This document shows positions 1 through 64,000 of a stretch of DNA of 64,000 bases, piece by piece. Every line of letters starts with the position of its first letter. Position 1 is the first letter of the stretch. This DNA is from Agarivorans albus. GTDB lineage: Bacteria > Pseudomonadota > Gammaproteobacteria > Enterobacterales > Celerinatantimonadaceae. The notes beneath the pieces are model-generated. The model was not told the origin of the DNA, ran no database searches, and saw only the letters and a program-made list of their open reading frames with translations. The position numbers were made by a program, and so were the translations under genes. The stretch spans positions 1,057,501-1,121,500 of the forward strand of contig NZ_AP023032.1 in assembly GCF_019670105.1 (NCBI RefSeq). Reading direction: 5' to 3'.

Positions 1-104
1 GAATTAAAGATCTTCGAACCGGTATTGAGAACCGTAATACTCAAGCCGTGTTAGATGGTGATTTAGATAAATTTATAGAAGCTAGCCTTAAGTCAGGGCT
101 GTAA
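1..104 (+). CDS. prfB: Peptide chain release factor 2, C-terminal fragment
   Basis: The first 104 bases encode the last 33 residues of release factor 2, which reads UAA and UGA stop codons on the ribosome. The reading frame begins at base 3 and ends with TAA at 102-104; the translated tail ([20 protein letters not shown] and onward to KSGL) is the typical RF2 C-terminus. The gene is cut by the window edge, so the programmed frameshift site near its start cannot be seen. It lies 16 bases ahead of lysS, the usual prfB-lysS pair of gammaproteobacteria, probably cotranscribed. Confidence 0.9.
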
Positions 105-120
105 CGAGCAAGGTTTTCAC

Positions 121-1644
121 ATGTCGGAACAAACAGAACAAAGTCTGGAACAAGCAGCACAAGAAGAAAATAAACTGATCGCAGAGCGTCGCGCTAAGTT
201 AGACAAAATTCGCGAAACTTGCTCGGCTAACGGCCACCCAAATGACTTTAAACGTGAGCACCTAGCTGACGATTTACAGCAACAGTTTGGCGAACAATCT
301 AAAGAAGACCTCGAAGCTGCTGGTAACGTAGCCGCTATCGCTGGTCGTATTATGGCTAAGCGTGGACCATTTTTAGTGATTCAAGATGTATCGGGTCGCA
401 TTCAAGCTTACGCGCCTAAGCCGGTGCAAAAAGAGCTAAAGGAAATTGGTGGCTTAGACATTGGCGACATCATTGGTGTTAAAGGTGCGCTGCACAAATC
501 AGGTAAAGGTGACCTTTACGTGAACATGGACGAGTATGCTTTGCTAACTAAAGCCTTGCGTCCATTGCCAGAGAAATTCCACGGTTTAACTGACCAAGAA
601 CAGCGTTACCGCCAGCGTTATGTTGATTTGATCGTGAACGACGATTCACGCCAAGCCTTTATGGTGCGCTCCAAGTTGGTAGCCGGCATTCGCCGCTTTA
701 TGGAGTCTAAGAACTTCATGGAAGTGGAAACGCCAATGATGCAAGTGATCCCAGGCGGCGCCACCGCACGTCCATTTATCACGCATCACAACGCGCTAGA
801 TCAACAGATGTTCCTGCGTATCGCACCAGAGCTTTACTTGAAGCGTTTAGTGGTAGGTGGCTTTGAGCGCGTATTCGAAATTAACCGTAACTTCCGTAAC
901 GAAGGCCTGTCGCCGCGCCATAACCCAGAATTCACCATGATGGAATTCTACATGGCCTACGCCGACTATAACGATCTAATGGATCTAACCGAAGAAATGC
1001 TGCGCACTGTAGCAGTTGAGGTTCTAGGTTCTTCTTCTATGCCTTACGGCGACGAGACAGTAGAGTTTGCTGGTAGCTACCCACGCTTGAGCATGTTGCA
1101 AGCGATTAAGCAATACAACCCAGAGCATGCCGATATTCAAGCTTTAGATTACGACAAAGTGCAAGACCGCGAGCACATGGTTAGCATTGCTAAATCAGTT
1201 GGCGTTGAAGTAGAGAAGTTCTGGACTTGTGGCCAGCTACTTGAAGAAATCTTCGGTGAGACTGCTGAGCCTAAGCTAATTCAGCCAACCTTTATTACCG
1301 AATACCCAGCAGAAATTAGCCCGCTAGCGCGTCGTAACGACGACAACGCCTTCATCACTGACCGTTTTGAGTTCTTCATCGGTGGTCGTGAAGTGGCTAA
1401 TGGCTTCTCTGAGCTTAATGATGCAGAAGACCAAGATGCGCGCTTTAAGGCGCAAGTTGAGGCTAAAGATGCTGGCGATGATGAAGCGATGTTCTATGAC
1501 GCAGACTACATCACCGCTCTAGAGCACGGCTTACCACCAACGGCTGGCCAAGGTATTGGTATTGACCGCCTAGCGATGCTCTTCACCAACACGCACACTA
1601 TTCGCGACGTGATTTTATTCCCAGCGATGCGTCCTCAAGCTTAA
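121..1644 (+). CDS. lysS: Lysyl-tRNA synthetase, class II
   Basis: Charges tRNA-Lys with lysine in the cytoplasm using ATP. The 507-residue length is normal for bacterial LysRS. An N-terminal OB-fold anticodon-binding domain (about residues 60-150) is followed by the class II catalytic core: motif 2 is visible as FRNEG followed by the PEFTMMEFY stretch, and motif 3 as the C-terminal [10 protein letters not shown]. The ATG at 121 sits 16 bases after the prfB stop, consistent with a prfB-lysS operon, and a strong intrinsic terminator follows the stop codon. Nothing unusual was seen; identification is secure. Confidence 0.97.
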
Positions 1645-1663
1645 GTTCACAAATAAGCTATTA

Positions 1664-1702
1664 AAGGCCATACACTTTTTACAGTGTGTGGCTTTTTTTT
1701 TG
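1664..1702 (+). terminator. Intrinsic terminator after lysS
   Basis: A 10-bp inverted repeat (GCCATACACT at 1667-1676 pairing with AGTGTGTGGC at 1683-1692, including one G-T pair) with a 6-base loop runs straight into a stretch of T residues ending at 1701. It lies 20 bases after the lysS stop. Confidence 0.9.
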
Positions 1703-1798
1703 TGCTTTTTCGTTATAGTAGCGATAACGAAGACTAAGCTCATTGAGAGTAAGCTTGGTTTAGTCAAAAGCAATTAGCGTAATTAAGGGAGAAAGGTA

Positions 1799-2251
1799 GT
1801 GAAAATGCTGTTGTCAGGAATAGTAGTGATTGTACTGGTTATAGTTGGGTTTATGGTTTACAAAAACCTTAGCACTCCAAGTGACCTAGGTTTGCAATCG
1901 GGTCGATTGGCGCCATTAGCCAGTTCTCCAAATGGGGTGTCTAGTTATGCCGAAGGCGATAAAAAAGTAGCTGCCTTGCCATTTAAAGCCGATTTGAAAA
2001 GCACTCAACTAGCCGCCTTACGCGCATTTGCTCATATGCCAAATAATCAAGTCATTAGCCGAGATGAGCAATATGTACACGCGGTTTTTTATAGTCCAAC
2101 GGTAGGCTATCGCGATGATGTAGAGTTACACTTCGACCAAGCCGAGCAGTTAGTCCATTTTCGTTCTCAATCGCGGGTTGGCTACTCCGATATGGGTATA
2201 AATAATCAGCGATATCAAGAGTTTGCTAAGTTATACCTAGAAGCTGAATAA
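1799..2251 (+). CDS. DUF1499 family membrane-anchored protein
   Basis: A 150-residue protein with one N-terminal hydrophobic segment (about residues 3-21) followed by a soluble domain. The C-terminal pattern RSQSRVGYSDMGINNQRY is the hallmark of the DUF1499 family, whose biochemical role is unknown. Either the GTG at 1799 or the ATG at 1805 could start it; a GGGAGAAAGG purine tract lies just upstream and fits both. It stands alone between the lysS terminator and its own hairpin at 2268-2296. Family assignment is by pattern recognition and fairly sure; function is open. Confidence 0.8.
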   Translation: MKMLLSGIVVIVLVIVGFMVYKNLSTPSDLGLQSGRLAPLASSPNGVSSYAEGDKKVAALPFKADLKSTQLAALRAFAHMPNNQVISRDEQYVHAVFYSPTVGYRDDVELHFDQAEQLVHFRSQSRVGYSDMGINNQRYQEFAKLYLEAE

Positions 2252-2267
2252 TTACCATAAAAGCGTG

Positions 2268-2299
2268 AGCCAAGTTGCAGTTAGCGCAGCTTGGCTTTA
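2268..2299 (+). terminator. Terminator-like hairpin after the DUF1499 gene
   Basis: AGCCAAGTTGC (2268-2278) pairs with GCAGCTTGGCT (2286-2296) with one G-T pair and a 7-base loop, followed by only a short T stretch. The TTG at 2291, the first possible start of the next frame, lies inside this hairpin, which argues for a later start of that gene. Confidence 0.6.
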
Positions 2300-2356
2300 C
2301 CTAATGGACTTTATTGGCTTAGCTTAAGGGTATTCTCATTGGTAGTTGGTGATGCC

Positions 2357-3346
2357 GTGAAAGCATGTCTGTTTAGTCTGTTGATTCTTGTAAGCTGTCA
2401 ATCTCTTGCAAACGAAGTTTCCTCAAAACCCCGTTTTTTGGTGGTTCCCAAAACCGTTACTAATCCCTTTTTTGATGATGTTGAGAAAGGGTGTTTGCAA
2501 GCAGCTGCAGAGCTAGATGTTGAATGTGTGTATATTGGCCCTGAAGAGGCCGATGCACGGTACCAAGACCAAATTATTTCTCAGCAAATTGAGCAAGGGC
2601 TAGACGGTATTTCGGTATCGGTAATAAATTCTCGGGTGCTTACTCACCGCAGTATGCAATTGGCCAAGCAAAATCAAATCCCCGTGGTTACATTTGATTC
2701 TGATTTTTCTGAAAAAGCCTTGGCAGCCGATCCCAAACTACGACATAGCTACATTGGAACCGATAACTTTCAGTTTGGCTTTCAGCTGGGGCGCTTAACC
2801 CAAGCTTTAAAACCGCAAGGAGGCTCGTTTTGCATTATTACCGGACACAAGGGCGCAGCCAATTTGGTGGAACGTATAAGCGGGGTGTATGCCGGCTTAG
2901 GCTTTAATAATAACAGCGGTAAAAGTGATTTATGGGAAGAGCTTAGTCGCTGCCCAATCTATTCCGATGACGAGGCTCAGCGCTCATTAAATAATCTCGA
3001 TAGAATGCTACGTTTACATCAATATGAGCCGAAGTTGCTTGATGTAATTATTACTGTTGGTGCGTGGCCACAAACTTTGGAGTTTAAATACTCAGATGTT
3101 GTGTCGCCGCATAGTGATAGTTTAGCATCAAAGCGTTTATTGCTTATTTTTGGTGACACCCTCGAAGTACAAAAGCGGCTATTAGCCCAAGGCTTAGCAC
3201 ATGGCAATGTTGGTCAGTCGCCTTACGATATGGGCTACCAATCTATTTATACACTGTATAGCATTCACCAAGGTAAAGCGGTAGAACCATTAATACACAC
3301 CAAGCTGGAACGTTGTGTATTTGGTCAAATACCTATGTGCCAGTAA
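2357..3346 (+). CDS. Periplasmic sugar-binding protein (Peripla_BP_4 type), orphan
   Basis: Resembles the ribose/galactose-type periplasmic binding proteins that capture sugars outside the inner membrane. I place the start at GTG 2357, which gives 329 residues opening with a clean signal peptide (MKACLFSLLILVSCQSLANE); the open frame extends upstream to TTG 2291, but that would begin inside a hairpin and mask the signal. After the signal come the features of the fold: a VVPKTVTNPFFDDVEKGC strand-helix start, a GISVSV motif, VVTFDSD and YIGTDN. No ABC permease or ATPase gene adjoins it, so it may feed a sensor kinase or a distant transporter. It precedes an AraC regulator and an amylase; whether its ligand is a maltodextrin is inference. 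The RBS is weak, so the exact start is uncertain. Confidence 0.75.
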   Translation: MKACLFSLLILVSCQSLANEVSSKPRFLVVPKTVTNPFFDDVEKGCLQAAAELDVECVYIGPEEADARYQDQIISQQIEQGLDGISVSVINSRVLTHRSMQLAKQNQIPVVTFDSDFSEKALAADPKLRHSYIGTDNFQFGFQLGRLTQALKPQGGSFCIITGHKGAANLVERISGVYAGLGFNNNSGKSDLWEELSRCPIYSDDEAQRSLNNLDRMLRLHQYEPKLLDVIITVGAWPQTLEFKYSDVVSPHSDSLASKRLLLIFGDTLEVQKRLLAQGLAHGNVGQSPYDMGYQSIYTLYSIHQGKAVEPLIHTKLERCVFGQIPMCQ

Positions 3347-3424
3347 ACATGTTTACAATCTTTATATTGATAAGCTAACCAGCTTGTTAGACACTGGCGA
3401 AAATTTCTACATTAGATCAATCAC

Positions 3425-4849
3425 TTGAATCAAGCTCCAGTCATTTCTGCCTTAGCCAAAAAACTTGGTCATTCCCACTTGCAAGTAACGGGTGAATACT
3501 GGCACTTGGCCGATGTATTGTGTTTGCAATCGATGTTGTTGCTGCATGCTCCTTCACTAAAAGAGGGCTTGGTGTGGTGGAGTAAAAGCCTCTCTCTGTT
3601 TGATAGAAGTGTTTATGTTGAGGTGAGCGACGATAAGCAAGGTTTAACCCTAAGCTTACAAACCCGTGACTCACAAGTGTTACCTGCTTGGAGTGAACTA
3701 CTGTTAGATAACCTGTATCAGCAGCTGCAGCAATTCAACAATCCACTGATTACCTGCTATTTTAGTGGTACACGTTTGCAGGTGGCTGCTAAAGCGCTTC
3801 CGCTTAGCTTACAGGCTAAATCGGCGAGCCACAGTTTTGCTAAAAAAGTATATTCACTACTATTGCATCAATCGATTGAATCGCCAGACTTACAGTTGCA
3901 ACTAAAACGCTCTATTCAACGTTCACTTGATAAGCCACTAAACCTAGAGCTTGTGGCTAAAAAAATTGGTTTGTCGACGCGTACTTTGCAGCGGCGTTTA
4001 GCCGAGAAGCAGCTTAATTTCTCTCAACTGGTTGAAGATGAGAAGAAGACTTTGGCGCTAAATTTGTTAGCCGATACCCAGTTGCCTATTTCTAATATTG
4101 GCTTGCGTTTAGGTTATGACGACCCCTCTAATTTTCACCGCTCATTTCGTCGCAGGTTTAAGTTTACCCCTAGTTTTTATCGCCAGCGTTGTGTGCAAAA
4201 TCGCAGTCAATTAAGAGCGCAGCCAGTACGTTTACATTATGCGCGTGGACCCATAGGCGAGGCCGAGGAGTTACATACTCAAGAAGGTCAAGTTTGGTTA
4301 GAAGTGGATAACATTGCCTTCGAAAAAGTAGTGACCGTTGAGTGTAAAGACAGGGATGGCATATGGCGCCATTACCCGGCATTTTTTGCCGATTTTTTAA
4401 GTGATGGCACCGAGCTTTGGTCTACCGCCAACCTGCCGGTTGCTCACCCCTTATGTTTTCGTCTGCGTTATGAAGTAGATGGAGAAAGCTATGTGGATGA
4501 TAACCAACAGCGGGATTACTTAGTCAGTGAGCGTTTGCTACTAGGGACTCCGGCCTATATCGTGCCCACTCTTAGCATTATTAAAACCGGTTTTGCTTAC
4601 CAGTTGTTTATTGAGCTTGCTTGCCAATTAGAGCAGGTCAGCAAAATACTTTGTTATCTGGGAGAGCATTCTCAGCCGCTGGCGCTGCAGCAAGTGAGCA
4701 GTAATAAACAATACAGTATTTGGACCTTATCCAGCCCTTTTCCTGCGCTCGCCGAGCATTGCCGTTTTAGAGTATTTGACCAACACGATAACGAATTAGC
4801 TGAGCAGCACTACCCGCAGCGCTATCAATTTGTTCCTCCATTGCTATAA
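3425..4849 (+). CDS. AraC-family regulator fused to tandem CBM21-like glucan-binding domains
   Basis: A 474-residue fusion. Residues 1-155 look like a divergent N-terminal sensor region; 160-255 form an AraC DNA-binding domain with two helix-turn-helices (LVAKKIGLSTRTLQRRLAEK, then the LRLGYDDPSNFHRSFRRRF motif). Beyond it, residues 288-367 match the CBM21 starch/glycogen-binding pattern: VDNIAFEKVVTV, a tryptophan/tyrosine-containing middle, and FRLRYEVDGESYVDDN ending QQRDY, where family members have NLAFEK..V and YWDNN..NY. Residues 375-468 appear to repeat the same sandwich in degenerate form. There is no signal peptide. The start is a TTG at 3425 without a clear RBS, but an in-frame stop at 3413-3415 precludes a longer protein. 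The next gene is a GH13 amylase on the same strand, the obvious candidate target. CBM21 assignment is by eye and is the point to test. Confidence 0.75.
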   Translation: MNQAPVISALAKKLGHSHLQVTGEYWHLADVLCLQSMLLLHAPSLKEGLVWWSKSLSLFDRSVYVEVSDDKQGLTLSLQTRDSQVLPAWSELLLDNLYQQLQQFNNPLITCYFSGTRLQVAAKALPLSLQAKSASHSFAKKVYSLLLHQSIESPDLQLQLKRSIQRSLDKPLNLELVAKKIGLSTRTLQRRLAEKQLNFSQLVEDEKKTLALNLLADTQLPISNIGLRLGYDDPSNFHRSFRRRFKFTPSFYRQRCVQNRSQLRAQPVRLHYARGPIGEAEELHTQEGQVWLEVDNIAFEKVVTVECKDRDGIWRHYPAFFADFLSDGTELWSTANLPVAHPLCFRLRYEVDGESYVDDNQQRDYLVSERLLLGTPAYIVPTLSIIKTGFAYQLFIELACQLEQVSKILCYLGEHSQPLALQQVSSNKQYSIWTLSSPFPALAEHCRFRVFDQHDNELAEQHYPQRYQFVPPLL

Positions 4850-5006
4850 GCCATAAGCCATAAGCTTACTCTTCAGAAATAGCTACTAAGTTCACAGAAT
4901 GCTTTAGCTGGCATGCTGCTGCATATTATTTGGCGCCAAGTGACACTACGCGCCATGGGTGTCTGGCTTATTGTTCTCCGCAAGATAACTCATAAAGGAA
5001 TGAAAT

Positions 5007-7661
5007 ATGTTGCGGGGAAGAAATAACATACTAAAACCATTGAATATAGTGGCATTATCAGTTGCGGTGGCGTTAAGTGGCTGTAATTCCGATGAACAGC
5101 AGAGTGAAACTACCGGAAGTTATGTGGCATCACCGGAATGGCAAGATCAAATTATCTACTTTTTAATGATTGATCGCTTTAACAATGGCGATCCTAGTTT
5201 GAGCGATCAAGGGCAGGGGGAGTTTGACCCAAGTTCAGACAAAAAATTTAGTGGTGGTGACTTAGTAGGCATAGCCGACAAGCTAGATTACATTCAACAG
5301 CTTGGTGCCACATCGATTTGGCTAACGCCACCAGTTGCTAACCAGTGGTGGGATAATGAGCAAAATTATGGTGGTTACCATGGCTACTGGGCGAGAGATT
5401 TTCAAAAAGTTGATGAGCACTTTGGTGATTTGACCAGCTACCAAGATTTAGCGCGAGAAATCCACGGCCGCAATATGTACCTCATTCAAGATATTGTGAC
5501 TAACCATGTAGGAAACTATTTCACTTATGATCAACCTTGGGAATACGACTCAAGCTTGCCATGCCAAGGGTTCCGCTTAATAGATAGCCCCTTAGTTGAA
5601 GGGCAAGAATTACCTTACCCCTTAAACCAAAACAACTGTAATGAAGATGGTTCTGGGATCTACCACTGGACGCCAAGCATTAGCGACCATAACGATCCTA
5701 TTCAGGAGAAAAACTGGCAGCTGTCTGATTTAGATGATTTAAATACCGCTCACCCGGAAGTGCGTGCCTATTTGAAAGAAAGTTATAGAAAATGGATACG
5801 TGAGGTGGGGGTGGATGCTTTTCGTATCGATACCGTCAAGTTTGTAGAGCACGAGTTTTGGACCGACTTTTTACATGCCTACGATGGAGTAATGGCACAA
5901 GCAGAGCAAACAGGGCGGAGCAATTTTCTTACCTTTGGTGAAGTATTCGAGAGCTCAAGTGCTTATAACACCGAAGGTGAGCAAAAAATGCTGAGTTACC
6001 TAGGGGATGCAGATAATAAACAACTAGCCTCTTTACTTAACTTCCCCTTGCAAACCACCATGACACGAGTATTTGCTGCCGGACAACCTACCGACTATCT
6101 ACGGTTCCGTTTAGAAAAAATGATGGAGCTATTTCCTAATCCCTACATTTTGCCCAACTTTATCGACAACCACGATATGCCGCGCTTTTTGTCGCAAGCT
6201 AGCCAAGCAGATTTAAAACAAGCGCTAATGACCATGTTAAGCATTCCGGGCATTCCGGTGATTTATCAAGGCACTGAACAAGCAATGAGTGCGAGTCGAG
6301 ACGCGATGTTTGAGGGAGGCTATCGCGAAGATGGTGAGTCGCTCGACTCCTTCGACAGCGGCAGCGAGATGTATTTGTTTATACAGCAATTAGCGACGCT
6401 ACGTAGTAATAATCCTGTGATGACGCGTGGAGATATTGAGGTGTTGGCTAGCGACAAGTCGGGTGCCGGTGTATTTGCATTTACTCGTCAGTTAGCGGAT
6501 CAAGAAGTTCTAGTAATAATGAATACCGCTAATCAACCCATGCTGTTAAACAGGTTGGATCTAGACCAAGCAGAAGGCACGGTATTTGAACAGCAAATTC
6601 AAGCTAATTGGATACAAGCACCAGCGGGTTTAGTGGCTGATGCAAACGGTGAAGTAAGTGTTGAACTGCCAGCAAAAGCCGCGGTGTTGTATTTTAAAAC
6701 GAATACTATTGCAGAAGTAGATACTGCTAATTTGGGCATCAGCCTAGATGAAGATTGGACAAACCGAGTGATTAGCGCTGATACCCAGATAACTGGCCGC
6801 GCTCAAGCAAATGCTCAATTGCAATTGGTGGTGAACGGAAACTTAGCCACAGCAACAGACATACAAGTTGATTCGCAAGGGCAGTGGTCGGCCATGTTAT
6901 CAACTCGACATTTCGCGATTGGTGAGCAGCAGCATCGTTTTGCTATCTATTCACCCGATGAAAAAGCCGGTTTAGCCGACGTGCATTTCACTTCAGATTT
7001 AGCTTGGTCTGATACACCTGATCTAAGCATTGATGATAGCAACGATGTGCAAGAAGGAACGGGTGGTCCTAATGGCAGTTACTCGTTGCCAGGTGACCCT
7101 AGCTTTGACAAGGTAAACAGCCAGCTAGCAATTAACCAAGCTGAAGTGTACTCCGTAGGAAGTAACATTCGACTTAAACTCACCATGGATAAACTCACCG
7201 ATACTTGGTTGCCACCAAATGGCTTCGACCACGTAGGTTTTACCGTGTTTATTGATTTACCCGAAGACCAAGGGCCTAGCGCAACCGTTCTACCAAAAAT
7301 TAATGCCAACATGCCTAGTGGTACTTGGAGCCGAAATGCGGTGATATTTGGCTGGCAAAGCTCTATTTATAACGCTCAAGGTGCCGATGCGGATAATTGG
7401 GGGGAAGCAGTAACACCAGCACCAAAAGTGACCGTAGATAAGGCTCAGCAAGCTATCTATCTTGACTTTGCAAGTGATTCTCTTGGTAGACCAAATAGTT
7501 TAGACGGTATCCGTTTTTACCTTTCTACCTGGGACCTAGATGGTTTGTCTGCTGTTTATAGGCCACTTGCTGAAGATGCTGGCCCGTGGAATTTTTCTGG
7601 TGGCGAGGCTGACCAAGAAAAGATTTGGGATGAGTTGTCTATTATCACTCTTAGTGAATAA
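5007..7661 (+). CDS. GH13 alpha-amylase-type lipoprotein with glucodextranase-like C-terminal domain
   Basis: An 884-residue secreted alpha-glucan hydrolase. The signal peptide ends in a lipobox (LSGC, Cys26), so the enzyme is probably lipid-anchored in the outer membrane. The GH13 barrel spans about residues 41-470, with conserved regions I (DIVTNH, 162-167), II (FRIDTVK, nucleophile Asp275), III (FGEVFE, acid/base Glu312) and IV (FIDNHD, Asp390). A beta domain follows to about 570, then an Ig-like stretch to about 660, then a terminal module (about 670-884) resembling the C-terminal domain of glucodextranase (PF09985-like: SYSLPGDPSF, then LTMDKLTDTW, PPNGFD, FTVFIDLPE). RBS AAAGGA precedes ATG 5007. 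The upstream AraC/CBM21 regulator is likely its controller (inference). Substrate may be starch, glycogen or a cyclodextrin-like glucan; exact specificity cannot be read. Confidence 0.88.
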   Translation: MLRGRNNILKPLNIVALSVAVALSGCNSDEQQSETTGSYVASPEWQDQIIYFLMIDRFNNGDPSLSDQGQGEFDPSSDKKFSGGDLVGIADKLDYIQQLGATSIWLTPPVANQWWDNEQNYGGYHGYWARDFQKVDEHFGDLTSYQDLAREIHGRNMYLIQDIVTNHVGNYFTYDQPWEYDSSLPCQGFRLIDSPLVEGQELPYPLNQNNCNEDGSGIYHWTPSISDHNDPIQEKNWQLSDLDDLNTAHPEVRAYLKESYRKWIREVGVDAFRIDTVKFVEHEFWTDFLHAYDGVMAQAEQTGRSNFLTFGEVFESSSAYNTEGEQKMLSYLGDADNKQLASLLNFPLQTTMTRVFAAGQPTDYLRFRLEKMMELFPNPYILPNFIDNHDMPRFLSQASQADLKQALMTMLSIPGIPVIYQGTEQAMSASRDAMFEGGYREDGESLDSFDSGSEMYLFIQQLATLRSNNPVMTRGDIEVLASDKSGAGVFAFTRQLADQEVLVIMNTANQPMLLNRLDLDQAEGTVFEQQIQANWIQAPAGLVADANGEVSVELPAKAAVLYFKTNTIAEVDTANLGISLDEDWTNRVISADTQITGRAQANAQLQLVVNGNLATATDIQVDSQGQWSAMLSTRHFAIGEQQHRFAIYSPDEKAGLADVHFTSDLAWSDTPDLSIDDSNDVQEGTGGPNGSYSLPGDPSFDKVNSQLAINQAEVYSVGSNIRLKLTMDKLTDTWLPPNGFDHVGFTVFIDLPEDQGPSATVLPKINANMPSGTWSRNAVIFGWQSSIYNAQGADADNWGEAVTPAPKVTVDKAQQAIYLDFASDSLGRPNSLDGIRFYLSTWDLDGLSAVYRPLAEDAGPWNFSGGEADQEKIWDELSIITLSE

Positions 7662-7673
7662 GCCACATTGATG

Positions 7674-7704
7674 ATAAAGCCTTCAATGAGTAAGGCTTTA
7701 TTTA
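7674..7704 (+). terminator. Terminator after the amylase gene
   Basis: ATAAAGCCTT (7674-7683) pairs perfectly with AAGGCTTTAT (7692-7701) across an 8-base loop, followed by TTTA. The T tract is short, so efficiency is uncertain. Confidence 0.65.
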
Positions 7705-7753
7705 CAGCTAAATTGTAATAAATTCAGTGTGTTTCTTATTTTTATTGATCTTG

Positions 7754-7771
7754 TTATCAATAAATTGATAA
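7754..7771. repeat. Palindrome upstream of the carbonic anhydrase gene
   Basis: TTATCAAT (7754-7761) and ATTGATAA (7764-7771) form an 8+8 inverted repeat with a 2-base centre, in the region where the carbonic anhydrase promoter must lie. It could be an operator; no known regulator site is recognised. Confidence 0.5.
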
Positions 7772-7789
7772 AACCTTTTTTCCGTTTAT

Positions 7790-7817
7790 GCTCATCGCTT
7801 CTTGCGATGGGCTTTTT
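7790..7817 (+). terminator. Intrinsic terminator hairpin in the leader of the carbonic anhydrase gene
   Basis: GCTCATCGC (7790-7798) pairs with GCGATGGGC (7804-7812), with one G-T pair and a TTCTT loop, followed by five T residues. It ends only 18 bases before the ATG at 7836. Too little room remains downstream for a promoter, so transcripts of the gene must read through it; an attenuator is the simplest reading. Confidence 0.7.
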
Positions 7818-7835
7818 ACATTCAAGGATCTAAGG

Positions 7836-8582
7836 ATGAATAAGCAACAACTGAAAAGTGTAATGATTAGTGCTGTATTAGGTTTTTCGGGCAGTGTATT
7901 GGCACAAGGCAATGGGCACTGGGACTATTCTGGTCATCAAGGGCCTGAGCATTGGGGTGAGTTAGCCCCCGAGTTTAGCCTTTGCGCAAGCGGCAAAAAT
8001 CAATCACCTATTAATATTGCTGGCACAACCAAAGGTGAGCTGCCAACTCTGGCGCTTAGTTATAAAGCCGCAGGCAGTGAAGTCATCAACAATGGGCATA
8101 CTATTCAAGTGAATTACCAACCTGGCAGCAGTATTAGCCTTGCTGGGCATAGTTTTGAGTTAAAACAGTTTCATTTCCATTCACCCAGTGAAAACACCTT
8201 AAAAGGAAAGTCATTCCCGCTGGAAGCGCACTTTGTACATGCCGATGAAGATGGTCACCTGGCGGTGGTAGCAGTAATGTTCGAGCAAGGAGATGAAAAC
8301 CAAGAACTGGCAAAAGCATGGGCGCAAATGCCCAAACATGCTGGCGAGCAAGCAGCCTTGCTTGATCCGGTAGATGGATTGGCGCTGTGGCCAAAGAGTC
8401 ACGAGTACTACCGCTTTAATGGCTCATTAACAACACCGCCGTGTAGCGAAGGAGTCACTTGGTTGGTGCTAAAAAAACCAGTTAGTGCTTCCGAGCAGCA
8501 AATTCGAGACTTTACTGCAGTAATGAAACACCCCAACAATCGCCCTGTTCAAGCAGTTAATGCGCGGGTCATTGTTGAATAA
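7836..8582 (+). CDS. Alpha-class carbonic anhydrase, periplasmic
   Basis: Interconverts CO2 and bicarbonate with a zinc ion. The chosen ATG 7836 has an AAGGATCTAAGG ribosome-binding region just upstream and yields 248 residues starting with a signal peptide that ends near SVLAQG; the longer open frame from 7788 would run through the terminator hairpin. Alpha-family signatures are plain: QSPINI, the zinc-binding pair in FHFHSPSE, the third histidine in EAHFVHAD, and the C-terminal TPPCSEGVTW. It is not obviously linked to the glycan genes on either side. Regulation probably involves the leader terminator at 7790-7817. Assignment is secure. Confidence 0.95.
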   Translation: MNKQQLKSVMISAVLGFSGSVLAQGNGHWDYSGHQGPEHWGELAPEFSLCASGKNQSPINIAGTTKGELPTLALSYKAAGSEVINNGHTIQVNYQPGSSISLAGHSFELKQFHFHSPSENTLKGKSFPLEAHFVHADEDGHLAVVAVMFEQGDENQELAKAWAQMPKHAGEQAALLDPVDGLALWPKSHEYYRFNGSLTTPPCSEGVTWLVLKKPVSASEQQIRDFTAVMKHPNNRPVQAVNARVIVE

Positions 8583-8834
8583 ATCCGCTAATAGCAATAT
8601 GCCGGGGCTTTAGTTCCGGCAGTCTCACTGATAGCCAAAATATTCTTTAGATTTAAAATAATACAATTAGTCAATGGCTGGTTTTAAATTTTGCCTAAAA
8701 CTAGATCTGTATTGATGTATTTCGTGAAATCACTATGAAACCACTATTCGTTGAGTTATTTCTCTGACTATTTATCTATTGTTTATTTTGTTAATAGTTT
8801 TATTTGTCATTAATTGAAAAGGAGTGTCACCGAT
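8583..8834. other. Intergenic region before the mannanase gene
   Basis: About 250 AT-rich bases. A short hairpin, TGCCGG/CCGGCA (8600-8605 and 8616-8621), lies just after the carbonic anhydrase stop but has no T run. The mannanase promoter must lie here; I could not choose a convincing -35/-10 pair. Confidence 0.4.
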
Positions 8835-10394
8835 ATGAACATCAGTACTTTAGAAAAACTCAACAATAGTAAGCGTGTTAAACCTATTTCTCGATTAAGC
8901 CTTAGTGTAGCGGCGGGCTTGTTGGCCTTGTCTAGTTTGCCTGCAGTGGCAGGTTTTAGTACCTCAGGTACTCAACTGCTAGACGCTAACGGGCATGAGG
9001 TCATTATGCGCGGGGTAAATCATGCTCACGCTTGGTATAACTATCGCCAAGGCGCGTTTAGAGACATTGCAGAAGCTGGCGCAAATACTGTGAGGGTGGT
9101 ACTAAGTGATGGTCAGCAGTTCGCTAAAAACGATGCAGAAGACGTGGCCAAAGTGGTTAAGATGTGTAAGTTAAATCGCTTAGTCTGTGTGCTTGAAGTG
9201 CATGACGTCACAGGATCAGGTGAAAAAGCTGAGGCTGGCGATTTACAAACCACAGCTGCTTATTGGGTGGAACTTGCAGATGTGCTTAAGGGTGAAGAAG
9301 ACTATGTGATCATCAACATTGCTAACGAACCCTTTGGTAACAATGTACCTGCAGAAACCTATGTAAATGAACATAAAAAAGCGATAACAACGCTACGAGA
9401 TGCTGGCTTTACCCACACCATAATGATTGATGCAGCAAACTGGGGGCAAGATTGGCAGGAGATTATGTTAGACAATGCCACAGAGGTTGCTTCTGCAGAT
9501 TCGTTAAACAACATTATGTTTAGTGTGCATATGTACCAGGTTTACCAAAACCGCGAGAAGATCGAGTCCTACGTATCTACCTTTTTGAGCCGCCACAACA
9601 TGCCACTAATCGTGGGTGAGTTTGGCATGGATCATCAAGGGCAAGATGTGGATGAAGATGCTATTTTGGCGGTGGCCGAAGAATATAAAATTGGCTACTT
9701 AGGTTGGTCTTGGTCTGGTAATACAGCGCCGGGTACATTTGAACTGGATATGACGGTTAACTTCGATGCCAGCAAACTCACTACTTGGGGCAAACGCCTA
9801 ATCAACGGCGAAAATGGTATTAAACAAACCTCGGTTCTTGCTTCTGTATTTGATGGCCAAGAGCTGCCGGTTGTTCAACAGTGTGATTTTTACGGCACCA
9901 TTGTGCCTATTTGTTTATACGAAGATGCCGGACACTCTCAAGAAAATGGCGGTAACTGTGTGGGTTACACGATGTGTAGCGAAATACCTGCGGGCTCGGG
10001 TGGCATAGTGGATGGTCCTGTTGACCCAACAGACCCAACAGACCCAACAGACCCAACAGACCCAACAGACCCAACGGACCCAACGGATCCTGTTGATCCA
10101 AATGCTGCTTGTAAACACGTAGTGGTTAACTCGTGGGAAGGTGGTTTCCAAGGGGCGGTGGTTATCACTAATACTGGCAGCGAACCCATCAATACTTGGC
10201 AGGTTAGCTGGGCGTATAGTGATGGTTCAAGCATTAGTAGCTCTTGGAATGCAGAGTTAAATTCTGCCGAGGGATACACCGCTTCTAACCTTGCTTGGAA
10301 TAGCACTGTTGCTGCTGGGCAGTCAGTTGAATTTGGCTTTACCGGAACCGGCGCGGGCGTGGCTACCGCGGTAACCGGTGGCGTTTGCCAATAG
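8835..10394 (+). CDS. GH5 endo-beta-1,4-mannanase with CBM10-like and CBM2 modules
   Basis: A 519-residue secreted enzyme cutting beta-1,4-mannan. ATG 8835 has AAAAGGAG 10 bases upstream and is preferred to the in-frame TTG at 8814. A long signal peptide ends near LPAVAG (residue 40). The GH5 domain (about 43-340) has RGVNHAHAWY, ANTVRVVLSDG, NIANEPFG (acid/base Glu165) and IVGEFGMDH (nucleophile Glu262), the pattern of bacterial GH5 subfamily 8 mannanases rather than cellulases. Residues 349-382 form a cysteine-rich CBM10-like module (CDFYG to CSEIP). An acidic TDP-repeat linker (about 397-421) leads to a CBM2 cellulose-binding domain (425-518) ending in VCQ. The two cellulose-binding modules suggest action on mannan held in plant or algal walls. 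It appears monocistronic, with a terminator at 10414-10441. Confidence 0.92.
   Translation: MNISTLEKLNNSKRVKPISRLSLSVAAGLLALSSLPAVAGFSTSGTQLLDANGHEVIMRGVNHAHAWYNYRQGAFRDIAEAGANTVRVVLSDGQQFAKNDAEDVAKVVKMCKLNRLVCVLEVHDVTGSGEKAEAGDLQTTAAYWVELADVLKGEEDYVIINIANEPFGNNVPAETYVNEHKKAITTLRDAGFTHTIMIDAANWGQDWQEIMLDNATEVASADSLNNIMFSVHMYQVYQNREKIESYVSTFLSRHNMPLIVGEFGMDHQGQDVDEDAILAVAEEYKIGYLGWSWSGNTAPGTFELDMTVNFDASKLTTWGKRLINGENGIKQTSVLASVFDGQELPVVQQCDFYGTIVPICLYEDAGHSQENGGNCVGYTMCSEIPAGSGGIVDGPVDPTDPTDPTDPTDPTDPTDPTDPVDPNAACKHVVVNSWEGGFQGAVVITNTGSEPINTWQVSWAYSDGSSISSSWNAELNSAEGYTASNLAWNSTVAAGQSVEFGFTGTGAGVATAVTGGVCQ
10023..10085 (+). repeat. Seven 9-bp tandem repeats encoding the TDP linker
   Basis: Seven consecutive copies of GACCCAACA, the last two with a final G instead of A, encode the Thr-Asp-Pro linker of the mannanase. 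Near-identity at DNA level, not only at protein level, points to slippage or recombination and hence to copy-number variation between strains. Confidence 0.95.
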
Positions 10395-10413
10395 TTGCCG
10401 TTATTTAAGTAAT

Positions 10414-10441
10414 AAAAGCCATGTTATGCATGGCTTTTTTC
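10414..10441. terminator. Bidirectional terminator between mannanase and yajL genes
   Basis: Left arm 10414-10423 (AAAAGCCATG) pairs with CATGGCTTTT (10429-10438) across a 5-base loop, followed by T residues. The A run on the left gives a T tract on the minus strand as well, so it can serve both converging genes. Confidence 0.9.
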
Positions 10442-10454
10442 CTTAAGTTTGGAT

Positions 10455-11015
10455 TTAAGCAAGCACCATAGGAGCCGCAACTTGGTCGGCGCTATCTTGA
10501 TCTTTTAGTTGAGCAATTAAGGCTAGGCTGAATTCAATGGCTGTGCCGGGGCCTTGGCTAGTGATGAGCTTATGGGGTTGATCAACCACTACTCTATCTA
10601 CACTTAATTGGTTTTGCGGTAGCTGCTGTTGAAAGCCTGGGTGACAAGTTACCGCAGCATCACCCAGTAAATTATGCTCTGCTAGTACTACAGCAGGAGC
10701 TGCGCAAATTGCGGCTAACCATTGCTTCGCTTTGCGTTGCTTAAGCATGGCAATGAGTGATTCACAGTCTCGGAAAGCCTCACTACCGGGAACACCACCG
10801 GGTAATACCAACATGTCGTAGTCTGCTGCGTCTATTTCACTAATGTGTATATCGGCCATCAGCTTTACGCCGCGAGAGGCAACAATATCTAAGCGTTTGT
10901 TGGCTTCTATACTCACTACGTCTACCATAATCTCGGCTCGGCGTAATACATCGATAATGCTTACGGCTTCAATCTCTTCACTGCCAGAGGCTATAGCTAC
11001 CATCACTTTAGTCAT
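10455..11015 (-). CDS. yajL: DJ-1/PfpI family protein YajL
   Basis: A 186-residue cytoplasmic DJ-1-type protein, linked in E. coli to protection against thiol and dicarbonyl damage (formerly called ThiJ). Family features: an N-terminal strand with conserved Glu15/16 (GSEEIEA), VLPGGVPGSE, and the nucleophilic cysteine in AAICAAPA (Cys104). It overlaps the end of panE by 8 bp, so the two form an operon, and yajQ diverges from panE; yajL-panE beside divergent yajQ is the arrangement in E. coli. Orthology to YajL rather than another DJ-1 paralogue rests on this synteny plus similarity. Confidence 0.88.
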   Translation of the reverse strand: MTKVMVAIASGSEEIEAVSIIDVLRRAEIMVDVVSIEANKRLDIVASRGVKLMADIHISEIDAADYDMLVLPGGVPGSEAFRDCESLIAMLKQRKAKQWLAAICAAPAVVLAEHNLLGDAAVTCHPGFQQQLPQNQLSVDRVVVDQPHKLITSQGPGTAIEFSLALIAQLKDQDSADQVAAPMVLA

Positions 11016-11943
11016 TGTGTTTCTCCAATCGCTGGATCTGTTGCAGCATGTATTGATTATGTGGACAAGCCAATTGATGTTTCGCAGCCTGCTTAACTAT
11101 ATAACCATTAATGTAGCCTATTTCACTAAGGCGTTTGTGGTGTATGTCTTGCTGCATAGAGGAAAAGTTATTGGCAGTTGCTTTCGCTATCTGCAACACC
11201 ATTTCGTGTAGGTCATCGGCACTTAAATCAAGCTGTTCAGCAGCGGCTACTTGGCTAACTTCGTCGCAAAGTGCGGCAATATCTTTGGCAAAACGTGTAT
11301 CTAGCAGTTCGCCGTTTCGGCATTGGTGCAATGCAGTGAGAGGGTTAATGCAGCAATTGATTGCCAGTTTTCGCCACAGAGCGGGGTAAATATTGTCTTG
11401 CCAACTTGCGCTTGGCAATGCTTGCTCAAGTGTCATCAAATCTTGCGGTTTTGTGGTGTTTTTTAGGTAAGGCCCAACAACCAGCTGACCCAAGCCAGTG
11501 TGTTTTAGTTGTAGTTGAGAATCGGTTTTTTCTTCAATAAGCGCGCCATGAGTATTACTGGCTAAATACAATTGCTGGGGGGCTAGTTTATCTATGATCT
11601 CATGGTCGGCGCCCATCCCGTTCACCACGAGCATTAGCTTGCAATTGTCGGCTAGCTTAAACGCAAACAACGCTTGTTTTACTTGATGGGCTTTTACACA
11701 TAGCAATAACCAACGGCAATTGGGCAAGCTGCGAAATACCTTTAAGTTGTTTGTGATGATGCCATATTCAAGGCTATCGAGTTGTAGTGTTAGGTCTTGA
11801 TTATGCGTTAAGCGTGAGTCAACAAAACACACTTTTTGTTGTTGATGGCTCAACAAGCTGGCCAGTAAGCCACCTACGGCGCCCGCGCCAATAATGGCAA
11901 AGTCGTAATAGGGTTCTGCAGAAACAGTCATAAATAGACTCAC
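11008..11943 (-). CDS. panE: 2-dehydropantoate 2-reductase
   Basis: Reduces ketopantoate to pantoate with NADPH, a step of pantothenate and coenzyme A synthesis in the cytoplasm. The 311 residues begin with a Rossmann nucleotide motif (IIGAGAVGGLLAS) and carry the family features VNGMG, the NTHGA segment and the catalytic-domain stretch LWRKLAINCCINPLTAL with its lysine. Start may be GTG 11943 or ATG 11931; neither has a strong RBS. It is the first gene of panE-yajL and diverges from yajQ over about 110 bases. Confidence 0.9.
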   Translation of the reverse strand: MSLFMTVSAEPYYDFAIIGAGAVGGLLASLLSHQQQKVCFVDSRLTHNQDLTLQLDSLEYGIITNNLKVFRSLPNCRWLLLCVKAHQVKQALFAFKLADNCKLMLVVNGMGADHEIIDKLAPQQLYLASNTHGALIEEKTDSQLQLKHTGLGQLVVGPYLKNTTKPQDLMTLEQALPSASWQDNIYPALWRKLAINCCINPLTALHQCRNGELLDTRFAKDIAALCDEVSQVAAAEQLDLSADDLHEMVLQIAKATANNFSSMQQDIHHKRLSEIGYINGYIVKQAAKHQLACPHNQYMLQQIQRLEKHND

Positions 11944-12052
11944 TAATCTAACAAAATTGGCGCTAGCGTTACCGCAAGCGATACTCTTTTAGTGGTAACG
12001 GGATATAATGCAGCAATTTTCGCATAAGGCCAGATTTTAGGGGAGAGAAAAC

Positions 12053-12535
12053 ATGCCTTCATTTGACATTGTTTCTGAGATAGATGCTAACGAAGTTCGC
12101 CATGCTTGTGATAACGCGATACGTGAACTGGAAACGCGTTTTGATTTTCGTGGTGTAGAAGCCAGCTTCGAATACAAAGATGAGTCAATTAAGATGACTG
12201 CCGAGGCTGAGTTTCAGTTACAGCAAATGCTGCATATTTTGCGTGGCACTTTAGTCAAGCGCTCGGTTGATGCTAAGTCGATTGATTTAGCCTCAGTCAC
12301 CCGTAGCGGCAAAACACACTCTCAAGTGGTTAACTTTAAAAACGGGATTGATCAAGCCACCGCTAAAAAAGTGGTTAAGCAGATCAAAGATGCCAAGCTA
12401 AAAGTTCAGGCCTCTATTCAAGGTGAACAAGTACGTGTTACCGGCAAGAAACGCGATGACCTGCAAGCAGCGATGGCTTTGGTACGCAGTGGTGAATACG
12501 ACCAGCCGTTTCAGTTTAATAACTTTCGCGACTAA
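12053..12535 (+). CDS. yajQ: YajQ family nucleotide-binding protein
   Basis: A 160-residue cytoplasmic protein of the YajQ (DUF520) family; members bind nucleotides, and some respond to cyclic di-GMP. The opening [11 protein letters not shown] and closing FNNFRD are family trademarks, and length is standard. An AGGGGAGAG Shine-Dalgarno region lies just upstream of ATG 12053. It diverges from panE-yajL as in E. coli and is followed by an intrinsic terminator. What it binds in this organism cannot be told from sequence. Confidence 0.95.
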
Positions 12536-12566
12536 GGCTGTATAGCCAAGGTTTGTTGAACTGCAT

Positions 12567-12590
12567 AAACCGTCATCTGGCGGTTTTTTT
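12567..12590 (+). terminator. Intrinsic terminator after yajQ
   Basis: AAACCGTC (12567-12574) pairs with GGCGGTTT (12579-12586) around an ATCT loop, including one G-T pair, and continues into a T tract ending at 12590. Confidence 0.9.
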
Positions 12591-12726
12591 GTGTCTGGTG
12601 CTTATCTCATAAACTTTTTAATAAAACTTTCCCACCAAGTGTCCAAGTTTATATTTGTTAAACGTCATTACTATGTCGGTGAAATATGCTTCACTGATTA
12701 GATAGCAATTTTAATGGAGTGAAATA

Positions 12727-13068
12727 ATGAGCAATAAACAATATATGTGTTTACTTCGCAGTGACTCGGGCGGCTGCGAACAATTATCTGCCAGTGACAT
12801 GGAAGTGATGTATGCCAAATTTAACGCTTGGCAAACTAAGTTTGCCGACAACATTGTGGATATGGGCGGTAAGCTAGGCAGTGAAGGGGCGGTGGTTAAT
12901 CGTGATGAAGTAAAAGATGGCCCCTTCATCGAAGTTAAAGAAATTGTTGGTGGCTATATGTTGCTTACTGCCAGTGATTTGTCAGAAGCTATTGAGGTGA
13001 TTAAAGCGAGCCCTATGGTCGAAAACATGGGAACCAATATTGAGCTTCGAGAAATAAGCAAACCTTGA
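12727..13068 (+). CDS. DGPF/YCII-domain protein
   Basis: A 113-residue protein of the YCII-related group, with the eponymous motif at DGPFIEVKE followed by GGYMLLTASDLSEAIE. Such proteins are small dimers of unknown function commonly encoded next to sigma factors of group ECF42. ATG 12727 is preceded by an AATGGAGTG ribosome-binding site. Its stop codon overlaps the TTG start of the sigma factor gene downstream, so translation is probably coupled. It may be part of the sigma factor's regulon or signalling route; that is inference from the recurring neighbourhood. Confidence 0.92.
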   Translation: MSNKQYMCLLRSDSGGCEQLSASDMEVMYAKFNAWQTKFADNIVDMGGKLGSEGAVVNRDEVKDGPFIEVKEIVGGYMLLTASDLSEAIEVIKASPMVENMGTNIELREISKP

Positions 13069-14315
13069 GTTCACACGGACAAATAGAGCACCTATTTCGC
13101 CACGAGTATGGCCAACTCGTGGCCTTATTAGTTCGCCGTTTTGGCTTTGAGCATTTTGAGCAAGCAGAAGATGCGGTGCAGTGGGCGATGGCTCAAGCGC
13201 TTGATACTTGGTTGAAACAGGCGGTGCCAGACAAACCCTCTGCTTGGCTCTATCAAGTGGCACTGCGTTACCTTTTGTCGCAGTTTCGCCAACAGCAAAG
13301 CCATTCTAATTCGCTAGCTCAAACTGAAGAGCCACAAACTGAGGTACTGGTAGAGCCGCCACTTAGTGGAGAATTAAGTGATGCTTTATTACGAATGTTG
13401 TTTGTTGCTAGTGATGAGGCTTTAGCGGTGGAGTCGCAACTGGTTTTCACTCTAAAAAGTTTGGTGGGGTTTAGCATTAAAGAAACCGCATTGCGTCTAT
13501 TTATTAGTGAAGCCAATGCTTATAAGCGCTTTAGTCGTGCTAGAAAATACCTACAACAGCAGCCGTTGCAGCTAGACAGTTTAAACGAGCAAGACATGCA
13601 ACGGCGTTTGCCCGCAGTGAATCGGGTATTGTATTTGCTTTTTACCGAAGGCTATTTATCTTCTCACGAAGATTTATCTATTCGCCAAGATTTATGTGAA
13701 GAGGCAATTCGTTTAACTAGGTTACTAAGCCAACATGCCTTGGGCAATCGGCCCGAAAGTTATGCTTTGTTAGCGCTTATGTACCTAAATACAGCTAGGT
13801 TGCCCGCGCGACAACAAGCGGGTGAGCTACTGTTGTTGCAAGAACAAGATCGTAGTAGCTGGAATCAGGCGCAAATTGCTATGGGCTTACGTTGTTTGCA
13901 GCGTTCGGCACAAGGTGAACAATTGTCTCGCTATCATATTGAGGCGGGCATAGCGGCAGAACACTGCTTGGCTTCTTCTTTTGAGCAGACTCGTTGGCAT
14001 AAGATAGTGGAGGCCTATCTGTTGCTAGAAAAGCTGGCGCCTTCACCCTTTCATATTCTCAATCGAGCAGTAGCGCTAGCGCAATGGCAAGGGGCAAAGG
14101 TTGGCTTGGCAGAGCTGGAGAGTTCTCAAGTTCCTAGTTGGCTGAGTCGCTCCTATCATTGGTATGCAGTATTGGCAGACTTACAATTTCGCAGTGGAGA
14201 ACAGAAACTGGCAGAGCAAAATGCCCAGCTAGCACTAGAGCAGGCCCCTAGCGCTACGATTAGGCGTTTATTAAGTAAGCGCTGGCGCTTAGTTGCGCCT
14301 GAAGATAGCGCTTAA
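13065..14315 (+). CDS. ECF42-type RNA polymerase sigma factor with C-terminal helical extension
   Basis: A 416-residue extracytoplasmic-function sigma factor. Region 2 occupies about residues 6-75 (EHLFRHEYGQLVALLVRRFG, QAEDAVQWA), region 4 about 105-160 (FSIKETALRLFISEANAYKR), and a long C-terminal part (about 170-410) carries TPR-like helices with RVLYLLFTEGY and PFHILNRAVALA, typical of the ECF42 group. No anti-sigma factor is adjacent, as usual in this group, where the extension is thought to control activity. The start is TTG 13065, overlapping the DGPF gene's stop; no other plausible start exists before the conserved region. The stop codon overlaps that of the converging ampG gene. Confidence 0.9.
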   Translation: MSSHGQIEHLFRHEYGQLVALLVRRFGFEHFEQAEDAVQWAMAQALDTWLKQAVPDKPSAWLYQVALRYLLSQFRQQQSHSNSLAQTEEPQTEVLVEPPLSGELSDALLRMLFVASDEALAVESQLVFTLKSLVGFSIKETALRLFISEANAYKRFSRARKYLQQQPLQLDSLNEQDMQRRLPAVNRVLYLLFTEGYLSSHEDLSIRQDLCEEAIRLTRLLSQHALGNRPESYALLALMYLNTARLPARQQAGELLLLQEQDRSSWNQAQIAMGLRCLQRSAQGEQLSRYHIEAGIAAEHCLASSFEQTRWHKIVEAYLLLEKLAPSPFHILNRAVALAQWQGAKVGLAELESSQVPSWLSRSYHWYAVLADLQFRSGEQKLAEQNAQLALEQAPSATIRRLLSKRWRLVAPEDSA

Positions 14316-15670
14316 GTTTGTTTGCTGGATTCGTTATGCGCCAATATCTTGGTAAAGTAGCCTTTCAAGCTGAGTAACATGATTAAACTTGGTACAACCA
14401 TCACCGCGGTTAAGATGAAAAATAGCGGCCAAGATTCTAAATAATCTGCCAAGCTACCGCTGAAAGAGGCGAGCGTGGTTCGGCCTAAGTTGCCCAAACT
14501 GGCAAGCAAGGCGTATTGAGTTGCCGAGAACGCTTGGCCAGTAAGCACCGTTAAAAACGAAACAAAGGCTACTGTGGCAAAGGCACTGGTAAAGTTATCG
14601 ACAATAATGGTAGCTAAAAATAGTTGTTCATCTGGGCCGGTCGCGGCAATCCAGGCAAACATTAAGTTACTGCTAGCCATAGCAATACCACCTAATATAA
14701 GCCCTTTAATAATGCCAAAGCGTACATTAAAGGCACTGCCAACAATGGTGAATAAAACCGTTGCACCCCAACCAATAAGTTTAGAGTAATGGCCAATTTG
14801 CTCGTTACTAAAGCCTACTTCGCGGTAGAAGGTAATTGACATGCGGCCTAAGAATGCTTCGCCAATTTTGAATAGAAACACAAACAGCAACAAGGTTATG
14901 GCTACGCGCACCCCGTTGCGGCGGAAAAAATCTAAAAACGGTTCGGCAACCGTTACCGTTAACCAAGCTACCAAAGGTGATTTAGTGCCAAGGTATTGAG
15001 CATGGCGCGCTTCGGCTTGTTGTTGCAATGCTTCACGGTTGCTAATAGGTTCTTTCACTAACACGGTAAAGAGCATCAATAGCGCAACAATGAAACACAT
15101 GCCTAAATAGACACCATTCCAACCAATGCTGTCGGCGTTAATAAATGCCAAATACCCCGGCAGAGAATAGCCCGTCCACCAACCGATTACGGCCATGGCC
15201 GAGGCTTGCGGTAAGCGATGTGAATCGCTATTTGCAAAGGTATCGATACGGTAAGCATCAATGGCAATATCTTGGGTGGAAGAGGCAGTGGCGATGCACA
15301 AGGCCAGCAGCGAGGTAAAGACTAAGCTGTTGGCTGGGTCAAACTGGGCAATGCCAAAGGTACACAGCAACACGATACTTTGGCATAAAAATATCCAACT
15401 TCTACGTTGGCCGAGCCAAGCATGTAAAACGGGAAGTTTTACCCTATCAACTAAGGGAGCCCATAAAAAATTGATGGCATACACGGTAAATACCGAGCCA
15501 AAAAAGCCAATGGCTGAGCGTGACAAACCAGCGTCGGTAAGCCAGCCCGACATATTAGAACCAATTAGTACCCACGGAAAACCGCTGGCACAACCGAGCA
15601 TAAATACCCAAAGCAATCGTTTATCTAAATAAGAACGTAGGGTCTGAGACCAATTTAGCGATGAGTTCAT
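14312..15670 (-). CDS. ampG: AmpG-type muropeptide permease (MFS)
   Basis: An inner-membrane transporter of 452 residues with about 12-14 hydrophobic segments, of the AmpG family that imports anhydro-muropeptides for cell-wall recycling. Recognisable segments: MLGCASGFPW near the N-terminus, WAPLVDRV after helix 2, STQDIAIDAYRID in the middle. It is the last gene of a minus-strand operon rlmG-yajG-ppi-ampG; ampG next to yajG is conserved from E. coli. Its stop codon shares bases with that of the converging sigma factor gene (14312-14315), so there is no room for a terminator. Family certain; substrate inferred from family and synteny. Confidence 0.92.
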   Translation of the reverse strand: MNSSLNWSQTLRSYLDKRLLWVFMLGCASGFPWVLIGSNMSGWLTDAGLSRSAIGFFGSVFTVYAINFLWAPLVDRVKLPVLHAWLGQRRSWIFLCQSIVLLCTFGIAQFDPANSLVFTSLLALCIATASSTQDIAIDAYRIDTFANSDSHRLPQASAMAVIGWWTGYSLPGYLAFINADSIGWNGVYLGMCFIVALLMLFTVLVKEPISNREALQQQAEARHAQYLGTKSPLVAWLTVTVAEPFLDFFRRNGVRVAITLLLFVFLFKIGEAFLGRMSITFYREVGFSNEQIGHYSKLIGWGATVLFTIVGSAFNVRFGIIKGLILGGIAMASSNLMFAWIAATGPDEQLFLATIIVDNFTSAFATVAFVSFLTVLTGQAFSATQYALLASLGNLGRTTLASFSGSLADYLESWPLFFILTAVMVVPSLIMLLSLKGYFTKILAHNESSKQT

Positions 15671-15697
15671 TTATAGCTCGGTTAAGTTGTGGCGAGT

Positions 15698-16276
15698 TTA
15701 CGGTTGGCTTTCGTCAACAATGACTACATCTTCAATAATCACTTTTTCCATAGGAACATTGCGCATGCCAGGGATAGGACCTGTTTTAGTTGGCTTGCTT
15801 ACAATTCTATCCACTACGTCCATGCCTGAAGTGATCTCTGCAAATACCGTGTAGCCGTATTTATTTGCGCTGCCGTCTAAATAGGCATTATCGATAACGT
15901 TGATGAAAAACTGACGAGTAGCACTGTGTGGGTCGTTAGTGCGTGCCATCGCAACGGTGCCACGCTTGTTGCTCAAGCCGTTTTTCGACTCGTTTTCAAC
16001 TGGGCGATAAGTATCTACTTTTTCGTAGTTAATTGAGTAGCCGCCACCTTGCACCATAAAGTTAGAAATGGTGCGGTGAAATAACGTACCTTTAAAGCTG
16101 CCGTCTTCTACATAGCGAAGGAAGTTAGCGACAGTTTTTGGCGCAGCTTCGGCATTCAGTTCCATTTCAAATTCACCTTGGTTAGTGATGAATTTTAAGG
16201 TTTGTGCACTAGCACCAAGGCTTAATGTAGCGAAAACACAAGCTACCAAGGTGTTACGGAAAATGCCCAAGTTCAT
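15698..16276 (-). CDS. Periplasmic cyclophilin-type peptidyl-prolyl isomerase
   Basis: Catalyses cis-trans isomerisation of prolyl bonds. The 192 residues open with a signal peptide ending near GASAQT (about 24), so it acts in the periplasm like PpiA. Cyclophilin motifs are intact: FHRTISNFMVQGGG, VAMARTNDPHSATRQFFINV, and YTVFAEITSGMDVVD. Its ATG overlaps the yajG stop by 4 bp, indicating translational coupling, and ampG starts 27 bases downstream. In E. coli ampG and yajG adjoin directly, so this gene is an addition to that pair. A possible periplasmic folding role in envelope maintenance is inference. Confidence 0.93.
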   Translation of the reverse strand: MNLGIFRNTLVACVFATLSLGASAQTLKFITNQGEFEMELNAEAAPKTVANFLRYVEDGSFKGTLFHRTISNFMVQGGGYSINYEKVDTYRPVENESKNGLSNKRGTVAMARTNDPHSATRQFFINVIDNAYLDGSANKYGYTVFAEITSGMDVVDRIVSKPTKTGPIPGMRNVPMEKVIIEDVVIVDESQP

Positions 16277-16863
16277 AATTGATACTCCAATACTTCAATA
16301 AGTTGCGGGTCGTTAGCGATTTGTGTCAGTAGTTCAGAAAGCTGTTGGCTCATGGCTTCGCTTTGCTTGCTTACGTTGACAGAAAACGCACCTTCATTAG
16401 TGTGGGTGGAACGAAATTGTTTGCTTAAGGTTTTGTGAGGGGTGTCGATAGTCACCTTTAAACGCATAACAGAACTGGCGGCATGTTTAACGCTGCTTTC
16501 TTCTACTTTGTTGGCCAATTCTAGAATATCAATGGTAATTAGGTTTGGTGAGTCTGGCACAAAACCAATGCCTTGTTGTTGCCAAGCACTCGAGAGCTGT
16601 TGCTCAATGTTTTGACGCAAATTGCTGCCGCTTGAAATCAGCTGGGCCTGTTCTTCACCTTCTTGGTGAATGCTAATTAAAAATCGGTTACTGCGTAAAT
16701 CTTGAGATTTTATTGCAGCAATGATTGAGTGTTGAGCCGAATCATTAACCTCAATGCTTGGGGTTAATGCGACTTGCTGCGGTTGGCTGCTGCAGGCGCT
16801 AAGCCCTAATACGCCGCTAATTAGCAAAGCGGGCAATAAAAACTGAGTTTTCAAGTTGTTCAC
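16273..16863 (-). CDS. yajG: YajG family lipoprotein
   Basis: A 196-residue lipoprotein: signal peptide with lipobox LSAC, then a soluble domain (VALTPSIEV near the mature N-terminus). It matches YajG, an outer-membrane-directed lipoprotein of unknown function that in E. coli shares an operon with ampG. Here it lies 13 bases after rlmG and overlaps the cyclophilin gene by 4 bp. The residue after Cys is Ser, which by the usual +2 rule favours the outer membrane. Assignment leans on similarity plus neighbourhood. Confidence 0.85.
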   Translation of the reverse strand: MNNLKTQFLLPALLISGVLGLSACSSQPQQVALTPSIEVNDSAQHSIIAAIKSQDLRSNRFLISIHQEGEEQAQLISSGSNLRQNIEQQLSSAWQQQGIGFVPDSPNLITIDILELANKVEESSVKHAASSVMRLKVTIDTPHKTLSKQFRSTHTNEGAFSVNVSKQSEAMSQQLSELLTQIANDPQLIEVLEYQL

Positions 16864-16876
16864 CTTAATGAGTGGA

Positions 16877-18019
16877 TTAACGCTTAGTGCTGCTCAGAAT
16901 AACAAATTTGTTATTGCTCGCCAGTAACTTATAACCGCCAAAGTAAGATTTTAATAGTGGGTGATAGCCCAAGTGTCGGTTAGCTACCACTATCAGTTGG
17001 CCGCCACTGCGTAAGCAGCGTTTAGCGTCACGAAACATTTGTTGGGCAATATGCGTAGAAATGGTGTTTTGTTGATGAAAAGGCGGATTACATAACACGA
17101 GATCGGCACTGTTGTCGGCTTGATGCTGCAAAGCGTTGTCGTGGTTAAACTCACAATCGGCTAATCGCTCTGGAAAGTTTAAGCTTACATTATTTTTTGC
17201 CGAGGCTAAGGCCATAGCCGATTCGTCACAAAAAGAGACTTTAGCTTTGGGATAATGTTTGAGAGCTTGCAAACCCAGTAAGCCATTGCCACAACCCAAA
17301 TCAACCACAACTTCAAAATCGCCCTGTGGAAAATTGTCTAACATAAAGCGGCTGCCAATATCTAACTTGCCGAAGCAAAATACATTAGCGTGGTCGTTTA
17401 GCTTGAATTGGTGCTCTGCAACTTTCCATTGTTTGGGATAAGGGCTAGTAGAGCTAATACCTTGATAGTGGCCAAACAATAAGCGAGCTTTTTTCTTCGC
17501 CAGCGAAGTGCTTACCTCGCCAAGGTGTTTTTCAAATAAAGAGAAAACTGACTTAGGTAAGTTCTTTAGCATTACGCCGCAGGCAAAAAGGCTATCAGCC
17601 GACAATATCGCTTGCAGTGCAATTAGTTGGTATTCCAAATAATTTAAGCTTTTGGGCTGACGCATCAACACCATGTCACTGGCTGGAAGGCTATCGGTGC
17701 TGCTGAGCAGAGTGAGCCGCCCATCCATAGTTAAGTTATTTGCTTTTAAGTTCTCAGCTAAGGCTTGCTGAGCAATAAAAGAGTCGCTTAACCAATGTAT
17801 TTGGCTATCGGCAAACTCAGGGGAGGCCAGCAGAGCACAGGCAAGTGCACCAAATTCATCGTTCATAATGAGTATGCGTTTGGCTGTGGTGGTTTGCTCA
17901 AAGGCAAAGTTGAGCATTAGTTCATCAGCAGCATTCCATGCTTGTAAATCGTTTGTCGCCTGTTTTGGGTAGCGCGATAAGCTCAAATGGAGCGAGTTAA
18001 TTTGCAATTCATGACTCAT
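16877..18019 (-). CDS. rlmG: 23S rRNA m2G1835 methyltransferase
   Basis: A 380-residue SAM-dependent methyltransferase that modifies G1835 of 23S rRNA in E. coli. Two methyltransferase-like halves are seen: an N-terminal degenerate half and a C-terminal catalytic half with SAM loop VVVDLGCGNGLLGL and the substrate motif NPPFHQQ. Length is close to E. coli RlmG (378). It heads the minus-strand operon ending in ampG. Its start codon is 11 bases from that of the divergent AlkB-like gene, so its promoter must lie inside that gene. Confidence 0.93.
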   Translation of the reverse strand: MSHELQINSLHLSLSRYPKQATNDLQAWNAADELMLNFAFEQTTTAKRILIMNDEFGALACALLASPEFADSQIHWLSDSFIAQQALAENLKANNLTMDGRLTLLSSTDSLPASDMVLMRQPKSLNYLEYQLIALQAILSADSLFACGVMLKNLPKSVFSLFEKHLGEVSTSLAKKKARLLFGHYQGISSTSPYPKQWKVAEHQFKLNDHANVFCFGKLDIGSRFMLDNFPQGDFEVVVDLGCGNGLLGLQALKHYPKAKVSFCDESAMALASAKNNVSLNFPERLADCEFNHDNALQHQADNSADLVLCNPPFHQQNTISTHIAQQMFRDAKRCLRSGGQLIVVANRHLGYHPLLKSYFGGYKLLASNNKFVILSSTKR

Positions 18020-18030
18020 ATTGGATTTGT

Positions 18031-18705
18031 ATGCTGCAGGCCTTGATTAGTGGCAGCAGTGTATCTAAGTTGAGGGCTAAACTAAAGCAACACCCATATG
18101 GAAATAGGCTGTCGTACGTGGTGCTAGCAGAAGATACTCAAGTAGAAAACATTGTTCATCATCAGCAATGGCTAAAAGCCGAGTCTGCCGAGGCATTTTA
18201 TCGACAATCGCTTACCAAGCTGCCTTGGCAGCAACATACCATCAAAATATTTGGCAAAACTTGCTTGGAGCCACGCCTTTCCTTGTGGATAGGCGATGCG
18301 AATACCGCTTATCGTTATTCGGGCGAGTGGCGTACGCCTTTGTCTTGGCCTAGCTTTTTATTACCACTAAAGTTTGCCGTGCAGCAAAAGTGCGGGCAGC
18401 AGTTTAACAGCGTATTACTAAACTATTATCGAGATGGTCATGATTACATGAGCTGGCATAGTGACAACGAAAAGCAATTGGGTAAGCAACCGGTGATTGC
18501 TTCTTTGAGTTTAGGGCAAGCGCGTCGTTTTTTATTTCGTAATAAATCCAAAGATCAAAAACACGAGTATTTATTGGAACATGGCGATTTATTGGTAATG
18601 AATAAATTATGCCAAGACCAATGGCAACACAGCTTGCCTAAGGCTTTGCGGATAAAACAGCCGAGGATCAATTTTACTTTTCGTTATACAATGCCAGATG
18701 ACTAA
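18031..18705 (+). CDS. AlkB-like 2-oxoglutarate/Fe(II) dioxygenase
   Basis: A 224-residue member of the AlkB group, which removes alkyl lesions from nucleic acids by oxidative demethylation. Fe(II) ligands are visible as His143 and Asp145 (SWHSDNE) and His200 (QHSLPK); the 2-oxoglutarate-binding arginines are in PRINFTFR (Arg212, Arg218). LLNYYRDGHDYMSWHSD is the family's signature strand-turn. The ATG at 18031 lacks a good RBS; an internal GTG near 18118 would remove only a poorly conserved leader, so the start is uncertain. It precedes bolA by 18 bases and is probably cotranscribed with it. Whether it repairs DNA, RNA or another substrate cannot be decided. Confidence 0.9.
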   Translation: MLQALISGSSVSKLRAKLKQHPYGNRLSYVVLAEDTQVENIVHHQQWLKAESAEAFYRQSLTKLPWQQHTIKIFGKTCLEPRLSLWIGDANTAYRYSGEWRTPLSWPSFLLPLKFAVQQKCGQQFNSVLLNYYRDGHDYMSWHSDNEKQLGKQPVIASLSLGQARRFLFRNKSKDQKHEYLLEHGDLLVMNKLCQDQWQHSLPKALRIKQPRINFTFRYTMPDD

Positions 18706-18723
18706 TCAATACAGGGAACAGTT

Positions 18724-19029
18724 ATGCGGGTTGAAACACTAATCACCAATAAATTGCAGCAACATTTTGCTCCAACGCATTTAGAAGTGGTGAATGAAAG
18801 TAATATGCATAATGTGCCTGCCGGCTCAGAGAGCCATTTTAAAGTGACAATTGTGAGTGAGGCCTTTGAAGGTAAACGTTTATTGCAACGCCATCGAGCG
18901 GTAAATCAATTGCTTGCCGAAGAGCTTAAAAATGAAATTCATGCTTTAGCAATGCATACTTTTACGCCCGCGCAATGGGCTGAGCAACAACAAGTACCTA
19001 GTTCACCTCAGTGCCGTGGTGGACAATAG
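18724..19029 (+). CDS. bolA: BolA family protein
   Basis: A 101-residue BolA protein; the family works with monothiol glutaredoxins in iron-sulfur/iron handling and affects morphology and biofilm state. The signature pattern ESHFKVTIVSEAFEGKRLLQRHRAVN and LAMHTFTPAQW are present. GGGAACAGTT supplies the RBS for ATG 18724. It is close to yajG-ampG as in E. coli, although here rlmG and an alkB-like gene are interposed. Confidence 0.95.
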   Translation: MRVETLITNKLQQHFAPTHLEVVNESNMHNVPAGSESHFKVTIVSEAFEGKRLLQRHRAVNQLLAEELKNEIHALAMHTFTPAQWAEQQQVPSSPQCRGGQ

Positions 19030-19060
19030 CTAACACACTGCATCAAATAAGGATTGTTTA

Positions 19061-20131
19061 ATGCGGGTATATATAAAGGTGGCGTTATTAACGTTGCTAT
19101 TGAGTGCTTGCTTTGATCGCTCGGCGAATCAAGGCGAATCTCAGCCAGTTGAGCACACATGGACCCTAGTGACTTCTTGGCCAAAGCACCTACCTGGTTT
19201 AGGCTCAACGCCGGACCGTTTTGCTGAAGAAGTGGCCGCGATGAGCAATGGCCGTATGCAAATTAATGTATATGGCGCTGGTGAGCTTTATCCCGCCTTA
19301 GAGGTATTTAGCGTAGTGTCGGAAGGAAAAGCTGAAATGGGCCATAGTGCAGCGTACTATTGGCAAGAGCAGTTTCCTGCGGCGGCATTTTTTAGTTCGG
19401 TGCCTTTTGGCATGCAAGCAAAAGAGCTGAATGCTTGGTTATACCTTGGAGGAGGCATAGAGCTATGGCGTGAGTTATATGCGCCTCATAACTTAATTCC
19501 TTTTCCTGGTGGTAATACCGACGCGCAAATGGGTGGCTGGTATAACAAAAAAATATCCACTATTGCAGACTTTAAAGATTTGAAAATGCGTTTGCCCGGC
19601 CTAGGTGGGCGAGTACTTGAATTAGCAGGCGGCCAGCCAACAAATTTACCTGCTGGGCAGCTTTACACTGCTTTGCAATCTGGTGAGTTAGACGCTGTTG
19701 AGTGGGTGGGACCATACAACGACCTTGCGTTTGGTTTTCATAAAGTCGCACCTTACTACTATTACCCAGGCTGGCATGAGCCGAGTACCACCTTAGAATT
19801 TGTGATAAACCAAGATGCTTTTGCCGCCTTGCCTGCTGATTTACAACGAATTGTTGAAAATGCCACCAAAGTCGTTAATCAAGAAACCCTTAACGAATAT
19901 GTGGTCTACAATATAGAAGCGCTCAATGTGCTGGCCAACGAGCATGGCGTAGAGGTATTGGCATACCCCGATGACGTGCTTGCTTCGCTTAAAAGTTTCA
20001 GTGTTGAAGTGATCCAAGAGTTAGCCCAGCAGGATCGGTTCTTTGAAAAGGTTCTCAGTAGTTATCAGCGGTTTCAATTTGGCGTACTTAAGTACAATCA
20101 GGTGAAGCTGGATCCAACAACCTTAGAATAA
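19061..20131 (+). CDS. TRAP-type substrate-binding lipoprotein (DctP family), orphan
   Basis: A 356-residue DctP-family binding protein. The signal peptide ends at a lipobox (LLSAC), so the protein is membrane-anchored rather than free periplasmic. Family marks: LVTSWPKHLPGLG, the arginine-containing DLKMRLPGLGGRVLELAGG (substrate-carboxylate contact in this family), and GELDAVEWVGPYND, the pattern of TakP-like alpha-keto acid binders. No DctQ or DctM membrane genes adjoin; the nqr operon follows. AAGGATTG provides the RBS of ATG 19061. Substrate likely a carboxylate, by family; the partner transporter is elsewhere or absent. Confidence 0.9.
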   Translation: MRVYIKVALLTLLLSACFDRSANQGESQPVEHTWTLVTSWPKHLPGLGSTPDRFAEEVAAMSNGRMQINVYGAGELYPALEVFSVVSEGKAEMGHSAAYYWQEQFPAAAFFSSVPFGMQAKELNAWLYLGGGIELWRELYAPHNLIPFPGGNTDAQMGGWYNKKISTIADFKDLKMRLPGLGGRVLELAGGQPTNLPAGQLYTALQSGELDAVEWVGPYNDLAFGFHKVAPYYYYPGWHEPSTTLEFVINQDAFAALPADLQRIVENATKVVNQETLNEYVVYNIEALNVLANEHGVEVLAYPDDVLASLKSFSVEVIQELAQQDRFFEKVLSSYQRFQFGVLKYNQVKLDPTTLE

Positions 20132-20198
20132 GCTAAAAATCACCACAAAATAATTAGGGTGATATGTCAGCAATTTGAGCTTTGTTTGGTGGAAGCAT

Positions 20199-20215
20199 GA
20201 CTTGTTTTACAAGTC
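20199..20215. repeat. Short perfect hairpin after the TRAP binding-protein gene
   Basis: GACTTGT (20199-20205) and ACAAGTC (20209-20215) pair over a TTT loop. No T run follows, so it is only a weak terminator candidate, or an RNA 3'-end stabiliser. Confidence 0.5.
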
Positions 20216-20270
20216 TGTTAACAATCCGCTAACACTTAAGTCGAATAGGTTAGGTTTTTGGCCTTTTTCT

Positions 20271-20301
20271 TTGGAGAAATAGGATTAATTGGTGCTAGAA
20301 T
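20271..20301 (+). promoter_or_regulatory. Candidate promoter of the nqr operon
   Basis: An extended -10 (TGC then TAGAAT at 20296-20301) has a possible -35 TTGGAG at 20271-20276, with a rather long 19-base spacer. It leaves a leader of about 120 bases before nqrA. Seen by eye only. Confidence 0.45.
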
Positions 20302-20427
20302 ACACGCGATTTCTGTGTCTTGTTAGTTAATTGTCTAAGACTTGTTAGCTGAACTACCCAATTTTGAGTACAAAAGTTACACAGGAATCATCGCTCGTCT
20401 TCCGACCCAACACATGTGTAAGAGAGT

Positions 20428-21768
20428 ATGATTACAATAAATAAAGGACTGGATTTGCCTATAAAAGGCGGTCCCAAACAGCAAATAGTAGACGCGTCTA
20501 TTGTTACCAAAGTTGCTGTACTCGGAGAAGATTATGTAGGCATGCGTCCTACAATGAAGGTTCGAGTGGGTGACGTGGTAAGCCAAGGTCAGACGCTGTT
20601 CGAAGATAAGAAGAACCCCGGCGTTGTATTTACTGCACCTTGTGCTGGCGTTGTTCAAGAAATTAACCGTGGTGCCCAACGTGTATTGCAGTCTGTTGTT
20701 ATTGAAAAACAAGACGGCGATAGCATCGACTTTGGTGCCCTAAGCGATGCAGAAATCGACAGCGCAGATCGCGCTACGATTGTAGACAAGTTAGTTAAGT
20801 CAGGCCAATGGGTTGGCTTAAGAACTCGTCCTTATAGCAAAGTGCCAGCAGTAGACTCAGAGCCTTCTGCCATTTTTGTTACTGCCATCGACACTAACCC
20901 TCTCGCTGCCGATCCCAAAGTAGTAATAGACCAAAACGAAAGTGCTTATTTAACAGGCTTACGTGTTTTGTCTCGTTTAACTGCTGGGGAAGTTTTTGTT
21001 TGTAAAGCAAATGATAGCTTACCTAAATCGGATGCAGCCCGTGTTGAAGAACACGTATTTGCTGGCCCGCATCCAGCAGGTTTAGCTGGAACGCATATTC
21101 ATACCTTAAAGCCTGCTAGTGCTCAGCGCACAGTTTGGACGCTTTCTTACCAAGAGGTGATTGCATTTGGTCACCTATTTGCTAGCGGTAAAGTTTACAA
21201 CCAACGGGTTGTGTCTTTAGCTGGTCCAGTGGTTAAAGAACCTCGTTTAGTGCGAACTGAGTTAGGCGCTAACGTTGTTGAGTTGACCGATGGAGAATTG
21301 GTTGACGGCGAGCACCGCGTTATCTCTGGCTCAGTGCTTATGGGTAATCATGCTACTGGTCCTCACGCTTATATTGGTCGTTATCACCAGCAGGTTGTTG
21401 CGCTGGAAGAAGGTTACGAGAAAGAGTTTATGGGCTGGGCTGTGCCTGGTACCAGTAAGTTCTCTTTAGCGAGAATATTTATCTCTGGCCTTAATAAGAG
21501 CAAATTGTTCCCATTCACCACAACTACCGGTGGTAGTGCGCGTGCGATGGTGCCAATTGGTCAGTACGAGCGCATTATGCCGCTAGATATTTTACCTACG
21601 TTATTGCTTCGAGATTTGTTGGCTAATGATACCGACAGTGCTCAACAATTAGGTTGTTTAGAGCTAGATGAAGAAGATTTAGCACTGTGTACCTTTGTGT
21701 GTCCTGGCAAATACGAGTACGGTAGCGTGCTACGTGAATGTTTGACCAAGATTGAGAAGGAAGGTTAA
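20428..21768 (+). CDS. nqrA: Na+-translocating NADH:quinone reductase subunit A
   Basis: The 446-residue peripheral cytoplasmic subunit of Na+-NQR, the pump that couples NADH oxidation by ubiquinone to sodium export; NqrA contributes to the quinone site. The N-terminus ([17 protein letters not shown]) and the [14 protein letters not shown] region are standard. The start ATG 20428 follows an AAGAGAG purine stretch. It is the first gene of nqrABCDEF-apbE-nqrM, with 2 bases to nqrB. Confidence 0.97.
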
Positions 21769-21770
21769 GC

Positions 21771-22988
21771 ATGAGCAGTATTAAAGATTATATTGAAAAG
21801 ATTGAACCGCAATTCTTACCTGGCGGTAAGCATGAAAAGTGGTTCGCTTTATACGAAGCTATCGCGACGTTTTTATACTCGCCAGGCTTAGTAACCAAGA
21901 AGAACACTCACGTACGTGATGCGATTGACTTAAAACGTATCATGATTTTTGTTTGGGTTGCCTTAATGCCGGCTATGTTCTTTGGCATGTACAACGCAGG
22001 TATCCAAGCTAATGAAGCCATTATTGCTGGCGCAGGTACTGTACCTGACGATTGGCATGGTGCATTAATTAGCATGCTAGGGGTTCCAACGGGCGCCGAA
22101 GCAGGCTTGATTGCGGCGATGATATATGGGGCAATTTTCTTTTTGCCTATCTATCTAACCGCTTTTGTTGTTGGTGGCTTCTGGGAAGTATTGTTTGCTT
22201 CTGTGCGTGGCCATGAAGTTAACGAAGGTTTCTTTGTTACTTCTATCTTATTTGCACTTACGTTGCCTGCAACCATGCCGCTATGGCAAGTTGCTTTAGG
22301 TATCACCTTTGGTGTTGTAGTGGCCAAAGAAGTATTTGGCGGCACCGGAAAAAACTTCCTAAACCCTGCTTTAGCTGGCCGTGCTTTCTTGTTCTTTGCT
22401 TACCCAACAGCCATTTCTGGCGATGCGGTATGGACAGCAGTAGATGGCTACTCAGGCGCAACTGCACTAAGCGTTGTTGCTGCAGAGGGTATGCAAGGTT
22501 TAGTTGACCAAGGCATTTCTTGGAGCGACGCATTCTTTGGCTTTATTCAAGGTTCAAGTGGTGAAACCTCTACGTTCTTGCTAGCTCTTGGTGGCCTATT
22601 CCTGATCTTTACTCGCATTGCATCATGGCGCATTGTTGCCGGTGTATTAGTGGGTATGGTGATTAGCAGCTTGCTATTGAACATGATTGGTTCTGACAGC
22701 AACATGATGTTCCAGCTACCTCCACATTGGCACTTAGTATTGGGTGGTTTTGCTCTTGGTATGTTCTTTATGGCAACCGACCCTGTGTCTGCTTCATTTA
22801 CCAACAAAGGTAAATGGTGGTACGGCGGTTTAATTGGTGTGATGGTGGTGTTAATTCGCGTAGTTAACCCGGCATTCCCAGAAGGCATGATGTTGGCAAT
22901 TCTATTCGCTAATTTGTTTGCTCCAATTTTTGACTACTTTGTAGTTCAAGCCAATATCAAACGGAGGCTTGCTCGCGATGGCCAGTAA
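21771..22988 (+). CDS. nqrB: Na+-NQR subunit B, FMN-binding membrane subunit
   Basis: A 405-residue integral membrane subunit with about ten hydrophobic segments. The SGAT motif (GYSGATALS) holds Thr231, to which ApbE attaches FMN through a phosphoester bond; riboflavin also binds this subunit in Vibrio. NPALAGRAF and the ATDPVSASF stretch are family marks. It is the main sodium-channel candidate of the complex. The end of the gene overlaps nqrC by 11 bp. Confidence 0.97.
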
Positions 22989-23763
22989 TGATTCCTTAGC
23001 CAAAACCATTAAGGTTGTTGTTGGCGTAAGTTTAGTGTGTTCAATTGTTGTATCTCTTGCAGCAGTTGGTCTACGAGGGATGCAGCAGCAGAATGCGGTT
23101 GAAGATAAGCAGAAAAATATCTTGGCAGTATCTGGTGTAGCCCTAGATGGTCGTAAGGTAGCTGATGTTTACTCGCAGGTGATTGAGCCACGCGTGATTG
23201 ATATCGAAACCGGTGAGTTTGTTTCTCAAGATCAAATTGACCCTGCTACCTTTGAACAGCGCAAATCAGCTAAAGATCCAGCAACCAGTATTCGTTTATC
23301 TAGCGAAGAAGATATTGCCGGTATCGTTCGTCGTTCTAACCTTGCTAGCGTGTATCTTGTTAAAGATGAGCAAGGCGAAATTGAACGGGTTATTTTGCCA
23401 GTACATGGTCGTGGTCTTTGGTCAACTATGTACGCGTTCTTGGCTATTCAGCCAGACGGCAATACCGTTGATGCGATTGTTTACTATGACCAAGGGGAAA
23501 CTCCTGGTTTAGGTGGTGAAGTAGCTAATCCATTGTGGCAAGACAAGTTCATCGGCAAAAAGCTGTTTGACGAAAATGGCGATACTGCGATCTCTGTGAT
23601 TAAAGGTAGTGCTCCAGCCGACTCGCTTTACGAAGTGGACGGATTATCTGGTGCAACGCTTACCAGTAACGGTGTCGATGCCACCTTCAAATTTTGGTTA
23701 AGTGATAAAGGCTTTGGTAAGTTCCTTGCCAAGTTGCAACAGGGAGGCCTAAACAATGGCTGA
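22978..23763 (+). CDS. nqrC: Na+-NQR subunit C, FMN-binding
   Basis: A 261-residue subunit with one N-terminal membrane helix and a periplasmic FMN domain. I take ATG 22978 ([10 protein letters not shown]), the usual family start with GGAGG upstream, over the in-frame TTG at 22969. FMN is attached at Thr227 in the SGAT motif ([13 protein letters not shown]) by ApbE, whose gene closes the operon. It overlaps nqrB by 11 bp and nqrD by 8 bp. Confidence 0.96.
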
Positions 23764-24388
23764 TGCTAAGGAAACCAAAAAGGTTCTATTTGGGCCTGTT
23801 TTTGCAAATAACCCTATCGCACTACAGGTGCTTGGTGTTTGTTCTGCATTAGCGGTAACCAGTAAGTTAGAAACTGCGTTTGTAATGACCCTAGCCGTAA
23901 TTGTTGTTACTGCATTCTCTAACTTGTTCATCTCTATGATTCGTAATCACATTCCTAGCAGTGTGCGAATCATTGTTCAAATGGCGATTATTGCTTCATT
24001 AGTAATTGTGGTAGACCAAGTGCTTAAGGCGGTGGTGTATGACATTTCTAAACAGCTCTCGGTATTTGTTGGTTTGATTATTACCAACTGTATCGTAATG
24101 GGCCGTGCAGAAGCCTTCGCAATGAAGGAGCCACCGTTTAAATCATTCCTTGATGGTATCGGTAATGGCTTAGGCTATGGTGCTATTTTGATGTCAGTAG
24201 GTGCTGTTCGTGAACTATTTGGTTCGGGCTCGCTATTTGGTATCGAAATTATGCCTTTGATCAACAATGGCGGTTGGTACCAACCAAACGGTCTATTGTT
24301 ATTGCCTGCTTCGGCATTCTTCATTATTGGTTTGTTGATTTGGGCCTTGCGTACTGCATACCCAGAGCAAGTAGAGCCGAAGGAGTAA
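23756..24388 (+). CDS. nqrD: Na+-NQR subunit D
   Basis: A 210-residue membrane subunit with about six transmembrane helices, homologous to NqrE and to RnfE/RsxE. Together with NqrE it holds an iron-sulfur centre between inverted half-subunits in the solved complexes; the cysteine in [15 protein letters not shown] and that in ITNCIVMGR fit those ligands. Start overlaps nqrC by 8 bp. Confidence 0.96.
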
Positions 24389-24392
24389 TCGA

Positions 24393-25001
24393 GTGGAACA
24401 TTATATTAGTTTGTTAGTTCGCTCTATTTTCATTGAAAATATGGCTTTAGCTTTCTTGCTAGGTATGTGTACCTTCCTAGCGGTTTCTAAGAAAGTTAAA
24501 ACTGCATTTGGCTTGGGTGTAGCGGTTATCGTGGTATTGGGTATCTCAGTACCAGTAAACCAGCTTATCTACTTCAACTTATTGGCTCCTGGCGCGCTAA
24601 GCTGGGCTGGCTTGCCAAATGCTGATTTAAGCTTTTTGGGCTTCATTACCTTTATTGGTGTTATTGCCGCCTTAGTACAAATACTAGAAATGGTATTAGA
24701 TAAGTACTTCCCGGCCTTGTACCAAGCTCTAGGTATCTTCTTACCGTTGATTACCGTTAACTGTGCCATCTTCGGTGGTGTATCGTTCATGGTGCAACGT
24801 GAGTACAACCTAGGCGAATCTTTGGTATACGGAATAGGTAGTGGTATCGGTTGGATGTTAGCCATTGTGGCGCTAGCCGGTATTCGAGAAAAGATGAAGT
24901 ATTCAGACGTGCCAGACGGTTTACGTGGTTTAGGTATTACCTTTATCACCGTAGGTTTAATGGCAATGGCGTTTATGTCGTTCTCAGGCGTTCAGCTTTA
25001 A
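24393..25001 (+). CDS. nqrE: Na+-NQR subunit E
   Basis: A 202-residue membrane subunit paralogous to NqrD. It begins with GTG at 24393 ([13 protein letters not shown], the same N-terminus as in Vibrio), with AAGGAG just upstream. The two cysteines in [12 protein letters not shown] and TVNCAIFGG are the likely iron-sulfur ligands shared with NqrD. Four bases separate it from nqrD. Confidence 0.96.
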
Positions 25002-25032
25002 GACGGCCAATAACTACAAGGAAAATTAGTCG

Positions 25033-26256
25033 ATGGAAATTATTCTCGGCGTAACCATGTTTACCTTGCTCGTCTTGGCTTTAGTAACAATCATTTTGTT
25101 TGCTAAGTCTAAGCTGGTAAGTTCTGGTGACATTCAAATTTTAATTAATGATGATCCTGCCAAGGCGATTACTACTCAAGCGGGTAGCAAGTTGCTGGGT
25201 GTATTAGGTAATTCAGGTATATTCGTATCTTCTGCTTGTGGTGGCGGTGGCTCATGTGGTCAATGTCATGTTCACATTCATGAAGGTGGCGGTGATATTC
25301 TTCCTACTGAATTAGATCATATCAGCAAGCGTGATGCTGCTACCGGTTTGCGTTTAGCCTGTCAGGTTAATGTTAAGCAAGACATGAAAATTTCGTTACC
25401 AGAAGAAATTTTTGGTGTGAAAAAATGGGACTGTGAAGTTATCTCTAACGATAACAAAGCAACCTTCATTAAAGAGCTTAAACTGCAAATTCCTGATGGT
25501 GAATCAGTGCCATTCCGCGCGGGTGGTTACATTCAAATTGAAGCACCAGCTCATCACGTTAAGTACTCTGACTTTGATGTAGAAGAACAATACCGTGGCG
25601 ACTGGGAACACTTTGGTTTCTTCAACTTAGAGTCAAAAGTTGATGAAGAAACCATTCGTGCATACTCAATGGCGAACTACCCTGAGGAAGAAGGCATCAT
25701 AATGTTGAACGTGCGTATTGCTACGCCGCCGCCAAACAACATGAGCCTACCTTGCGGTAAGATGTCTTCGTACATCTTTAACCTAAAAGCAGGTGATAAA
25801 GTTACTATCTCTGGTCCATTTGGTGAGTTCTTCGCGAAAGAAACCGATGCTGAAATGGTATTTATTGGTGGTGGTGCAGGTATGGCACCTATGCGTTCAC
25901 ACATTTTCGACCAGCTTAAGCGATTGAGCTCGAAGCGCAAAATTAGCTTCTGGTATGGTGCACGTTCACGTCGTGAGATCTTCTATGAAGAAGACTTCGA
26001 CATGTTGGCCCGTGAAAACGAAAACTTTGAATGGCATGTTGCCCTATCTGATCCACAACCTGGAGACGACTGGGAAGGTAAAACAGGCTTTATTCATAAC
26101 GTATTGTTTGAAAACTACTTACGTGACCACGATGCTCCAGAAGATTGTGAGTACTACATGTGTGGTCCACCGGTAATGAATGCAGCTGTTATTAACATGC
26201 TTAAAGATTTAGGCGTGGAAGACGAAAACATTCTACTTGATGACTTTGGTGGCTAA
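25033..26256 (+). CDS. nqrF: Na+-NQR subunit F, NADH-oxidising
   Basis: The 407-residue electron input subunit. An N-terminal membrane helix (residues 3-23) leads to a 2Fe-2S ferredoxin domain with cysteines 69, 75, 78 and 110 ([11 protein letters not shown] and LACQV). The FAD site is marked by RAYSMANYP, and the NADH-binding part by [13 protein letters not shown] and [11 protein letters not shown]. Located at the cytoplasmic face. It is 31 bases after nqrE, the widest gap in the operon, and 3 bases before apbE. Confidence 0.97.
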
Positions 26257-26259
26257 ACC

Positions 26260-27285
26260 GTGAGTTTAGTGAAGCATTATTGGCTAGCCCTGCTTGGGCT
26301 AGCCTTTTTTATTAGTGGCTGTAGTGAGCAAAACAATTTGTATACCTTACAAATTGAAGGGCGCACTATGGGAACCTATTACCAAATAAAGTTAGTTGAG
26401 CCTAAGGCCAAACTGCCAGATGGCGACAAGCTGCAAGCTAAAATTGACCAAGTGTTACAACAAGTCAATCAAGAGATGTCTACCTACAAAGCCGATTCTG
26501 AATTGTCACGTTTTAACCAGCACTCTAGTAATCAAGCGATTAGCATTTCAGATAATCTAGCTTTGGTGATTGAAGCCTCTTTACAGCTCTCAGAAGACTC
26601 TAATGGTGCTTTTGACGTAACCGTAGGTCCGCTGGTCAACTTGTGGGGCTTTGGTCCTGAGGGGCGTCCTGAGAAGCGACCTAATGACCAGCTACTCGAC
26701 GAGACTCGCGCTAAAATTGGCTACCATCACTTAAGTTTGAATGCTGGTAAGTTGTCAAAAGATCTACCTGAGCTTTATGTAGATTTATCAGCAATTGCAA
26801 AAGGCCACGGAGTAGACCGTGTTGCTGATTTGCTGGAAGCTGAAGGTTACCTAAACTACATGGTAGATATTGGTGGTGAGTTGCGCCTAAAAGGTCACAA
26901 TGACAAAGCCCTTGGCTGGCGCATTGCTGTAGAGAAACCCTTGGCTGAACAGCGGGCGGTTCAAAAAGTGATTGCACCGGGTGATAATGGTTTAGCGACA
27001 TCGGGTGATTATCGAAATTATTTTGAGCAAGATGGGGTCAGATATTCACACACCATCAACCCAAATACCGGTAAACCGATTGCCAACCATATTGTGTCGG
27101 TAACCGTTATCGATGAAACCAGCATGATGGCCGACGCTTACGCCACCGCATTTACGGTAATGGGAGTGGAGCAAGCGATGGAATTTGCTGAAGCTAAGCA
27201 GCTAGCCGTGTATATTATCGAGAAGCAAGAGAACGAATTTGTTGAGCATATCAGTGCCAAATTTGTGCCTTTTGTAGTCCAATAA
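26260..27285 (+). CDS. apbE: FAD:protein FMN transferase, lipoprotein
   Basis: Transfers FMN from FAD to threonines of NqrB and NqrC, a step required for assembly of Na+-NQR. The 341 residues start with a signal peptide and lipobox (ISGC), placing the enzyme at the periplasmic side. Visible marks: GRTMGTYY, VDLSAIAKGHGVD, VDIGGEL and the YSHTINPNTGKPI motif near the C-terminus. GTG 26260 follows nqrF by 3 bases. In-operon location supports a dedicated maturation role. Confidence 0.96.
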   Translation: MSLVKHYWLALLGLAFFISGCSEQNNLYTLQIEGRTMGTYYQIKLVEPKAKLPDGDKLQAKIDQVLQQVNQEMSTYKADSELSRFNQHSSNQAISISDNLALVIEASLQLSEDSNGAFDVTVGPLVNLWGFGPEGRPEKRPNDQLLDETRAKIGYHHLSLNAGKLSKDLPELYVDLSAIAKGHGVDRVADLLEAEGYLNYMVDIGGELRLKGHNDKALGWRIAVEKPLAEQRAVQKVIAPGDNGLATSGDYRNYFEQDGVRYSHTINPNTGKPIANHIVSVTVIDETSMMADAYATAFTVMGVEQAMEFAEAKQLAVYIIEKQENEFVEHISAKFVPFVVQ

Positions 27286-27302
27286 CAGAATAAGGAGTCG
27301 TA

Positions 27303-27539
27303 ATGGCTTATTTTTTGGTGACATTCATTTTCTTCATGGTGGTAATTGCCGCTATGGCTGTGGGCTACATTTTCCAAAAGAAAACCATTAGCGGAAGCTG
27401 TGGCGGAATTGCTTCTTTAGGCATCGAAAAAGTGTGTGACTGCCCCGAGCCTTGCGATAAGCGCAAAGCTAAAATGGCCTTGGTTGAGCAGAAGAAAAAG
27501 GCTCGCCAAGCCATGTTAGATGAGCATCGAATTATCTAA
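27303..27539 (+). CDS. nqrM: Na+-NQR maturation factor NqrM
   Basis: A 78-residue protein of the former DUF539 family: one N-terminal membrane helix, then a cysteine cluster (Cys33, 45, 47, 51 in SCGG and CDCPEPC) and a charged helical tail. In Vibrio this factor is needed to build the iron site between NqrD and NqrE. AAGGAG precedes the ATG. It closes the operon and is followed by a strong terminator. Confidence 0.95.
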   Translation: MAYFLVTFIFFMVVIAAMAVGYIFQKKTISGSCGGIASLGIEKVCDCPEPCDKRKAKMALVEQKKKARQAMLDEHRII

Positions 27540-27560
27540 GGCTAACGGCTTTATCATTTA

Positions 27561-27590
27561 AAAAAAACAGCGCCTTTGCGCTGTTTTTTT
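27561..27590 (+). terminator. Strong terminator of the nqr operon
   Basis: A long stem (A run plus CAGCGC, 27561-27573, against GCGCTG plus T run, 27578-27590) with a CTTT loop. The A and T runs make it potentially active in both directions, although the next minus-strand gene is separated from it by the 27595-27757 repeat. Confidence 0.93.
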
Positions 27591-27594
27591 GTTT

Positions 27595-27757
27595 TATACC
27601 AATCACACTAAGTAAGTGATCAGAAATAACGCAGGAAAAATACTCGAGAATAAGACAGGATTTTGCGATAAGTAGTTATTCTACAATCAAAAATCGTAAC
27701 GCAGTTATCGAGAATTTTAACCAGATAGAATGAACAGTTACTTTGTACGATTGGTAT
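27595..27757. repeat. MITE-like inverted-repeat element
   Basis: A 163-base non-coding element with terminal inverted repeats: ATACCAATC at 27596-27604 and its complement GATTGGTAT at 27749-27757. The match extends inward to about 20 bases with three mismatches (AAGTAA in one arm, TTACTT in the other). I recall similar TATACCAATC...GATTGGTATA elements scattered between genes of marine gammaproteobacteria such as Shewanella and Vibrio, but could not search. It lies exactly between the nqr terminator and the stop codon of ggt. Confidence 0.65.
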
Positions 27758-27762
27758 TAGTG

Positions 27763-29502
27763 TTAGTCTCCTTTGGCTATTCCTTCACGCCTAGGATCGG
27801 CCGCACCTTCTAACCTATCGGGGTAGATCCTTATGCCTTGTAAACCCGAAGTCATATCTTTGATTTTGGTTTTGTAGCCTAAGGCTTCTAATGCTAATTG
27901 TTGATCTGCAGCGGCAGTATTGGCTTCCAACTCAAAGGTGCCAAAGCGATTGTTTAAGTGAGGCTGTTCAATAGCTTGTTGTAGGCTCATTCCCCAACTC
28001 AAGTGGTTAACTAAACTCTGCGCTACGTAGCCGATAATGCTACTACCGCCCGGTGAGCCAATGGCAATAATTGGCTGTTTGTTTTCCATAACAACGGTTG
28101 GCGCCATAGAAGAGCGGGGGCGTTTATTGGCAGCTACTCCGTTCGCCACTTTCTTGCCGTTTTTCTCAGCGACAAATGAGAAGTCAGTCAGCTGATTGTT
28201 AAGTAAGAACCCTTTTACAAATACTCTCGAACCAAAGGCATTCTCAATGCTACTGGTCATCGACAATACGTTGCCTTGGGCATCCACTATACTGATGTGA
28301 GTGGTAGAAGGAAGTTCTAGGCTTTGGTCCATACTGCGATAGGCGTTTAAAGGCAACTCGCCAGGGCTTACCGAGGTTAAGGCTTTATCCCCACTTAACA
28401 GCTTAGCGCGCTTGGCAAGGTACTCAGGGCTTAGTAAGTTGCTAAGTGGCACGTCGACAAAATCACTGTCGGCAAGGTAGGCGCCTCGGTCTGCAAAGGC
28501 TAGGCGAGAAGCATCACCGAGAATACGCCAGCTTTGTGGATTATTAGGTCCCCAATCTGCTAAGGGGTAATGCGCGGCAATACCGAGGATCTGTCCAACG
28601 GTGCTAGCGCCTGAACTCGGTGGCCCCATGCCACATATTGAGTATTGAAAGTAAGCAGAGCAAAGGGCAGGGCGCTGTTTTACTTGGTAATTTGCTAGAT
28701 CTTTTTCGCTAAGCAAGCCCGGATTGTCATTGAATTGACCAACAGCCGCAACAATTGCTTTGGCGGTATCACCTTGATAAAAACCTGAAGCGCCTTGCTC
28801 TGCGACCAACTTTAAGGTGCTAGCGTAATCAGGGTTTTGTAGTAAATGCCCTTCGCGTAAAGGCTCGGCTGAGTCATCAAAGAAGTAGTCGCGGCTAGTT
28901 GGGTAGCGACCGAGGCGTTCAGCGTCGCCAGCAATTAACTTAGCCAATCGCGGGCTCACTCTAAAGCCTTCTTTGGCTAAGCCGATTGCCGGTTTAAACA
29001 AATCTTGCCAATTGCTGCTACCGTAACGCTGATGCATTTCTTCAAACAGCGCGATAACTCCAGGTGTGCCTACTGAACGCCCACCCACCACTGCGTCATA
29101 AAACTTTAGCGGTTTACCTTGCTGGTCCAAAAACAAGCCAGCATCAACTTGTGAAGGGGCTGTTTCTCTGGCGTCAAAGGTGGTGAGTTGTTGCTTGGCT
29201 GCATCGTAATACACCACAAAAGCGCCGCCACCAATCCCTGAGGATTGCGGTTCAACCAAGCCTAGTACGCTTTGCACGGCAATCATTGCATCTACGGCGT
29301 TGCCACCTGCCTTTAGCACCTCATAACCGGCTTCAACCGCTAAGGGGTTAGCAGCCGACACCATGAATTTTTTGGCAGTGACCTCGGTCTTAGCCTGCAC
29401 TCCGCTGGCTAGCTCTGGGGCATAAGCATCGGCGCTTTGGCTATTTGAATAGCAAAAGCCGCTAATTATTAGGGTTGATGCCATGAGGTTGCGAGTAAAC
29501 AT
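27763..29502 (-). CDS. ggt: Gamma-glutamyltransferase
   Basis: A 579-residue periplasmic N-terminal-nucleophile hydrolase that hydrolyses glutathione and other gamma-glutamyl compounds. It is made as a precursor that cuts itself before the catalytic threonine, here Thr400 in the PSTTHISIVD motif. A signal peptide covers about residues 1-25. Other marks: GLVEPQSSGIGGGAF, CGMGPPSSG and IGSPGGSSIIGYV in the small subunit. It stands alone on the minus strand, with the MITE-like repeat 6 bases beyond its stop. Confidence 0.96.
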   Translation of the reverse strand: MFTRNLMASTLIISGFCYSNSQSADAYAPELASGVQAKTEVTAKKFMVSAANPLAVEAGYEVLKAGGNAVDAMIAVQSVLGLVEPQSSGIGGGAFVVYYDAAKQQLTTFDARETAPSQVDAGLFLDQQGKPLKFYDAVVGGRSVGTPGVIALFEEMHQRYGSSNWQDLFKPAIGLAKEGFRVSPRLAKLIAGDAERLGRYPTSRDYFFDDSAEPLREGHLLQNPDYASTLKLVAEQGASGFYQGDTAKAIVAAVGQFNDNPGLLSEKDLANYQVKQRPALCSAYFQYSICGMGPPSSGASTVGQILGIAAHYPLADWGPNNPQSWRILGDASRLAFADRGAYLADSDFVDVPLSNLLSPEYLAKRAKLLSGDKALTSVSPGELPLNAYRSMDQSLELPSTTHISIVDAQGNVLSMTSSIENAFGSRVFVKGFLLNNQLTDFSFVAEKNGKKVANGVAANKRPRSSMAPTVVMENKQPIIAIGSPGGSSIIGYVAQSLVNHLSWGMSLQQAIEQPHLNNRFGTFELEANTAAADQQLALEALGYKTKIKDMTSGLQGIRIYPDRLEGAADPRREGIAKGD

Positions 29503-29861
29503 GCTAAATCCTTTTTTAATGCGTATTTAGCCAGTGTAGCAGTCCATATATTAATCGCCATCGCTTGTTTATATGACTGAATTTACGCAGGTTTTTCTAT
29601 TTGTATGAGAATTGAGCACAGCGGTGACGTAGATAAGAGACAGCTTGAAGCCGCATAACTCGTCGGTTTTGGCTTTTATCACTATTTAGGTGTCGCCTGT
29701 AGGCGACGCTGGCATTTAAGTTGCGTCCCTGAATTTTGGTTAAGTTGTTGATTTTAATTGTTTTTTAAAAGTTGGTTCGACCTTTGCTATATGTAGTTCG
29801 TCAACCGCTAAACCTAGTTAGCGGCCATTTAGTGAAGTAGATGTTAAACAAGGAGTTTCTT
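29503..29861. other. Intergenic region between ggt and the EF-hand gene
   Basis: About 360 bases without a gene. Two hairpins are seen: GTGTCGCC/GGCGACGC (29690-29697 and 29702-29709) and CCGCTAA/TTAGCGG (29805-29811 and 29818-29824), the second in the probable 5' leader of the EF-hand gene. Promoters for both divergent genes must lie here but none stands out. Confidence 0.5.
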
Positions 29862-30122
29862 ATGAACTTGAAGTATAGCTTTCCAGTGTTAGCGCTATTT
29901 GTAGCCAGCCTAGCCTCGGCAAATAGTGAAGTGTTCAAAGACCTAGATACCAACCAAGATTTGGTGGTAAGCATGGAAGAAGCTGCCGAACTACCGATCC
30001 TTACTGAAGTATGGAGTGAGCTTGATACAGACCAGGATGGTGTATTAAGCCAAGCAGAATTCATAAACCTTGAAATTTCCGTTCAACCTGAAGACCCTGA
30101 AAACAGCGAAGTAGCTGAATAG
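29862..30122 (+). CDS. Small secreted EF-hand protein
   Basis: An 86-residue protein; ATG 29862 has AAGGAG at the right distance and gives a signal peptide ending near SLASAN. The mature part holds two EF-hand-like loops, DTNQDLVVSMEE (aligned imperfectly) and DTDQDGVLSQAE (good calcium-loop spacing), and an acidic tail. It probably binds calcium in the periplasm or outside. It is a single gene, closed by a bidirectional terminator. The biological role is unknown. Confidence 0.85.
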   Translation: MNLKYSFPVLALFVASLASANSEVFKDLDTNQDLVVSMEEAAELPILTEVWSELDTDQDGVLSQAEFINLEISVQPEDPENSEVAE

Positions 30123-30233
30123 TTAGTTCCTTTATGTTTTCGTGAACCGATCCAATTTTAGGACGCTGTCGGGGGCCAATTTTTCTGCGATTTGGTCTAG
30201 TTTGTAGCAGTTTTAATCCTCGATAATTTTCCA

Positions 30234-30268
30234 GCGCTTAAGTCTGTGCTAGCTTAAGCGCCTTTTTT
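30234..30268. terminator. Bidirectional terminator
   Basis: GCGCTTAAG (30234-30242) pairs perfectly with CTTAAGCGC (30253-30261) over a 10-base loop, followed by six T residues. It separates the converging EF-hand and ThrE-type genes; the T run favours the plus strand. Confidence 0.85.
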
Positions 30269-30270
30269 CT

Positions 30271-31548
30271 TTATAGCGAGCTACGTTGCGGTACCGCTAC
30301 GTTAGCAAATAAAATCCCCGCCACAATCGACATGAAAATCAAAAATGTTTGCGAACCAATATTGGGGATGCTCACCATTGACTCACCTAAAACCAATGAA
30401 TTTAAGCTGATATAAGCCTTACTACCCGGTACCAATAATACTATGCCTTGCAGCAATACCACCGATGCCGGAGACTTGGTTAACTTGGCAAATAGGTTTG
30501 CATAAACACCCACAATAAATGCCCCAACAAAAGGACCTAATGCTTCGCCTAGGTAGGCGCTGCCAGCAAAGGCAGCAGCATAGGCAATCACTCCCGAAAG
30601 AATGCCCCAAGGTAAATCTTTAGCGCGTACTTTAAATACCACGCTAAGGCCTAAGGATAACAACACCACACCTAGCCACTTAATCCACCAGGTGCTAACA
30701 AAGCTAGATTGAAGATCAACCTGCCCCCAAATTAGAGCACCAAAGGCCATGCCTAACACCGCGCCAAAATAGAGTTTAAACAACACCATAATGCCGTCCA
30801 TTACCCTTGCCGTACCCGATATTAGTTCGCGTGCTGCTAACTCACTTAAACCAAGGGTGAGCGATAAACCAGGAATGAAAATAATGATCGCCGAAAGCAC
30901 CACAATGGGAATGTTTACGTCTGGCACAAACTGAGAAATAGCCACGGCCACAAAGGAGCAGAGCAGCGCAGCTACCGGCTCTAAGGCTTCATGTACTCCT
31001 TTAGAGTGCTCGGCGCGATAAGCCAAATAAAATGAAATACAACTAAGCAAGCTCGACCAAATAATGGTGCTCCAATTAGCCGACATTAACATAGCAAATG
31101 CGCCGCCAGTAATGGCAAAAGCCAAGCAAATTACCCAAGGAGAGTGTAAGGCTGGCTGATTGGCCATTTGGTTTAGCCGCTCTATGGCCTCGGCCAAACT
31201 GATTTCTTCTTCGGTTACTTTTTTAACCAGTTGATTAGTGCGGGCCAATAAACCTAAATCGATTTCACCGGGCTTTACTCGCATCACATAGTTATATTCT
31301 TGAGTATCGTCTGGTGCCCAAAGTACAAAAGTGAGTGAGGTAGGAGTAACTAAAAAATAGCCATTTAGGCCTAAGGTCTCAGCGACATTACTTAGGTGTG
31401 ACTCTAAGCGAAACGCCGGCGTACCATATTTATGTAAGGCCTTGCCTAGCCTGATAATGAAATTACGTTTTACTTCAAAGCTTGATTGTTTCAATGCGGG
31501 GGCTAATTCTAAAAAGCGGATGCTTAATTGTATCTCACAGATTGGCAT
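30271..31548 (-). CDS. ThrE-type threonine/serine exporter family protein
   Basis: A 425-residue membrane protein. A soluble N-terminal domain (about 25-140; FIIRLGKALHKYGTPAFRLESHL) is followed by about ten hydrophobic helices in two halves, the layout of single-chain ThrE proteins whose halves correspond to YjjP and YjjB of E. coli. The family exports threonine, serine or small acids such as succinate. Notable loops: FIPGLSLTLGLSEL and VLLVPGSKAYI. The ATG 31548 lacks a clear RBS and a start up to 18 codons later is possible. It diverges from the malic enzyme gene over 150 bases. Confidence 0.85.
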   Translation of the reverse strand: MPICEIQLSIRFLELAPALKQSSFEVKRNFIIRLGKALHKYGTPAFRLESHLSNVAETLGLNGYFLVTPTSLTFVLWAPDDTQEYNYVMRVKPGEIDLGLLARTNQLVKKVTEEEISLAEAIERLNQMANQPALHSPWVICLAFAITGGAFAMLMSANWSTIIWSSLLSCISFYLAYRAEHSKGVHEALEPVAALLCSFVAVAISQFVPDVNIPIVVLSAIIIFIPGLSLTLGLSELAARELISGTARVMDGIMVLFKLYFGAVLGMAFGALIWGQVDLQSSFVSTWWIKWLGVVLLSLGLSVVFKVRAKDLPWGILSGVIAYAAAFAGSAYLGEALGPFVGAFIVGVYANLFAKLTKSPASVVLLQGIVLLVPGSKAYISLNSLVLGESMVSIPNIGSQTFLIFMSIVAGILFANVAVPQRSSL

Positions 31549-31699
31549 TTGGTGTAGTTGTCTTAAGATAAAAAACTCCTGCCGGCGTTGTAAACAGAGA
31601 AATTTTCCTATTTTTTAATGAAATAGCGTACAGAATCGGCCTGATCATTTATCATTTACAGTTAGCTAATTATTCTCACGTGCTGTCTCGGAGGACACC

Positions 31700-33415
31700 A
31701 TGGCCGCTGGTAAATATTTACGTTGGAAAGACGAAAACGGTAACGAGTTTCGCCCTGTTTCAATATCTGGTAACGCATTACTTAACGATCGTACTTTAAA
31801 TAAAAGCTCAGCTTTTAGTTTTGAAGAGCGCGAAGCCTTTAATTTGGCGGGCTTGTTGCCTCCTAAGCCGCAAACCTTTGAAGATCAATTAAAGCGTGTT
31901 TACCAAGGCTTTTTAAGTGCTTGTAGCGACATTGAGCAATACCAATACCTGCGCGCACTTCAAGACAGAAATGAAACCTTGTTTTATGCATTGGTATCTC
32001 GCCACATCGAAGAAATGGCGCCGATTATTTATACCCCAACAGTGGGTAAGGCCTGTCAGGAATTTAGCCATCGCTATCAAAAAGACCGCGGGTTATACAT
32101 TACCGCAGAGAATGTCGATCAAATGGGTGAGATGGCGCGTCACTTCGCCGGTAAAGATATTAAGATTATTGTGGTTACCGACAGCCAAGGTATTCTCGGC
32201 CTCGGTGATTTAGGTATTGGTGGCATGGGTATTCCTATTGGTAAATTGTCACTGTATACCTTAGGCGCGGGTATTCACCCTGCACGTTGTTTGCCGATTG
32301 CGCTTGATGTAGGTACCGATAATCAAGACTTACTCAACGATCCAATGTATTTAGGTCTTCCGCAAAAACGGATGCGTGGTCAAGAGTACCAAGACTTCAT
32401 CGAGAAGTTTGTGGCGCAAACTAAGCTGCACTTCCCTGAAGCAGTGTTGCAATGGGAAGACTTTAGTAAGTCTAATGCCTTCGATAACCTATCTAAGTAT
32501 GAAGACGAATTGCCATCATTTAACGATGATATTCAAGGCACCGGTTCCGTGGTATTGGCTGGCGTGATTGGCGCTACTAAGATTAAAAATGAAACCCTTG
32601 GTGAGCAAGTTTACGCTGTGTACGGCGCAGGCGCCGGCGGGGTAGGTGTTGCCGACCAAATATTTGCTGGCTTGCTTAAAGAGGGCATTAGCCACCAAGA
32701 GGCACGTGATCGTATTTTCATTCTAGACTCACGCGGAGTGGTTTTTGATAACCGTGAAGATCTTGATGAATACAAAAAACGTTACGCTAAGCCATTTGAA
32801 CTAGCCCAAAACTGGACGCTAGCCGAAGAAGGCAAGGCGAGTTTGGGTGAGCTTATCGATAATACGCCGGTTACCGTATTATTGGGTTGTAGTGGTGTAG
32901 GCGGTGCATTTAAAGAAAGCCACGTGAAAAAGATGCTGGAATACACCGATCGCCCGATGGTATTCCCGCTATCTAACCCAACAGACAACTGTGAAGCCCT
33001 GCCAGAAGATGTATACAAGTGGACCAATGGCCAAGCTATTGTGGCCACCGGTAGCCCCTTTGACGACGTAGATTACAACGGTAAAAACTACCGTATTGGT
33101 CAGGGTAACAATGTGTTTATCTTCCCAGCGGTTGGCCTTGCAACCATTGTTTCTGGCGTGAGCAAAATCACCATGGAAATGTTTACCACAGCGTCATTTG
33201 CTTTGGCTGAGTATGTATCTCAAGAAGACTTAGACAGCGGCTGTGTATTCCCAAGAATGCGTGAGCTAAAAGAAGTTTCTGGCTTTGTAGCTAAAGCGAT
33301 TTTAAAGCAAATTCAAGAAACTGATCCGCAAGGCTGTTTGAGTGGTAAAGACATCGACCAAGAAATTGCCGAACATATGTGGGAGCCTATTTACCTGCCA
33401 TATCGCAGAGTTTAA
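31700..33415 (+). CDS. maeA: NAD-dependent malic enzyme
   Basis: Oxidatively decarboxylates malate to pyruvate, reducing NAD+. The 571 residues match the E. coli SfcA/MaeA type in length and sequence: YTPTVGKACQEFSHRY, TDSQGILGLGDLGIGGMGI and FNDDIQGTGSVVLAGV (metal-binding aspartates), and the dinucleotide loop VYGAGAGGVGVAD. TCGGAGGA supplies a strong RBS. It is monocistronic with a clear terminator. NAD preference is by family, not proven here. Confidence 0.96.
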   Translation: MAAGKYLRWKDENGNEFRPVSISGNALLNDRTLNKSSAFSFEEREAFNLAGLLPPKPQTFEDQLKRVYQGFLSACSDIEQYQYLRALQDRNETLFYALVSRHIEEMAPIIYTPTVGKACQEFSHRYQKDRGLYITAENVDQMGEMARHFAGKDIKIIVVTDSQGILGLGDLGIGGMGIPIGKLSLYTLGAGIHPARCLPIALDVGTDNQDLLNDPMYLGLPQKRMRGQEYQDFIEKFVAQTKLHFPEAVLQWEDFSKSNAFDNLSKYEDELPSFNDDIQGTGSVVLAGVIGATKIKNETLGEQVYAVYGAGAGGVGVADQIFAGLLKEGISHQEARDRIFILDSRGVVFDNREDLDEYKKRYAKPFELAQNWTLAEEGKASLGELIDNTPVTVLLGCSGVGGAFKESHVKKMLEYTDRPMVFPLSNPTDNCEALPEDVYKWTNGQAIVATGSPFDDVDYNGKNYRIGQGNNVFIFPAVGLATIVSGVSKITMEMFTTASFALAEYVSQEDLDSGCVFPRMRELKEVSGFVAKAILKQIQETDPQGCLSGKDIDQEIAEHMWEPIYLPYRRV

Positions 33416-33446
33416 GGCCTTAACAATAAATTAGCTGTTAAGAATA

Positions 33447-33472
33447 AAAAGGAGCCAATGGGCTCCTTTTTT
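33447..33472. terminator. Terminator after the malic enzyme gene
   Basis: AAAAGGAGCC (33447-33456) pairs with GGCTCCTTTT (33461-33470) over AATG, ending in a T run; A residues on the left also give a T run on the minus strand, serving the converging gene at 33501. Confidence 0.92.
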
Positions 33473-33500
33473 GTGTGAAGAGTGGATGTAGGGTTTAGCC

Positions 33501-35243
33501 TTAGTTAGCAGTAATTTCCCATACTGTTAATGACCCACTTACTTCGTTACCTACCAACAACAATGGTTGGCTGGTTGGGCTGTTATCGGCGGCAACAAAT
33601 ACCAAGCTTTCTGGGGCTAAGTCACCAATACCATCATCAACGCTTAAACCTTCTGTTAGGTCACGGTTAATTACGTAGGTTTCGAACTTGCTGTTGTAAG
33701 GGTTAGTTACGTCGTAAACCATAATGCCGCCCATGCGCTCTAAACCAATAAAGGCGTAGGTTTTGTCGCCAACAGTGCCAACTGTTAGCGCTTCAGGCTC
33801 AGCGCCTTTGTTTTCTGAGCGAGAATCGCTTTCGTTCTCATCATCACCGTTGTTAAAGGCATTGCCGTGAAGCGCTGCAGTGATGCGACCAATTTCATCA
33901 CCAGAATCAAACACGATTAAACCATTTTGATCCCATACGGTGAACGAGCGAGCACCATAGGCTACGGCAGTTTCATACTCGCCATTGCCGTCGGCATCGC
34001 CCAGTACATTAGTTACGCGTAGGTCATCAATCTCGCCGCCGGCTTGCAGTGCTTCTAGCTTAGAGCCTGCTTGGGCGGTAAGGTTTTTAAGTTTTACTTC
34101 TTCAGTAAAAGCTAAGCAACCATCGTCTTCATCGTAGTCTTGACCACCCGCAGCAACACAGGCAGCTTCGTCGGCTACATCAAAGAAATACTCACGTGCA
34201 TCACCTTCGTTGGCAGTGATGAGGAACGGCGCACCATTCCACGAGAAAGAAGCAATAGTGTCTGGCATGTAAGCGCCGTATAAGCCGTCGTATTGGCCAA
34301 AGCTCACTGTGCCATCTTCGTTCCCGTCAAAGTTTAACCCTGACCAATCTTTATATCCCAAGCCGATAATTTGCACGCTGTTATCGCTTAAATCTACAAG
34401 TGCTAAGCCGTTGTTTTCTTGAAGCGTTACATAGGCCATGTCGTTGCTGGCGGTAATGTATTCAGGCTCTAAGTCTTGTGCAATAGTGGTGGCAATCACT
34501 TGGCCGTTTAAAGTACGACCACTTGGGTTAGGGAAGTGCAGCCCTTTAGCTTCAAGCTCACTTTGCATGCCGTTAAAGCTAGTAAAGTCGATGATAGTGG
34601 CGCTAGTCGCTGGTGTTCCATCAGTTACGCTAATGACAGCAATTGTGCCTTCAGGATCGTTGCTGTAATCGCCGCTTGGCTCACCTTCGTTAGCCACAAT
34701 TACTTTGCTGCCATCAGGCGTGAAAGTAACCATATCTGGCAAGTTTCCTACTTCAACAGCACTTAGGAATACTGGAGTGCCAGCGTTTAAACCATTGTAG
34801 AAAACAATGAAACCATTGTTGGCTTGCGCGTCGGCTTCAATGGCTACTGCCATTAAATCATTATGCACGGCAATGCTGTTGGCTCCGCCCAGAGCAACGC
34901 CATTGGCTTCGGTTGGTAAAGTTAGTGGGGTTGCGCTTAGGTTAGTATCGCTAGTTGGAGCACTTAATTGCTCAGAGCTAAGGCCAGAGGCATCAATCAT
35001 CTCAACCGTTGCGTCAGAGCTATTAATGGCATAAATAGTTTGAGTAGCAGCGTGGTATTGCAGGATCTCTGCAGCACCGTCTGGGTTTAATACTGCACGA
35101 CCAACCGGATTAAGCATGATGCTGCTAACAGCATCTGCACCAGGCTCACCGTTTAAACCATTTTGACCATCGTCACTACTACACGCTGTTAATGTTAGGC
35201 TAGAAATTACTGCCAATGAAACCAAGCTCTTCTTGAGCATCAT
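33501..35243 (-). CDS. Choice-of-anchor I type lipoprotein (beta-propeller-like)
   Basis: A 580-residue lipoprotein with lipobox LTAC near residue 21, then a collagen-like GLNGEPGA spacer and repeated beta-strand blades. Phrases such as LPDMVTFTPDGSKVIVANEGEPS, FLITANEGDAREY and KGAEPEALTVG are typical of choice-of-anchor I proteins, relatives of alkaline-phosphatase-associated and esterase-like propellers. Enzymatic activity is not established for the family, and I see no catalytic motif I can vouch for. It is monocistronic. The paired ATG ATG at 35243 follows GGGATATAAC. Confidence 0.8.
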   Translation of the reverse strand: MMLKKSLVSLAVISSLTLTACSSDDGQNGLNGEPGADAVSSIMLNPVGRAVLNPDGAAEILQYHAATQTIYAINSSDATVEMIDASGLSSEQLSAPTSDTNLSATPLTLPTEANGVALGGANSIAVHNDLMAVAIEADAQANNGFIVFYNGLNAGTPVFLSAVEVGNLPDMVTFTPDGSKVIVANEGEPSGDYSNDPEGTIAVISVTDGTPATSATIIDFTSFNGMQSELEAKGLHFPNPSGRTLNGQVIATTIAQDLEPEYITASNDMAYVTLQENNGLALVDLSDNSVQIIGLGYKDWSGLNFDGNEDGTVSFGQYDGLYGAYMPDTIASFSWNGAPFLITANEGDAREYFFDVADEAACVAAGGQDYDEDDGCLAFTEEVKLKNLTAQAGSKLEALQAGGEIDDLRVTNVLGDADGNGEYETAVAYGARSFTVWDQNGLIVFDSGDEIGRITAALHGNAFNNGDDENESDSRSENKGAEPEALTVGTVGDKTYAFIGLERMGGIMVYDVTNPYNSKFETYVINRDLTEGLSVDDGIGDLAPESLVFVAADNSPTSQPLLLVGNEVSGSLTVWEITAN

Positions 35244-35544
35244 GTTATATCCCTATAAATAGTTACAAATCGAAGGGCATTTTGTGTACTCAATGTGACT
35301 TTACGATGACGAAAATATGACAATCAATGAAATATTCCAATAAGGTAACGCGTGAACTTAAGCCTGAAAAATGTAGCGGTTCCTGCTGTATAAGTAATTG
35401 AATCTAAGAACTATTCTACCTGATCTATTTCACGCTTTAGTTTGATAAAGGTGGAACGATTGTGCTTTTCGTTTGATCTAAGCAAATTTGCCAGCCGTAA
35501 CCTTTCTCGAAACCTACGCAACTTAAGCTTGAAGGAAAGAGACA
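35244..35544. other. Divergent control region before the fasciclin gene
   Basis: About 300 bases between divergent genes. Near the fasciclin gene, TGATCT (35474-35479) and CGTAA (35496-35500), 16 bases apart, resemble the promoter class used by RpoE/ChrR-type (ECF11) sigma factors. A second TGATCTAT occurs further upstream (near 35420). Resemblance only. Confidence 0.3.
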
Positions 35545-36042
35545 ATGATTAAACGAATTGCAAGTGTATTTACTTTGATTATCACAACAATGACATTCTC
35601 GATGTTGGCTCAAGCTGGTCATCACGGCATGAAAAAGGACATTGTTGATGTAGCCGTCGAGAATGGCTCTTTTAATACTTTAGTTACCGCTGTGAAAGCC
35701 GCTGGATTGGTTGATACCTTAAAGGGAGATGGGCCTTTTACTGTGTTTGCTCCTACCGATGAAGCCTTCGCAAAATTGCCTGAAGGAACCGTGGAAATGT
35801 TACTCATGCCTGAGAACAAAGATAAGTTAATCGCCGTGCTTACTTACCATGTTGTAGCTGGAAAAGTCATGGCAGCCGATGTAGTTAACATTGATAGCGC
35901 TACAACCGTTCAAGGAGGAATGTTAGCTATTAGTACTAGCGGTGAATCGGTAATGATTAATAACGCAAAGGTAGTGGCTGCAGACGTAAAAGCTAGCAAC
36001 GGTGTGATTCATGTTGTCGACACCGTATTGTTACCAAAATAG
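35545..36042 (+). CDS. Secreted fasciclin (FAS1) domain protein
   Basis: A 165-residue protein with a signal peptide (to about AQAGHH) and one FAS1 domain, showing the conserved H1 stretch [17 protein letters not shown] and the H2-type motif [14 protein letters not shown]. Bacterial single-FAS1 proteins are surface or periplasmic adhesin-like proteins, and in marine proteobacteria some belong to singlet-oxygen (RpoE/ChrR) regulons. AAAGAGACA gives the RBS. A hairpin (36050-36074) follows. Specific role here is unknown. Confidence 0.92.
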
Positions 36043-36049
36043 GCGTATC

Positions 36050-36074
36050 GGCAGGGCATAAATTAAACCCTGCC
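36050..36074. terminator. Hairpin between converging genes
   Basis: GGCAGGG (36050-36056) pairs with CCCTGCC (36068-36074) over an 11-base loop, followed by TAGTTT. Weak T run, so a terminator only by position. Confidence 0.55.
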
Positions 36075-36108
36075 TAGTTTCTGGAATAAAGCCGCTCTTA
36101 AAGGTTTG

Positions 36109-36945
36109 CTAAACGCTGCTTAGCTTTTTGACCACTTGATTCATGGTGTAGTGAACAAACTGAGCGCCTAATTCGGTGAGTTGATAGGGTTTGGTTTCTT
36201 CAAAAGCAGATTCTAAGAGCGGGCTTGCTGGTTTTCTAACTTTACCTTTGCTTGACTGTTTTACAAAGTCGCCCTCATAGGTGGTTTCTCTAGTTTGCCT
36301 AATCACTCCACCTGCACTTAAATCTCTAATAAGCAACTTAAACAGATCGGCTTCTGCGCTATCTTCACGTGGCATTTCTTCACTTACCGACTGCCAAATG
36401 GCTAATCGGGTTATTCCCTTGCTTTGGTAAATAGCGCGGATCACCTTAAAGTGGATTTCGTGGTATTTATCGAGCCAGTCATTAAACAAGCGAATTTGGT
36501 CATCAGGGCAAAGAGGAGAAGCCGCAGCGTTAGATATTAGGTTCACCACGTAATCACGTTTTTCTTGTGTTTCTGCAGCATCCCAAGACTTAAACGCTCT
36601 GCGTATTAATGCTAAATAGGCGTCTGATTGAATCCGAGATTTATTGGTAGCATGCACCGACTCTAATCGATACGCCATTTCATCTAGAGTTAACATCAGT
36701 TGGTTAACTTTTTGCTGGTGGATTTTGAGCCATTCTTCATGCAGTTCGTTAACTCTACCTTGCTCGTTTTCTCCATGAATGGAGGCGCTGCTTGCCAGTA
36801 CTTGGCCAACCCAAGGTATCGCCGACATGGCATTAGCAACAATGCGGCAATACTTAGTCCATTGGCCTCGATCTTTTAAAATGGCCAATTCGTAAGCAAT
36901 AAACTCTTCGTTTCTTTCTTCTAGAGGCTTGTTTGTGTCTTCCAT
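36109..36945 (-). CDS. Uncharacterised 278-residue protein with hydrophobic segment and helical core
   Basis: I do not recognise this family. The frame is solid: ATG 36945, 278 residues, typical base composition, its own hairpin downstream. No signal peptide. Residues about 35-58 (ANAMSAIPWVGQVLASSASI) form a moderately hydrophobic, small-residue-rich helix; 60-165 are strongly helical (EEWLKIHQQKVNQLMLTLDEMAYRLE, then WDAAETQEKRDYVVNLISNAA); about 180-275 look like a winged-helix-type domain with a charged linker (KQSSKGKVRKP). Such an arrangement occurs in some membrane-active effectors and in proteins of defence islands, but no partner gene adjoins, so no function is proposed. It diverges from ribB's riboswitch leader. 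Confidence 0.7.
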   Translation of the reverse strand: MEDTNKPLEERNEEFIAYELAILKDRGQWTKYCRIVANAMSAIPWVGQVLASSASIHGENEQGRVNELHEEWLKIHQQKVNQLMLTLDEMAYRLESVHATNKSRIQSDAYLALIRRAFKSWDAAETQEKRDYVVNLISNAAASPLCPDDQIRLFNDWLDKYHEIHFKVIRAIYQSKGITRLAIWQSVSEEMPREDSAEADLFKLLIRDLSAGGVIRQTRETTYEGDFVKQSSKGKVRKPASPLLESAFEETKPYQLTELGAQFVHYTMNQVVKKLSSV

Positions 36946-37133
36946 GACGAAACCTTGTAAGCGCTAAGTATTAATGTGGAATAACAATGGCTTGCTAAAC
37001 CAAGTGCTACTTTGATTTCTTCTTTGTTTTTTATCAATAGCTAAAGGTGATTTTGTTAACTCAGTTCAAGATTGAGTTTCTAGCAGAAGCAGGGCAACAT
37101 AAGCGGGTTGTTTCGTAATTGGAGCATCAATAA

Positions 37134-37324
37134 TTCTCAGGGCGGGGTGCAATTCCCCACCGGCGGTAGTTAGTGTGTCGTTAGCAAACGAGACAGTAAA
37201 AGCCCGCGAGCGCCCAACAGTGGTTGGGGTCAGCAGATCTGGTGACTTAACTTAATGAGTTAATAGTCCAGAGCCGACGGTAATTTGCAGCGTAGCTGTA
37301 ATAAGTCCGGATGGAAGAGAATCT
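37134..37324 (+). promoter_or_regulatory. FMN riboswitch (RFN element)
   Basis: A full RFN aptamer precedes ribB. The conserved start CTCAGGGCGGGGTGCAATTC and CCACCGGCGGT (37136 onward), the AGCCCGCGAGCGCC arm, the TCAGCAGATCTGGTG arm, the CCAGAGCCGACGGT strand and the closing TCCGGATGGAAGAGAAT are all present in order. It binds FMN and represses riboflavin synthesis when FMN is ample. The arm at about 37335-37370 and the leader beyond belong to the expression platform. Confidence 0.97.
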
Positions 37325-37404
37325 AGTATCACTTAGTTGCTTTATATTGTTAAAGCAAAGTACTTGGCTGTGGCTGAGCACTTAGTGATGCCGATAACAA
37401 CGTC

Positions 37405-37474
37405 ATTCCTATTGGTGTGGCGCTATTCCTGTGTGCCCTGATTCTGGAAAACTTAATGTTGTACCTTAAGGAAT
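37405..37474 (+). promoter_or_regulatory. Candidate translational expression platform of the FMN riboswitch
   Basis: The ribB Shine-Dalgarno AGGAAT (37469-37474) has two possible anti-SD partners, ATTCCT at 37405-37410 and ATTCCT at 37425-37430. No terminator with a T run is visible between aptamer and gene, so control by RBS sequestration is the likelier mode. Inference from base pairing by eye. Confidence 0.45.
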
Positions 37475-37480
37475 TAAACC

Positions 37481-38134
37481 ATGAATCAGTCTCTACTTGC
37501 CGAATATGGCAATCCTATTGAACGTGTTAACGCCGCACTTAACGCTTTGCGTGATGGCAAAGGTGTGTTGGTGGTTGACGATGAAGACCGTGAAAACGAA
37601 GGCGATTTAATCTTTGCCGCCGAAACCCTTACTAATGCTCAAATGGCCATGTTGATCCGTGAATGTAGCGGCATTGTCTGTTTATGTTTAACTGACGATA
37701 AAGTTAAACAGCTCGATTTACCCCCTATGGTTAGTGATAACTCTAGCCAATTTGGCACCGCGTTTACCGTAAGCATTGAAGCCAAACAAGGGGTCACCAC
37801 AGGGGTGTCGGCTGCCGATCGCGTTACTACCATTAAAACTGCCATTGCCGATAACGCTAAACCCAGTGACTTAGCCCGGCCTGGCCATGTTTACCCCTTG
37901 CGTGCCCAACCGGGTGGAGTATTAACCAGGCGAGGACATACCGAAGGTACGGTAGATCTAATGAGCTTGGCGGGCTTAAAACCTGCCGGAGTATTGTGTG
38001 AAGTGACCATGCCAGATGGCACCATGGCGCGTCTTCCTCAGATCGTTAACTTTGCCAGGCAGCATGCCATGCCAGTGTGTAGTATTGAAGATATTGTGGA
38101 GTATCGCAAAGCGTTAGTTAGCAAGGCTAGCTGA
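37481..38134 (+). CDS. ribB: 3,4-dihydroxy-2-butanone-4-phosphate synthase
   Basis: Converts ribulose 5-phosphate to the four-carbon precursor of riboflavin. At 217 residues it is the monofunctional RibB type, without a GTP cyclohydrolase II half. Catalytic signatures: [17 protein letters not shown] (metal-binding glutamate), GVSAADR, and [24 protein letters not shown] leads into ATG 37481. The FMN riboswitch upstream confirms both identity and regulation. The product supports FMN/FAD supply, which Na+-NQR and ApbE elsewhere in the window consume. Confidence 0.97.
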
Positions 38135-38147
38135 GCTCAAATTGTAT

Positions 38148-38170
38148 AAGAGGCTTAAGGGCCTCTTTGT
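38148..38170 (+). terminator. Terminator after ribB
   Basis: AAGAGGC (38148-38154) pairs with GCCTCTT (38161-38167) over TTAAGG, followed by TGTT. Short stem and modest T tract. Confidence 0.7.
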
Positions 38171-38435
38171 TACTTGGCTTTCCTTTCCCTTTTCTAAGTA
38201 CATTGCGATGCGCGACGAATATTTCCAACGTAACTTTGCAGCCAAGTTTACCTTTACGCGCGCAGCTAACTCTTCACTCCAAGTTAAACATATAAGCTAA
38301 ATTAATCTTACTATTTACCTCTATCACATATATTGCGCTTACTTATTTAGCTTATTTTTACACTGTGTTTATATACTATTGATATATATCTTTTTATTTC
38401 CATTGCCGGAGAACTATTTATAGGGAGGTAAAGCA
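38171..38435. other. Intergenic region before the esterase gene
   Basis: About 265 AT-rich bases with runs such as TATATACTATTGATATATATC near 38370. Presumably holds the esterase promoter; no clear -35/-10 pair or operator can be named. Confidence 0.4.
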
Positions 38436-39899
38436 ATGAGCAATAAATTGGCATGCCTTGTCACTGCGCTTTTGGCCTTTTGGATGCTGGTTGGATGTTC
38501 TAACAACAGCACAAAAGACTGCGATAACGTAGCAGGTACTTGGCAGTTAGTTGTTGATGTTGATGATTACGAATGCAACGGTTTAGGCCAACGCTATAAA
38601 CAAGTATTTGAGGTGTCTCAGAATCAATGTCAGTTAAGTATAGAAGGAGGTAGTACCGGCATAATAAGCCAGGGAAAGATTACTTGGACATCGCCTAGTA
38701 CTGAAATAGACGGTGGGACGCTTAGCTACTCCTCAGCCTATAGCGAAGTAAACAACAAAGAAATAACTGGCGCTTATGATTGGCAATGGAGTAACGACAG
38801 TTTCAGTTGTTCTGGTACTGTCACTGCTAAAGGGCATATCTTAACAGAGCAACAAGCTGCTAACGCTAAATTGGGAGAAACTGCCATACAGCTTGAGCAT
38901 CCCTTACTTTCCCCCAGCGAGAATACTGTTGCTCATACTTTTACCGTGGAAGCAAAAAATGCAAGACAGGTTTACTTAGCCGGAGAAATGAGTGATTGGC
39001 GAAGTAAGGTGCTTGTTATGCAGCCAAGCGAAGCAGACCACTGGTCTATCACCTTGTACTTAAAACCAGGGGCATGGCAATACAAATTTGTGATAGACGG
39101 GGTGTGGGTGGCCGACCAGCAAAACCCGCAATCGGTGCCCGATGGCTACGGTGGCGTTAATTCTGTATTTGTTATTGGCGAAGAGGATGCGCTGTTAATA
39201 GCTCAGCCAGGGATTACTCATGGCAGCATTGTTGAAGCCGAGTTTAAGAGTGACAGCTTAAATCAAGCCAGCCCATATGCCGTGTACTTGCCGCCTGGTT
39301 ACCAAACATCTAAGCAAGATTATCCAGTATTGATGCTATTGCATGGTTATGGTCAAGATTATAAGCAGTGGGTTATAGACGGTAAGATTCAACACTTAAT
39401 GGATAACATGATTGCCAATAAGAGTATTGAGCCGTTTATTGTGTTAATGCCTTCTGCAGGAACTAGCTATTACAAAGGGCAGCATGAAAGTTTCATTATG
39501 CAGGAGCTGCTGCCTCATGTTGCTGAGCAATATAAAGTTAAAGCAGGGCCTGATTATAGAGCTATTAGTGGCATATCAATGGGTGGCGCAGGTGCGTTTT
39601 ATTTAGCGCATAAGTACCCAAAGCAATTTGGCCTTTCGTTGCCGCTTAGTGGTTATTTTGATATGGAAATGTATCCCAGTTTTAGTTGGCAAAACTTCAC
39701 GTTAGATGCTGAACTTACTCTGTTTTGTGGAGAAGATGACTCAATCAGTTACCCTTCTAATCAACGTTTAGTTGAACAACTTAATCAGCAGGGAGTTGAG
39801 TTTTCTTACTTGACCGTTGAGGGAGGGCATACTTGGCGTTATTGGAATAGTATTTCAGAACAAGTGCTTAAGCAGGTATCATCGTTTTTCGCACGATAA
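38436..39899 (+). CDS. Esterase D-type lipoprotein with glycogen-recognition-type domain
   Basis: A 487-residue lipoprotein (lipobox LVGC, Cys21). Residues 28-135 form a cysteine-containing beta-rich domain I do not recognise, lipocalin-like in pattern (AGTWQLVVD). Residues about 165-248 match an AMPK/CBM48-type glycogen-recognition sandwich: VYLAGEMSDWRS, then PGAWQYKFVIDGVWVADQQNP. Residues 275-487 are an esterase D/enterochelin-esterase alpha/beta hydrolase: LLHGYGQD, nucleophile Ser381 in GISMGGAG, an acid near CGEDDS (430-435), and His465 in EGGHTW. The family removes acyl groups from sugars or hydrolyses feruloyl/acetyl esters, so a surface carbohydrate esterase is likely. AGGGAGG gives a strong RBS. 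Exact substrate unknown. Confidence 0.85.
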   Translation: MSNKLACLVTALLAFWMLVGCSNNSTKDCDNVAGTWQLVVDVDDYECNGLGQRYKQVFEVSQNQCQLSIEGGSTGIISQGKITWTSPSTEIDGGTLSYSSAYSEVNNKEITGAYDWQWSNDSFSCSGTVTAKGHILTEQQAANAKLGETAIQLEHPLLSPSENTVAHTFTVEAKNARQVYLAGEMSDWRSKVLVMQPSEADHWSITLYLKPGAWQYKFVIDGVWVADQQNPQSVPDGYGGVNSVFVIGEEDALLIAQPGITHGSIVEAEFKSDSLNQASPYAVYLPPGYQTSKQDYPVLMLLHGYGQDYKQWVIDGKIQHLMDNMIANKSIEPFIVLMPSAGTSYYKGQHESFIMQELLPHVAEQYKVKAGPDYRAISGISMGGAGAFYLAHKYPKQFGLSLPLSGYFDMEMYPSFSWQNFTLDAELTLFCGEDDSISYPSNQRLVEQLNQQGVEFSYLTVEGGHTWRYWNSISEQVLKQVSSFFAR

Positions 39900-39905
39900 A
39901 ATAAA

Positions 39906-39923
39906 AGGGGCCCTAAGGCCCCT
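39906..39923 (+). terminator. Hairpin after the esterase gene
   Basis: AGGGGCC (39906-39912) and GGCCCCT (39917-39923) pair over CTAA. No T run, but the stem is GC-rich and directly follows the stop codon. Confidence 0.6.
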
Positions 39924-40054
39924 AATCGATTTATGCGTTTAGTACTATTGTTGTTTTGTAGGTGTAAACACCTTTTTGTCAGTATAGACAAGTTGTGACA
40001 AAAGTAACTCGCAATATGCTTATTTCAGGTGGTTTTTCCAAATACTGTGATCAG

Positions 40055-40099
40055 CATACTACCCAAGGGGTAGTATGTCGTGGTAGAGCTTTTGCTCTA
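40055..40099. repeat. Two adjacent perfect hairpins between converging genes
   Basis: CATACTACCC (40055-40064) pairs with GGGTAGTATG (40068-40077) over AAG; seven bases later TAGAGC (40084-40089) pairs with GCTCTA (40094-40099) over TTTT. They lie 28 bases beyond the stop of the minus-strand aldo/keto reductase and may form its 3' end. Confidence 0.6.
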
Positions 40100-40126
40100 T
40101 TGTTGTAAGTGCTTATTTTTAAAACA

Positions 40127-41110
40127 CTAGAAGCGTTCTGGTCCTGCTGGTTTATTACCCAGAATATCATCCACTTGCTGCCAAACTTGCTGATTTAAGC
40201 TGCTGCTGTTGGTTAGTGCTTGCAAGTTATCTTCAAGCTGTTCCAGTTTAGATACGCCCAAAATCACGCTGCTTACATTGGGAGTGCGTAAACACCAGTT
40301 TAAGGCCAAGTGGTGTAATGGCATGTCTAGTTGCTGGGCGAGCTGGTTTAGCTGGGCGATTTGCTCAAGTTTGTTGTTTTCACCAATTAACATGTCGCGC
40401 AACCATTCATAGCCAGGCAAACTTAAGCGGCTATTCTCTGGCACCCCATTCAGGTATTTGCCAGTGAGCAAGCCACTCGCTAATGGAGAAAAAATAGTGG
40501 TGCCTAGTCCAGTTAAAGAATAAAGCGGCAGGTACTCGGCTTCTACTTTGTCACGAACCATCATGTTGTATTGTGGTTGCTCCATTACTGGGGCATGTAA
40601 GTTTTCGGCTTTAGCCACTGCCCATGCTTCGGTAATTTGTTGGGCGCTCCACTCCGATGTGCCCCAATACATTACTTTGCCTTGGCTAACCAAGTCATGC
40701 ATAGCTCGCACAGTTTCGTATATTGGCGTATCAATATCTGGGCGGTGGCAATAAAACAAATCTAAATAATCTACTCGTAATCTGGCCAGAGCAGCGTGGC
40801 AAGCATCAAACACATGTTTGCGGCTTAGACCTCGTTGGGTGGGCTTGTCGCCTCCCCAAAATACTTTGCTAGACACAACAAAGCTGTCGCGTGACCAGCC
40901 AAGCTGTTCGATGGCTTGGCCCATTAAGCGCTCACTTTCACCGCTTTCGTAGCCTTCGGCATTATCGTAAAAATTGATACCAGCATCATAAGCCCTTGCC
41001 ATGATCTGCTTAGCCGCTGATAAATCCACTTGTTTACCAAAGGTTACCCACGAGCCTAAGCCAAATTCACTAACTTGCAGGCCGCTGCGGCCTAAACGAC
41101 GATATTGCAT
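40127..41110 (-). CDS. Aldo/keto reductase, potassium-channel beta-subunit type
   Basis: A 327-residue NADPH-dependent oxidoreductase. The start at ATG 41110 (MQYRRLGRSGLQVSEFGLG) has AGGTG upstream; the open frame reaches 41212 but that extension is not family-like. Marks: FYDNAEGYESGESE (catalytic Tyr region), SSKVFWGG (catalytic Lys), and YWGTSEWSA. It resembles YghZ and the beta subunits of voltage-gated channels, enzymes that reduce aldehydes such as methylglyoxal. A LysR gene diverges from it and is the likely regulator. Confidence 0.9.
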   Translation of the reverse strand: MQYRRLGRSGLQVSEFGLGSWVTFGKQVDLSAAKQIMARAYDAGINFYDNAEGYESGESERLMGQAIEQLGWSRDSFVVSSKVFWGGDKPTQRGLSRKHVFDACHAALARLRVDYLDLFYCHRPDIDTPIYETVRAMHDLVSQGKVMYWGTSEWSAQQITEAWAVAKAENLHAPVMEQPQYNMMVRDKVEAEYLPLYSLTGLGTTIFSPLASGLLTGKYLNGVPENSRLSLPGYEWLRDMLIGENNKLEQIAQLNQLAQQLDMPLHHLALNWCLRTPNVSSVILGVSKLEQLEDNLQALTNSSSLNQQVWQQVDDILGNKPAGPERF

Positions 41111-41258
41111 ATTACACCTACTTAAATAGAGGAAATTGGCACCAGTATAGAGCGTAGCTAAAGCATGAAAAAAGATCGTAAAAGCAAAAATACTGTTTGA
41201 TATAACATACAAACTCTAATTTTTGAGTATTATTGTTTACAACTAAACGCGTGGATGG

Positions 41259-42161
41259 GTGATAGTGTCTAAGAATCATAAAAAGTTGGAGCGCTTGTTG
41301 CTGTTTTATGAAGTTGCTCAGCATTTGAGCTTTTCTAAAGCTGCTGAGCATTTAGCTATTTCGCGTAGTTATTTGTCTCAGCAAATTCGCAGCTTGGAGC
41401 AAGATTTACAAACTCAGTTATTAATACGAACTACCCGTAAGGTGCGCTTAACGACCGAAGGGCACAAAGTGTTTGTGCAAGCGCAAGCTATGCACCACGG
41501 ATTGTTAGACCTAGAGCGCGAGCTTGAACACAGTGGTGATAAGGTTGCAGGTATCTTGCGCTTAACCGCTCCAGCGGCCTTTGCCGATAGCTTCTTGGCC
41601 GATGTGTGTTATCAGTTCTCGCAGCGTTATTCAGAAGTGAGCTTTGAAATTGATGTAGGCCACCACTTAGAAGATTTGCACGAACGAAACTTTGATTTGG
41701 CCATTAGGGTAACCACAAAGCCTCCAGAAAACATGGTGGCACGTAAGCTTATGCCATATTGCCATTGGGTGGTTGCCTCACCTGAGTACTTATCGGCTAA
41801 CGGACAACCCACTCAACCCAGTGATTTAGCAAATTTGCAGTGTTTAGCATTTCCAAGTTGGCGCAATTGGCAGTTTGTAAAAGCAGGGAAAGTTGAAGAA
41901 ATTGAAGCAAAAGGGCAGTTTGCGGTAAACGACAACAATATTTTGATTAAGGCTGCACTAAATCATCAAGGGGTCACTAGGGTGCCTGAGCATTTGTTGT
42001 GGCAATTAGTCAGAGAGGGACGTTTGCAGCGTGTGCTTAGTGACTACCAAGTAGAGCAGCGGCAGGTGTGGATGCTTTACCCACCTAAAATTGAACACTC
42101 TTCTCGCTTGCAGCATTTTGTGGCTTTTTTGCAGCAGTACCTTAGCCAAGTTAGGCCCTAG
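41259..42161 (+). CDS. LysR-family transcriptional regulator
   Basis: A 300-residue regulator: N-terminal winged helix (FYEVAQHLSFSKAAEHLAISRSYLSQQIRSLE) and a C-terminal periplasmic-binding-like effector domain. Start may be GTG 41259 or GTG 41265; a GGATGGG stretch fits the second better. It diverges from the aldo/keto reductase gene with about 150 bases between them, the usual sign of control over the neighbour. Effector unknown. Confidence 0.92.
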   Translation: MIVSKNHKKLERLLLFYEVAQHLSFSKAAEHLAISRSYLSQQIRSLEQDLQTQLLIRTTRKVRLTTEGHKVFVQAQAMHHGLLDLERELEHSGDKVAGILRLTAPAAFADSFLADVCYQFSQRYSEVSFEIDVGHHLEDLHERNFDLAIRVTTKPPENMVARKLMPYCHWVVASPEYLSANGQPTQPSDLANLQCLAFPSWRNWQFVKAGKVEEIEAKGQFAVNDNNILIKAALNHQGVTRVPEHLLWQLVREGRLQRVLSDYQVEQRQVWMLYPPKIEHSSRLQHFVAFLQQYLSQVRP

Positions 42162-42218
42162 ATAGCTTATGGCCAGATTTGTGTTTTGCTTTTAGCTGCG
42201 GTGCTTATGCGTTTTGTG

Positions 42219-42253
42219 AACAGTGGTTTTGAGGAGGACTCAAAACCACTGTT
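42219..42253. repeat. 15-bp perfect inverted repeat between LysR and rnr
   Basis: AACAGTGGTTTTGAG (42219-42233) and CTCAAAACCACTGTT (42239-42253) pair without mismatch over GAGGA. No flanking T run; it lies 11 bases beyond the stop of rnr on the minus strand and likely shapes both 3' ends. Confidence 0.75.
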
Positions 42254-42263
42254 AGATGAAGGT

Positions 42264-44552
42264 TTAAGCGACGTTTTTACTTAAACCTTTATGGCTTTGC
42301 TTTAAGACAAATTCAATTTTTCGCTGTTCCATATCTACTCGAGCAATGGTTACCGAGATGGCTTGGCCAATGCTATAGCTTTTACGGCTGTTTTCACCAG
42401 TTAAACGTTGCTTGTTGGCATCGTAATGGTAGAAATCGCCTTTTAAAGCAGAAATATGAATACTGCCTTCAACCTGAGTAGCAGGCAATTCTACAAACAA
42501 CCCAAAGCCGTTTACGCCACTTACAATGCCTTCAAAGCTCTCACCCACTTGGTCTTGCATGTATTCGCATTTAAGCCAAGCATCAACATCCCAGCTGGCT
42601 TCATCGGCGCGGCGAGATACTAACGAACAATGCTCTGCCAACATCAACATTTGCGCGGTGTCGTAAGGATAGCTTTGTTCAATGGTTAGTGGCGTAGCAC
42701 CTTTTAGGCGCTGCACAGGATCAAACCCTTTACCACTTAGGCTCTTAAGGGCACGCTTCATGATGCCACCAGACTCTTTGCTGCGAATGATTGAGCGAAT
42801 AGCGCGATGCACCAATAAGTCGGGGTAGCGGCGAATTGGAGAGGTAAAGTGAGCGTAAGCATCAAAAGACAAACCAAAGTGGCCTTCGTTTTCTGGGGTG
42901 TAAATGGCTTGGCTCATAGAGCGCAGCATCACCGTTTGAATAATGCTGGCATCTTCTCGCTCACTAATGCTGCTTAATAGCTGGTTATAATCTGCTGGGC
43001 TTGGCTTGTCGCCGCCCGCAAGGTTAAGACCTAATTCGCCTAAAAAGCTACGTAAAGCGCTTAGTTTTTTCTCTTTTGGCCCACGGTGTACCCGGTATAA
43101 GGCGGGAATGTTTAACTGCTCTAGAAAACGAGCTGTAGCTACGTTTGCACACAGCATACATTCTTCAATTAGTTTATGAGCGTCGTTACGTACCAGTGGC
43201 ACTATGCGTTCAATTTTACGTTGCGGATTAAACTCAAACTGACTTTCGTTAGTTTCAAAGTCAATAGCGCCACGTTTTGCCCGTGCTACCTTCAGCACTT
43301 GATATAAGCTATGTAGCTGCTGCAGGTGCGGTAATACTTCGGCAAACTGCTGAGTGAGCTGCTGTCCCTCGTTGCTATTTGCGTCTTCTAACATAGTGCC
43401 TACTTGGCTATAAGTAAGGCGAGCATGAGAGTGTATAAGCCCTTCACAAAACTGAAAACTGGCTAACTCACCGGCGCTGTTTATGGTCATGTCGCACACC
43501 ATTACTAAGCGGTCAACGTGAGGGTTTAACGAACACAAGCCGTTGGATATCGCCTCTGGCAACATCGGAACGACGTGCCCAGGAAAGTACACCGAGGTGC
43601 CGCGTTTTTGGGCTTCTATATCTAAGGCACTGTTAGGCTGAATGTAGTGTGATACATCGGCAATCGCCACCAGTAAGCGCCAGTTGCCGTTGCTTAGCGG
43701 CTCTGCATACACAGCATCGTCGAAGTCTTTGGCATCTTCACCATCAATAGTGACAAAAGGCGTTGCGGTGAAATCTACTCGGTGTAGTTTATCTCGCGCG
43801 GCCACTTCTGGGGCTAATTGTTTGGCTTGGGCTAGTGCTTCTTCAGGCCATACAAAGGGAATATCGTGGCTACGGATCGCAAGGTTGATTTCCATGCCCG
43901 GCGCCATAGGATCACCAATCACTTCACTAATATGGGCGATGGCATTGTCACGTTTATGTGGGTAGCTAATTAGCTCTGCAGTCACGTATTGGCCATGCTT
44001 AGCACCTAAGGTTTTCTCTGCTGGTATTTCAATGATCTGGCTAATTTTTTGGTTGTCTGGCTGCAGGCTAAAGTGGCCATTGCTTTCAACCAACTTACCA
44101 ATGATTTGCTGGGTGTTCTTTTCCAGTATTTTAATCACTCGCGCTTCTTCACGACCGCGATTATTAAAGCCATTTGGCAGCGCTTGAATAAGGTCGCCAT
44201 CAAATACTTTGCTCATTTGCGAGCTATGTAATACAAAGTCGGTGTCGTAGCCTTCACATTTTAAGAAGCCAAACCCTTCACGGTGACCGATCACTTTACC
44301 TACCAAATACTCACTGTCGTCTACTGGCCAGTAATTGCGTTTACGGTCGCTATGTAATTGACCATCGCGGCTCATCGCAATTAAACGGCGGCGCAGGGCT
44401 TCTAGATCGTTTTCACTGTCTAGGTTTAGGGCTACCGCTATTTGTTCGCGGTTAAGTGCTTGGCCTTGCTGATCGAGCAGCGCAATAATCGCGTCGCGGT
44501 CGGGAATGGGATTAGCATATTGTTGCTCTTTAGAGCTTGAGTGTTTACTCAT
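42264..44552 (-). CDS. rnr: Ribonuclease R
   Basis: A 762-residue 3'-to-5' exoribonuclease that degrades structured RNA and aids tmRNA-linked quality control. Domain order: N-terminal helix-turn-helix-like part, cold-shock domains (GFGFLKCEG), the RNB core with the metal-binding aspartates in TIDGEDAKDFDDAV, the FTSPIRRYPDLLVHR motif, and a C-terminal S1 domain. It stops soon after S1, so the lysine-rich tail found in E. coli RNase R (813 residues) is mostly missing. The nearest upstream gene is 400 bases away. Confidence 0.96.
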   Translation of the reverse strand: MSKHSSSKEQQYANPIPDRDAIIALLDQQGQALNREQIAVALNLDSENDLEALRRRLIAMSRDGQLHSDRKRNYWPVDDSEYLVGKVIGHREGFGFLKCEGYDTDFVLHSSQMSKVFDGDLIQALPNGFNNRGREEARVIKILEKNTQQIIGKLVESNGHFSLQPDNQKISQIIEIPAEKTLGAKHGQYVTAELISYPHKRDNAIAHISEVIGDPMAPGMEINLAIRSHDIPFVWPEEALAQAKQLAPEVAARDKLHRVDFTATPFVTIDGEDAKDFDDAVYAEPLSNGNWRLLVAIADVSHYIQPNSALDIEAQKRGTSVYFPGHVVPMLPEAISNGLCSLNPHVDRLVMVCDMTINSAGELASFQFCEGLIHSHARLTYSQVGTMLEDANSNEGQQLTQQFAEVLPHLQQLHSLYQVLKVARAKRGAIDFETNESQFEFNPQRKIERIVPLVRNDAHKLIEECMLCANVATARFLEQLNIPALYRVHRGPKEKKLSALRSFLGELGLNLAGGDKPSPADYNQLLSSISEREDASIIQTVMLRSMSQAIYTPENEGHFGLSFDAYAHFTSPIRRYPDLLVHRAIRSIIRSKESGGIMKRALKSLSGKGFDPVQRLKGATPLTIEQSYPYDTAQMLMLAEHCSLVSRRADEASWDVDAWLKCEYMQDQVGESFEGIVSGVNGFGLFVELPATQVEGSIHISALKGDFYHYDANKQRLTGENSRKSYSIGQAISVTIARVDMEQRKIEFVLKQSHKGLSKNVA

Positions 44553-44953
44553 AGTTATTGTTCTCTGTTAATAGGGCCAATAACCTTGCTCTAGGGAAAT
44601 CATGAAATGTTTTAAGTATGCAGTTCAGATATAACTCTCAAGGTTGTTAGGCCTGGGCGCTTGCTTTAAAGCAAGTCGCTAAAATTTGTTACTTGCTGGC
44701 GCCATTAGCTGGCCTTGCAAGTGATGTAGTTGGTCTGACTTATAAGCCGCTTATGTGACACATAGATGACAGACAATCATATAGTTGCCGAAAGGCAAGA
44801 TTGGAAAAACAAGCTTGAATTTAAAACGACGAAACGAAGGTTAAAAGAAGGCAACCTTAAAGCGGAGTTCAAAAAATAGACTGAATTTCTAATGGCCGCC
44901 ACTTTATAGACTTGTGGCGGAAAGTCAACTTTTGTCGCTTTAAGACCTATCGC
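44553..44953. other. Intergenic region upstream of rnr
   Basis: About 400 bases with no credible gene. Contains TTGCC-GAAA-GGCAA (44786-44799), a GNRA-capped hairpin, and CCGCCAC/GTGGCGG (44896-44902 and 44914-44920), which lies 34 bases past the yjjX stop on the minus strand and may terminate it. The rnr promoter should lie in the left half. No tRNA could be folded by eye. Confidence 0.5.
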
Positions 44954-45496
44954 CTATTGTTGAAACAAGCTTGGGTGAGCAAACTGCACTAGTGCCAGCA
45001 GCATGGCATGCACATAGTTATCTTCGCGGGTTGCTAAGCCATTGGTGAGTAGTCCAATGGCGCCGCCTTTTTGCTTAATATTCTTAGTATTAAACAGTTT
45101 GTCCATTAGTGGGCCAAGTTCCTCACCTTGCTCTAGCGCTTGATAAACGCTTGGCGGAAGGGGCATGTTGGCCCCACGCCCTACCGAAAGGTGCTCACCA
45201 CGTGCGATTGCCACATAAGCAAACGTAGCGGGGCCATCTTCAAACATATCCACACCACCCTCAATTGCGGCATAAAAATCGGCAGTTTGGTACTGCTGGC
45301 AGTAACGTAGGCGATTTACTGCACCATCGCGAGTCTGCTGAGTGGTTATGGGTTGTTCGGGTACTAGAGAGGGAGCGTCAATGCCTTGGCAGTCAATCTC
45401 TGCATCTGGGTAATACATCGCGAGGGCTTTAGCAACTGCTCGCACTTTGACTGGGTTACGCGACCCTACCACTACTTTAATACTTTGCTCTGACAT
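44954..45496 (-). CDS. yjjX: Non-canonical purine NTP phosphatase (ITPase/XTPase)
   Basis: A 180-residue member of the YjjX (DUF84) family that hydrolyses inosine and xanthosine triphosphates, keeping them out of nucleic acids. Marks: VVGSRNPVKVRAVAKA at the N-terminus, TRDGAVNRLRYC, and AAIEGGVDMFEDGP. Length is standard. The next minus-strand gene, an SDR, begins about 60 bases upstream of its start, so they may share a transcript. Confidence 0.93.
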   Translation of the reverse strand: MSEQSIKVVVGSRNPVKVRAVAKALAMYYPDAEIDCQGIDAPSLVPEQPITTQQTRDGAVNRLRYCQQYQTADFYAAIEGGVDMFEDGPATFAYVAIARGEHLSVGRGANMPLPPSVYQALEQGEELGPLMDKLFNTKNIKQKGGAIGLLTNGLATREDNYVHAMLLALVQFAHPSLFQQ

Positions 45497-45555
45497 GTTT
45501 ACTGTTCTTCAATTTAGTTGGAAAAGGCGAGGCCCTGATTTAGCAAGTGGCCAAG

Positions 45556-46302
45556 TTATATAGCCAGTTGCTCGGCGATGCTGCCACATGCCACTCGTGA
45601 GTCGATGATTCGGCCATCTCGCTGTGGATCGCTACCGGGGCGAATGTCCCAGTTTAACTGGTACTTTTGATTGATCATTTGCACCAGTTGGTAGAAAGAC
45701 AAGCCTTGCTCATTACCGCCTACATGATATATCCCCGGTTTGGCTTGCTTAGCCAAAGTGACTAAGCACTGCATGCTATGTTCAACAAAGGCCACGGCTG
45801 GTAACCACTCGGTGCTAGCAGCCAAGTAACCTTTCTCAGCATGCATATCTCTAACATGTGTAAGTAGGTTATCTTGCTCGAAGTTGTCGAACATTTGCCA
45901 GCCTAGGCGAGCAATAATGGTATTGGGGTTAGCGGCAAGGGCTGCCTGTTCACAGCTTATTTTGTATAGCCCATAATCATTTACCGCATCTGCGGGATGC
46001 TCTGGGGTGAAAGGGCCGGTGCTCTCTGGGTTAAATACACTTTCGGTGCTGGTAAATAGCATTGGAATATTTTGTTCACCAGCAATGCCAGCCAGACAAG
46101 CCAGCCACTCTTCGGGCCCTGTAGCTAAGTGAAATATTGCATCGATGTGGTTGCCGCGAACATAGCCTAGCTGCTGCGCGCGGTTGGTAATGTCTAGCTC
46201 TTGGCGATTAAAGCCATGTACTGCAATGCCTTGCTTGTCTAGCGCTTGTTTAAGGTAAGGTGCAAGTCGACCATTTAGACCGGTTACTAATACGTTTTGC
46301 AT
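45556..46302 (-). CDS. SDR-family reductase, dTDP-4-dehydrorhamnose reductase-like
   Basis: A 248-residue NAD(P)-dependent extended short-chain dehydrogenase of the RmlD type. It has the dinucleotide motif VTGLNGRLAPYL, a strand with FTSTESVF, and the catalytic tyrosine and lysine in YGLYKISCE. No other rhamnose or LPS genes are near, so nucleotide-sugar reduction is only one possibility. The gene precedes yjjX on the same strand. Confidence 0.8.
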   Translation of the reverse strand: MQNVLVTGLNGRLAPYLKQALDKQGIAVHGFNRQELDITNRAQQLGYVRGNHIDAIFHLATGPEEWLACLAGIAGEQNIPMLFTSTESVFNPESTGPFTPEHPADAVNDYGLYKISCEQAALAANPNTIIARLGWQMFDNFEQDNLLTHVRDMHAEKGYLAASTEWLPAVAFVEHSMQCLVTLAKQAKPGIYHVGGNEQGLSFYQLVQMINQKYQLNWDIRPGSDPQRDGRIIDSRVACGSIAEQLAI

Positions 46303-46376
46303 TGCATAATCTCATCACTTTCTAAGAAGTGGCTATTATGCGGTCAGACGGCGTTAAGCGCTAGAGTAGGGCAAAT

Positions 46377-46727
46377 TTAGTTAGCCAGTATTTGTTCTAC
46401 TTTGTCTTCTTGTAGCCAGCTAATGCAGTAGCGAATAGAGCCGGAAGGTGGGACATTTTTAGCGCCAGCTTCAGCTTCGGCGTATACCGCTTCAAAGTGT
46501 TCGGTAGGTAGTACGCTGTACTGGTAGAACACTTCCATTTCTTCGCGTAAGCCATTTAGCGTGGCGGCCGGAGTGGGATCGATTTTGGCTTGAATGTGGT
46601 ACATGCAAGCGGCAAAAGCATAGTTTTTAAGCGCAGGAAGCTCAGAGCTATCAATGCTTTCATTGGCCACACTGGCTTGAGAACTAAGTAAAATAACAGC
46701 GGCACTAACTATGTGTTTTAATTTCAT
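46377..46727 (-). CDS. Small secreted protein of unknown function
   Basis: A 116-residue protein with signal peptide (to about SVANES) and two cysteines in the mature part (Cys41 in FAACMYH and Cys103 in IRYCISW) that could form a disulfide. The size, signal and cysteine spacing recall periplasmic immunity proteins of the Tai4 kind, but no type VI effector gene is nearby and I would not name it so. Monocistronic on the minus strand. The 550-base AT-rich region behind it separates it from the next small secreted protein. Confidence 0.7.
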   Translation of the reverse strand: MKLKHIVSAAVILLSSQASVANESIDSSELPALKNYAFAACMYHIQAKIDPTPAATLNGLREEMEVFYQYSVLPTEHFEAVYAEAEAGAKNVPPSGSIRYCISWLQEDKVEQILAN

Positions 46728-47278
46728 TGTTACCTTATATATCTAATAGCAATTGCCGTTAAATATGATTTAAATCCATTTACTGTGGCCCAAAAATTAT
46801 CCCAAGCAATGATACTTGTCAAACTAACAAATTGAGATTTTAGGCTTGAAATTATTATTTAATTCGTCATGTAAATTTTAATATTTGTGGTTTGTTAATA
46901 AACATGATCGCTTAAAGTATGCTTATTAACATTAATGCTAAATTATGAAATCGTTTACTTGGCGTTAGTTTTAATTGACTGAAATTTAAAGATTTATGTT
47001 TAAAGTATGATGTTTGGCTGCTTTTCACAGAATTTGCGTAAATAATAGCCACTTAAACTAACAATTAAATAAAAATAACCCTCTGTTGAAATCGATGTCA
47101 TTTTTATTATTTACTGATTACATAATTAATTTCCTGATACTCAAGAAGTGAAAATGCTGTCATTTTTACGTCTGCTTTATATTGTGAGTTTTTTCACAAA
47201 ACTGTCGCAGATTGCACTGCGGAAAATAGCTGGTATAAAACGCAGAAATTACTTTTATCAATAATTGTGAGAAGAAAA
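46728..47278. other. AT-rich divergent control region
   Basis: About 550 bases, strongly AT-rich, between divergent small secreted proteins. TGTCATTTTTA occurs twice in direct orientation (47096-47106 and 47158-47168), 62 bases apart, a possible operator pair. No ORF of note and no RNA gene recognised. Confidence 0.5.
47212..47239 (+). promoter_or_regulatory. Candidate sigma-70 promoter of the 73-residue protein gene
   Basis: TTGCAC (47212-47217) and TATAAA (47234-47239) with a 16-base spacer, about 40 bases ahead of the ATG at 47279. One of the best-looking promoter matches in the window. Confidence 0.6.
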
Positions 47279-47500
47279 ATGCGTAATGTTTTAATCAGCT
47301 CAGTTGCACTAGTGTTCGGTTTAGGTCTTAGCGTAACTACAGTTGCTGCCGAACAACCAAGCAGCAAGCCAGCGCTTAGCGAATTCGATAAAAATGCAGA
47401 GTATTACAATAAAAGCCTAGTAAAAGATGGCTACCGCTTTGGTTGCCGTGTGCACGACGACAACGGCAAATGCACTAAGTTACAGTGGAAGAAACTGTAA
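47279..47500 (+). CDS. Small secreted two-cysteine protein
   Basis: A 73-residue protein; ATG 47279, with a GTGAGAAG purine stretch upstream, gives a signal peptide ending near VAAEQ. The mature part of about 49 residues is charged and carries Cys56 and Cys65 in a GCRVHDDNGKCTKLQ loop, probably disulfide-bonded. No known family is recognised. Preceded by a convincing promoter and followed by a strong hairpin, so it is likely a real, expressed gene. Confidence 0.75.
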   Translation: MRNVLISSVALVFGLGLSVTTVAAEQPSSKPALSEFDKNAEYYNKSLVKDGYRFGCRVHDDNGKCTKLQWKKL

Positions 47501-47511
47501 TAAATAAGCGG

Positions 47512-47536
47512 GCGAGCTTAACGCTATTAAGCTCGC
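47512..47536. terminator. Hairpin shared by converging genes
   Basis: GCGAGCTTAA (47512-47521) and TTAAGCTCGC (47527-47536) pair perfectly over CGCTA. The right arm includes the stop codon of the minus-strand MocR gene. No long T tract. Confidence 0.65.
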
Positions 47537-48957
47537 GCTAAGGCTTGCTGTAAGAGAATCTTTGCCTGTTCGCCAACAATTTTGATGGCTTGCTCTATGC
47601 GCTCACTGGGTTTGTTGGCGTAACTTATGCGTAAACAGTTTTGATATTTGCCAGCTGCAGAAAACAAGCTGCCAGCCGCGATACCAATGTTAAACGGCTT
47701 TAAGTTTTCGTTTAGCACCAAGCTGTCGATTGACTCTGGTAACTCTACCCACAAAAAGAATCCGCCTTTAGGAAAGCTCATTTTACTGCCGCTAGGAAAG
47801 TAGCGCTGTACCCAATGGAGCATCAAATCGCGCCTTGCTTGATACTGCTGCTTTGCCAGTCTGAGGTGTTTTTCGTAGTGCCCTTGCTCGATAAAATCGG
47901 CCACTGCCAGCAGGGGTAAGCTGTTAGCGCCCAGTGAGGTAACAAATTTTAAGTGAGTGAGCATTTGCCCATAACGGCCAGGTGCTACCCAGCCCACACG
48001 CAAGCCTGGGGCAATGGTTTTAGAAAACGACGAGCAAAACAACACTCTATCTTGGCTATCGTAGGACTTTAAACTGCGCGGGCGAGGTGTTTGGTAATAG
48101 CCGTCGCCTAGAATGTCGTCCTCAATAATGGCGAAATCGTACTTCTCGGCCATTTTAAGCAGCTTTAGTTTGTTCTTTTCGGGCATCACATAACCCAAAG
48201 GGTTATTAGATGTTGGGATTAGTTGCAGCACTTTGATTGGCCACTGCTCTAGAGCAAGTTCTAGGGCGGGCAAACTTATGCCGGTTTCTGGATGGGTTGG
48301 GATCTCAATAACTTTCAATTGGTTAGATTGAATCGCCTGCATCGAGCCATAAAAGTTGGGTGAATCAATCGCCACAATATCACCAGGCTGGGTGAGTGCT
48401 TTTAAACTTAACGATAGTGCTTCCTGGCAACCGGCGGTAATTTGGATGTTATCGGGATGAATATGACAACCAGAGTTCTGCATTAGGCGAGCAATTTGCA
48501 CCCGTAACTTAAACAAACCATTGCCTTTTGAGCAGCTAAAAACTTGTTTGCTTTGATACTTAATATTGTCGCTAAGTAAGCGCTGCAATGGTTTTAAACT
48601 GCTTAACTCTGTATCAGGTGAGCCTCTGCCTAAGGCGAGAAAGTGACTATTGCTTTCTGTCATCATAAGCTCTAACACCGCTTGCCAATTGTCGATCGGC
48701 ACAGGGCGTTGCTCTGGTTGGCTGGTTTCTGGCAGCTGTGCGGTGCTTGGAGGTTGTTGAACATAATAACCCGACTTGAGCTTACTGCGAACAAAACCGG
48801 CATCTTCTAACAATCGATAACTCTCTTGCACCGTAGAAATACTTACCCCTCTCGCCTTACTCATCTCGCGAATAGAAGGCAGCTTTTGGCCAACCGGGTA
48901 ATAGGCTTGAGAGATTTGTTCCTTAAGTTCTTGTGCAAATTGCTCGTAGAGGGTCAT
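47527..48957 (-). CDS. MocR-type regulator (GntR DNA-binding plus aminotransferase-like domain)
   Basis: A 476-residue MocR/PdxR-class regulator. ATG 48957 follows AAGGAG by six bases and is preferred to the longer frame from 48996. Residues 1-70 form a GntR winged helix (KLPSIREMSKARGVSISTVQESYRLLE); from about 105 on is a fold-type I aminotransferase-like domain with SPNFYGS, PTSNNPLG, IIEDDILGD and the PLP lysine in SSFSKTIAPGLRVGW. Such proteins use PLP as cofactor or sensor and usually control a divergent gene. Here the divergent gene encodes a DUF1127 protein, as for yjiR-yjiS in E. coli, and the intergenic region carries repeated half-sites. Confidence 0.93.
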   Translation of the reverse strand: MTLYEQFAQELKEQISQAYYPVGQKLPSIREMSKARGVSISTVQESYRLLEDAGFVRSKLKSGYYVQQPPSTAQLPETSQPEQRPVPIDNWQAVLELMMTESNSHFLALGRGSPDTELSSLKPLQRLLSDNIKYQSKQVFSCSKGNGLFKLRVQIARLMQNSGCHIHPDNIQITAGCQEALSLSLKALTQPGDIVAIDSPNFYGSMQAIQSNQLKVIEIPTHPETGISLPALELALEQWPIKVLQLIPTSNNPLGYVMPEKNKLKLLKMAEKYDFAIIEDDILGDGYYQTPRPRSLKSYDSQDRVLFCSSFSKTIAPGLRVGWVAPGRYGQMLTHLKFVTSLGANSLPLLAVADFIEQGHYEKHLRLAKQQYQARRDLMLHWVQRYFPSGSKMSFPKGGFFLWVELPESIDSLVLNENLKPFNIGIAAGSLFSAAGKYQNCLRISYANKPSERIEQAIKIVGEQAKILLQQALARA

Positions 48958-49034
48958 TGGCAACTCCTTAGCCAAAACATCGTTCATTAATAACACAGAG
49001 GAATACAGTTAAGCAAAGTTGCGTAGCAAAGCAG

Positions 49035-49116
49035 TACAGATTGAACATTAACAAGCATTACAGATAGCTATTTGCGGCATCTGTAATGGAAAAATTCTTA
49101 TATTCTGAATCTGTAA
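49035..49116. promoter_or_regulatory. Cluster of four ATCTGTA half-sites, probable MocR operator
   Basis: TACAGAT at 49035-49041 and ATTACAGAT at 49057-49065 point one way; ATCTGTAAT at 49079-49087 and ATCTGTAA at 49109-49116 point the other. The middle pair is a 10-bp inverted repeat (CATTACAGAT/ATCTGTAATG) with a 13-base centre. They fill the space between the divergent MocR and DUF1127 genes, so a MocR binding array is the natural reading. Confidence 0.6.
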
Positions 49117-49173
49117 GCTTGCTTGTTCAAAATTTAAGCTAGAGGGGTAGCTGATTAAAACAAGGAGCGGAAT

Positions 49174-49434
49174 ATGCAGATACAAGTTTCTTTCCATATG
49201 GGGTTTCATGCACTGATTAAGCGCCTTGCCCTGTATCGAGCACGTCGCCGCAGTCGCAGAGCTTTGCTAGCCTTGAATGACGAGTTGCTCAAAGATATTG
49301 GTTTAAGCCGAGCGCAAGCCTTAGCTGAAGGCAGTAAACCTTTTTGGCAAGCAGGTAACGCTGGGCGTAGCCATAGTGACAAAAATAATCGGCAAAGCAG
49401 CGGGCATAAGTTTACTCAAAAACTAAAGGCTTAA
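49174..49434 (+). CDS. DUF1127 (YjiS-like) small basic protein
   Basis: An 86-residue, arginine-rich protein. The DUF1127 core is at about 22-45, with RRSRRALLALNDELLKDIGLSRAQA; in other bacteria this domain is found in small proteins linked to RNA degradation, carbon or phosphate metabolism. Here a hydrophilic tail follows (about 60-86). ACAAGGAGCGG is a strong RBS. It is first in a run with a small ORF and a dihaem cytochrome gene, and probably under control of the divergent MocR protein. Confidence 0.88.
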   Translation: MQIQVSFHMGFHALIKRLALYRARRRSRRALLALNDELLKDIGLSRAQALAEGSKPFWQAGNAGRSHSDKNNRQSSGHKFTQKLKA

Positions 49435-49437
49435 GCG

Positions 49438-49668
49438 ATGCTAGGCAGCTTTGTTACTTTAGCTGCCTTATCTCTAGGTGTTACGCACGTGCGTAAAGCT
49501 AACGGTACTGACACCACAGTTAATAGATTTACATTAAAGCCACTTTTCCTCTATGGTTTAGCCTTAGCAGAGAGATTTTTTCAAGGATGTTATGCGCTTG
49601 CTCAGCGCAGTAATAGTGAATCATCATCTGCTTGTTACCCTTCATGGAAGAAAGGAATAAATGTATGA
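49438..49668 (+). CDS. Small ORF coupled to the RoxA-like gene
   Basis: A 76-residue frame starting 3 bases after the DUF1127 stop, with AAAGG upstream, and ending in an ATGA overlap with the next gene's ATG (49665). Placement and overlap favour a real, translationally coupled gene. The product has a mildly hydrophobic N-terminus (MLGSFVTLAALSLGVTHV), a central helix (FLYGLALAERFFQGCYALAQ) and a polar tail. No family recognised; it might also be mere leader sequence. Confidence 0.5.
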   Translation: MLGSFVTLAALSLGVTHVRKANGTDTTVNRFTLKPLFLYGLALAERFFQGCYALAQRSNSESSSACYPSWKKGINV

Positions 49669-51815
49669 GTAAGGTGTTATCTAGCAAACTGGCTCGTTTA
49701 GGCATCATATTGTTGGTGCTGCTAGTGGTGTATTTATTGATGCTACTAAGCAGTGACAAGGTGAAGAGCATTACCGATGCCTTAACGCCGCCTAATTTGC
49801 CCGAGCTGCAAGTTGTTCACCAAGATGGCTCTTGGCTAAAACAGTATTGGCCAGAGCAAAACTGGGGCAGCAAAGGTGATTATGTTAGTGATGATGCTAG
49901 GAAGTACCATCACATTTCCCAAGGTACTCGCACCATTCCCATTCCTTACCAATGGTTTGTGAGTTTAGAGCAACCCAGCGGCTCACTTTGGTCTTTGCTG
50001 TTGCTAAACGGTTTTTCTGATAATGGCTTGCTTTCGGCAAACGAGTTTTTGCTGCGTTTTGGCTTTATTCGTTCACAAGTTACTGAGCAAAATCCCGATG
50101 GTTTACCTATTGGTTTTGCTCGCACCGATTCCGTTAATTTGCCTGGTTATCCAACCCGTACCGCGGGCATTGGTTTTACTTGTGCGGCTTGTCATACCGG
50201 CCACTTTATTCATGGGGAAGGGGAGAACAAAACCGAGTATGTGATTGATGGCGCTCCCGCCACCACCGACTTAAGTTTGCTTACCGAAACTTTAGCCGCT
50301 GCGCTGGGGCAAACTTTGCTTTCGAGTAAGTTACCCATTTTAGATGGGCGATTTGACCGCTTTGCTCGCCGAGTGCTTGGTGCTAGTTATAGCCCAGCCA
50401 ACAAGCTGTCTTTGGCTGAAGAGTTAGCCAGCATTGTTGCAGCTAGCGAAGGGCAGCAAGATGTTATTCAAGTAAACGAAGGCTTTATGCGCTTAGATGC
50501 GCTAAACCGCATTGGTAACCAGGTATTTGCCGAGAACATTAATCGCCGTGAAAATTACCACGCGATAAATGCGCCAGTTAATTATCCGCATTTATGGAGC
50601 GCTTCTTGGTTTAACTGGGTGCAGTACGATGCTTCAATTATGAGCCCGCTGATTCGCAATGCGGGCGAAGCGATGGGGGTAAATGCCTACGTGGATATGC
50701 AAAGCGCTATGGATGACAATCGCTTTAGCTCGTCAATCCCAATGCAAAACTTAGTGTGGCTAGAACACTTTCTTGGTGGCGAACAACCTAGCCAAACTAA
50801 GGGCTTTTCCGGTTTACAGCCACCTAAGTGGCAATTTGGCCCAATAGATCAACAAAAAGCCGAGCTTGGGGCATCACTTTATCAAGCTAAGTGTCAGGGC
50901 TGCCATTTACCGCCCTTAGACAGCCAAGAGATTTGGCAAGAGCAATACTTTTCACCGATTGTTTATCATCAAAATGGCGAGCAAAAACAAACCGCAGAAA
51001 AAGTACTGCAACTTAAGCTTATTGATTTGTCGCAAGTTGGGACCGATCCTGCTCAGGCAAATGTATTGGCTACTCGCACCTTAAGCACGGCTGGAGTAAG
51101 CAATGTAGCTGCTGCGAACGTGACTCCAGGTTTAGGCATTGATGAAACAATTTGTGGCGAAAACCCTAACCAGCTTTATGGCAGCCAAATGGTTGGCGCT
51201 AACTATTGGAAGAAAAATAACGCTGCGAAGAAAAAAGCAGCCCAGCTGGTGGACTTGCCGGTAAACGATAGCGGCGAAGTATTATTTGGCTTAGCGCTGG
51301 GCGCCATAGTGCAGGAAACCGTTAACGCTTGGTTTAAACAACAGGGCGTGAGTGATAAAGCCCTACAAGCTGAGTTTGAAGGAGGACGCCCCAACTGTAT
51401 TCGAGTCACTTCTGGCTATAAAGCTCGCCCACTGAATGGTGTTTGGGCTACTGCGCCATTTTTGCATAACGGTTCTGTAGCAACATTGCGTGATTTGCTT
51501 TGCCCAGAGGGAGGCGAGCGTCCTAAGTATTTGCAGTTGGGTAACATTGGCTATGACGCGGTGAATCTAGGATTACAGCAGCCTGAAGGTTTTGAAAAAG
51601 TGGCTAACAAAGCGCTGAGAAAAGGTCAGCAATATACCGCTGAAGGCTACTTTATCTTAGATACTTCAATACCGGGTAATCATAACAGTGGCCATCACTT
51701 CTCAGATTTATACGATCCTGGTAAACATTATTTGGATCAACCTAAAGGGGTGATTGGCACTGCCTTTGATTCGCAGCAATGTGACGCGATACTTGAGTAC
51801 CTAAAAACGATCTAA
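49665..51815 (+). CDS. RoxA-like dihaem cytochrome c
   Basis: A 716-residue protein with an N-terminal membrane anchor (residues 11-29) and two haem c motifs, CAACH (173-177) and CQGCH (410-414). The stretch WFNWVQYDASIMSPLIRNAGEAMGV and the C-terminal ARPLNGVWATAPFLHNGSVATL are characteristic of the RoxA/LcpR-like group related to rubber oxygenases and often annotated as dihaem cytochrome c peroxidase. Known RoxA cleaves polyisoprene using O2; most relatives are uncharacterised. ATG 49665 has AAAGGAATAAATG upstream. Location is periplasmic, anchored to the inner membrane. Third gene of the DUF1127 operon, with a terminator following. Confidence 0.85.
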   Translation: MSKVLSSKLARLGIILLVLLVVYLLMLLSSDKVKSITDALTPPNLPELQVVHQDGSWLKQYWPEQNWGSKGDYVSDDARKYHHISQGTRTIPIPYQWFVSLEQPSGSLWSLLLLNGFSDNGLLSANEFLLRFGFIRSQVTEQNPDGLPIGFARTDSVNLPGYPTRTAGIGFTCAACHTGHFIHGEGENKTEYVIDGAPATTDLSLLTETLAAALGQTLLSSKLPILDGRFDRFARRVLGASYSPANKLSLAEELASIVAASEGQQDVIQVNEGFMRLDALNRIGNQVFAENINRRENYHAINAPVNYPHLWSASWFNWVQYDASIMSPLIRNAGEAMGVNAYVDMQSAMDDNRFSSSIPMQNLVWLEHFLGGEQPSQTKGFSGLQPPKWQFGPIDQQKAELGASLYQAKCQGCHLPPLDSQEIWQEQYFSPIVYHQNGEQKQTAEKVLQLKLIDLSQVGTDPAQANVLATRTLSTAGVSNVAAANVTPGLGIDETICGENPNQLYGSQMVGANYWKKNNAAKKKAAQLVDLPVNDSGEVLFGLALGAIVQETVNAWFKQQGVSDKALQAEFEGGRPNCIRVTSGYKARPLNGVWATAPFLHNGSVATLRDLLCPEGGERPKYLQLGNIGYDAVNLGLQQPEGFEKVANKALRKGQQYTAEGYFILDTSIPGNHNSGHHFSDLYDPGKHYLDQPKGVIGTAFDSQQCDAILEYLKTI

Positions 51816-51864
51816 TCTATGTAGGTGCTTATGATTGCACTTAGAACTCTGTATTGTTCTCAAT

Positions 51865-51891
51865 AAAAAAGGGCCCTCAGGCCCTTTTTTT
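51865..51891. terminator. Bidirectional terminator
   Basis: A run plus GGGCC (51865-51875) pairs with GGCCC plus T run (51880-51891) over CTCA; usable by both the RoxA-like gene and the converging dehydrogenase gene. Confidence 0.92.
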
Positions 51892-51904
51892 ATAAGCATT
51901 GGAT

Positions 51905-53065
51905 TTATAGCGCGGCGTTTAGGATTTCGCGGCTAACCTCTAAAGTAATTTTTTTATCTTCACCTAAAGCCACCATTTGGTGTTGCTCTAACTTAGTCAA
52001 CAAAACCTCTACATCGCTAGCGCCTAGTTCGATGTCACTTAAGCGCACTGGAACTTGCATGCTACGGAAGAAGGCTTCGGTAGCGGCAATCGCTTGATCG
52101 ATGCGTTGCTGCTTGTCGCCTTCGCTTATGCCCCAAATACGTTCTGCGTATTGCAGCAATTTGTCGGCTTTTGCTTCACGGCGAATTTTCATTACCGCAG
52201 GTAAAGTTATCGACAAGCTACGTGCGTGGTCAACGCCATAAGCGGCGGTTAACTCGTGGCCCAACATGTGGCTTGCCCAATCTTGCGGCACGCCAGCACC
52301 AATTAAGCCGTTTAAGGCCATGGTGGCTGCCCACATAATGTTAGCGCGAACCTCTAAGTCTTTGCTGCTCTCTTCGGCAAGTGCTTTTGGGCCTTCTTCA
52401 ATTAAAGTGAGTAAAATGCCTTCGGCAAAGCGATCTTGGATTTTGGCGTTTACCGGATAAGTGAGGTATTGCTCCATTACGTGAACAAAAGCATCTACCA
52501 CACCATTGCTTACTTGGCGGGGCGATAAACTTAAGGTTACGCTTGGGTCTAAAACTGCAAACTTAGGGCGCACTGCTAGGGCATAAAAAGGTAATTTAGT
52601 GCCGTCACGGGTGACCACTGCTGCTGGGTTGGTTTCTGAGCCAGTGGCTGGCAAGGTGAGCACTGCTCCTAATGGCAAGGCTGTATCAACCGGGTGTTGC
52701 TTGGCAATAATGTCCCAAGGATCATCGCCTTGGTAACAAGCTGCAGCAGCGATAAACTTGCTGCCATCAATTACCGAGCCACCGCCTACAGCAAGAATGT
52801 AGTCAAGCCCTTCCGCTTTAATTTGTTCAACAGCACGCATAAGCGTGTGATAGCTAGGGTTAGGCTCGATGCCCGAAAACTCAGACCACTGGTGATTTTC
52901 TAAGGCCTTTGCAACTTGGTCATAAACGCCATTGCTTTTGATTGAGCCTCCACCATAGGTGACCAATACTTTGGCATCCGCCGGGATTTCGTTAGCGATG
53001 GTAGCTATTTGCCTCTCGCCAAAATGGATTTGGGTACTGTTTTGGAACGAAAAATTTAACATCAT
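51905..53065 (-). CDS. yqhD: Iron-containing alcohol/aldehyde reductase, YqhD-like
   Basis: A 386-residue group III alcohol dehydrogenase. YqhD of E. coli is an NADPH-dependent aldehyde reductase that removes short-chain and dicarbonyl aldehydes. Marks: YGGGSIKSNGVYDQV, AVGGGSVIDGSKFIA, LPATGSETNP, and metal-binding histidines in the HMLGHELTAAYGVDHARSLSI region. It is probably cotranscribed after the DJ-1/PfpI gene 27 bases upstream, with a LysR gene diverging from that pair. The symbol reflects similarity; orthology is not proven. Confidence 0.85.
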   Translation of the reverse strand: MMLNFSFQNSTQIHFGERQIATIANEIPADAKVLVTYGGGSIKSNGVYDQVAKALENHQWSEFSGIEPNPSYHTLMRAVEQIKAEGLDYILAVGGGSVIDGSKFIAAAACYQGDDPWDIIAKQHPVDTALPLGAVLTLPATGSETNPAAVVTRDGTKLPFYALAVRPKFAVLDPSVTLSLSPRQVSNGVVDAFVHVMEQYLTYPVNAKIQDRFAEGILLTLIEEGPKALAEESSKDLEVRANIMWAATMALNGLIGAGVPQDWASHMLGHELTAAYGVDHARSLSITLPAVMKIRREAKADKLLQYAERIWGISEGDKQQRIDQAIAATEAFFRSMQVPVRLSDIELGASDVEVLLTKLEQHQMVALGEDKKITLEVSREILNAAL

Positions 53066-53092
53066 ATTTCCTTCAATTAACTAGCTTGGCGA

Positions 53093-53782
53093 TTAGGCCA
53101 AGTGTTGTAGTACTTTTTCTGCAGCCATTTCTGAAGATGCCGGATTTTGACCGGTAATCATTAAACCATCTTGAATCGCAAAAGGGTTCCAGTCGGCTAC
53201 TGCTTGGTAATCTGCACCGCGGGCTTTTAACTCATCTTCTAACAAAAATGGCACCACCTCGGTAAGTTGTACTGCGGCTTCTTCACTGTTGGTAAAGCCG
53301 GTTGCTGCTTTGCCTTTTACCAGTAATTGGCCATCGGCTTGTTTTACATTTAGTAAGGCTGCGCTGGCATGGCAAACTGCTGCAACTGGTTTGTTTTGCG
53401 CAACAAAGTTCTCTAGTAGTGAGATAGATTGTGGGTTGTCGGTGAGATCCCACAATGGACCATGACCACCGGGGTAAAACACCGCATCGTAATCACCAGC
53501 ATCTACGTCGGCGAGCTTAAGTGTAGTGGCTAACTGTTGTTTTGCAGCGTCGTCTTGGTCAAAGCGGCGAGTGGCATCGGTTTGAAAATCAGGGAGCTCG
53601 CTATTTGGGTCTATGGGTGGTTGGCCGCCATTAGGTGATGCTAAGGTGATGTTTGCTCCAGCATCTAAAAACACATAATAAGGGGCGGCAAATTCTTCTA
53701 CCCAAAAACCAGTTTTGTGTTCGGTATTACCCAGTTGGTCGTGAGAAGTTAGAACCATTAGGATTTTCTTAGCTGTGCTCAT
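53093..53782 (-). CDS. DJ-1/PfpI family protein, Hsp31-like
   Basis: A 229-residue type 1 glutamine-amidotransferase-like protein. ATG 53782 follows AAGGAATG and is chosen over the long frame from 53941, whose extra part crosses the divergent promoter. Marks: LASPNGGQPPIDP, VFYPGGHGPLWDL, and the nucleophile cysteine in AVCHASAAL. Close relatives act as glyoxalase III or protein/nucleotide deglycases. With the YqhD-like reductase it forms a plausible aldehyde-detoxification pair. Confidence 0.88.
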   Translation of the reverse strand: MSTAKKILMVLTSHDQLGNTEHKTGFWVEEFAAPYYVFLDAGANITLASPNGGQPPIDPNSELPDFQTDATRRFDQDDAAKQQLATTLKLADVDAGDYDAVFYPGGHGPLWDLTDNPQSISLLENFVAQNKPVAAVCHASAALLNVKQADGQLLVKGKAATGFTNSEEAAVQLTEVVPFLLEDELKARGADYQAVADWNPFAIQDGLMITGQNPASSEMAAEKVLQHLA

Positions 53783-53940
53783 TGGTGCATTCCTTAAAAT
53801 TGATGAGTAACTATGCGATCTCGCAATAGCAATGCACCTAGTGTAGGTGGGTAAGCTCATTCCAACAATGCAGATTAAATAGACATGATTGGTAGAATAA
53901 TTGATACAATTAGGAGGTGTTTTAAAAGAGAGATAGAACA

Positions 53941-54852
53941 ATGAGCGTTAGCTTTGAACAGCTAAAAAGTATGGTGGTATTTGCACAGGTGGTGGAGCAG
54001 GGCAGTTTTAGCGCTGCCGCAAAGCATATTGGCATTACCCGCGCGGTGGTTAGTTACCACATCAAAAAGCTGGAACAGCAACTAGGGCTTAGCTTATTAA
54101 ATCGCTCAACCCGAAGTTTGCATTTAACCGAGGCTGGCGAGCAATACTATCAGCGCTGTCATAACATTGCCGAGCAAGCTAAAGCCGCAAATTTACAGAT
54201 AGAAAACCTTAAGCAAGAGCCGGAAGGTTCGCTGAAAATTTCTTGTCCGGTAAACGCTGGCCTACAAACTATAGTGCCAGTGATTAACGAGTTTCGCCGT
54301 TTGTATCCCAAGGTGAATATCGAGCTGGTATTAAGTGATGATGTGGTAAATATTATTCAAGATGGTTTCGACTTAGCCATCCGCGGAGCAGAGCTTAACG
54401 ACTCTGGTTTGCAAGCCGCCAAGCTAACCACCTTAAGTACCTGCTTATGCGCTGCCCCAGAATACTTAAATAAGCATGGCCGGCCGACTAAACCTGCAGA
54501 TTTAGATGCCCACCAATGGGTTATTTATACCGCAGGCTCAAGTACCTTACAGCTAAGCAAAGGTTCTCGTTCTTTTAGCATTAAAACCAAAGGTGGCATG
54601 AGCACCAATAATGCAGCAGTGCGTACTGCCTTTATTGAAGGTGGCCATGGCCTGGGCCGTGTTCCCTTGTACGACGCCTTGCCAAAAATACAGGCCGGAA
54701 AGCTAGAAGTGCTTATGGCTGATTATCAATTACAAGATATTGATGTGTATTGTGTTTTTCCTAAAGGCTCGGCGAGTTCTAAGAAGTTGCGTTTACTCAT
54801 CGATTACTTAAAACAGAGCCTAGCAAAACAAGAATCGCTGCGAGCGCGCTAG
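53941..54852 (+). CDS. LysR-family transcriptional regulator
   Basis: A 303-residue regulator with a winged helix at 6-65 (FSAAAKHIGITRAVVSYHIKKLEQQLGLSLL) and an effector domain of the CrgA/DsdC-like group, which includes aldehyde-responsive regulators. It diverges from the DJ-1/PfpI and YqhD-like genes with 158 bases between starts and is their likely regulator. Effector not known. Confidence 0.92.
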   Translation: MSVSFEQLKSMVVFAQVVEQGSFSAAAKHIGITRAVVSYHIKKLEQQLGLSLLNRSTRSLHLTEAGEQYYQRCHNIAEQAKAANLQIENLKQEPEGSLKISCPVNAGLQTIVPVINEFRRLYPKVNIELVLSDDVVNIIQDGFDLAIRGAELNDSGLQAAKLTTLSTCLCAAPEYLNKHGRPTKPADLDAHQWVIYTAGSSTLQLSKGSRSFSIKTKGGMSTNNAAVRTAFIEGGHGLGRVPLYDALPKIQAGKLEVLMADYQLQDIDVYCVFPKGSASSKKLRLLIDYLKQSLAKQESLRAR

Positions 54853-55003
54853 TGATTGAAGTTACATCAAGCGTTTAAATAGGGTGGCTAAACTTAAGCA
54901 GGGCTAATGTTTTTTGCTTACGCTATTTCGATGCTTAGTTAAGCCCTTGTTGCTATTTAGTTTGTTGCGTAGGCTGGGGTAAATTTTTAGTGAGTACGCC
55001 GCT

Positions 55004-55897
55004 TTGTTCTTTTTTATCGCCTTAACCGCTACCTTTGCCTATGCCCTACAAGGGGTGCTAATGGCCAAGGTTTATCGCCAATCAGATCTGCTTAGTGCGG
55101 TGGCCTACCGCGGTTTAAGTTTGTTAATTAGCATGTCTCCCTTACTGCTATTGGTGCCGCTGTCTGCGTATTCTGGTTTTATTAATCATGCTGGTTGGTT
55201 GGTACTAGCGGCGGGTTTAGCCGCCTTGGCTAACTGGGCTAATGCAATAGCCTTTGTAAGGTTATCTGTGGGCATTGCTAGCGCTTTATCTATGGCATTT
55301 ACGGCGCTGTTTGTCGGCTTGTTGGGCGAATTACTGTTAGATGAGCGTTTGAGTCCATTGCAATGGTTAATGGCCGGACTAACCTTACTTGCTGTGCTGC
55401 TGTTGGGAGCAAGTCAAACTCGTACTAACACTAAATCCTCGGAGAGTGCCGCTCAATACAAACCGCTTATTGGCATTGTAGCCAGTGCTTGTTATGGCGC
55501 TTTAATGTCTTGCGCGTTGATACTGGTGGCTAAAATGTCGCGCGACAGTCACCCATTTTTAGTGGGTTTTAGCTGGGAAGTGATGATTGGCGTGGTGGCT
55601 ATGTTAATGGCGTTCGCGCGAGGCAAGCTTAGTGGCCAAGCCGGAATGCAAAAGGTGACAGCTGCGCAATTTAAACAGATCCTCATTTTTGCCTCACCTA
55701 CGGTCATTGGCACTGGCTGCTATGCCTTAGCGATGACCTTAGGCCCCCTAGCCATTGCGGCAGCTGTGTTAAGCACTATGATGGTATTTAGTATGCTACT
55801 CGGCTGGTGGCTATTAGCGGAAAAGCCTACGCTCAAACAGTGGGCAATGATTAGCCTAGTTTGCATTAGTGTTATAGGACTAAAGCTAGTGGTTTAG
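55004..55897 (+). CDS. EamA/DMT-type membrane transporter
   Basis: A 297-residue inner-membrane protein with about ten transmembrane segments in two homologous halves, the drug/metabolite transporter fold (first half to about 140, second from about 150). The start is a TTG at 55004; no better start is in frame, and the first helix begins immediately. The gene ends 9 bases before the DUF1772 gene, suggesting an operon. Substrate cannot be predicted. Confidence 0.82.
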   Translation: MFFFIALTATFAYALQGVLMAKVYRQSDLLSAVAYRGLSLLISMSPLLLLVPLSAYSGFINHAGWLVLAAGLAALANWANAIAFVRLSVGIASALSMAFTALFVGLLGELLLDERLSPLQWLMAGLTLLAVLLLGASQTRTNTKSSESAAQYKPLIGIVASACYGALMSCALILVAKMSRDSHPFLVGFSWEVMIGVVAMLMAFARGKLSGQAGMQKVTAAQFKQILIFASPTVIGTGCYALAMTLGPLAIAAAVLSTMMVFSMLLGWWLLAEKPTLKQWAMISLVCISVIGLKLVV

Positions 55898-55906
55898 GGG
55901 AAATAC

Positions 55907-56380
55907 ATGTTTGAACAAAGCTTAATAATCGCCGCGGCTTTTGGTTGTGGTTTAGTGGCTGGTATTTTTGTGGCATTTTCGAATTTCGTAATGCCTGCTT
56001 TGGCTAGGCTGAATACTCAGCAAGGTTTGGCGGCCATGCAAAGCATAAACATTACGGTGCTTAACCCTGGTTTCTTAGGCTTGTTTATGGGCACGGCAAT
56101 TCTGTGTTTAGTAGTGCTTGTTTGGCAGGTATTTTTTGCCGCAACAATTAACTTATGGCTGGTGGCTGCAGGCCTTTGTTATTTACTGGGCTGCTTTACG
56201 GTGACCGCGTTTGCCAACGTACCAAGAAATAAAGCGCTGGCGCTAATTTCCGTGGATGATGCGCAAAGCGAAGCACAAAGCTTGCAGTGGCAGCAATATT
56301 TAGCGGAGTGGACCTATTGGAATCACTGGCGCAGCCTTGCTTCTGCGCTAGCGATGTTACTGTTTATGTTGGGTTCATAG
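55907..56380 (+). CDS. DUF1772 family membrane protein
   Basis: A 157-residue protein with four hydrophobic segments, matching DUF1772 (anthrone-oxygenase-like) by GCGLVAGIFVAFSNFVMPAL at the start, the VPRNKAL turn and the WTYWNHWRSLASALAM C-terminus. Some family members are involved in polyketide oxidation, most are unknown. AGGGGAAA gives a good RBS; it follows the EamA gene. Confidence 0.87.
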   Translation: MFEQSLIIAAAFGCGLVAGIFVAFSNFVMPALARLNTQQGLAAMQSINITVLNPGFLGLFMGTAILCLVVLVWQVFFAATINLWLVAAGLCYLLGCFTVTAFANVPRNKALALISVDDAQSEAQSLQWQQYLAEWTYWNHWRSLASALAMLLFMLGS

Positions 56381-56605
56381 TAAACCTGCTATTTGCAAAG
56401 CTGCAGTTCTATTTGCTGTTCGTGGCAACAATCTTAGTGCTTATCCCACCTAATTTAGCGCTTGTATTCGTTACTGCAAGCATGCGGTTCTCTAGTCTGT
56501 AAGGTTTTTCGGGGAGCGATAGGCTTTGTTTGTTGTGCGGCCTTGTTTGAAAAATCTACTTCTGCATAATGTTATCTTTCTTGGCTACTTTAATAAGGTT
56601 TCATT

Positions 56606-57493
56606 ATGATTAATATCGACTGGCTACAAACCTATTGCACCTTAATTGAAACCGGACATTTTACTCGCACCGCTGAAAAGCTTGCGATGACTCAACCTGG
56701 CGTAAGCCAGCAAATTCGTAAGCTAGAACACTACTACCAGAAAACTCTGTTACAACGAGAAGGCAAAAGCTTCACGCTCACAGAGGCGGGCAATCAAGTG
56801 TATTTGCAAGCACAGCAAACCTTGGCTCAACTTAACCAGCTTGAACTGTCACTTAAACAAGATGATCCTCATGCCGGTTTGTGTCGGATTGCCAGCCCCG
56901 GCAGCGTGGGTTTGAAGCTCTATCCAAATCTGTTGGATTTACAAGCAAAATACCCTGATTTGGTGTTTGATTATAAATTTGCACCCAATGCTAGCATCGA
57001 ACAAATGCTGGCCGATCGTCAGCTAGATTTAGGTTTTATTACTCGACCCAGTACCCTAAGCGAGCTGGCTACCCAAGCCTTCGCAGAAGAGGCTTTGGTA
57101 TTGGTAACACCGGCACGATATAACAATGCTAGTTGGCAAGACTTATTAGATTTAGGTTATGTGGACCACCCCGACGGCGCCCATCATTCACAATTGTTAT
57201 TGTCAGCCAACTACCCAGAGTTTGAGCAAACAAGCCAATTTAAACTTCGCGGATTCTCTAACCAAATTAGTTTGATTTTAGAGCCGATTGCAATGGGCTT
57301 GGGCTTTACGGTGTTGCCTGCACACGCAGTGGCCGCTTTTGCCAAACCTGAGCTTATTGCTGCTAGCCATTTAGCTAATCCAGTGAGTGAAACCATTTAT
57401 TTGGTGCAGCGCCGTTATCATCGTTTGGCCTCCCGCTTTAAGTTGGTCACCGACAATATGCAACAGTGTTTGGTGCAGAAACAGCCTGATTAA
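56606..57493 (+). CDS. LysR-family transcriptional regulator
   Basis: A 295-residue regulator: winged helix at 4-62 (LIETGHFTRTAEKLAMTQPGVSQQIRKLE), effector domain after it. AATAAGG precedes ATG 56606. It follows the EamA-DUF1772 genes on the same strand with a gap of 225 bases, so it has its own promoter. Target unknown; the adjacent transporter is a candidate. A terminator follows. Confidence 0.92.
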   Translation: MINIDWLQTYCTLIETGHFTRTAEKLAMTQPGVSQQIRKLEHYYQKTLLQREGKSFTLTEAGNQVYLQAQQTLAQLNQLELSLKQDDPHAGLCRIASPGSVGLKLYPNLLDLQAKYPDLVFDYKFAPNASIEQMLADRQLDLGFITRPSTLSELATQAFAEEALVLVTPARYNNASWQDLLDLGYVDHPDGAHHSQLLLSANYPEFEQTSQFKLRGFSNQISLILEPIAMGLGFTVLPAHAVAAFAKPELIAASHLANPVSETIYLVQRRYHRLASRFKLVTDNMQQCLVQKQPD

Positions 57494-57521
57494 GGCTGGT
57501 TAAATTGTGATTAATGTCTCA

Positions 57522-57557
57522 TTTAGGTGTCCGTTCACCTAAAGCTTTCTTTTTCTA
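57522..57557 (+). terminator. Terminator after the third LysR gene
   Basis: TTTAGGTG (57522-57529) pairs with CACCTAAA (57536-57543) over TCCGTT, followed shortly by TTTCTTTTT. Confidence 0.75.
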
Positions 57558-57599
57558 TTTTGAATTAATAAACCGTTGAAAATTAATGTCTTAATTTTA

Positions 57600-57840
57600 A
57601 GGTGATTAAAATAATCGCTGGTTGCTTTTAAAGTAACTAATTGGTGTTGGTTCAATTTTTAGCTAAGCGTTTTCATAAAAATCTGACCCAGAGCTTAACG
57701 CATCAAACCTATAGAAGGCGTGATTGTAAGCAGTGGTATTTTTGATTGTGTTAGTACCAGCGAATGTGCAGGTGGCTGTAATCGCTAGCGCTAATTGTCT
57801 ATTCTTTGATTTAAGCCCGCTCTATTGCGGGCTTTTTGTT
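57600..57840 (+). ncRNA. Candidate small RNA ending at a strong terminator
   Basis: A 390-base gene-free stretch lies between two plus-strand terminators. The second one (57813-57840) cannot serve the LysR gene, which already has one, so something transcribed in between is implied: either an sRNA or an attenuated leader of the next gene. The 5' end is not known; start given is arbitrary. Possible promoter-like bases lie around 57645-57690. Confidence 0.35.
57813..57840 (+). terminator. Strong intrinsic terminator
   Basis: AAGCCCGC (57813-57820) pairs with GCGGGCTT (57827-57834) over TCTATT and continues into a T tract (to 57837, then GTTTTT). It lies 50 bases before the next start codon. Confidence 0.9.
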
Positions 57841-57888
57841 TTTATCATATAAAGCTTAACTATAAGGACTATCGAGAGAGTTAGCAGG

Positions 57889-58491
57889 ATGCTAAAGCCC
57901 GACCCACTAGCCAAAAAACTAAAAACTGGCGATTTGGTGTTCTTTTCTGGTAAAGGTTTAAGTAGCGACATTATTCGTTACGGCACGTTTAGCAAATGGT
58001 CACATGTTGGCATGGTGCTAGAACTAGAAGCCTATGACTTTGTGACCCTTTGGGAAGCCGTTCCTAATTCAAAAGATACCTGTTTGTACTCCCAACAAGC
58101 CAGCAATGGGGTGCAGGTAGTGCCGCTACACCAGCGCGTTAAACAACACTTGGGCAGTATTTCAATTCGCCAGTTGTTAGGTGGAACCTTGTCGGATGAG
58201 CACCTAAGCAAATTAATGCAATTGCTTGAACAATTAAAATTACGCCATTATGAACAAGACTTTTGGGAGCTGGCTCGGGCTGGATGGGAAGGCCCATTTG
58301 GTGAGAACCAAGAAAACTTAGATTCATTGTTTTGCAGTGAATTAGTGGCAGCGGCCTACCAACATATTGGTTTGTTGGATAAGCAAAAGCCCTCCAATGA
58401 ATACACTCCTGCGAATCTTTCAGAAAAACAGCTTACTCACTTAAATGATGGTTTCTATTTGTCCCCAGAAATTGATTTGTTCTCAAATTGA
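57889..58491 (+). CDS. YiiX/permuted papain-like hydrolase
   Basis: A 200-residue protein of the circularly permuted NlpC/P60 (YiiX/YebB-like) papain fold. The catalytic histidine is in WSHVGMVLE (His39), the cysteine in LFCSELVAAAY (Cys149), and TGDLVFFSG is the usual first strand. Members are amidases, deamidases or lipid hydrolases. There is no signal peptide, so it is probably cytoplasmic. A terminator lies shortly upstream. Substrate unknown. Confidence 0.85.
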   Translation: MLKPDPLAKKLKTGDLVFFSGKGLSSDIIRYGTFSKWSHVGMVLELEAYDFVTLWEAVPNSKDTCLYSQQASNGVQVVPLHQRVKQHLGSISIRQLLGGTLSDEHLSKLMQLLEQLKLRHYEQDFWELARAGWEGPFGENQENLDSLFCSELVAAAYQHIGLLDKQKPSNEYTPANLSEKQLTHLNDGFYLSPEIDLFSN

Positions 58492-58499
58492 TAATGGGC

Positions 58500-58549
58500 G
58501 AGAAAAAGGACGCTTTGGCTAACTAATTGGGCTTACCTGCCAAAGCGTC
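58500..58549 (-). terminator. Terminator of the RND efflux operon
   Basis: GACGCTTTGGC (58509-58519) and GCCAAAGCGTC (58539-58549) pair perfectly over 19 bases. On the minus strand the stem is followed by CCTTTTTCT, so it ends the efflux operon. Confidence 0.85.
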
Positions 58550-58562
58550 AACATGACCAAAC

Positions 58563-60035
58563 TTATTGCATCGTCCAGTCACCCCCTAAACTTTTATGTA
58601 AACCAACTATGCTGCTAGCGGTTTGTAGCTGAGCAAGCACTTGTGCGTCTTCAAGCAAGTTTTGCTGGCGTTGCGCATCTAAAACAGCCAAGTGGTCCAG
58701 TAGGCCAGCTCGGTATAGTGAGTTGGCTTTACTCAATGCAAGATCGGCTTGTTCGCTTGCTTGCTCTATGTTGCTGGCAAACACTTGGCTATTGCCATAG
58801 GCCATTAACATGGTTTCTACTTCAACAAAGGCTGCATTCACGGTTTGTTGGTATTGCAAAGCACTGTCGTTAAATCTTTGCTGCTGTATTTCTACCAAGG
58901 CGTCGTTTCGTCCGCCATCAAATAGGTTCCATTGCACCCCTATGCTAGCCAGCCAAGCGGCAGAGTCTGCTTTGAATAAGTCATCAAAGTTCTCAGCACT
59001 TAAACCCGGTCCTCCGGTTAAGAAAAAGCGTGGGTAACCCGCCACCAAACTGGCCGCTAGTTCTTGATTCACCGCTGCCATCTCGCGCTCGGCAATATTG
59101 ATGTCGGGGCGCTGGTTAAGTAAATCAGAGGGCAAACCTAAGGGGATCATGCCTTCAAAGTCTGGCAAGGCTTCTGGCTCCCCAAGTTGCTCAGCCAAGC
59201 TAGACGGGGTTTGCGCAAGTACTAAAGCCATGCGATTTAAATGCACACTTTCGGCACTGTTAAGCTGGGGCAGGGCGGCGCGGCTTAAAGCCAGTGCGCT
59301 TTCTGCCTTGGCTACATCCATGTCTGAACCGTAGCCGCTGGCGCTAAGCGATTTAACCAGTTTAAGCACGGTTTCTTGTTCACTAATATTTCGTTTAGCA
59401 ATGGCAATACGTTGTTGAGCACCGCGATATTGTAGATAGTTATTAATGATCTCTGCGCTCACTAAGGTGTGCATGCCTTGATGGAAAATCTCGGCCTGTT
59501 CACCCCTAATTTCTGCAGCGTTTACTTGCTTGTCTATTCGGCCAAACAAGTCCATTTCCCAACTTACATTTATGCCAGCAAAAAAGCCGCCGTTTTGCTG
59601 CTCAATTAAGTCGAACTCTCCGCCCGATATGGGATTTTCAATACCAAAAGCAGGGCCCGCTAAAGGATCGTTTTTACTGAGTTGGTAGCTGGTGTAGCCA
59701 CCACCTAAGCTCACGGTTGGTACTTTAAAAGACGCCACCGCACTGCGATAAGCTTGCGCTGCTTGAACGCGGTTAGCCGCCATTTTAATGTTTAAGTTTT
59801 GCTGCTGAGCTTGCAGCACTAAATCATTTAAAATGGGGTCGTTAAACTGCTGCCACCATGCCGCCTCAACCGTTTGTTGGTTTACAAACTGATTAGACTG
59901 TTGCTCAGAGTACACGGTGTCTACCGATGCCTCCGGCATTTGATATTCGGGAGCACTAGCACAAGCGGTTGCCAATACTGAGAACACCATTACCGACAGG
60001 GCTTTGCTTGTAGTTAAAGGCTTAGTTTTGTTCAT
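58563..60035 (-). CDS. RND efflux outer-membrane factor (NodT/OprM type lipoprotein)
   Basis: The 490-residue outer-membrane channel of a tripartite pump. Signal peptide with lipobox ATAC; then the repeated long helices of TolC-like proteins, with AAWWQQFNDPILNDLVLQA and LNQRPDINIAEREMAA typical of the NodT family. Its start overlaps the pump gene's end by 14 bp, so it is the last gene of the operon adaptor-pump-channel. Exported compounds unknown. Confidence 0.95.
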   Translation of the reverse strand: MNKTKPLTTSKALSVMVFSVLATACASAPEYQMPEASVDTVYSEQQSNQFVNQQTVEAAWWQQFNDPILNDLVLQAQQQNLNIKMAANRVQAAQAYRSAVASFKVPTVSLGGGYTSYQLSKNDPLAGPAFGIENPISGGEFDLIEQQNGGFFAGINVSWEMDLFGRIDKQVNAAEIRGEQAEIFHQGMHTLVSAEIINNYLQYRGAQQRIAIAKRNISEQETVLKLVKSLSASGYGSDMDVAKAESALALSRAALPQLNSAESVHLNRMALVLAQTPSSLAEQLGEPEALPDFEGMIPLGLPSDLLNQRPDINIAEREMAAVNQELAASLVAGYPRFFLTGGPGLSAENFDDLFKADSAAWLASIGVQWNLFDGGRNDALVEIQQQRFNDSALQYQQTVNAAFVEVETMLMAYGNSQVFASNIEQASEQADLALSKANSLYRAGLLDHLAVLDAQRQQNLLEDAQVLAQLQTASSIVGLHKSLGGDWTMQ

Positions 60036-63000
60036 GGTTTAGCTCCGAACTTACGCTTAGATCTTCAGCTTTGTTTTCGGTTTGTGGGTCACGGTAAAAA
60101 ATCCGATACCACGCAGGCATAATGATTAACGACAAGAAGGTCGCAACCACCAAGCCGCCAATAATAATGGCTGCCATTTGGTCAAATAAACGGTCACTAA
60201 GTAGCGGTACCATGCCTAGTACGGTGGTTAGTGCGCCCATCGAAATGGCCATGGTGCGGTTAATTGTGGCTTCTACAACGGCTTCGCTAATGCTTTTTCC
60301 TTGTTTGCGTTCTAGTTCGATTTGATCAATGAGCACAATGCCGTTTTTGATGATCATTCCCGATAGCGCAACTGCGCCAGTTAGGGCCATAAAGCCAAAG
60401 GGTTTACCAAAGAAGAACAGCGTCCAAGCGCAACCTATCGCGGCTAGCGGCAAGGTAATTAAAATAATCGCTGGCTGTTTTAAGCCATTAAATAGCGCCA
60501 CCATTACAATCACCATCATCAACGTCGCTTTTGGAATTTGCTTTAAGGTGTCGTCAATTGCGCGTTTTTCATCGTAGTACTCACCGCCCCATTCAAAGCT
60601 GTAACCATAAGGCAACTCAATAGCTTGAATTTGCTCGGCTAACTCTTTGCGCACATCGGAAGGTGTTTGGCCAAATACTTCTGCTTGCGCAGTGATAATT
60701 GGTACCCGATTACGGCGCCAAATAATGCTTTGCTCTTCGCGGGTTTCGAAGCCGTCGACAACTTGGCTAAGTGGCACAGTGTGTAAACCCAATAATGAGC
60801 GAACAGGAATGTTCTCTAATTGCGCTATATCGGTATTGCTGCTTTGCATTTTAATTGGCAATGTTTCATCGCCTTGGCGCAGTGCTCCCACAACTACACC
60901 GCTAGACGCTCGTTGGATAGCAAGTGCTACGTCGCTGCGATTAATACCTGCGCGGCGCATTTTGTCTTGGTTCATAATTGGCACCAGCTGTTTACTGGTT
61001 TGTCGCCAATCATCACGTACATACTTGGTATTAGGATGAGCATTAAAAATGGCTTGAGCTTGCGCTGACAAGTCTTGCAGAACTTGCGGATCGGGGCCTT
61101 TAAAGCGCGCTTCAATGGCAAACTTATCCTTGGTGGCTAGCTTTAAGTTTCTAAAGCGAGGTTCAGCATTAGGAAACTGCCTCATTAGCCAGTTATCACC
61201 ACGTTCAATAAGCGGTGCAATAGATTCAAAATCTTTTGCATTAATCAGAATTTGCCCGTAACTGCTATCAAACGGTTCTGGCTCAACGGTTACCGAGAAG
61301 CGCGGAGCACTGGCACCTATGTAGCTTGAAATGCTGCTTACTTCGGGTTGCTCTAATAACCAGTCCTCAATCACTTTCATATCACGTGACACCACTTCGG
61401 TTTGTCCGCCGTTGGGTAGCCAGTAATCTAAAAATAAGATGGGTCTATCGGAGCCAGGCATAAAGTTAATCGCAATTTTTGGCACAATTAAGGCAGTAAC
61501 AAGTAATGCCGGAATGATGCAAGCAATAGCGCTAAAAGGTTTTGCCACTACCCAGGTTAGAACCTTGCGCGCAATTTGGGCAAACTTTGGCTCTGGCTGG
61601 TCTACTTGTTTAGCCTTAGGTTTAATGAAGGCCCAACACATCAGAGGGGTAAGTGTCATCGCCACTAACCAAGACAATAGCAGTGAGCTACAAAGTATTT
61701 GGAATACCGAAATAGAAAACTCGGCTGCATCGGTTTGCGATAACAACACCGGGGTAGCACCCATAATGGCAATCACGGTAGCAGCGAGTAAGGGCACAGC
61801 GGTTTCTTTCACACTGTTTGTGGCGGCTTGATAGCGTTCTATGCCTTGGTTGAGTTTAGCCTTAAACATGTCGGTAATAACAATGGCGTTATCAACCAGC
61901 ATACCTAGCGCCAAAATAAACGAGCCAACCGATACGCGTTGTAAATCAATGCCAGCAACTAGCATGTAAATAAGGGTAATAAGCAAGGTAATAAGCAAGC
62001 TACTGCCAACAATGGCAGCACTACGCAGCCCCATAAATACCCAAAGCACTGCCACCACAATAAGAATACTTTCTACTAAGTTGCTTACAAAGTTATTGAT
62101 AGACTTTTGCACTTCGTCGGGCTGAAAGGCAATGGTGCCAACCTCGGTGCCAAGTGGGAGTTCGCTAGTAAACTGCTGAATTACCTGTTTTAGGGTGTCG
62201 CCCAAGGCCACTACGTTAATGCCATCTACTGGGCTTACTGCAACGGTAATCGCAGTGCTACCGTTATAACGGCTTTCTGATAGAGCTGGAGTTTGGTAAT
62301 CCAAGTACACATCGGCGATGTCACCAAGGCGAATTAAGCCAGAACCGAGTTCGGCAATACCAGATTTAAGCAATAGATTTTGAATATCACTTAGGTTTTC
62401 AAAGGTGCCGCTTTGGCTAACTCTTATGCGCTCTTCACCAAGTTTAAAGCTGCCAGAATCTAGCACCATGTTTTGGGTGGTTAATTGGCTAAATACTTGA
62501 GCAGCCGAGAGCTGATGCTCTGCTAAGCGCTCGCTTGGCAAATCAATATTAACGATTTGCTGGGGAACACCATGCAGCTCTACTTTTTTAATGCCATCAA
62601 CGGCTTTTAAGCGGCGTTGTAACTCTTTAGCATGGGCTTTTAACTCAGCTGGCGCTGCGTCGTCGCTGTGTACCGCAAACAGCATTCCGTATACTTCCGA
62701 GAACTCATCTTGCACGATGCTGATTTGGGCACTGGCAGGAAGCTCTAGTTTTACGTCGTTAACTTTGCGGCGTAATAAATCCCATTGCTGAGGAAGCTCT
62801 TCTGAGGTGGTGCTCTCTTTTAGATCAACAAAAATCATTGAACTGCCAGGGCGAGAAAGACTGCGTAACTTCCACACCGAGCCCATCTCTTGCAAGCGGG
62901 TTTCAATTTTGTCGGTAACTTGCAGCTCTACTTCCTGGGCAGATGCCCCAGGGTACAAGGTAACCACTACCGCACTTTTTACGGTAAACGAAGGGTCTTC

Positions 63001-63105
63001 TAATTTACCTAATCCAATGTAAGAGCCAATGCCTGCAATAATGCATAACACGGTAAAAAAGCATACAAAGGTGCGTTGGCGAATCGCGAATTCTGCGAGG
63101 TTCAT
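60022..63105 (-). CDS. RND-family efflux pump, inner-membrane subunit
   Basis: A 1027-residue proton-driven transporter of the AcrB/MexF superfamily, with 12 membrane helices and two large periplasmic loops. ATG 63105 has AAGGAGG six bases upstream, better than the in-frame start at 63123. The helix 4 charge motif reads GMLVDNAIVITDM, with Asp405 retained but the second aspartate of AcrB's DD pair replaced by Asn406, as in the hydrophobe-exporting relatives outside the classic AcrB group. The adaptor gene ends one base upstream. Substrates not predictable. Confidence 0.95.
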   Translation of the reverse strand: MNLAEFAIRQRTFVCFFTVLCIIAGIGSYIGLGKLEDPSFTVKSAVVVTLYPGASAQEVELQVTDKIETRLQEMGSVWKLRSLSRPGSSMIFVDLKESTTSEELPQQWDLLRRKVNDVKLELPASAQISIVQDEFSEVYGMLFAVHSDDAAPAELKAHAKELQRRLKAVDGIKKVELHGVPQQIVNIDLPSERLAEHQLSAAQVFSQLTTQNMVLDSGSFKLGEERIRVSQSGTFENLSDIQNLLLKSGIAELGSGLIRLGDIADVYLDYQTPALSESRYNGSTAITVAVSPVDGINVVALGDTLKQVIQQFTSELPLGTEVGTIAFQPDEVQKSINNFVSNLVESILIVVAVLWVFMGLRSAAIVGSSLLITLLITLIYMLVAGIDLQRVSVGSFILALGMLVDNAIVITDMFKAKLNQGIERYQAATNSVKETAVPLLAATVIAIMGATPVLLSQTDAAEFSISVFQILCSSLLLSWLVAMTLTPLMCWAFIKPKAKQVDQPEPKFAQIARKVLTWVVAKPFSAIACIIPALLVTALIVPKIAINFMPGSDRPILFLDYWLPNGGQTEVVSRDMKVIEDWLLEQPEVSSISSYIGASAPRFSVTVEPEPFDSSYGQILINAKDFESIAPLIERGDNWLMRQFPNAEPRFRNLKLATKDKFAIEARFKGPDPQVLQDLSAQAQAIFNAHPNTKYVRDDWRQTSKQLVPIMNQDKMRRAGINRSDVALAIQRASSGVVVGALRQGDETLPIKMQSSNTDIAQLENIPVRSLLGLHTVPLSQVVDGFETREEQSIIWRRNRVPIITAQAEVFGQTPSDVRKELAEQIQAIELPYGYSFEWGGEYYDEKRAIDDTLKQIPKATLMMVIVMVALFNGLKQPAIILITLPLAAIGCAWTLFFFGKPFGFMALTGAVALSGMIIKNGIVLIDQIELERKQGKSISEAVVEATINRTMAISMGALTTVLGMVPLLSDRLFDQMAAIIIGGLVVATFLSLIIMPAWYRIFYRDPQTENKAEDLSVSSELNHEQN

Positions 63106-63106
63106 C

Positions 63107-64000
63107 TTAACCCTCCTTCGCATCTAATAAATCACCTACTTGCTGTCCTTCGCTTAGGTAACGGCTACCAGCAACAATGATTTTATCGGCTTCTTTAAAG
63201 TCGCCGCTTACGCATACGTGTTGCTGAGTTTGGTTTACGATTTCACTGGCTACGGCTTCAACCTTGTGATTGTGAACGCGGTAAACTTTGGCCTTTGCTC
63301 CCTCAAGAATTAAGGCTGAATGCGGCAAGCAGTAGCGAGCTTGTTCAGATTGCGAGAGCGCTAAGCTTAGTTGAACCGATTTGCCCGGATACACCTCATC
63401 GAGAGTCTGCTCAAGCTTAAGTTTTACCGTATAGGTTTGCTTGATGAGGTCTGGCACGGTGGCAATCTCACTCACCTTGGCGTTTATGCTATCGGTTTTA
63501 TCGTGCCAACTAACTTGCGCAGCTTGGCCAATGCTAAAGGCATTAATTTGATTCTCTGGCACTTCTATCACGGCTTCTAAGTGCTCGGGCTGGTGTAAGG
63601 TAAACACGCGCAGCGCAGGTACTGCTTGTTCGTGTTCTTCGGCAAAGCGTTGAGCAATTACCCCATCAAAAGGCGCGCGTAACTCGGTATAACGCAGTGC
63701 ATCTTTAGCGCGTTGAATATTCTGGTTCACTACTTCAACGCTGGCATCGGCGCGTTGTTTGCCGCTAAGTGCGCGGTTTAGGTTAACCGGTGCTATGGCG
63801 TTGTCTTGGCTGGCTTGCTCAACCCGCTGGTATTCGTTGTGGGCGAGAGCTTGGGCCGACTCCGCTTCAAGTAGCTTGGCTTCTAGCTCAAGCAGGCTTA
63901 CTTGGTAGTCGTGTGGGTCTAGGCGCGCAAGCACTTGCCCTTTGGTCACGCTTTGGCCATTGCTTACCAGTATTTCTTGAATGGTGCCCGGAACACGAAA
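63107..64000 (-). CDS. RND efflux periplasmic adaptor (membrane fusion protein), partial
   Basis: The C-terminal 297 residues of the periplasmic adaptor that joins pump and outer-membrane channel; the N-terminal part, including any signal or lipid anchor, lies beyond the window. The frame is open to base 64000: it opens with the lipoyl half-motif PGTIQEILVSNGQSV, then a coiled-coil hairpin, the second lipoyl half (LRAPFDGVIAQR), a beta-barrel and a membrane-proximal domain. One base separates its stop from the pump's ATG, and the pump's RBS is inside its last codons. Confidence 0.93.
   Translation of the reverse strand, partial: FRVPGTIQEILVSNGQSVTKGQVLARLDPHDYQVSLLELEAKLLEAESAQALAHNEYQRVEQASQDNAIAPVNLNRALSGKQRADASVEVVNQNIQRAKDALRYTELRAPFDGVIAQRFAEEHEQAVPALRVFTLHQPEHLEAVIEVPENQINAFSIGQAAQVSWHDKTDSINAKVSEIATVPDLIKQTYTVKLKLEQTLDEVYPGKSVQLSLALSQSEQARYCLPHSALILEGAKAKVYRVHNHKVEAVASEIVNQTQQHVCVSGDFKEADKIIVAGSRYLSEGQQVGDLLDAKEG

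Follow-up and report, generated by a model that had tools for sequence, protein, structure and literature searches.

An AraC-type regulator joined to a CBM21 module and encoded beside a GH13 alpha-amylase gene in Agarivorans albus: a candidate cytoplasmic sensor of alpha-glucan

Bacterial starch-use regulators are thought to read small sugars. MalT and the LacI-type maltose regulators switch on alpha-glucan use with maltodextrins, and we know of no polysaccharide-binding module in either. Rob, a member of the AraC/XylS family, has a C-terminal effector-like domain. CBM21 domains of PPP1R3 proteins target glycogen, and CBM21 domains can also act as protein platforms. In the account of bacterial CBM-based sensing drawn on here, the sensing is extracellular: in the RsgI anti-sigma factors of Clostridium thermocellum, which are transmembrane, a polysaccharide-binding module that serves as the sensor outside the cell (CBM3 or CBM42, for example) controls glycoside hydrolase genes, and the signal is passed on by proteolysis (PMC12203970). 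A literature search, covering few subscription journals, found no CBM21 module on a DNA-binding protein; four papers in the collection searched contain both CBM21 and AraC, naming each once.

Such a protein is encoded in the genome of Agarivorans albus, a marine bacterium. The window, meaning the whole stretch of 64,000 nucleotides analysed, spans positions 1,057,501-1,121,500 of this single-contig 4.79-Mb genome. The regulator gene, its parts and the following gene lie in the window as follows.

3425..4849, + strand: AraC-CBM21 regulator gene, 474 aa, TTG start (listed ORF)
3425..3874, + strand: N-terminal domain, residues 1-150, matching no Pfam family
3902..4198, + strand: AraC-type helix-turn-helix (HTH) domain, residues 160-258 (Pfam HTH_18, HTH_AraC)
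4220..4534, + strand: CBM21 module 1 with its lead-in segment, residues ~266-370 (Pfam, PDB profile, hhalign)
4544..4846, + strand: degenerate CBM21-like module 2, residues 374-474 (hhalign scores weak, yet higher than every one of 60 column shuffles in all three pairings)
5007..7661, + strand: GH13 alpha-amylase with a lipoprotein-like start and a Glucodextran_C domain, presumed target (Pfam; present in 16/16 loci)

The HTH exceeds the Pfam cut-offs, with HTH_18 at residues 178-255 (E 1.4e-16; 60.9 bits against a cut-off of 33.6) and HTH_AraC at residues 216-254 (E 8.1e-8). Assignment to a named NCBIfam equivalog was rejected: the 25 listed of 33 families all fell below their cut-offs, and their best-matching stretches lay on or near the HTH. 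The N-terminal domain gave no Pfam match and only two hits (E 0.16 and 1.1) in a PDB profile search; it may serve in dimerisation or regulation, and could itself, instead of CBM21, be the true sensor. Orthologues of 473-479 aa were found in three other Agarivorans genomes, and the C-terminal region has a named relative in Agarivorans sp. Toyoura001 (82% identity). A plasmid collection searched with the regulator at E 1e-3 gave no match.

The regulator is predicted to be cytoplasmic because it has a DNA-binding domain. The usual hydropathy threshold for a membrane span is 1.6, and the 19-residue maximum is 1.21 in the window regulator and 0.90-1.56 across 16 regulators, giving no clear span; the measure is weak and separates poorly, because amylase starts peak at 1.02-1.77 and overlap the regulators.

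The original prediction, made from the letters of the DNA, had placed an AraC HTH at residues 160-255 and a CBM21 pattern at 288-367. Pfam, a PDB profile search and hhalign bear out this order, and the motifs quoted for it occur in the translation. With Pfam's own CBM21 profile (CBM_21, PF03370), the match covered residues 293-367 of the window regulator at E 0.0016 and 19.1 bits, under the cut-off of 28.9; three of four relatives scanned reached 20.1, 23.2 and 14.6 bits, all likewise under it, and the fourth (G030) was not listed. A PF03370 search of the same genome returned a secreted CBM21 protein only and missed the regulator gene, and 14 control genomes gave no match. Because the regulator and the relatives scanned fall under the cut-off, and the regulator escapes the genome search, Pfam alone is insufficient for a CBM21 call, and support came from the family-profile PDB search and hhalign. 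Already as a single sequence the regulator had 2djm as the best of 11 PDB hits (E 5.5e-4). A profile of the C-termini of 11 family members gave nine PDB hits, headed by 2djm, the starch-binding domain of Rhizopus glucoamylase (9.6e-7), and followed by PPP1R3C (9.8e-4), PPP1R3B (0.0011) and, in a second entry, PPP1R3C once more (0.0036); all four are CBM21 proteins. Ranked below them, at E 0.077 to 0.83, came an antibody chain, two MarA entries, a glucoamylase and PPP1R3A.

Secreted-type proteins with CBM21 modules, encoded in related genomes, provide the closest comparison. Four of them were scanned with Pfam and all exceed the CBM_21 cut-off, with two CBM_21 stretches in three proteins and one in the other; the protein from the window's own genome has one stretch (1.4e-15). 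In hhalign, module 1 of the regulators aligned with the first module of six secreted proteins over 102 columns with a probability of 99.5% and a score of 123.7 (best of 60 column shuffles, 18.8), and with their second modules with a probability of 95% and a score of 47.6 (best shuffle, 13.9). A profile of the secreted modules, searched against 722 proteins that included 320 shuffled regulators, found the window regulator at E 6.9e-14, while the best real protein outside the two CBM21 groups stood at 0.28 and the best shuffled regulator at 3.5. At the level of sequence profiles, this comparison with the secreted tandem-CBM21 proteins is decisive for assigning module 1 to CBM21. A chance CBM21-like pattern was rejected on the same searches together with the family-profile PDB hits.

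The secreted tandem proteins share with the regulator two modules in the same order and a similar lead-in, and differ from it in a signal-peptide-like N-terminus, in having no HTH (by eye) and in a tryptophan at position 94 of module 1 (6/6). Their mature sequences begin with EVRLKHA and the regulator C-terminus with PVRLHYA; this likeness suggests an origin of the regulator in which a free-standing tandem-CBM21 protein was fused on. Genes for secreted-type CBM21 proteins were seen in L074 (7072-8163), L070 (4344-5441), L066 (8272-9171), L067 (8046-9173), L068 (8779-9510) and L069 (8400-9440). No catalytic domain was noticed in them, and they are possibly cell-surface or released starch binders. 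The one in L067 lies near MalE-like and GH13-like genes (by eye).

The second, degenerate copy that had been proposed at residues 375-468 stands in part. Module 2 scored above the maximum of 60 shuffles in hhalign against module 2 of the secreted proteins (18.8 against 13.7), their module 1 (22.7 against 16.5) and module 1 of the AraC proteins (20.8 against 16.8), but the probabilities across these pairings were just 4-12%. The terminal motif DDN.G..Y is kept in the module 2 region of three relatives (G030, G118 and G248b). Counting against module 2, the two MarA hits of the family profile, which are non-significant (E 0.32 and 0.40), fall on this region, and in the search of 722 proteins the second stretch of the window regulator gained about zero bits. 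These data weakly support a second CBM21-like module.

Ligand-site residues of the R. oryzae starch-binding domain (RoSBD) were mapped onto 16 regulators with MAFFT, and with HMMER for F58. Site II of RoSBD (N29, Y32, K34, F58, Y67, E68) serves mainly soluble ligands, the binding of which is weakened most by Y32A and F58A; W47 of the site I triad (W47, Y83, Y94) contributes to the binding of insoluble starch and has a smaller part in that of soluble ligands (PMC3398936). Three of the six site II residues are kept in the regulators, N29 in 15/16 and K34 and E68 in 16/16; Y32 is replaced by F in 16/16, Y67 is not kept, and F58 is alignment-dependent, falling on F321 by HMMER and on L325 by MAFFT. 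The site II-like residues of the window regulator are N296, F299, K301 and E330. In site I, W47 is kept in 15/16 regulators, and the other two aromatics are lost in all 16: Y83 gives way to R (12), K (3) or T (1), and Y94 to V or I (14), E (1) or S (1). The polar residues N50, N96 and N101 are kept in 0, 7 and 4 of the 16, respectively. The first module of the secreted proteins does not keep the full site I either, Y83 being lost in 6/6 beside the tryptophan at 94. With part of site II kept and two aromatics gone from site I, the residues point, if anything, to a soluble alpha-glucan chain as the ligand of module 1. The retained W47 speaks against a clean split between soluble and insoluble ligands, and N29, K34 and E68, which are also kept in 6/6 secreted modules, may be conserved for structural instead of ligand-related reasons.

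In total, 16 distinct regulator genes were collected from 15 genomes of four families in one order; whole proteins of 11 homologues and the C-termini of all 16 were aligned. Relative to the window protein, module 1 is more identical than the HTH in 15/15 relatives, and the N-terminal domain and module 2 are less identical. The distribution of the fusion is patchy. A search of 394 genomes of the order with the C-terminal profile matched 12; ten of these have the fusion, with 11 genes between them, and the other two (G001 and G004) have a secreted protein only. The fusion occurs in 6/118 genomes of one genus (that of G248, itself included) and in 2/7 genomes of one family (that of G030). Samples of 369 genomes of the class and 299 of the phylum gave no further fusion, the window's own genome being the sole match. 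The loci form clade A, with 13 loci (four from Agarivorans, three from a genus of f11 and six from a genus of f21), and clade B, with three. One genome, G248, has two regulator-amylase pairs, one from each clade (L064 in A, L060 in B). The regulator of G196 (L061, 8438-9958) has an in-frame LQRR repeat run within the HTH region that none of the ten other aligned proteins shows; it may be a repeat expansion or an assembly artefact.

The adjacent GH13 amylase named in the original prediction proved to be a constant companion: in 16/16 loci a GH13 amylase gene of the same orientation directly follows the regulator gene, at a distance of 62 to 343 bp (longest ORFs). In the window amylase, Pfam finds Alpha-amylase at E 1.1e-54 and Glucodextran_C at 2.4e-16, and both domains occur in all five of the 16 amylases that were scanned, the remainder being assigned by similarity to the window GH13 or, for five, by their start. 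Each of nine full-length amylases has a lipoprotein-like [LI][SGT]GC near its start. Across the 16 loci, distances between regulators are correlated with those between amylases (r 0.92; 0/2000 permutations), which shared ancestry alone would also give. Outside the pair, neighbouring genes vary between genera.

Similar GH13 genes also occur without the fusion. Among 388 genomes of the order, 18 match the window GH13 at E 1e-150 or better, namely the ten fusion genomes and eight others, for which the fusion is absent from the search results. Clade B amylases are 42-45% identical to the window GH13 (E 4.7e-232 to 3.5e-206), and the best distant GH13s 38-47% (E 1.4e-204 and weaker); because clade B is hardly closer than these, the division into GH13s with and without the fusion does not come from similarity alone. 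Among the distant GH13 genes that lack the regulator (L090-L097), some have tryptophan-halogenase-like, TonB-receptor-like or CadC-like regulator genes as neighbours (by eye, from ORF starts). Three Agarivorans genomes (G001, G003 and G004) yielded neither the fusion nor the GH13 at the thresholds used.

Two further neighbours were noted. Directly upstream of the regulator, at 2291-3346, the window encodes a periplasmic sugar-binding-type protein (Peripla_BP_4, E 3e-46), which in L073 is split over overlapping ORFs (9984-10487 and 10424-10972). It was rejected as an obligatory partner, being seen beside the fusion in the four Agarivorans loci and not in the other loci listed (by eye, from ORF starts). 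The gene at 8814-10394 encodes a secreted, cellulase-like protein in which a long linker of PTDPTDP repeats precedes a C-terminal region resembling a binding module (by eye).

The junction between the regulator and amylase genes contains a conserved element, with these parts in the window.

4909..4924, + strand: upstream direct-repeat copy (TGGCAT box), candidate activator site 1 (junction alignment)
4930..4947, + strand: downstream copy TTGGCGCCAAGTGACACT, two boxes 10 bp apart, candidate activator site 2 (junction pattern)
4969..4974, + strand: -10-like TATTGT, 22 bp after TGACAC (junction pattern)

The pattern TGRCR-N17-TGGCR-N5-TGACAC-N22-TAYYST is found with unchanged spacing at 13/13 clade A junctions and in 0/26,000 Markov shuffles; it was written after the alignments had been viewed (an earlier form fitted 11/13), and the 13 loci, drawn from three genera, are related to one another in sequence. 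It is absent from the three clade B junctions (0/3) and from the loci of the eight distant GH13 genes without a detected fusion (0/8). Between genera (four pairs), the 18-bp second site is 83% identical against 35-42% for the 5' flank; within Agarivorans (two pairs), the corresponding values are 72-78% and 41-49%. Over its full 66 bp, the element reaches only 50-62% identity in these six pairs. With a degenerate consensus, the window's own genome has one exact match, the downstream copy at 4930-4947, and one match with a single mismatch elsewhere, and a reversed control also gives one. When two mismatches are allowed, the window shows a second, overlapping match on the minus strand, but two matches also occur in 7/100 shuffles. 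Each site has two boxes 10 bp apart, the sites are 22 bp apart, and no -35 box is evident beside the -10-like box (by eye), the second site lying where it would be. AraC-family activators use such geometry, with paired boxes and repeated sites next to the -35 position. The arrangement fits an AraC-type activator touching the polymerase, and the direct repeat is a plausible operator of the regulator.

Taken together, these features make it reasonably probable that the regulator is a cytoplasmic one-component activator which senses soluble alpha-glucan directly and is dedicated to the one GH13 gene downstream. Its central HTH would bind the two direct-repeat sites directly upstream of a poor promoter, and its C-terminal CBM21 module would act as the sensor, gripping soluble alpha-1,4-glucan chains in the cytoplasm, most likely imported malto-oligosaccharides and possibly outer chains of glycogen. 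Binding of glucan would place or free the HTH so that RNA polymerase is recruited, and more of the secreted alpha-amylase would then be made. That glucan is the ligand, that regulation is by activation and that the proteins reside where described is what we infer from sequence.

It is also conceivable, if unlikely, that the regulator is tethered to stored glycogen by its CBM21 modules and that its release when reserves run out activates the amylase gene; the cell would then sense its own glycogen reserve, not incoming food. The glycogen-targeting PPP1R3C and PPP1R3B among the top four family-profile hits suit this reading, tandem modules would suit a polymer, and glycogen synthase is encoded in 15/15 fusion genomes. 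However, glycogen synthase was found in 18/18 genomes tested, including three congeners without the fusion, and because it occurs with and without the regulator alike its presence does not discriminate; module 2 is degenerate, and site I has lost two of its three aromatics. We give a similarly low probability to the wider idea of a transcription factor as a reserve gauge at the promoter, reading polymeric alpha-glucan (the glycogen stored by the cell included) directly by holding on to it or letting go through CBM21. A local activator responding to soluble alpha-glucan is the simplest mechanism, and a sensor of stored glycogen the bolder proposal.

It is distinctly improbable that the CBM21 fold is a structural, dimerisation or protein-contact module that binds no glucan, with any ligand read by the N-terminal domain. 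CBM21 can be a protein platform, the site I triad is mostly gone, and a domain of no recognised kind precedes the HTH in the 11 aligned proteins (the G785 ORF lacks much of it). Against this, module 1 exceeds both the HTH and the N-terminal domain in identity to the window protein in 15/15 comparisons, the soluble-ligand site still has several of its residues, and the neighbour is an alpha-glucan hydrolase. Least probable by far is a repressor or autoregulator with targets elsewhere, amylase adjacency being operon history: activation is a conclusion drawn from sequence and the genome has a further site with one mismatch, but the reversed pattern also gives one match, only 3/16 loci have TGACAC or TGACAT in the 250 bp before the regulator start, and the paired element occurs once in each of the examined loci covering a clade A junction.

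If a cytoplasmic regulator does carry a polysaccharide-binding module, this would be a distinct sensing mode. Regulator, element and amylase would form a compact two-gene unit through which alpha-glucan controls expression, and it would become directly testable whether a bacterial promoter is governed by chain length or by glycogen content. With AraC/XylS one-component regulators the protein shares an HTH over the Pfam cut-offs and tandem direct-repeat candidate sites by the promoter; it differs from them in its central HTH followed by CBM21 modules and in that Pfam lists no arabinose-type sensor domain. With the CBM21 of R. oryzae glucoamylase (2djm) and the PPP1R3 subunits it shares the domain, by profile, and part of site II, whereas here the domain is joined to a DNA-binding domain, Y83 and Y94 are replaced and the second module is degenerate. 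Unlike RsgI, with its transmembrane helix and extracellular CBM, the regulator has its module on the DNA-binding protein itself, and a membrane span is not evident by hydropathy (maximum 1.21, a weak measure). From MalT and the LacI-type regulators it differs in both DNA-binding and sensor domains, and the presumed purpose is common to all of them.
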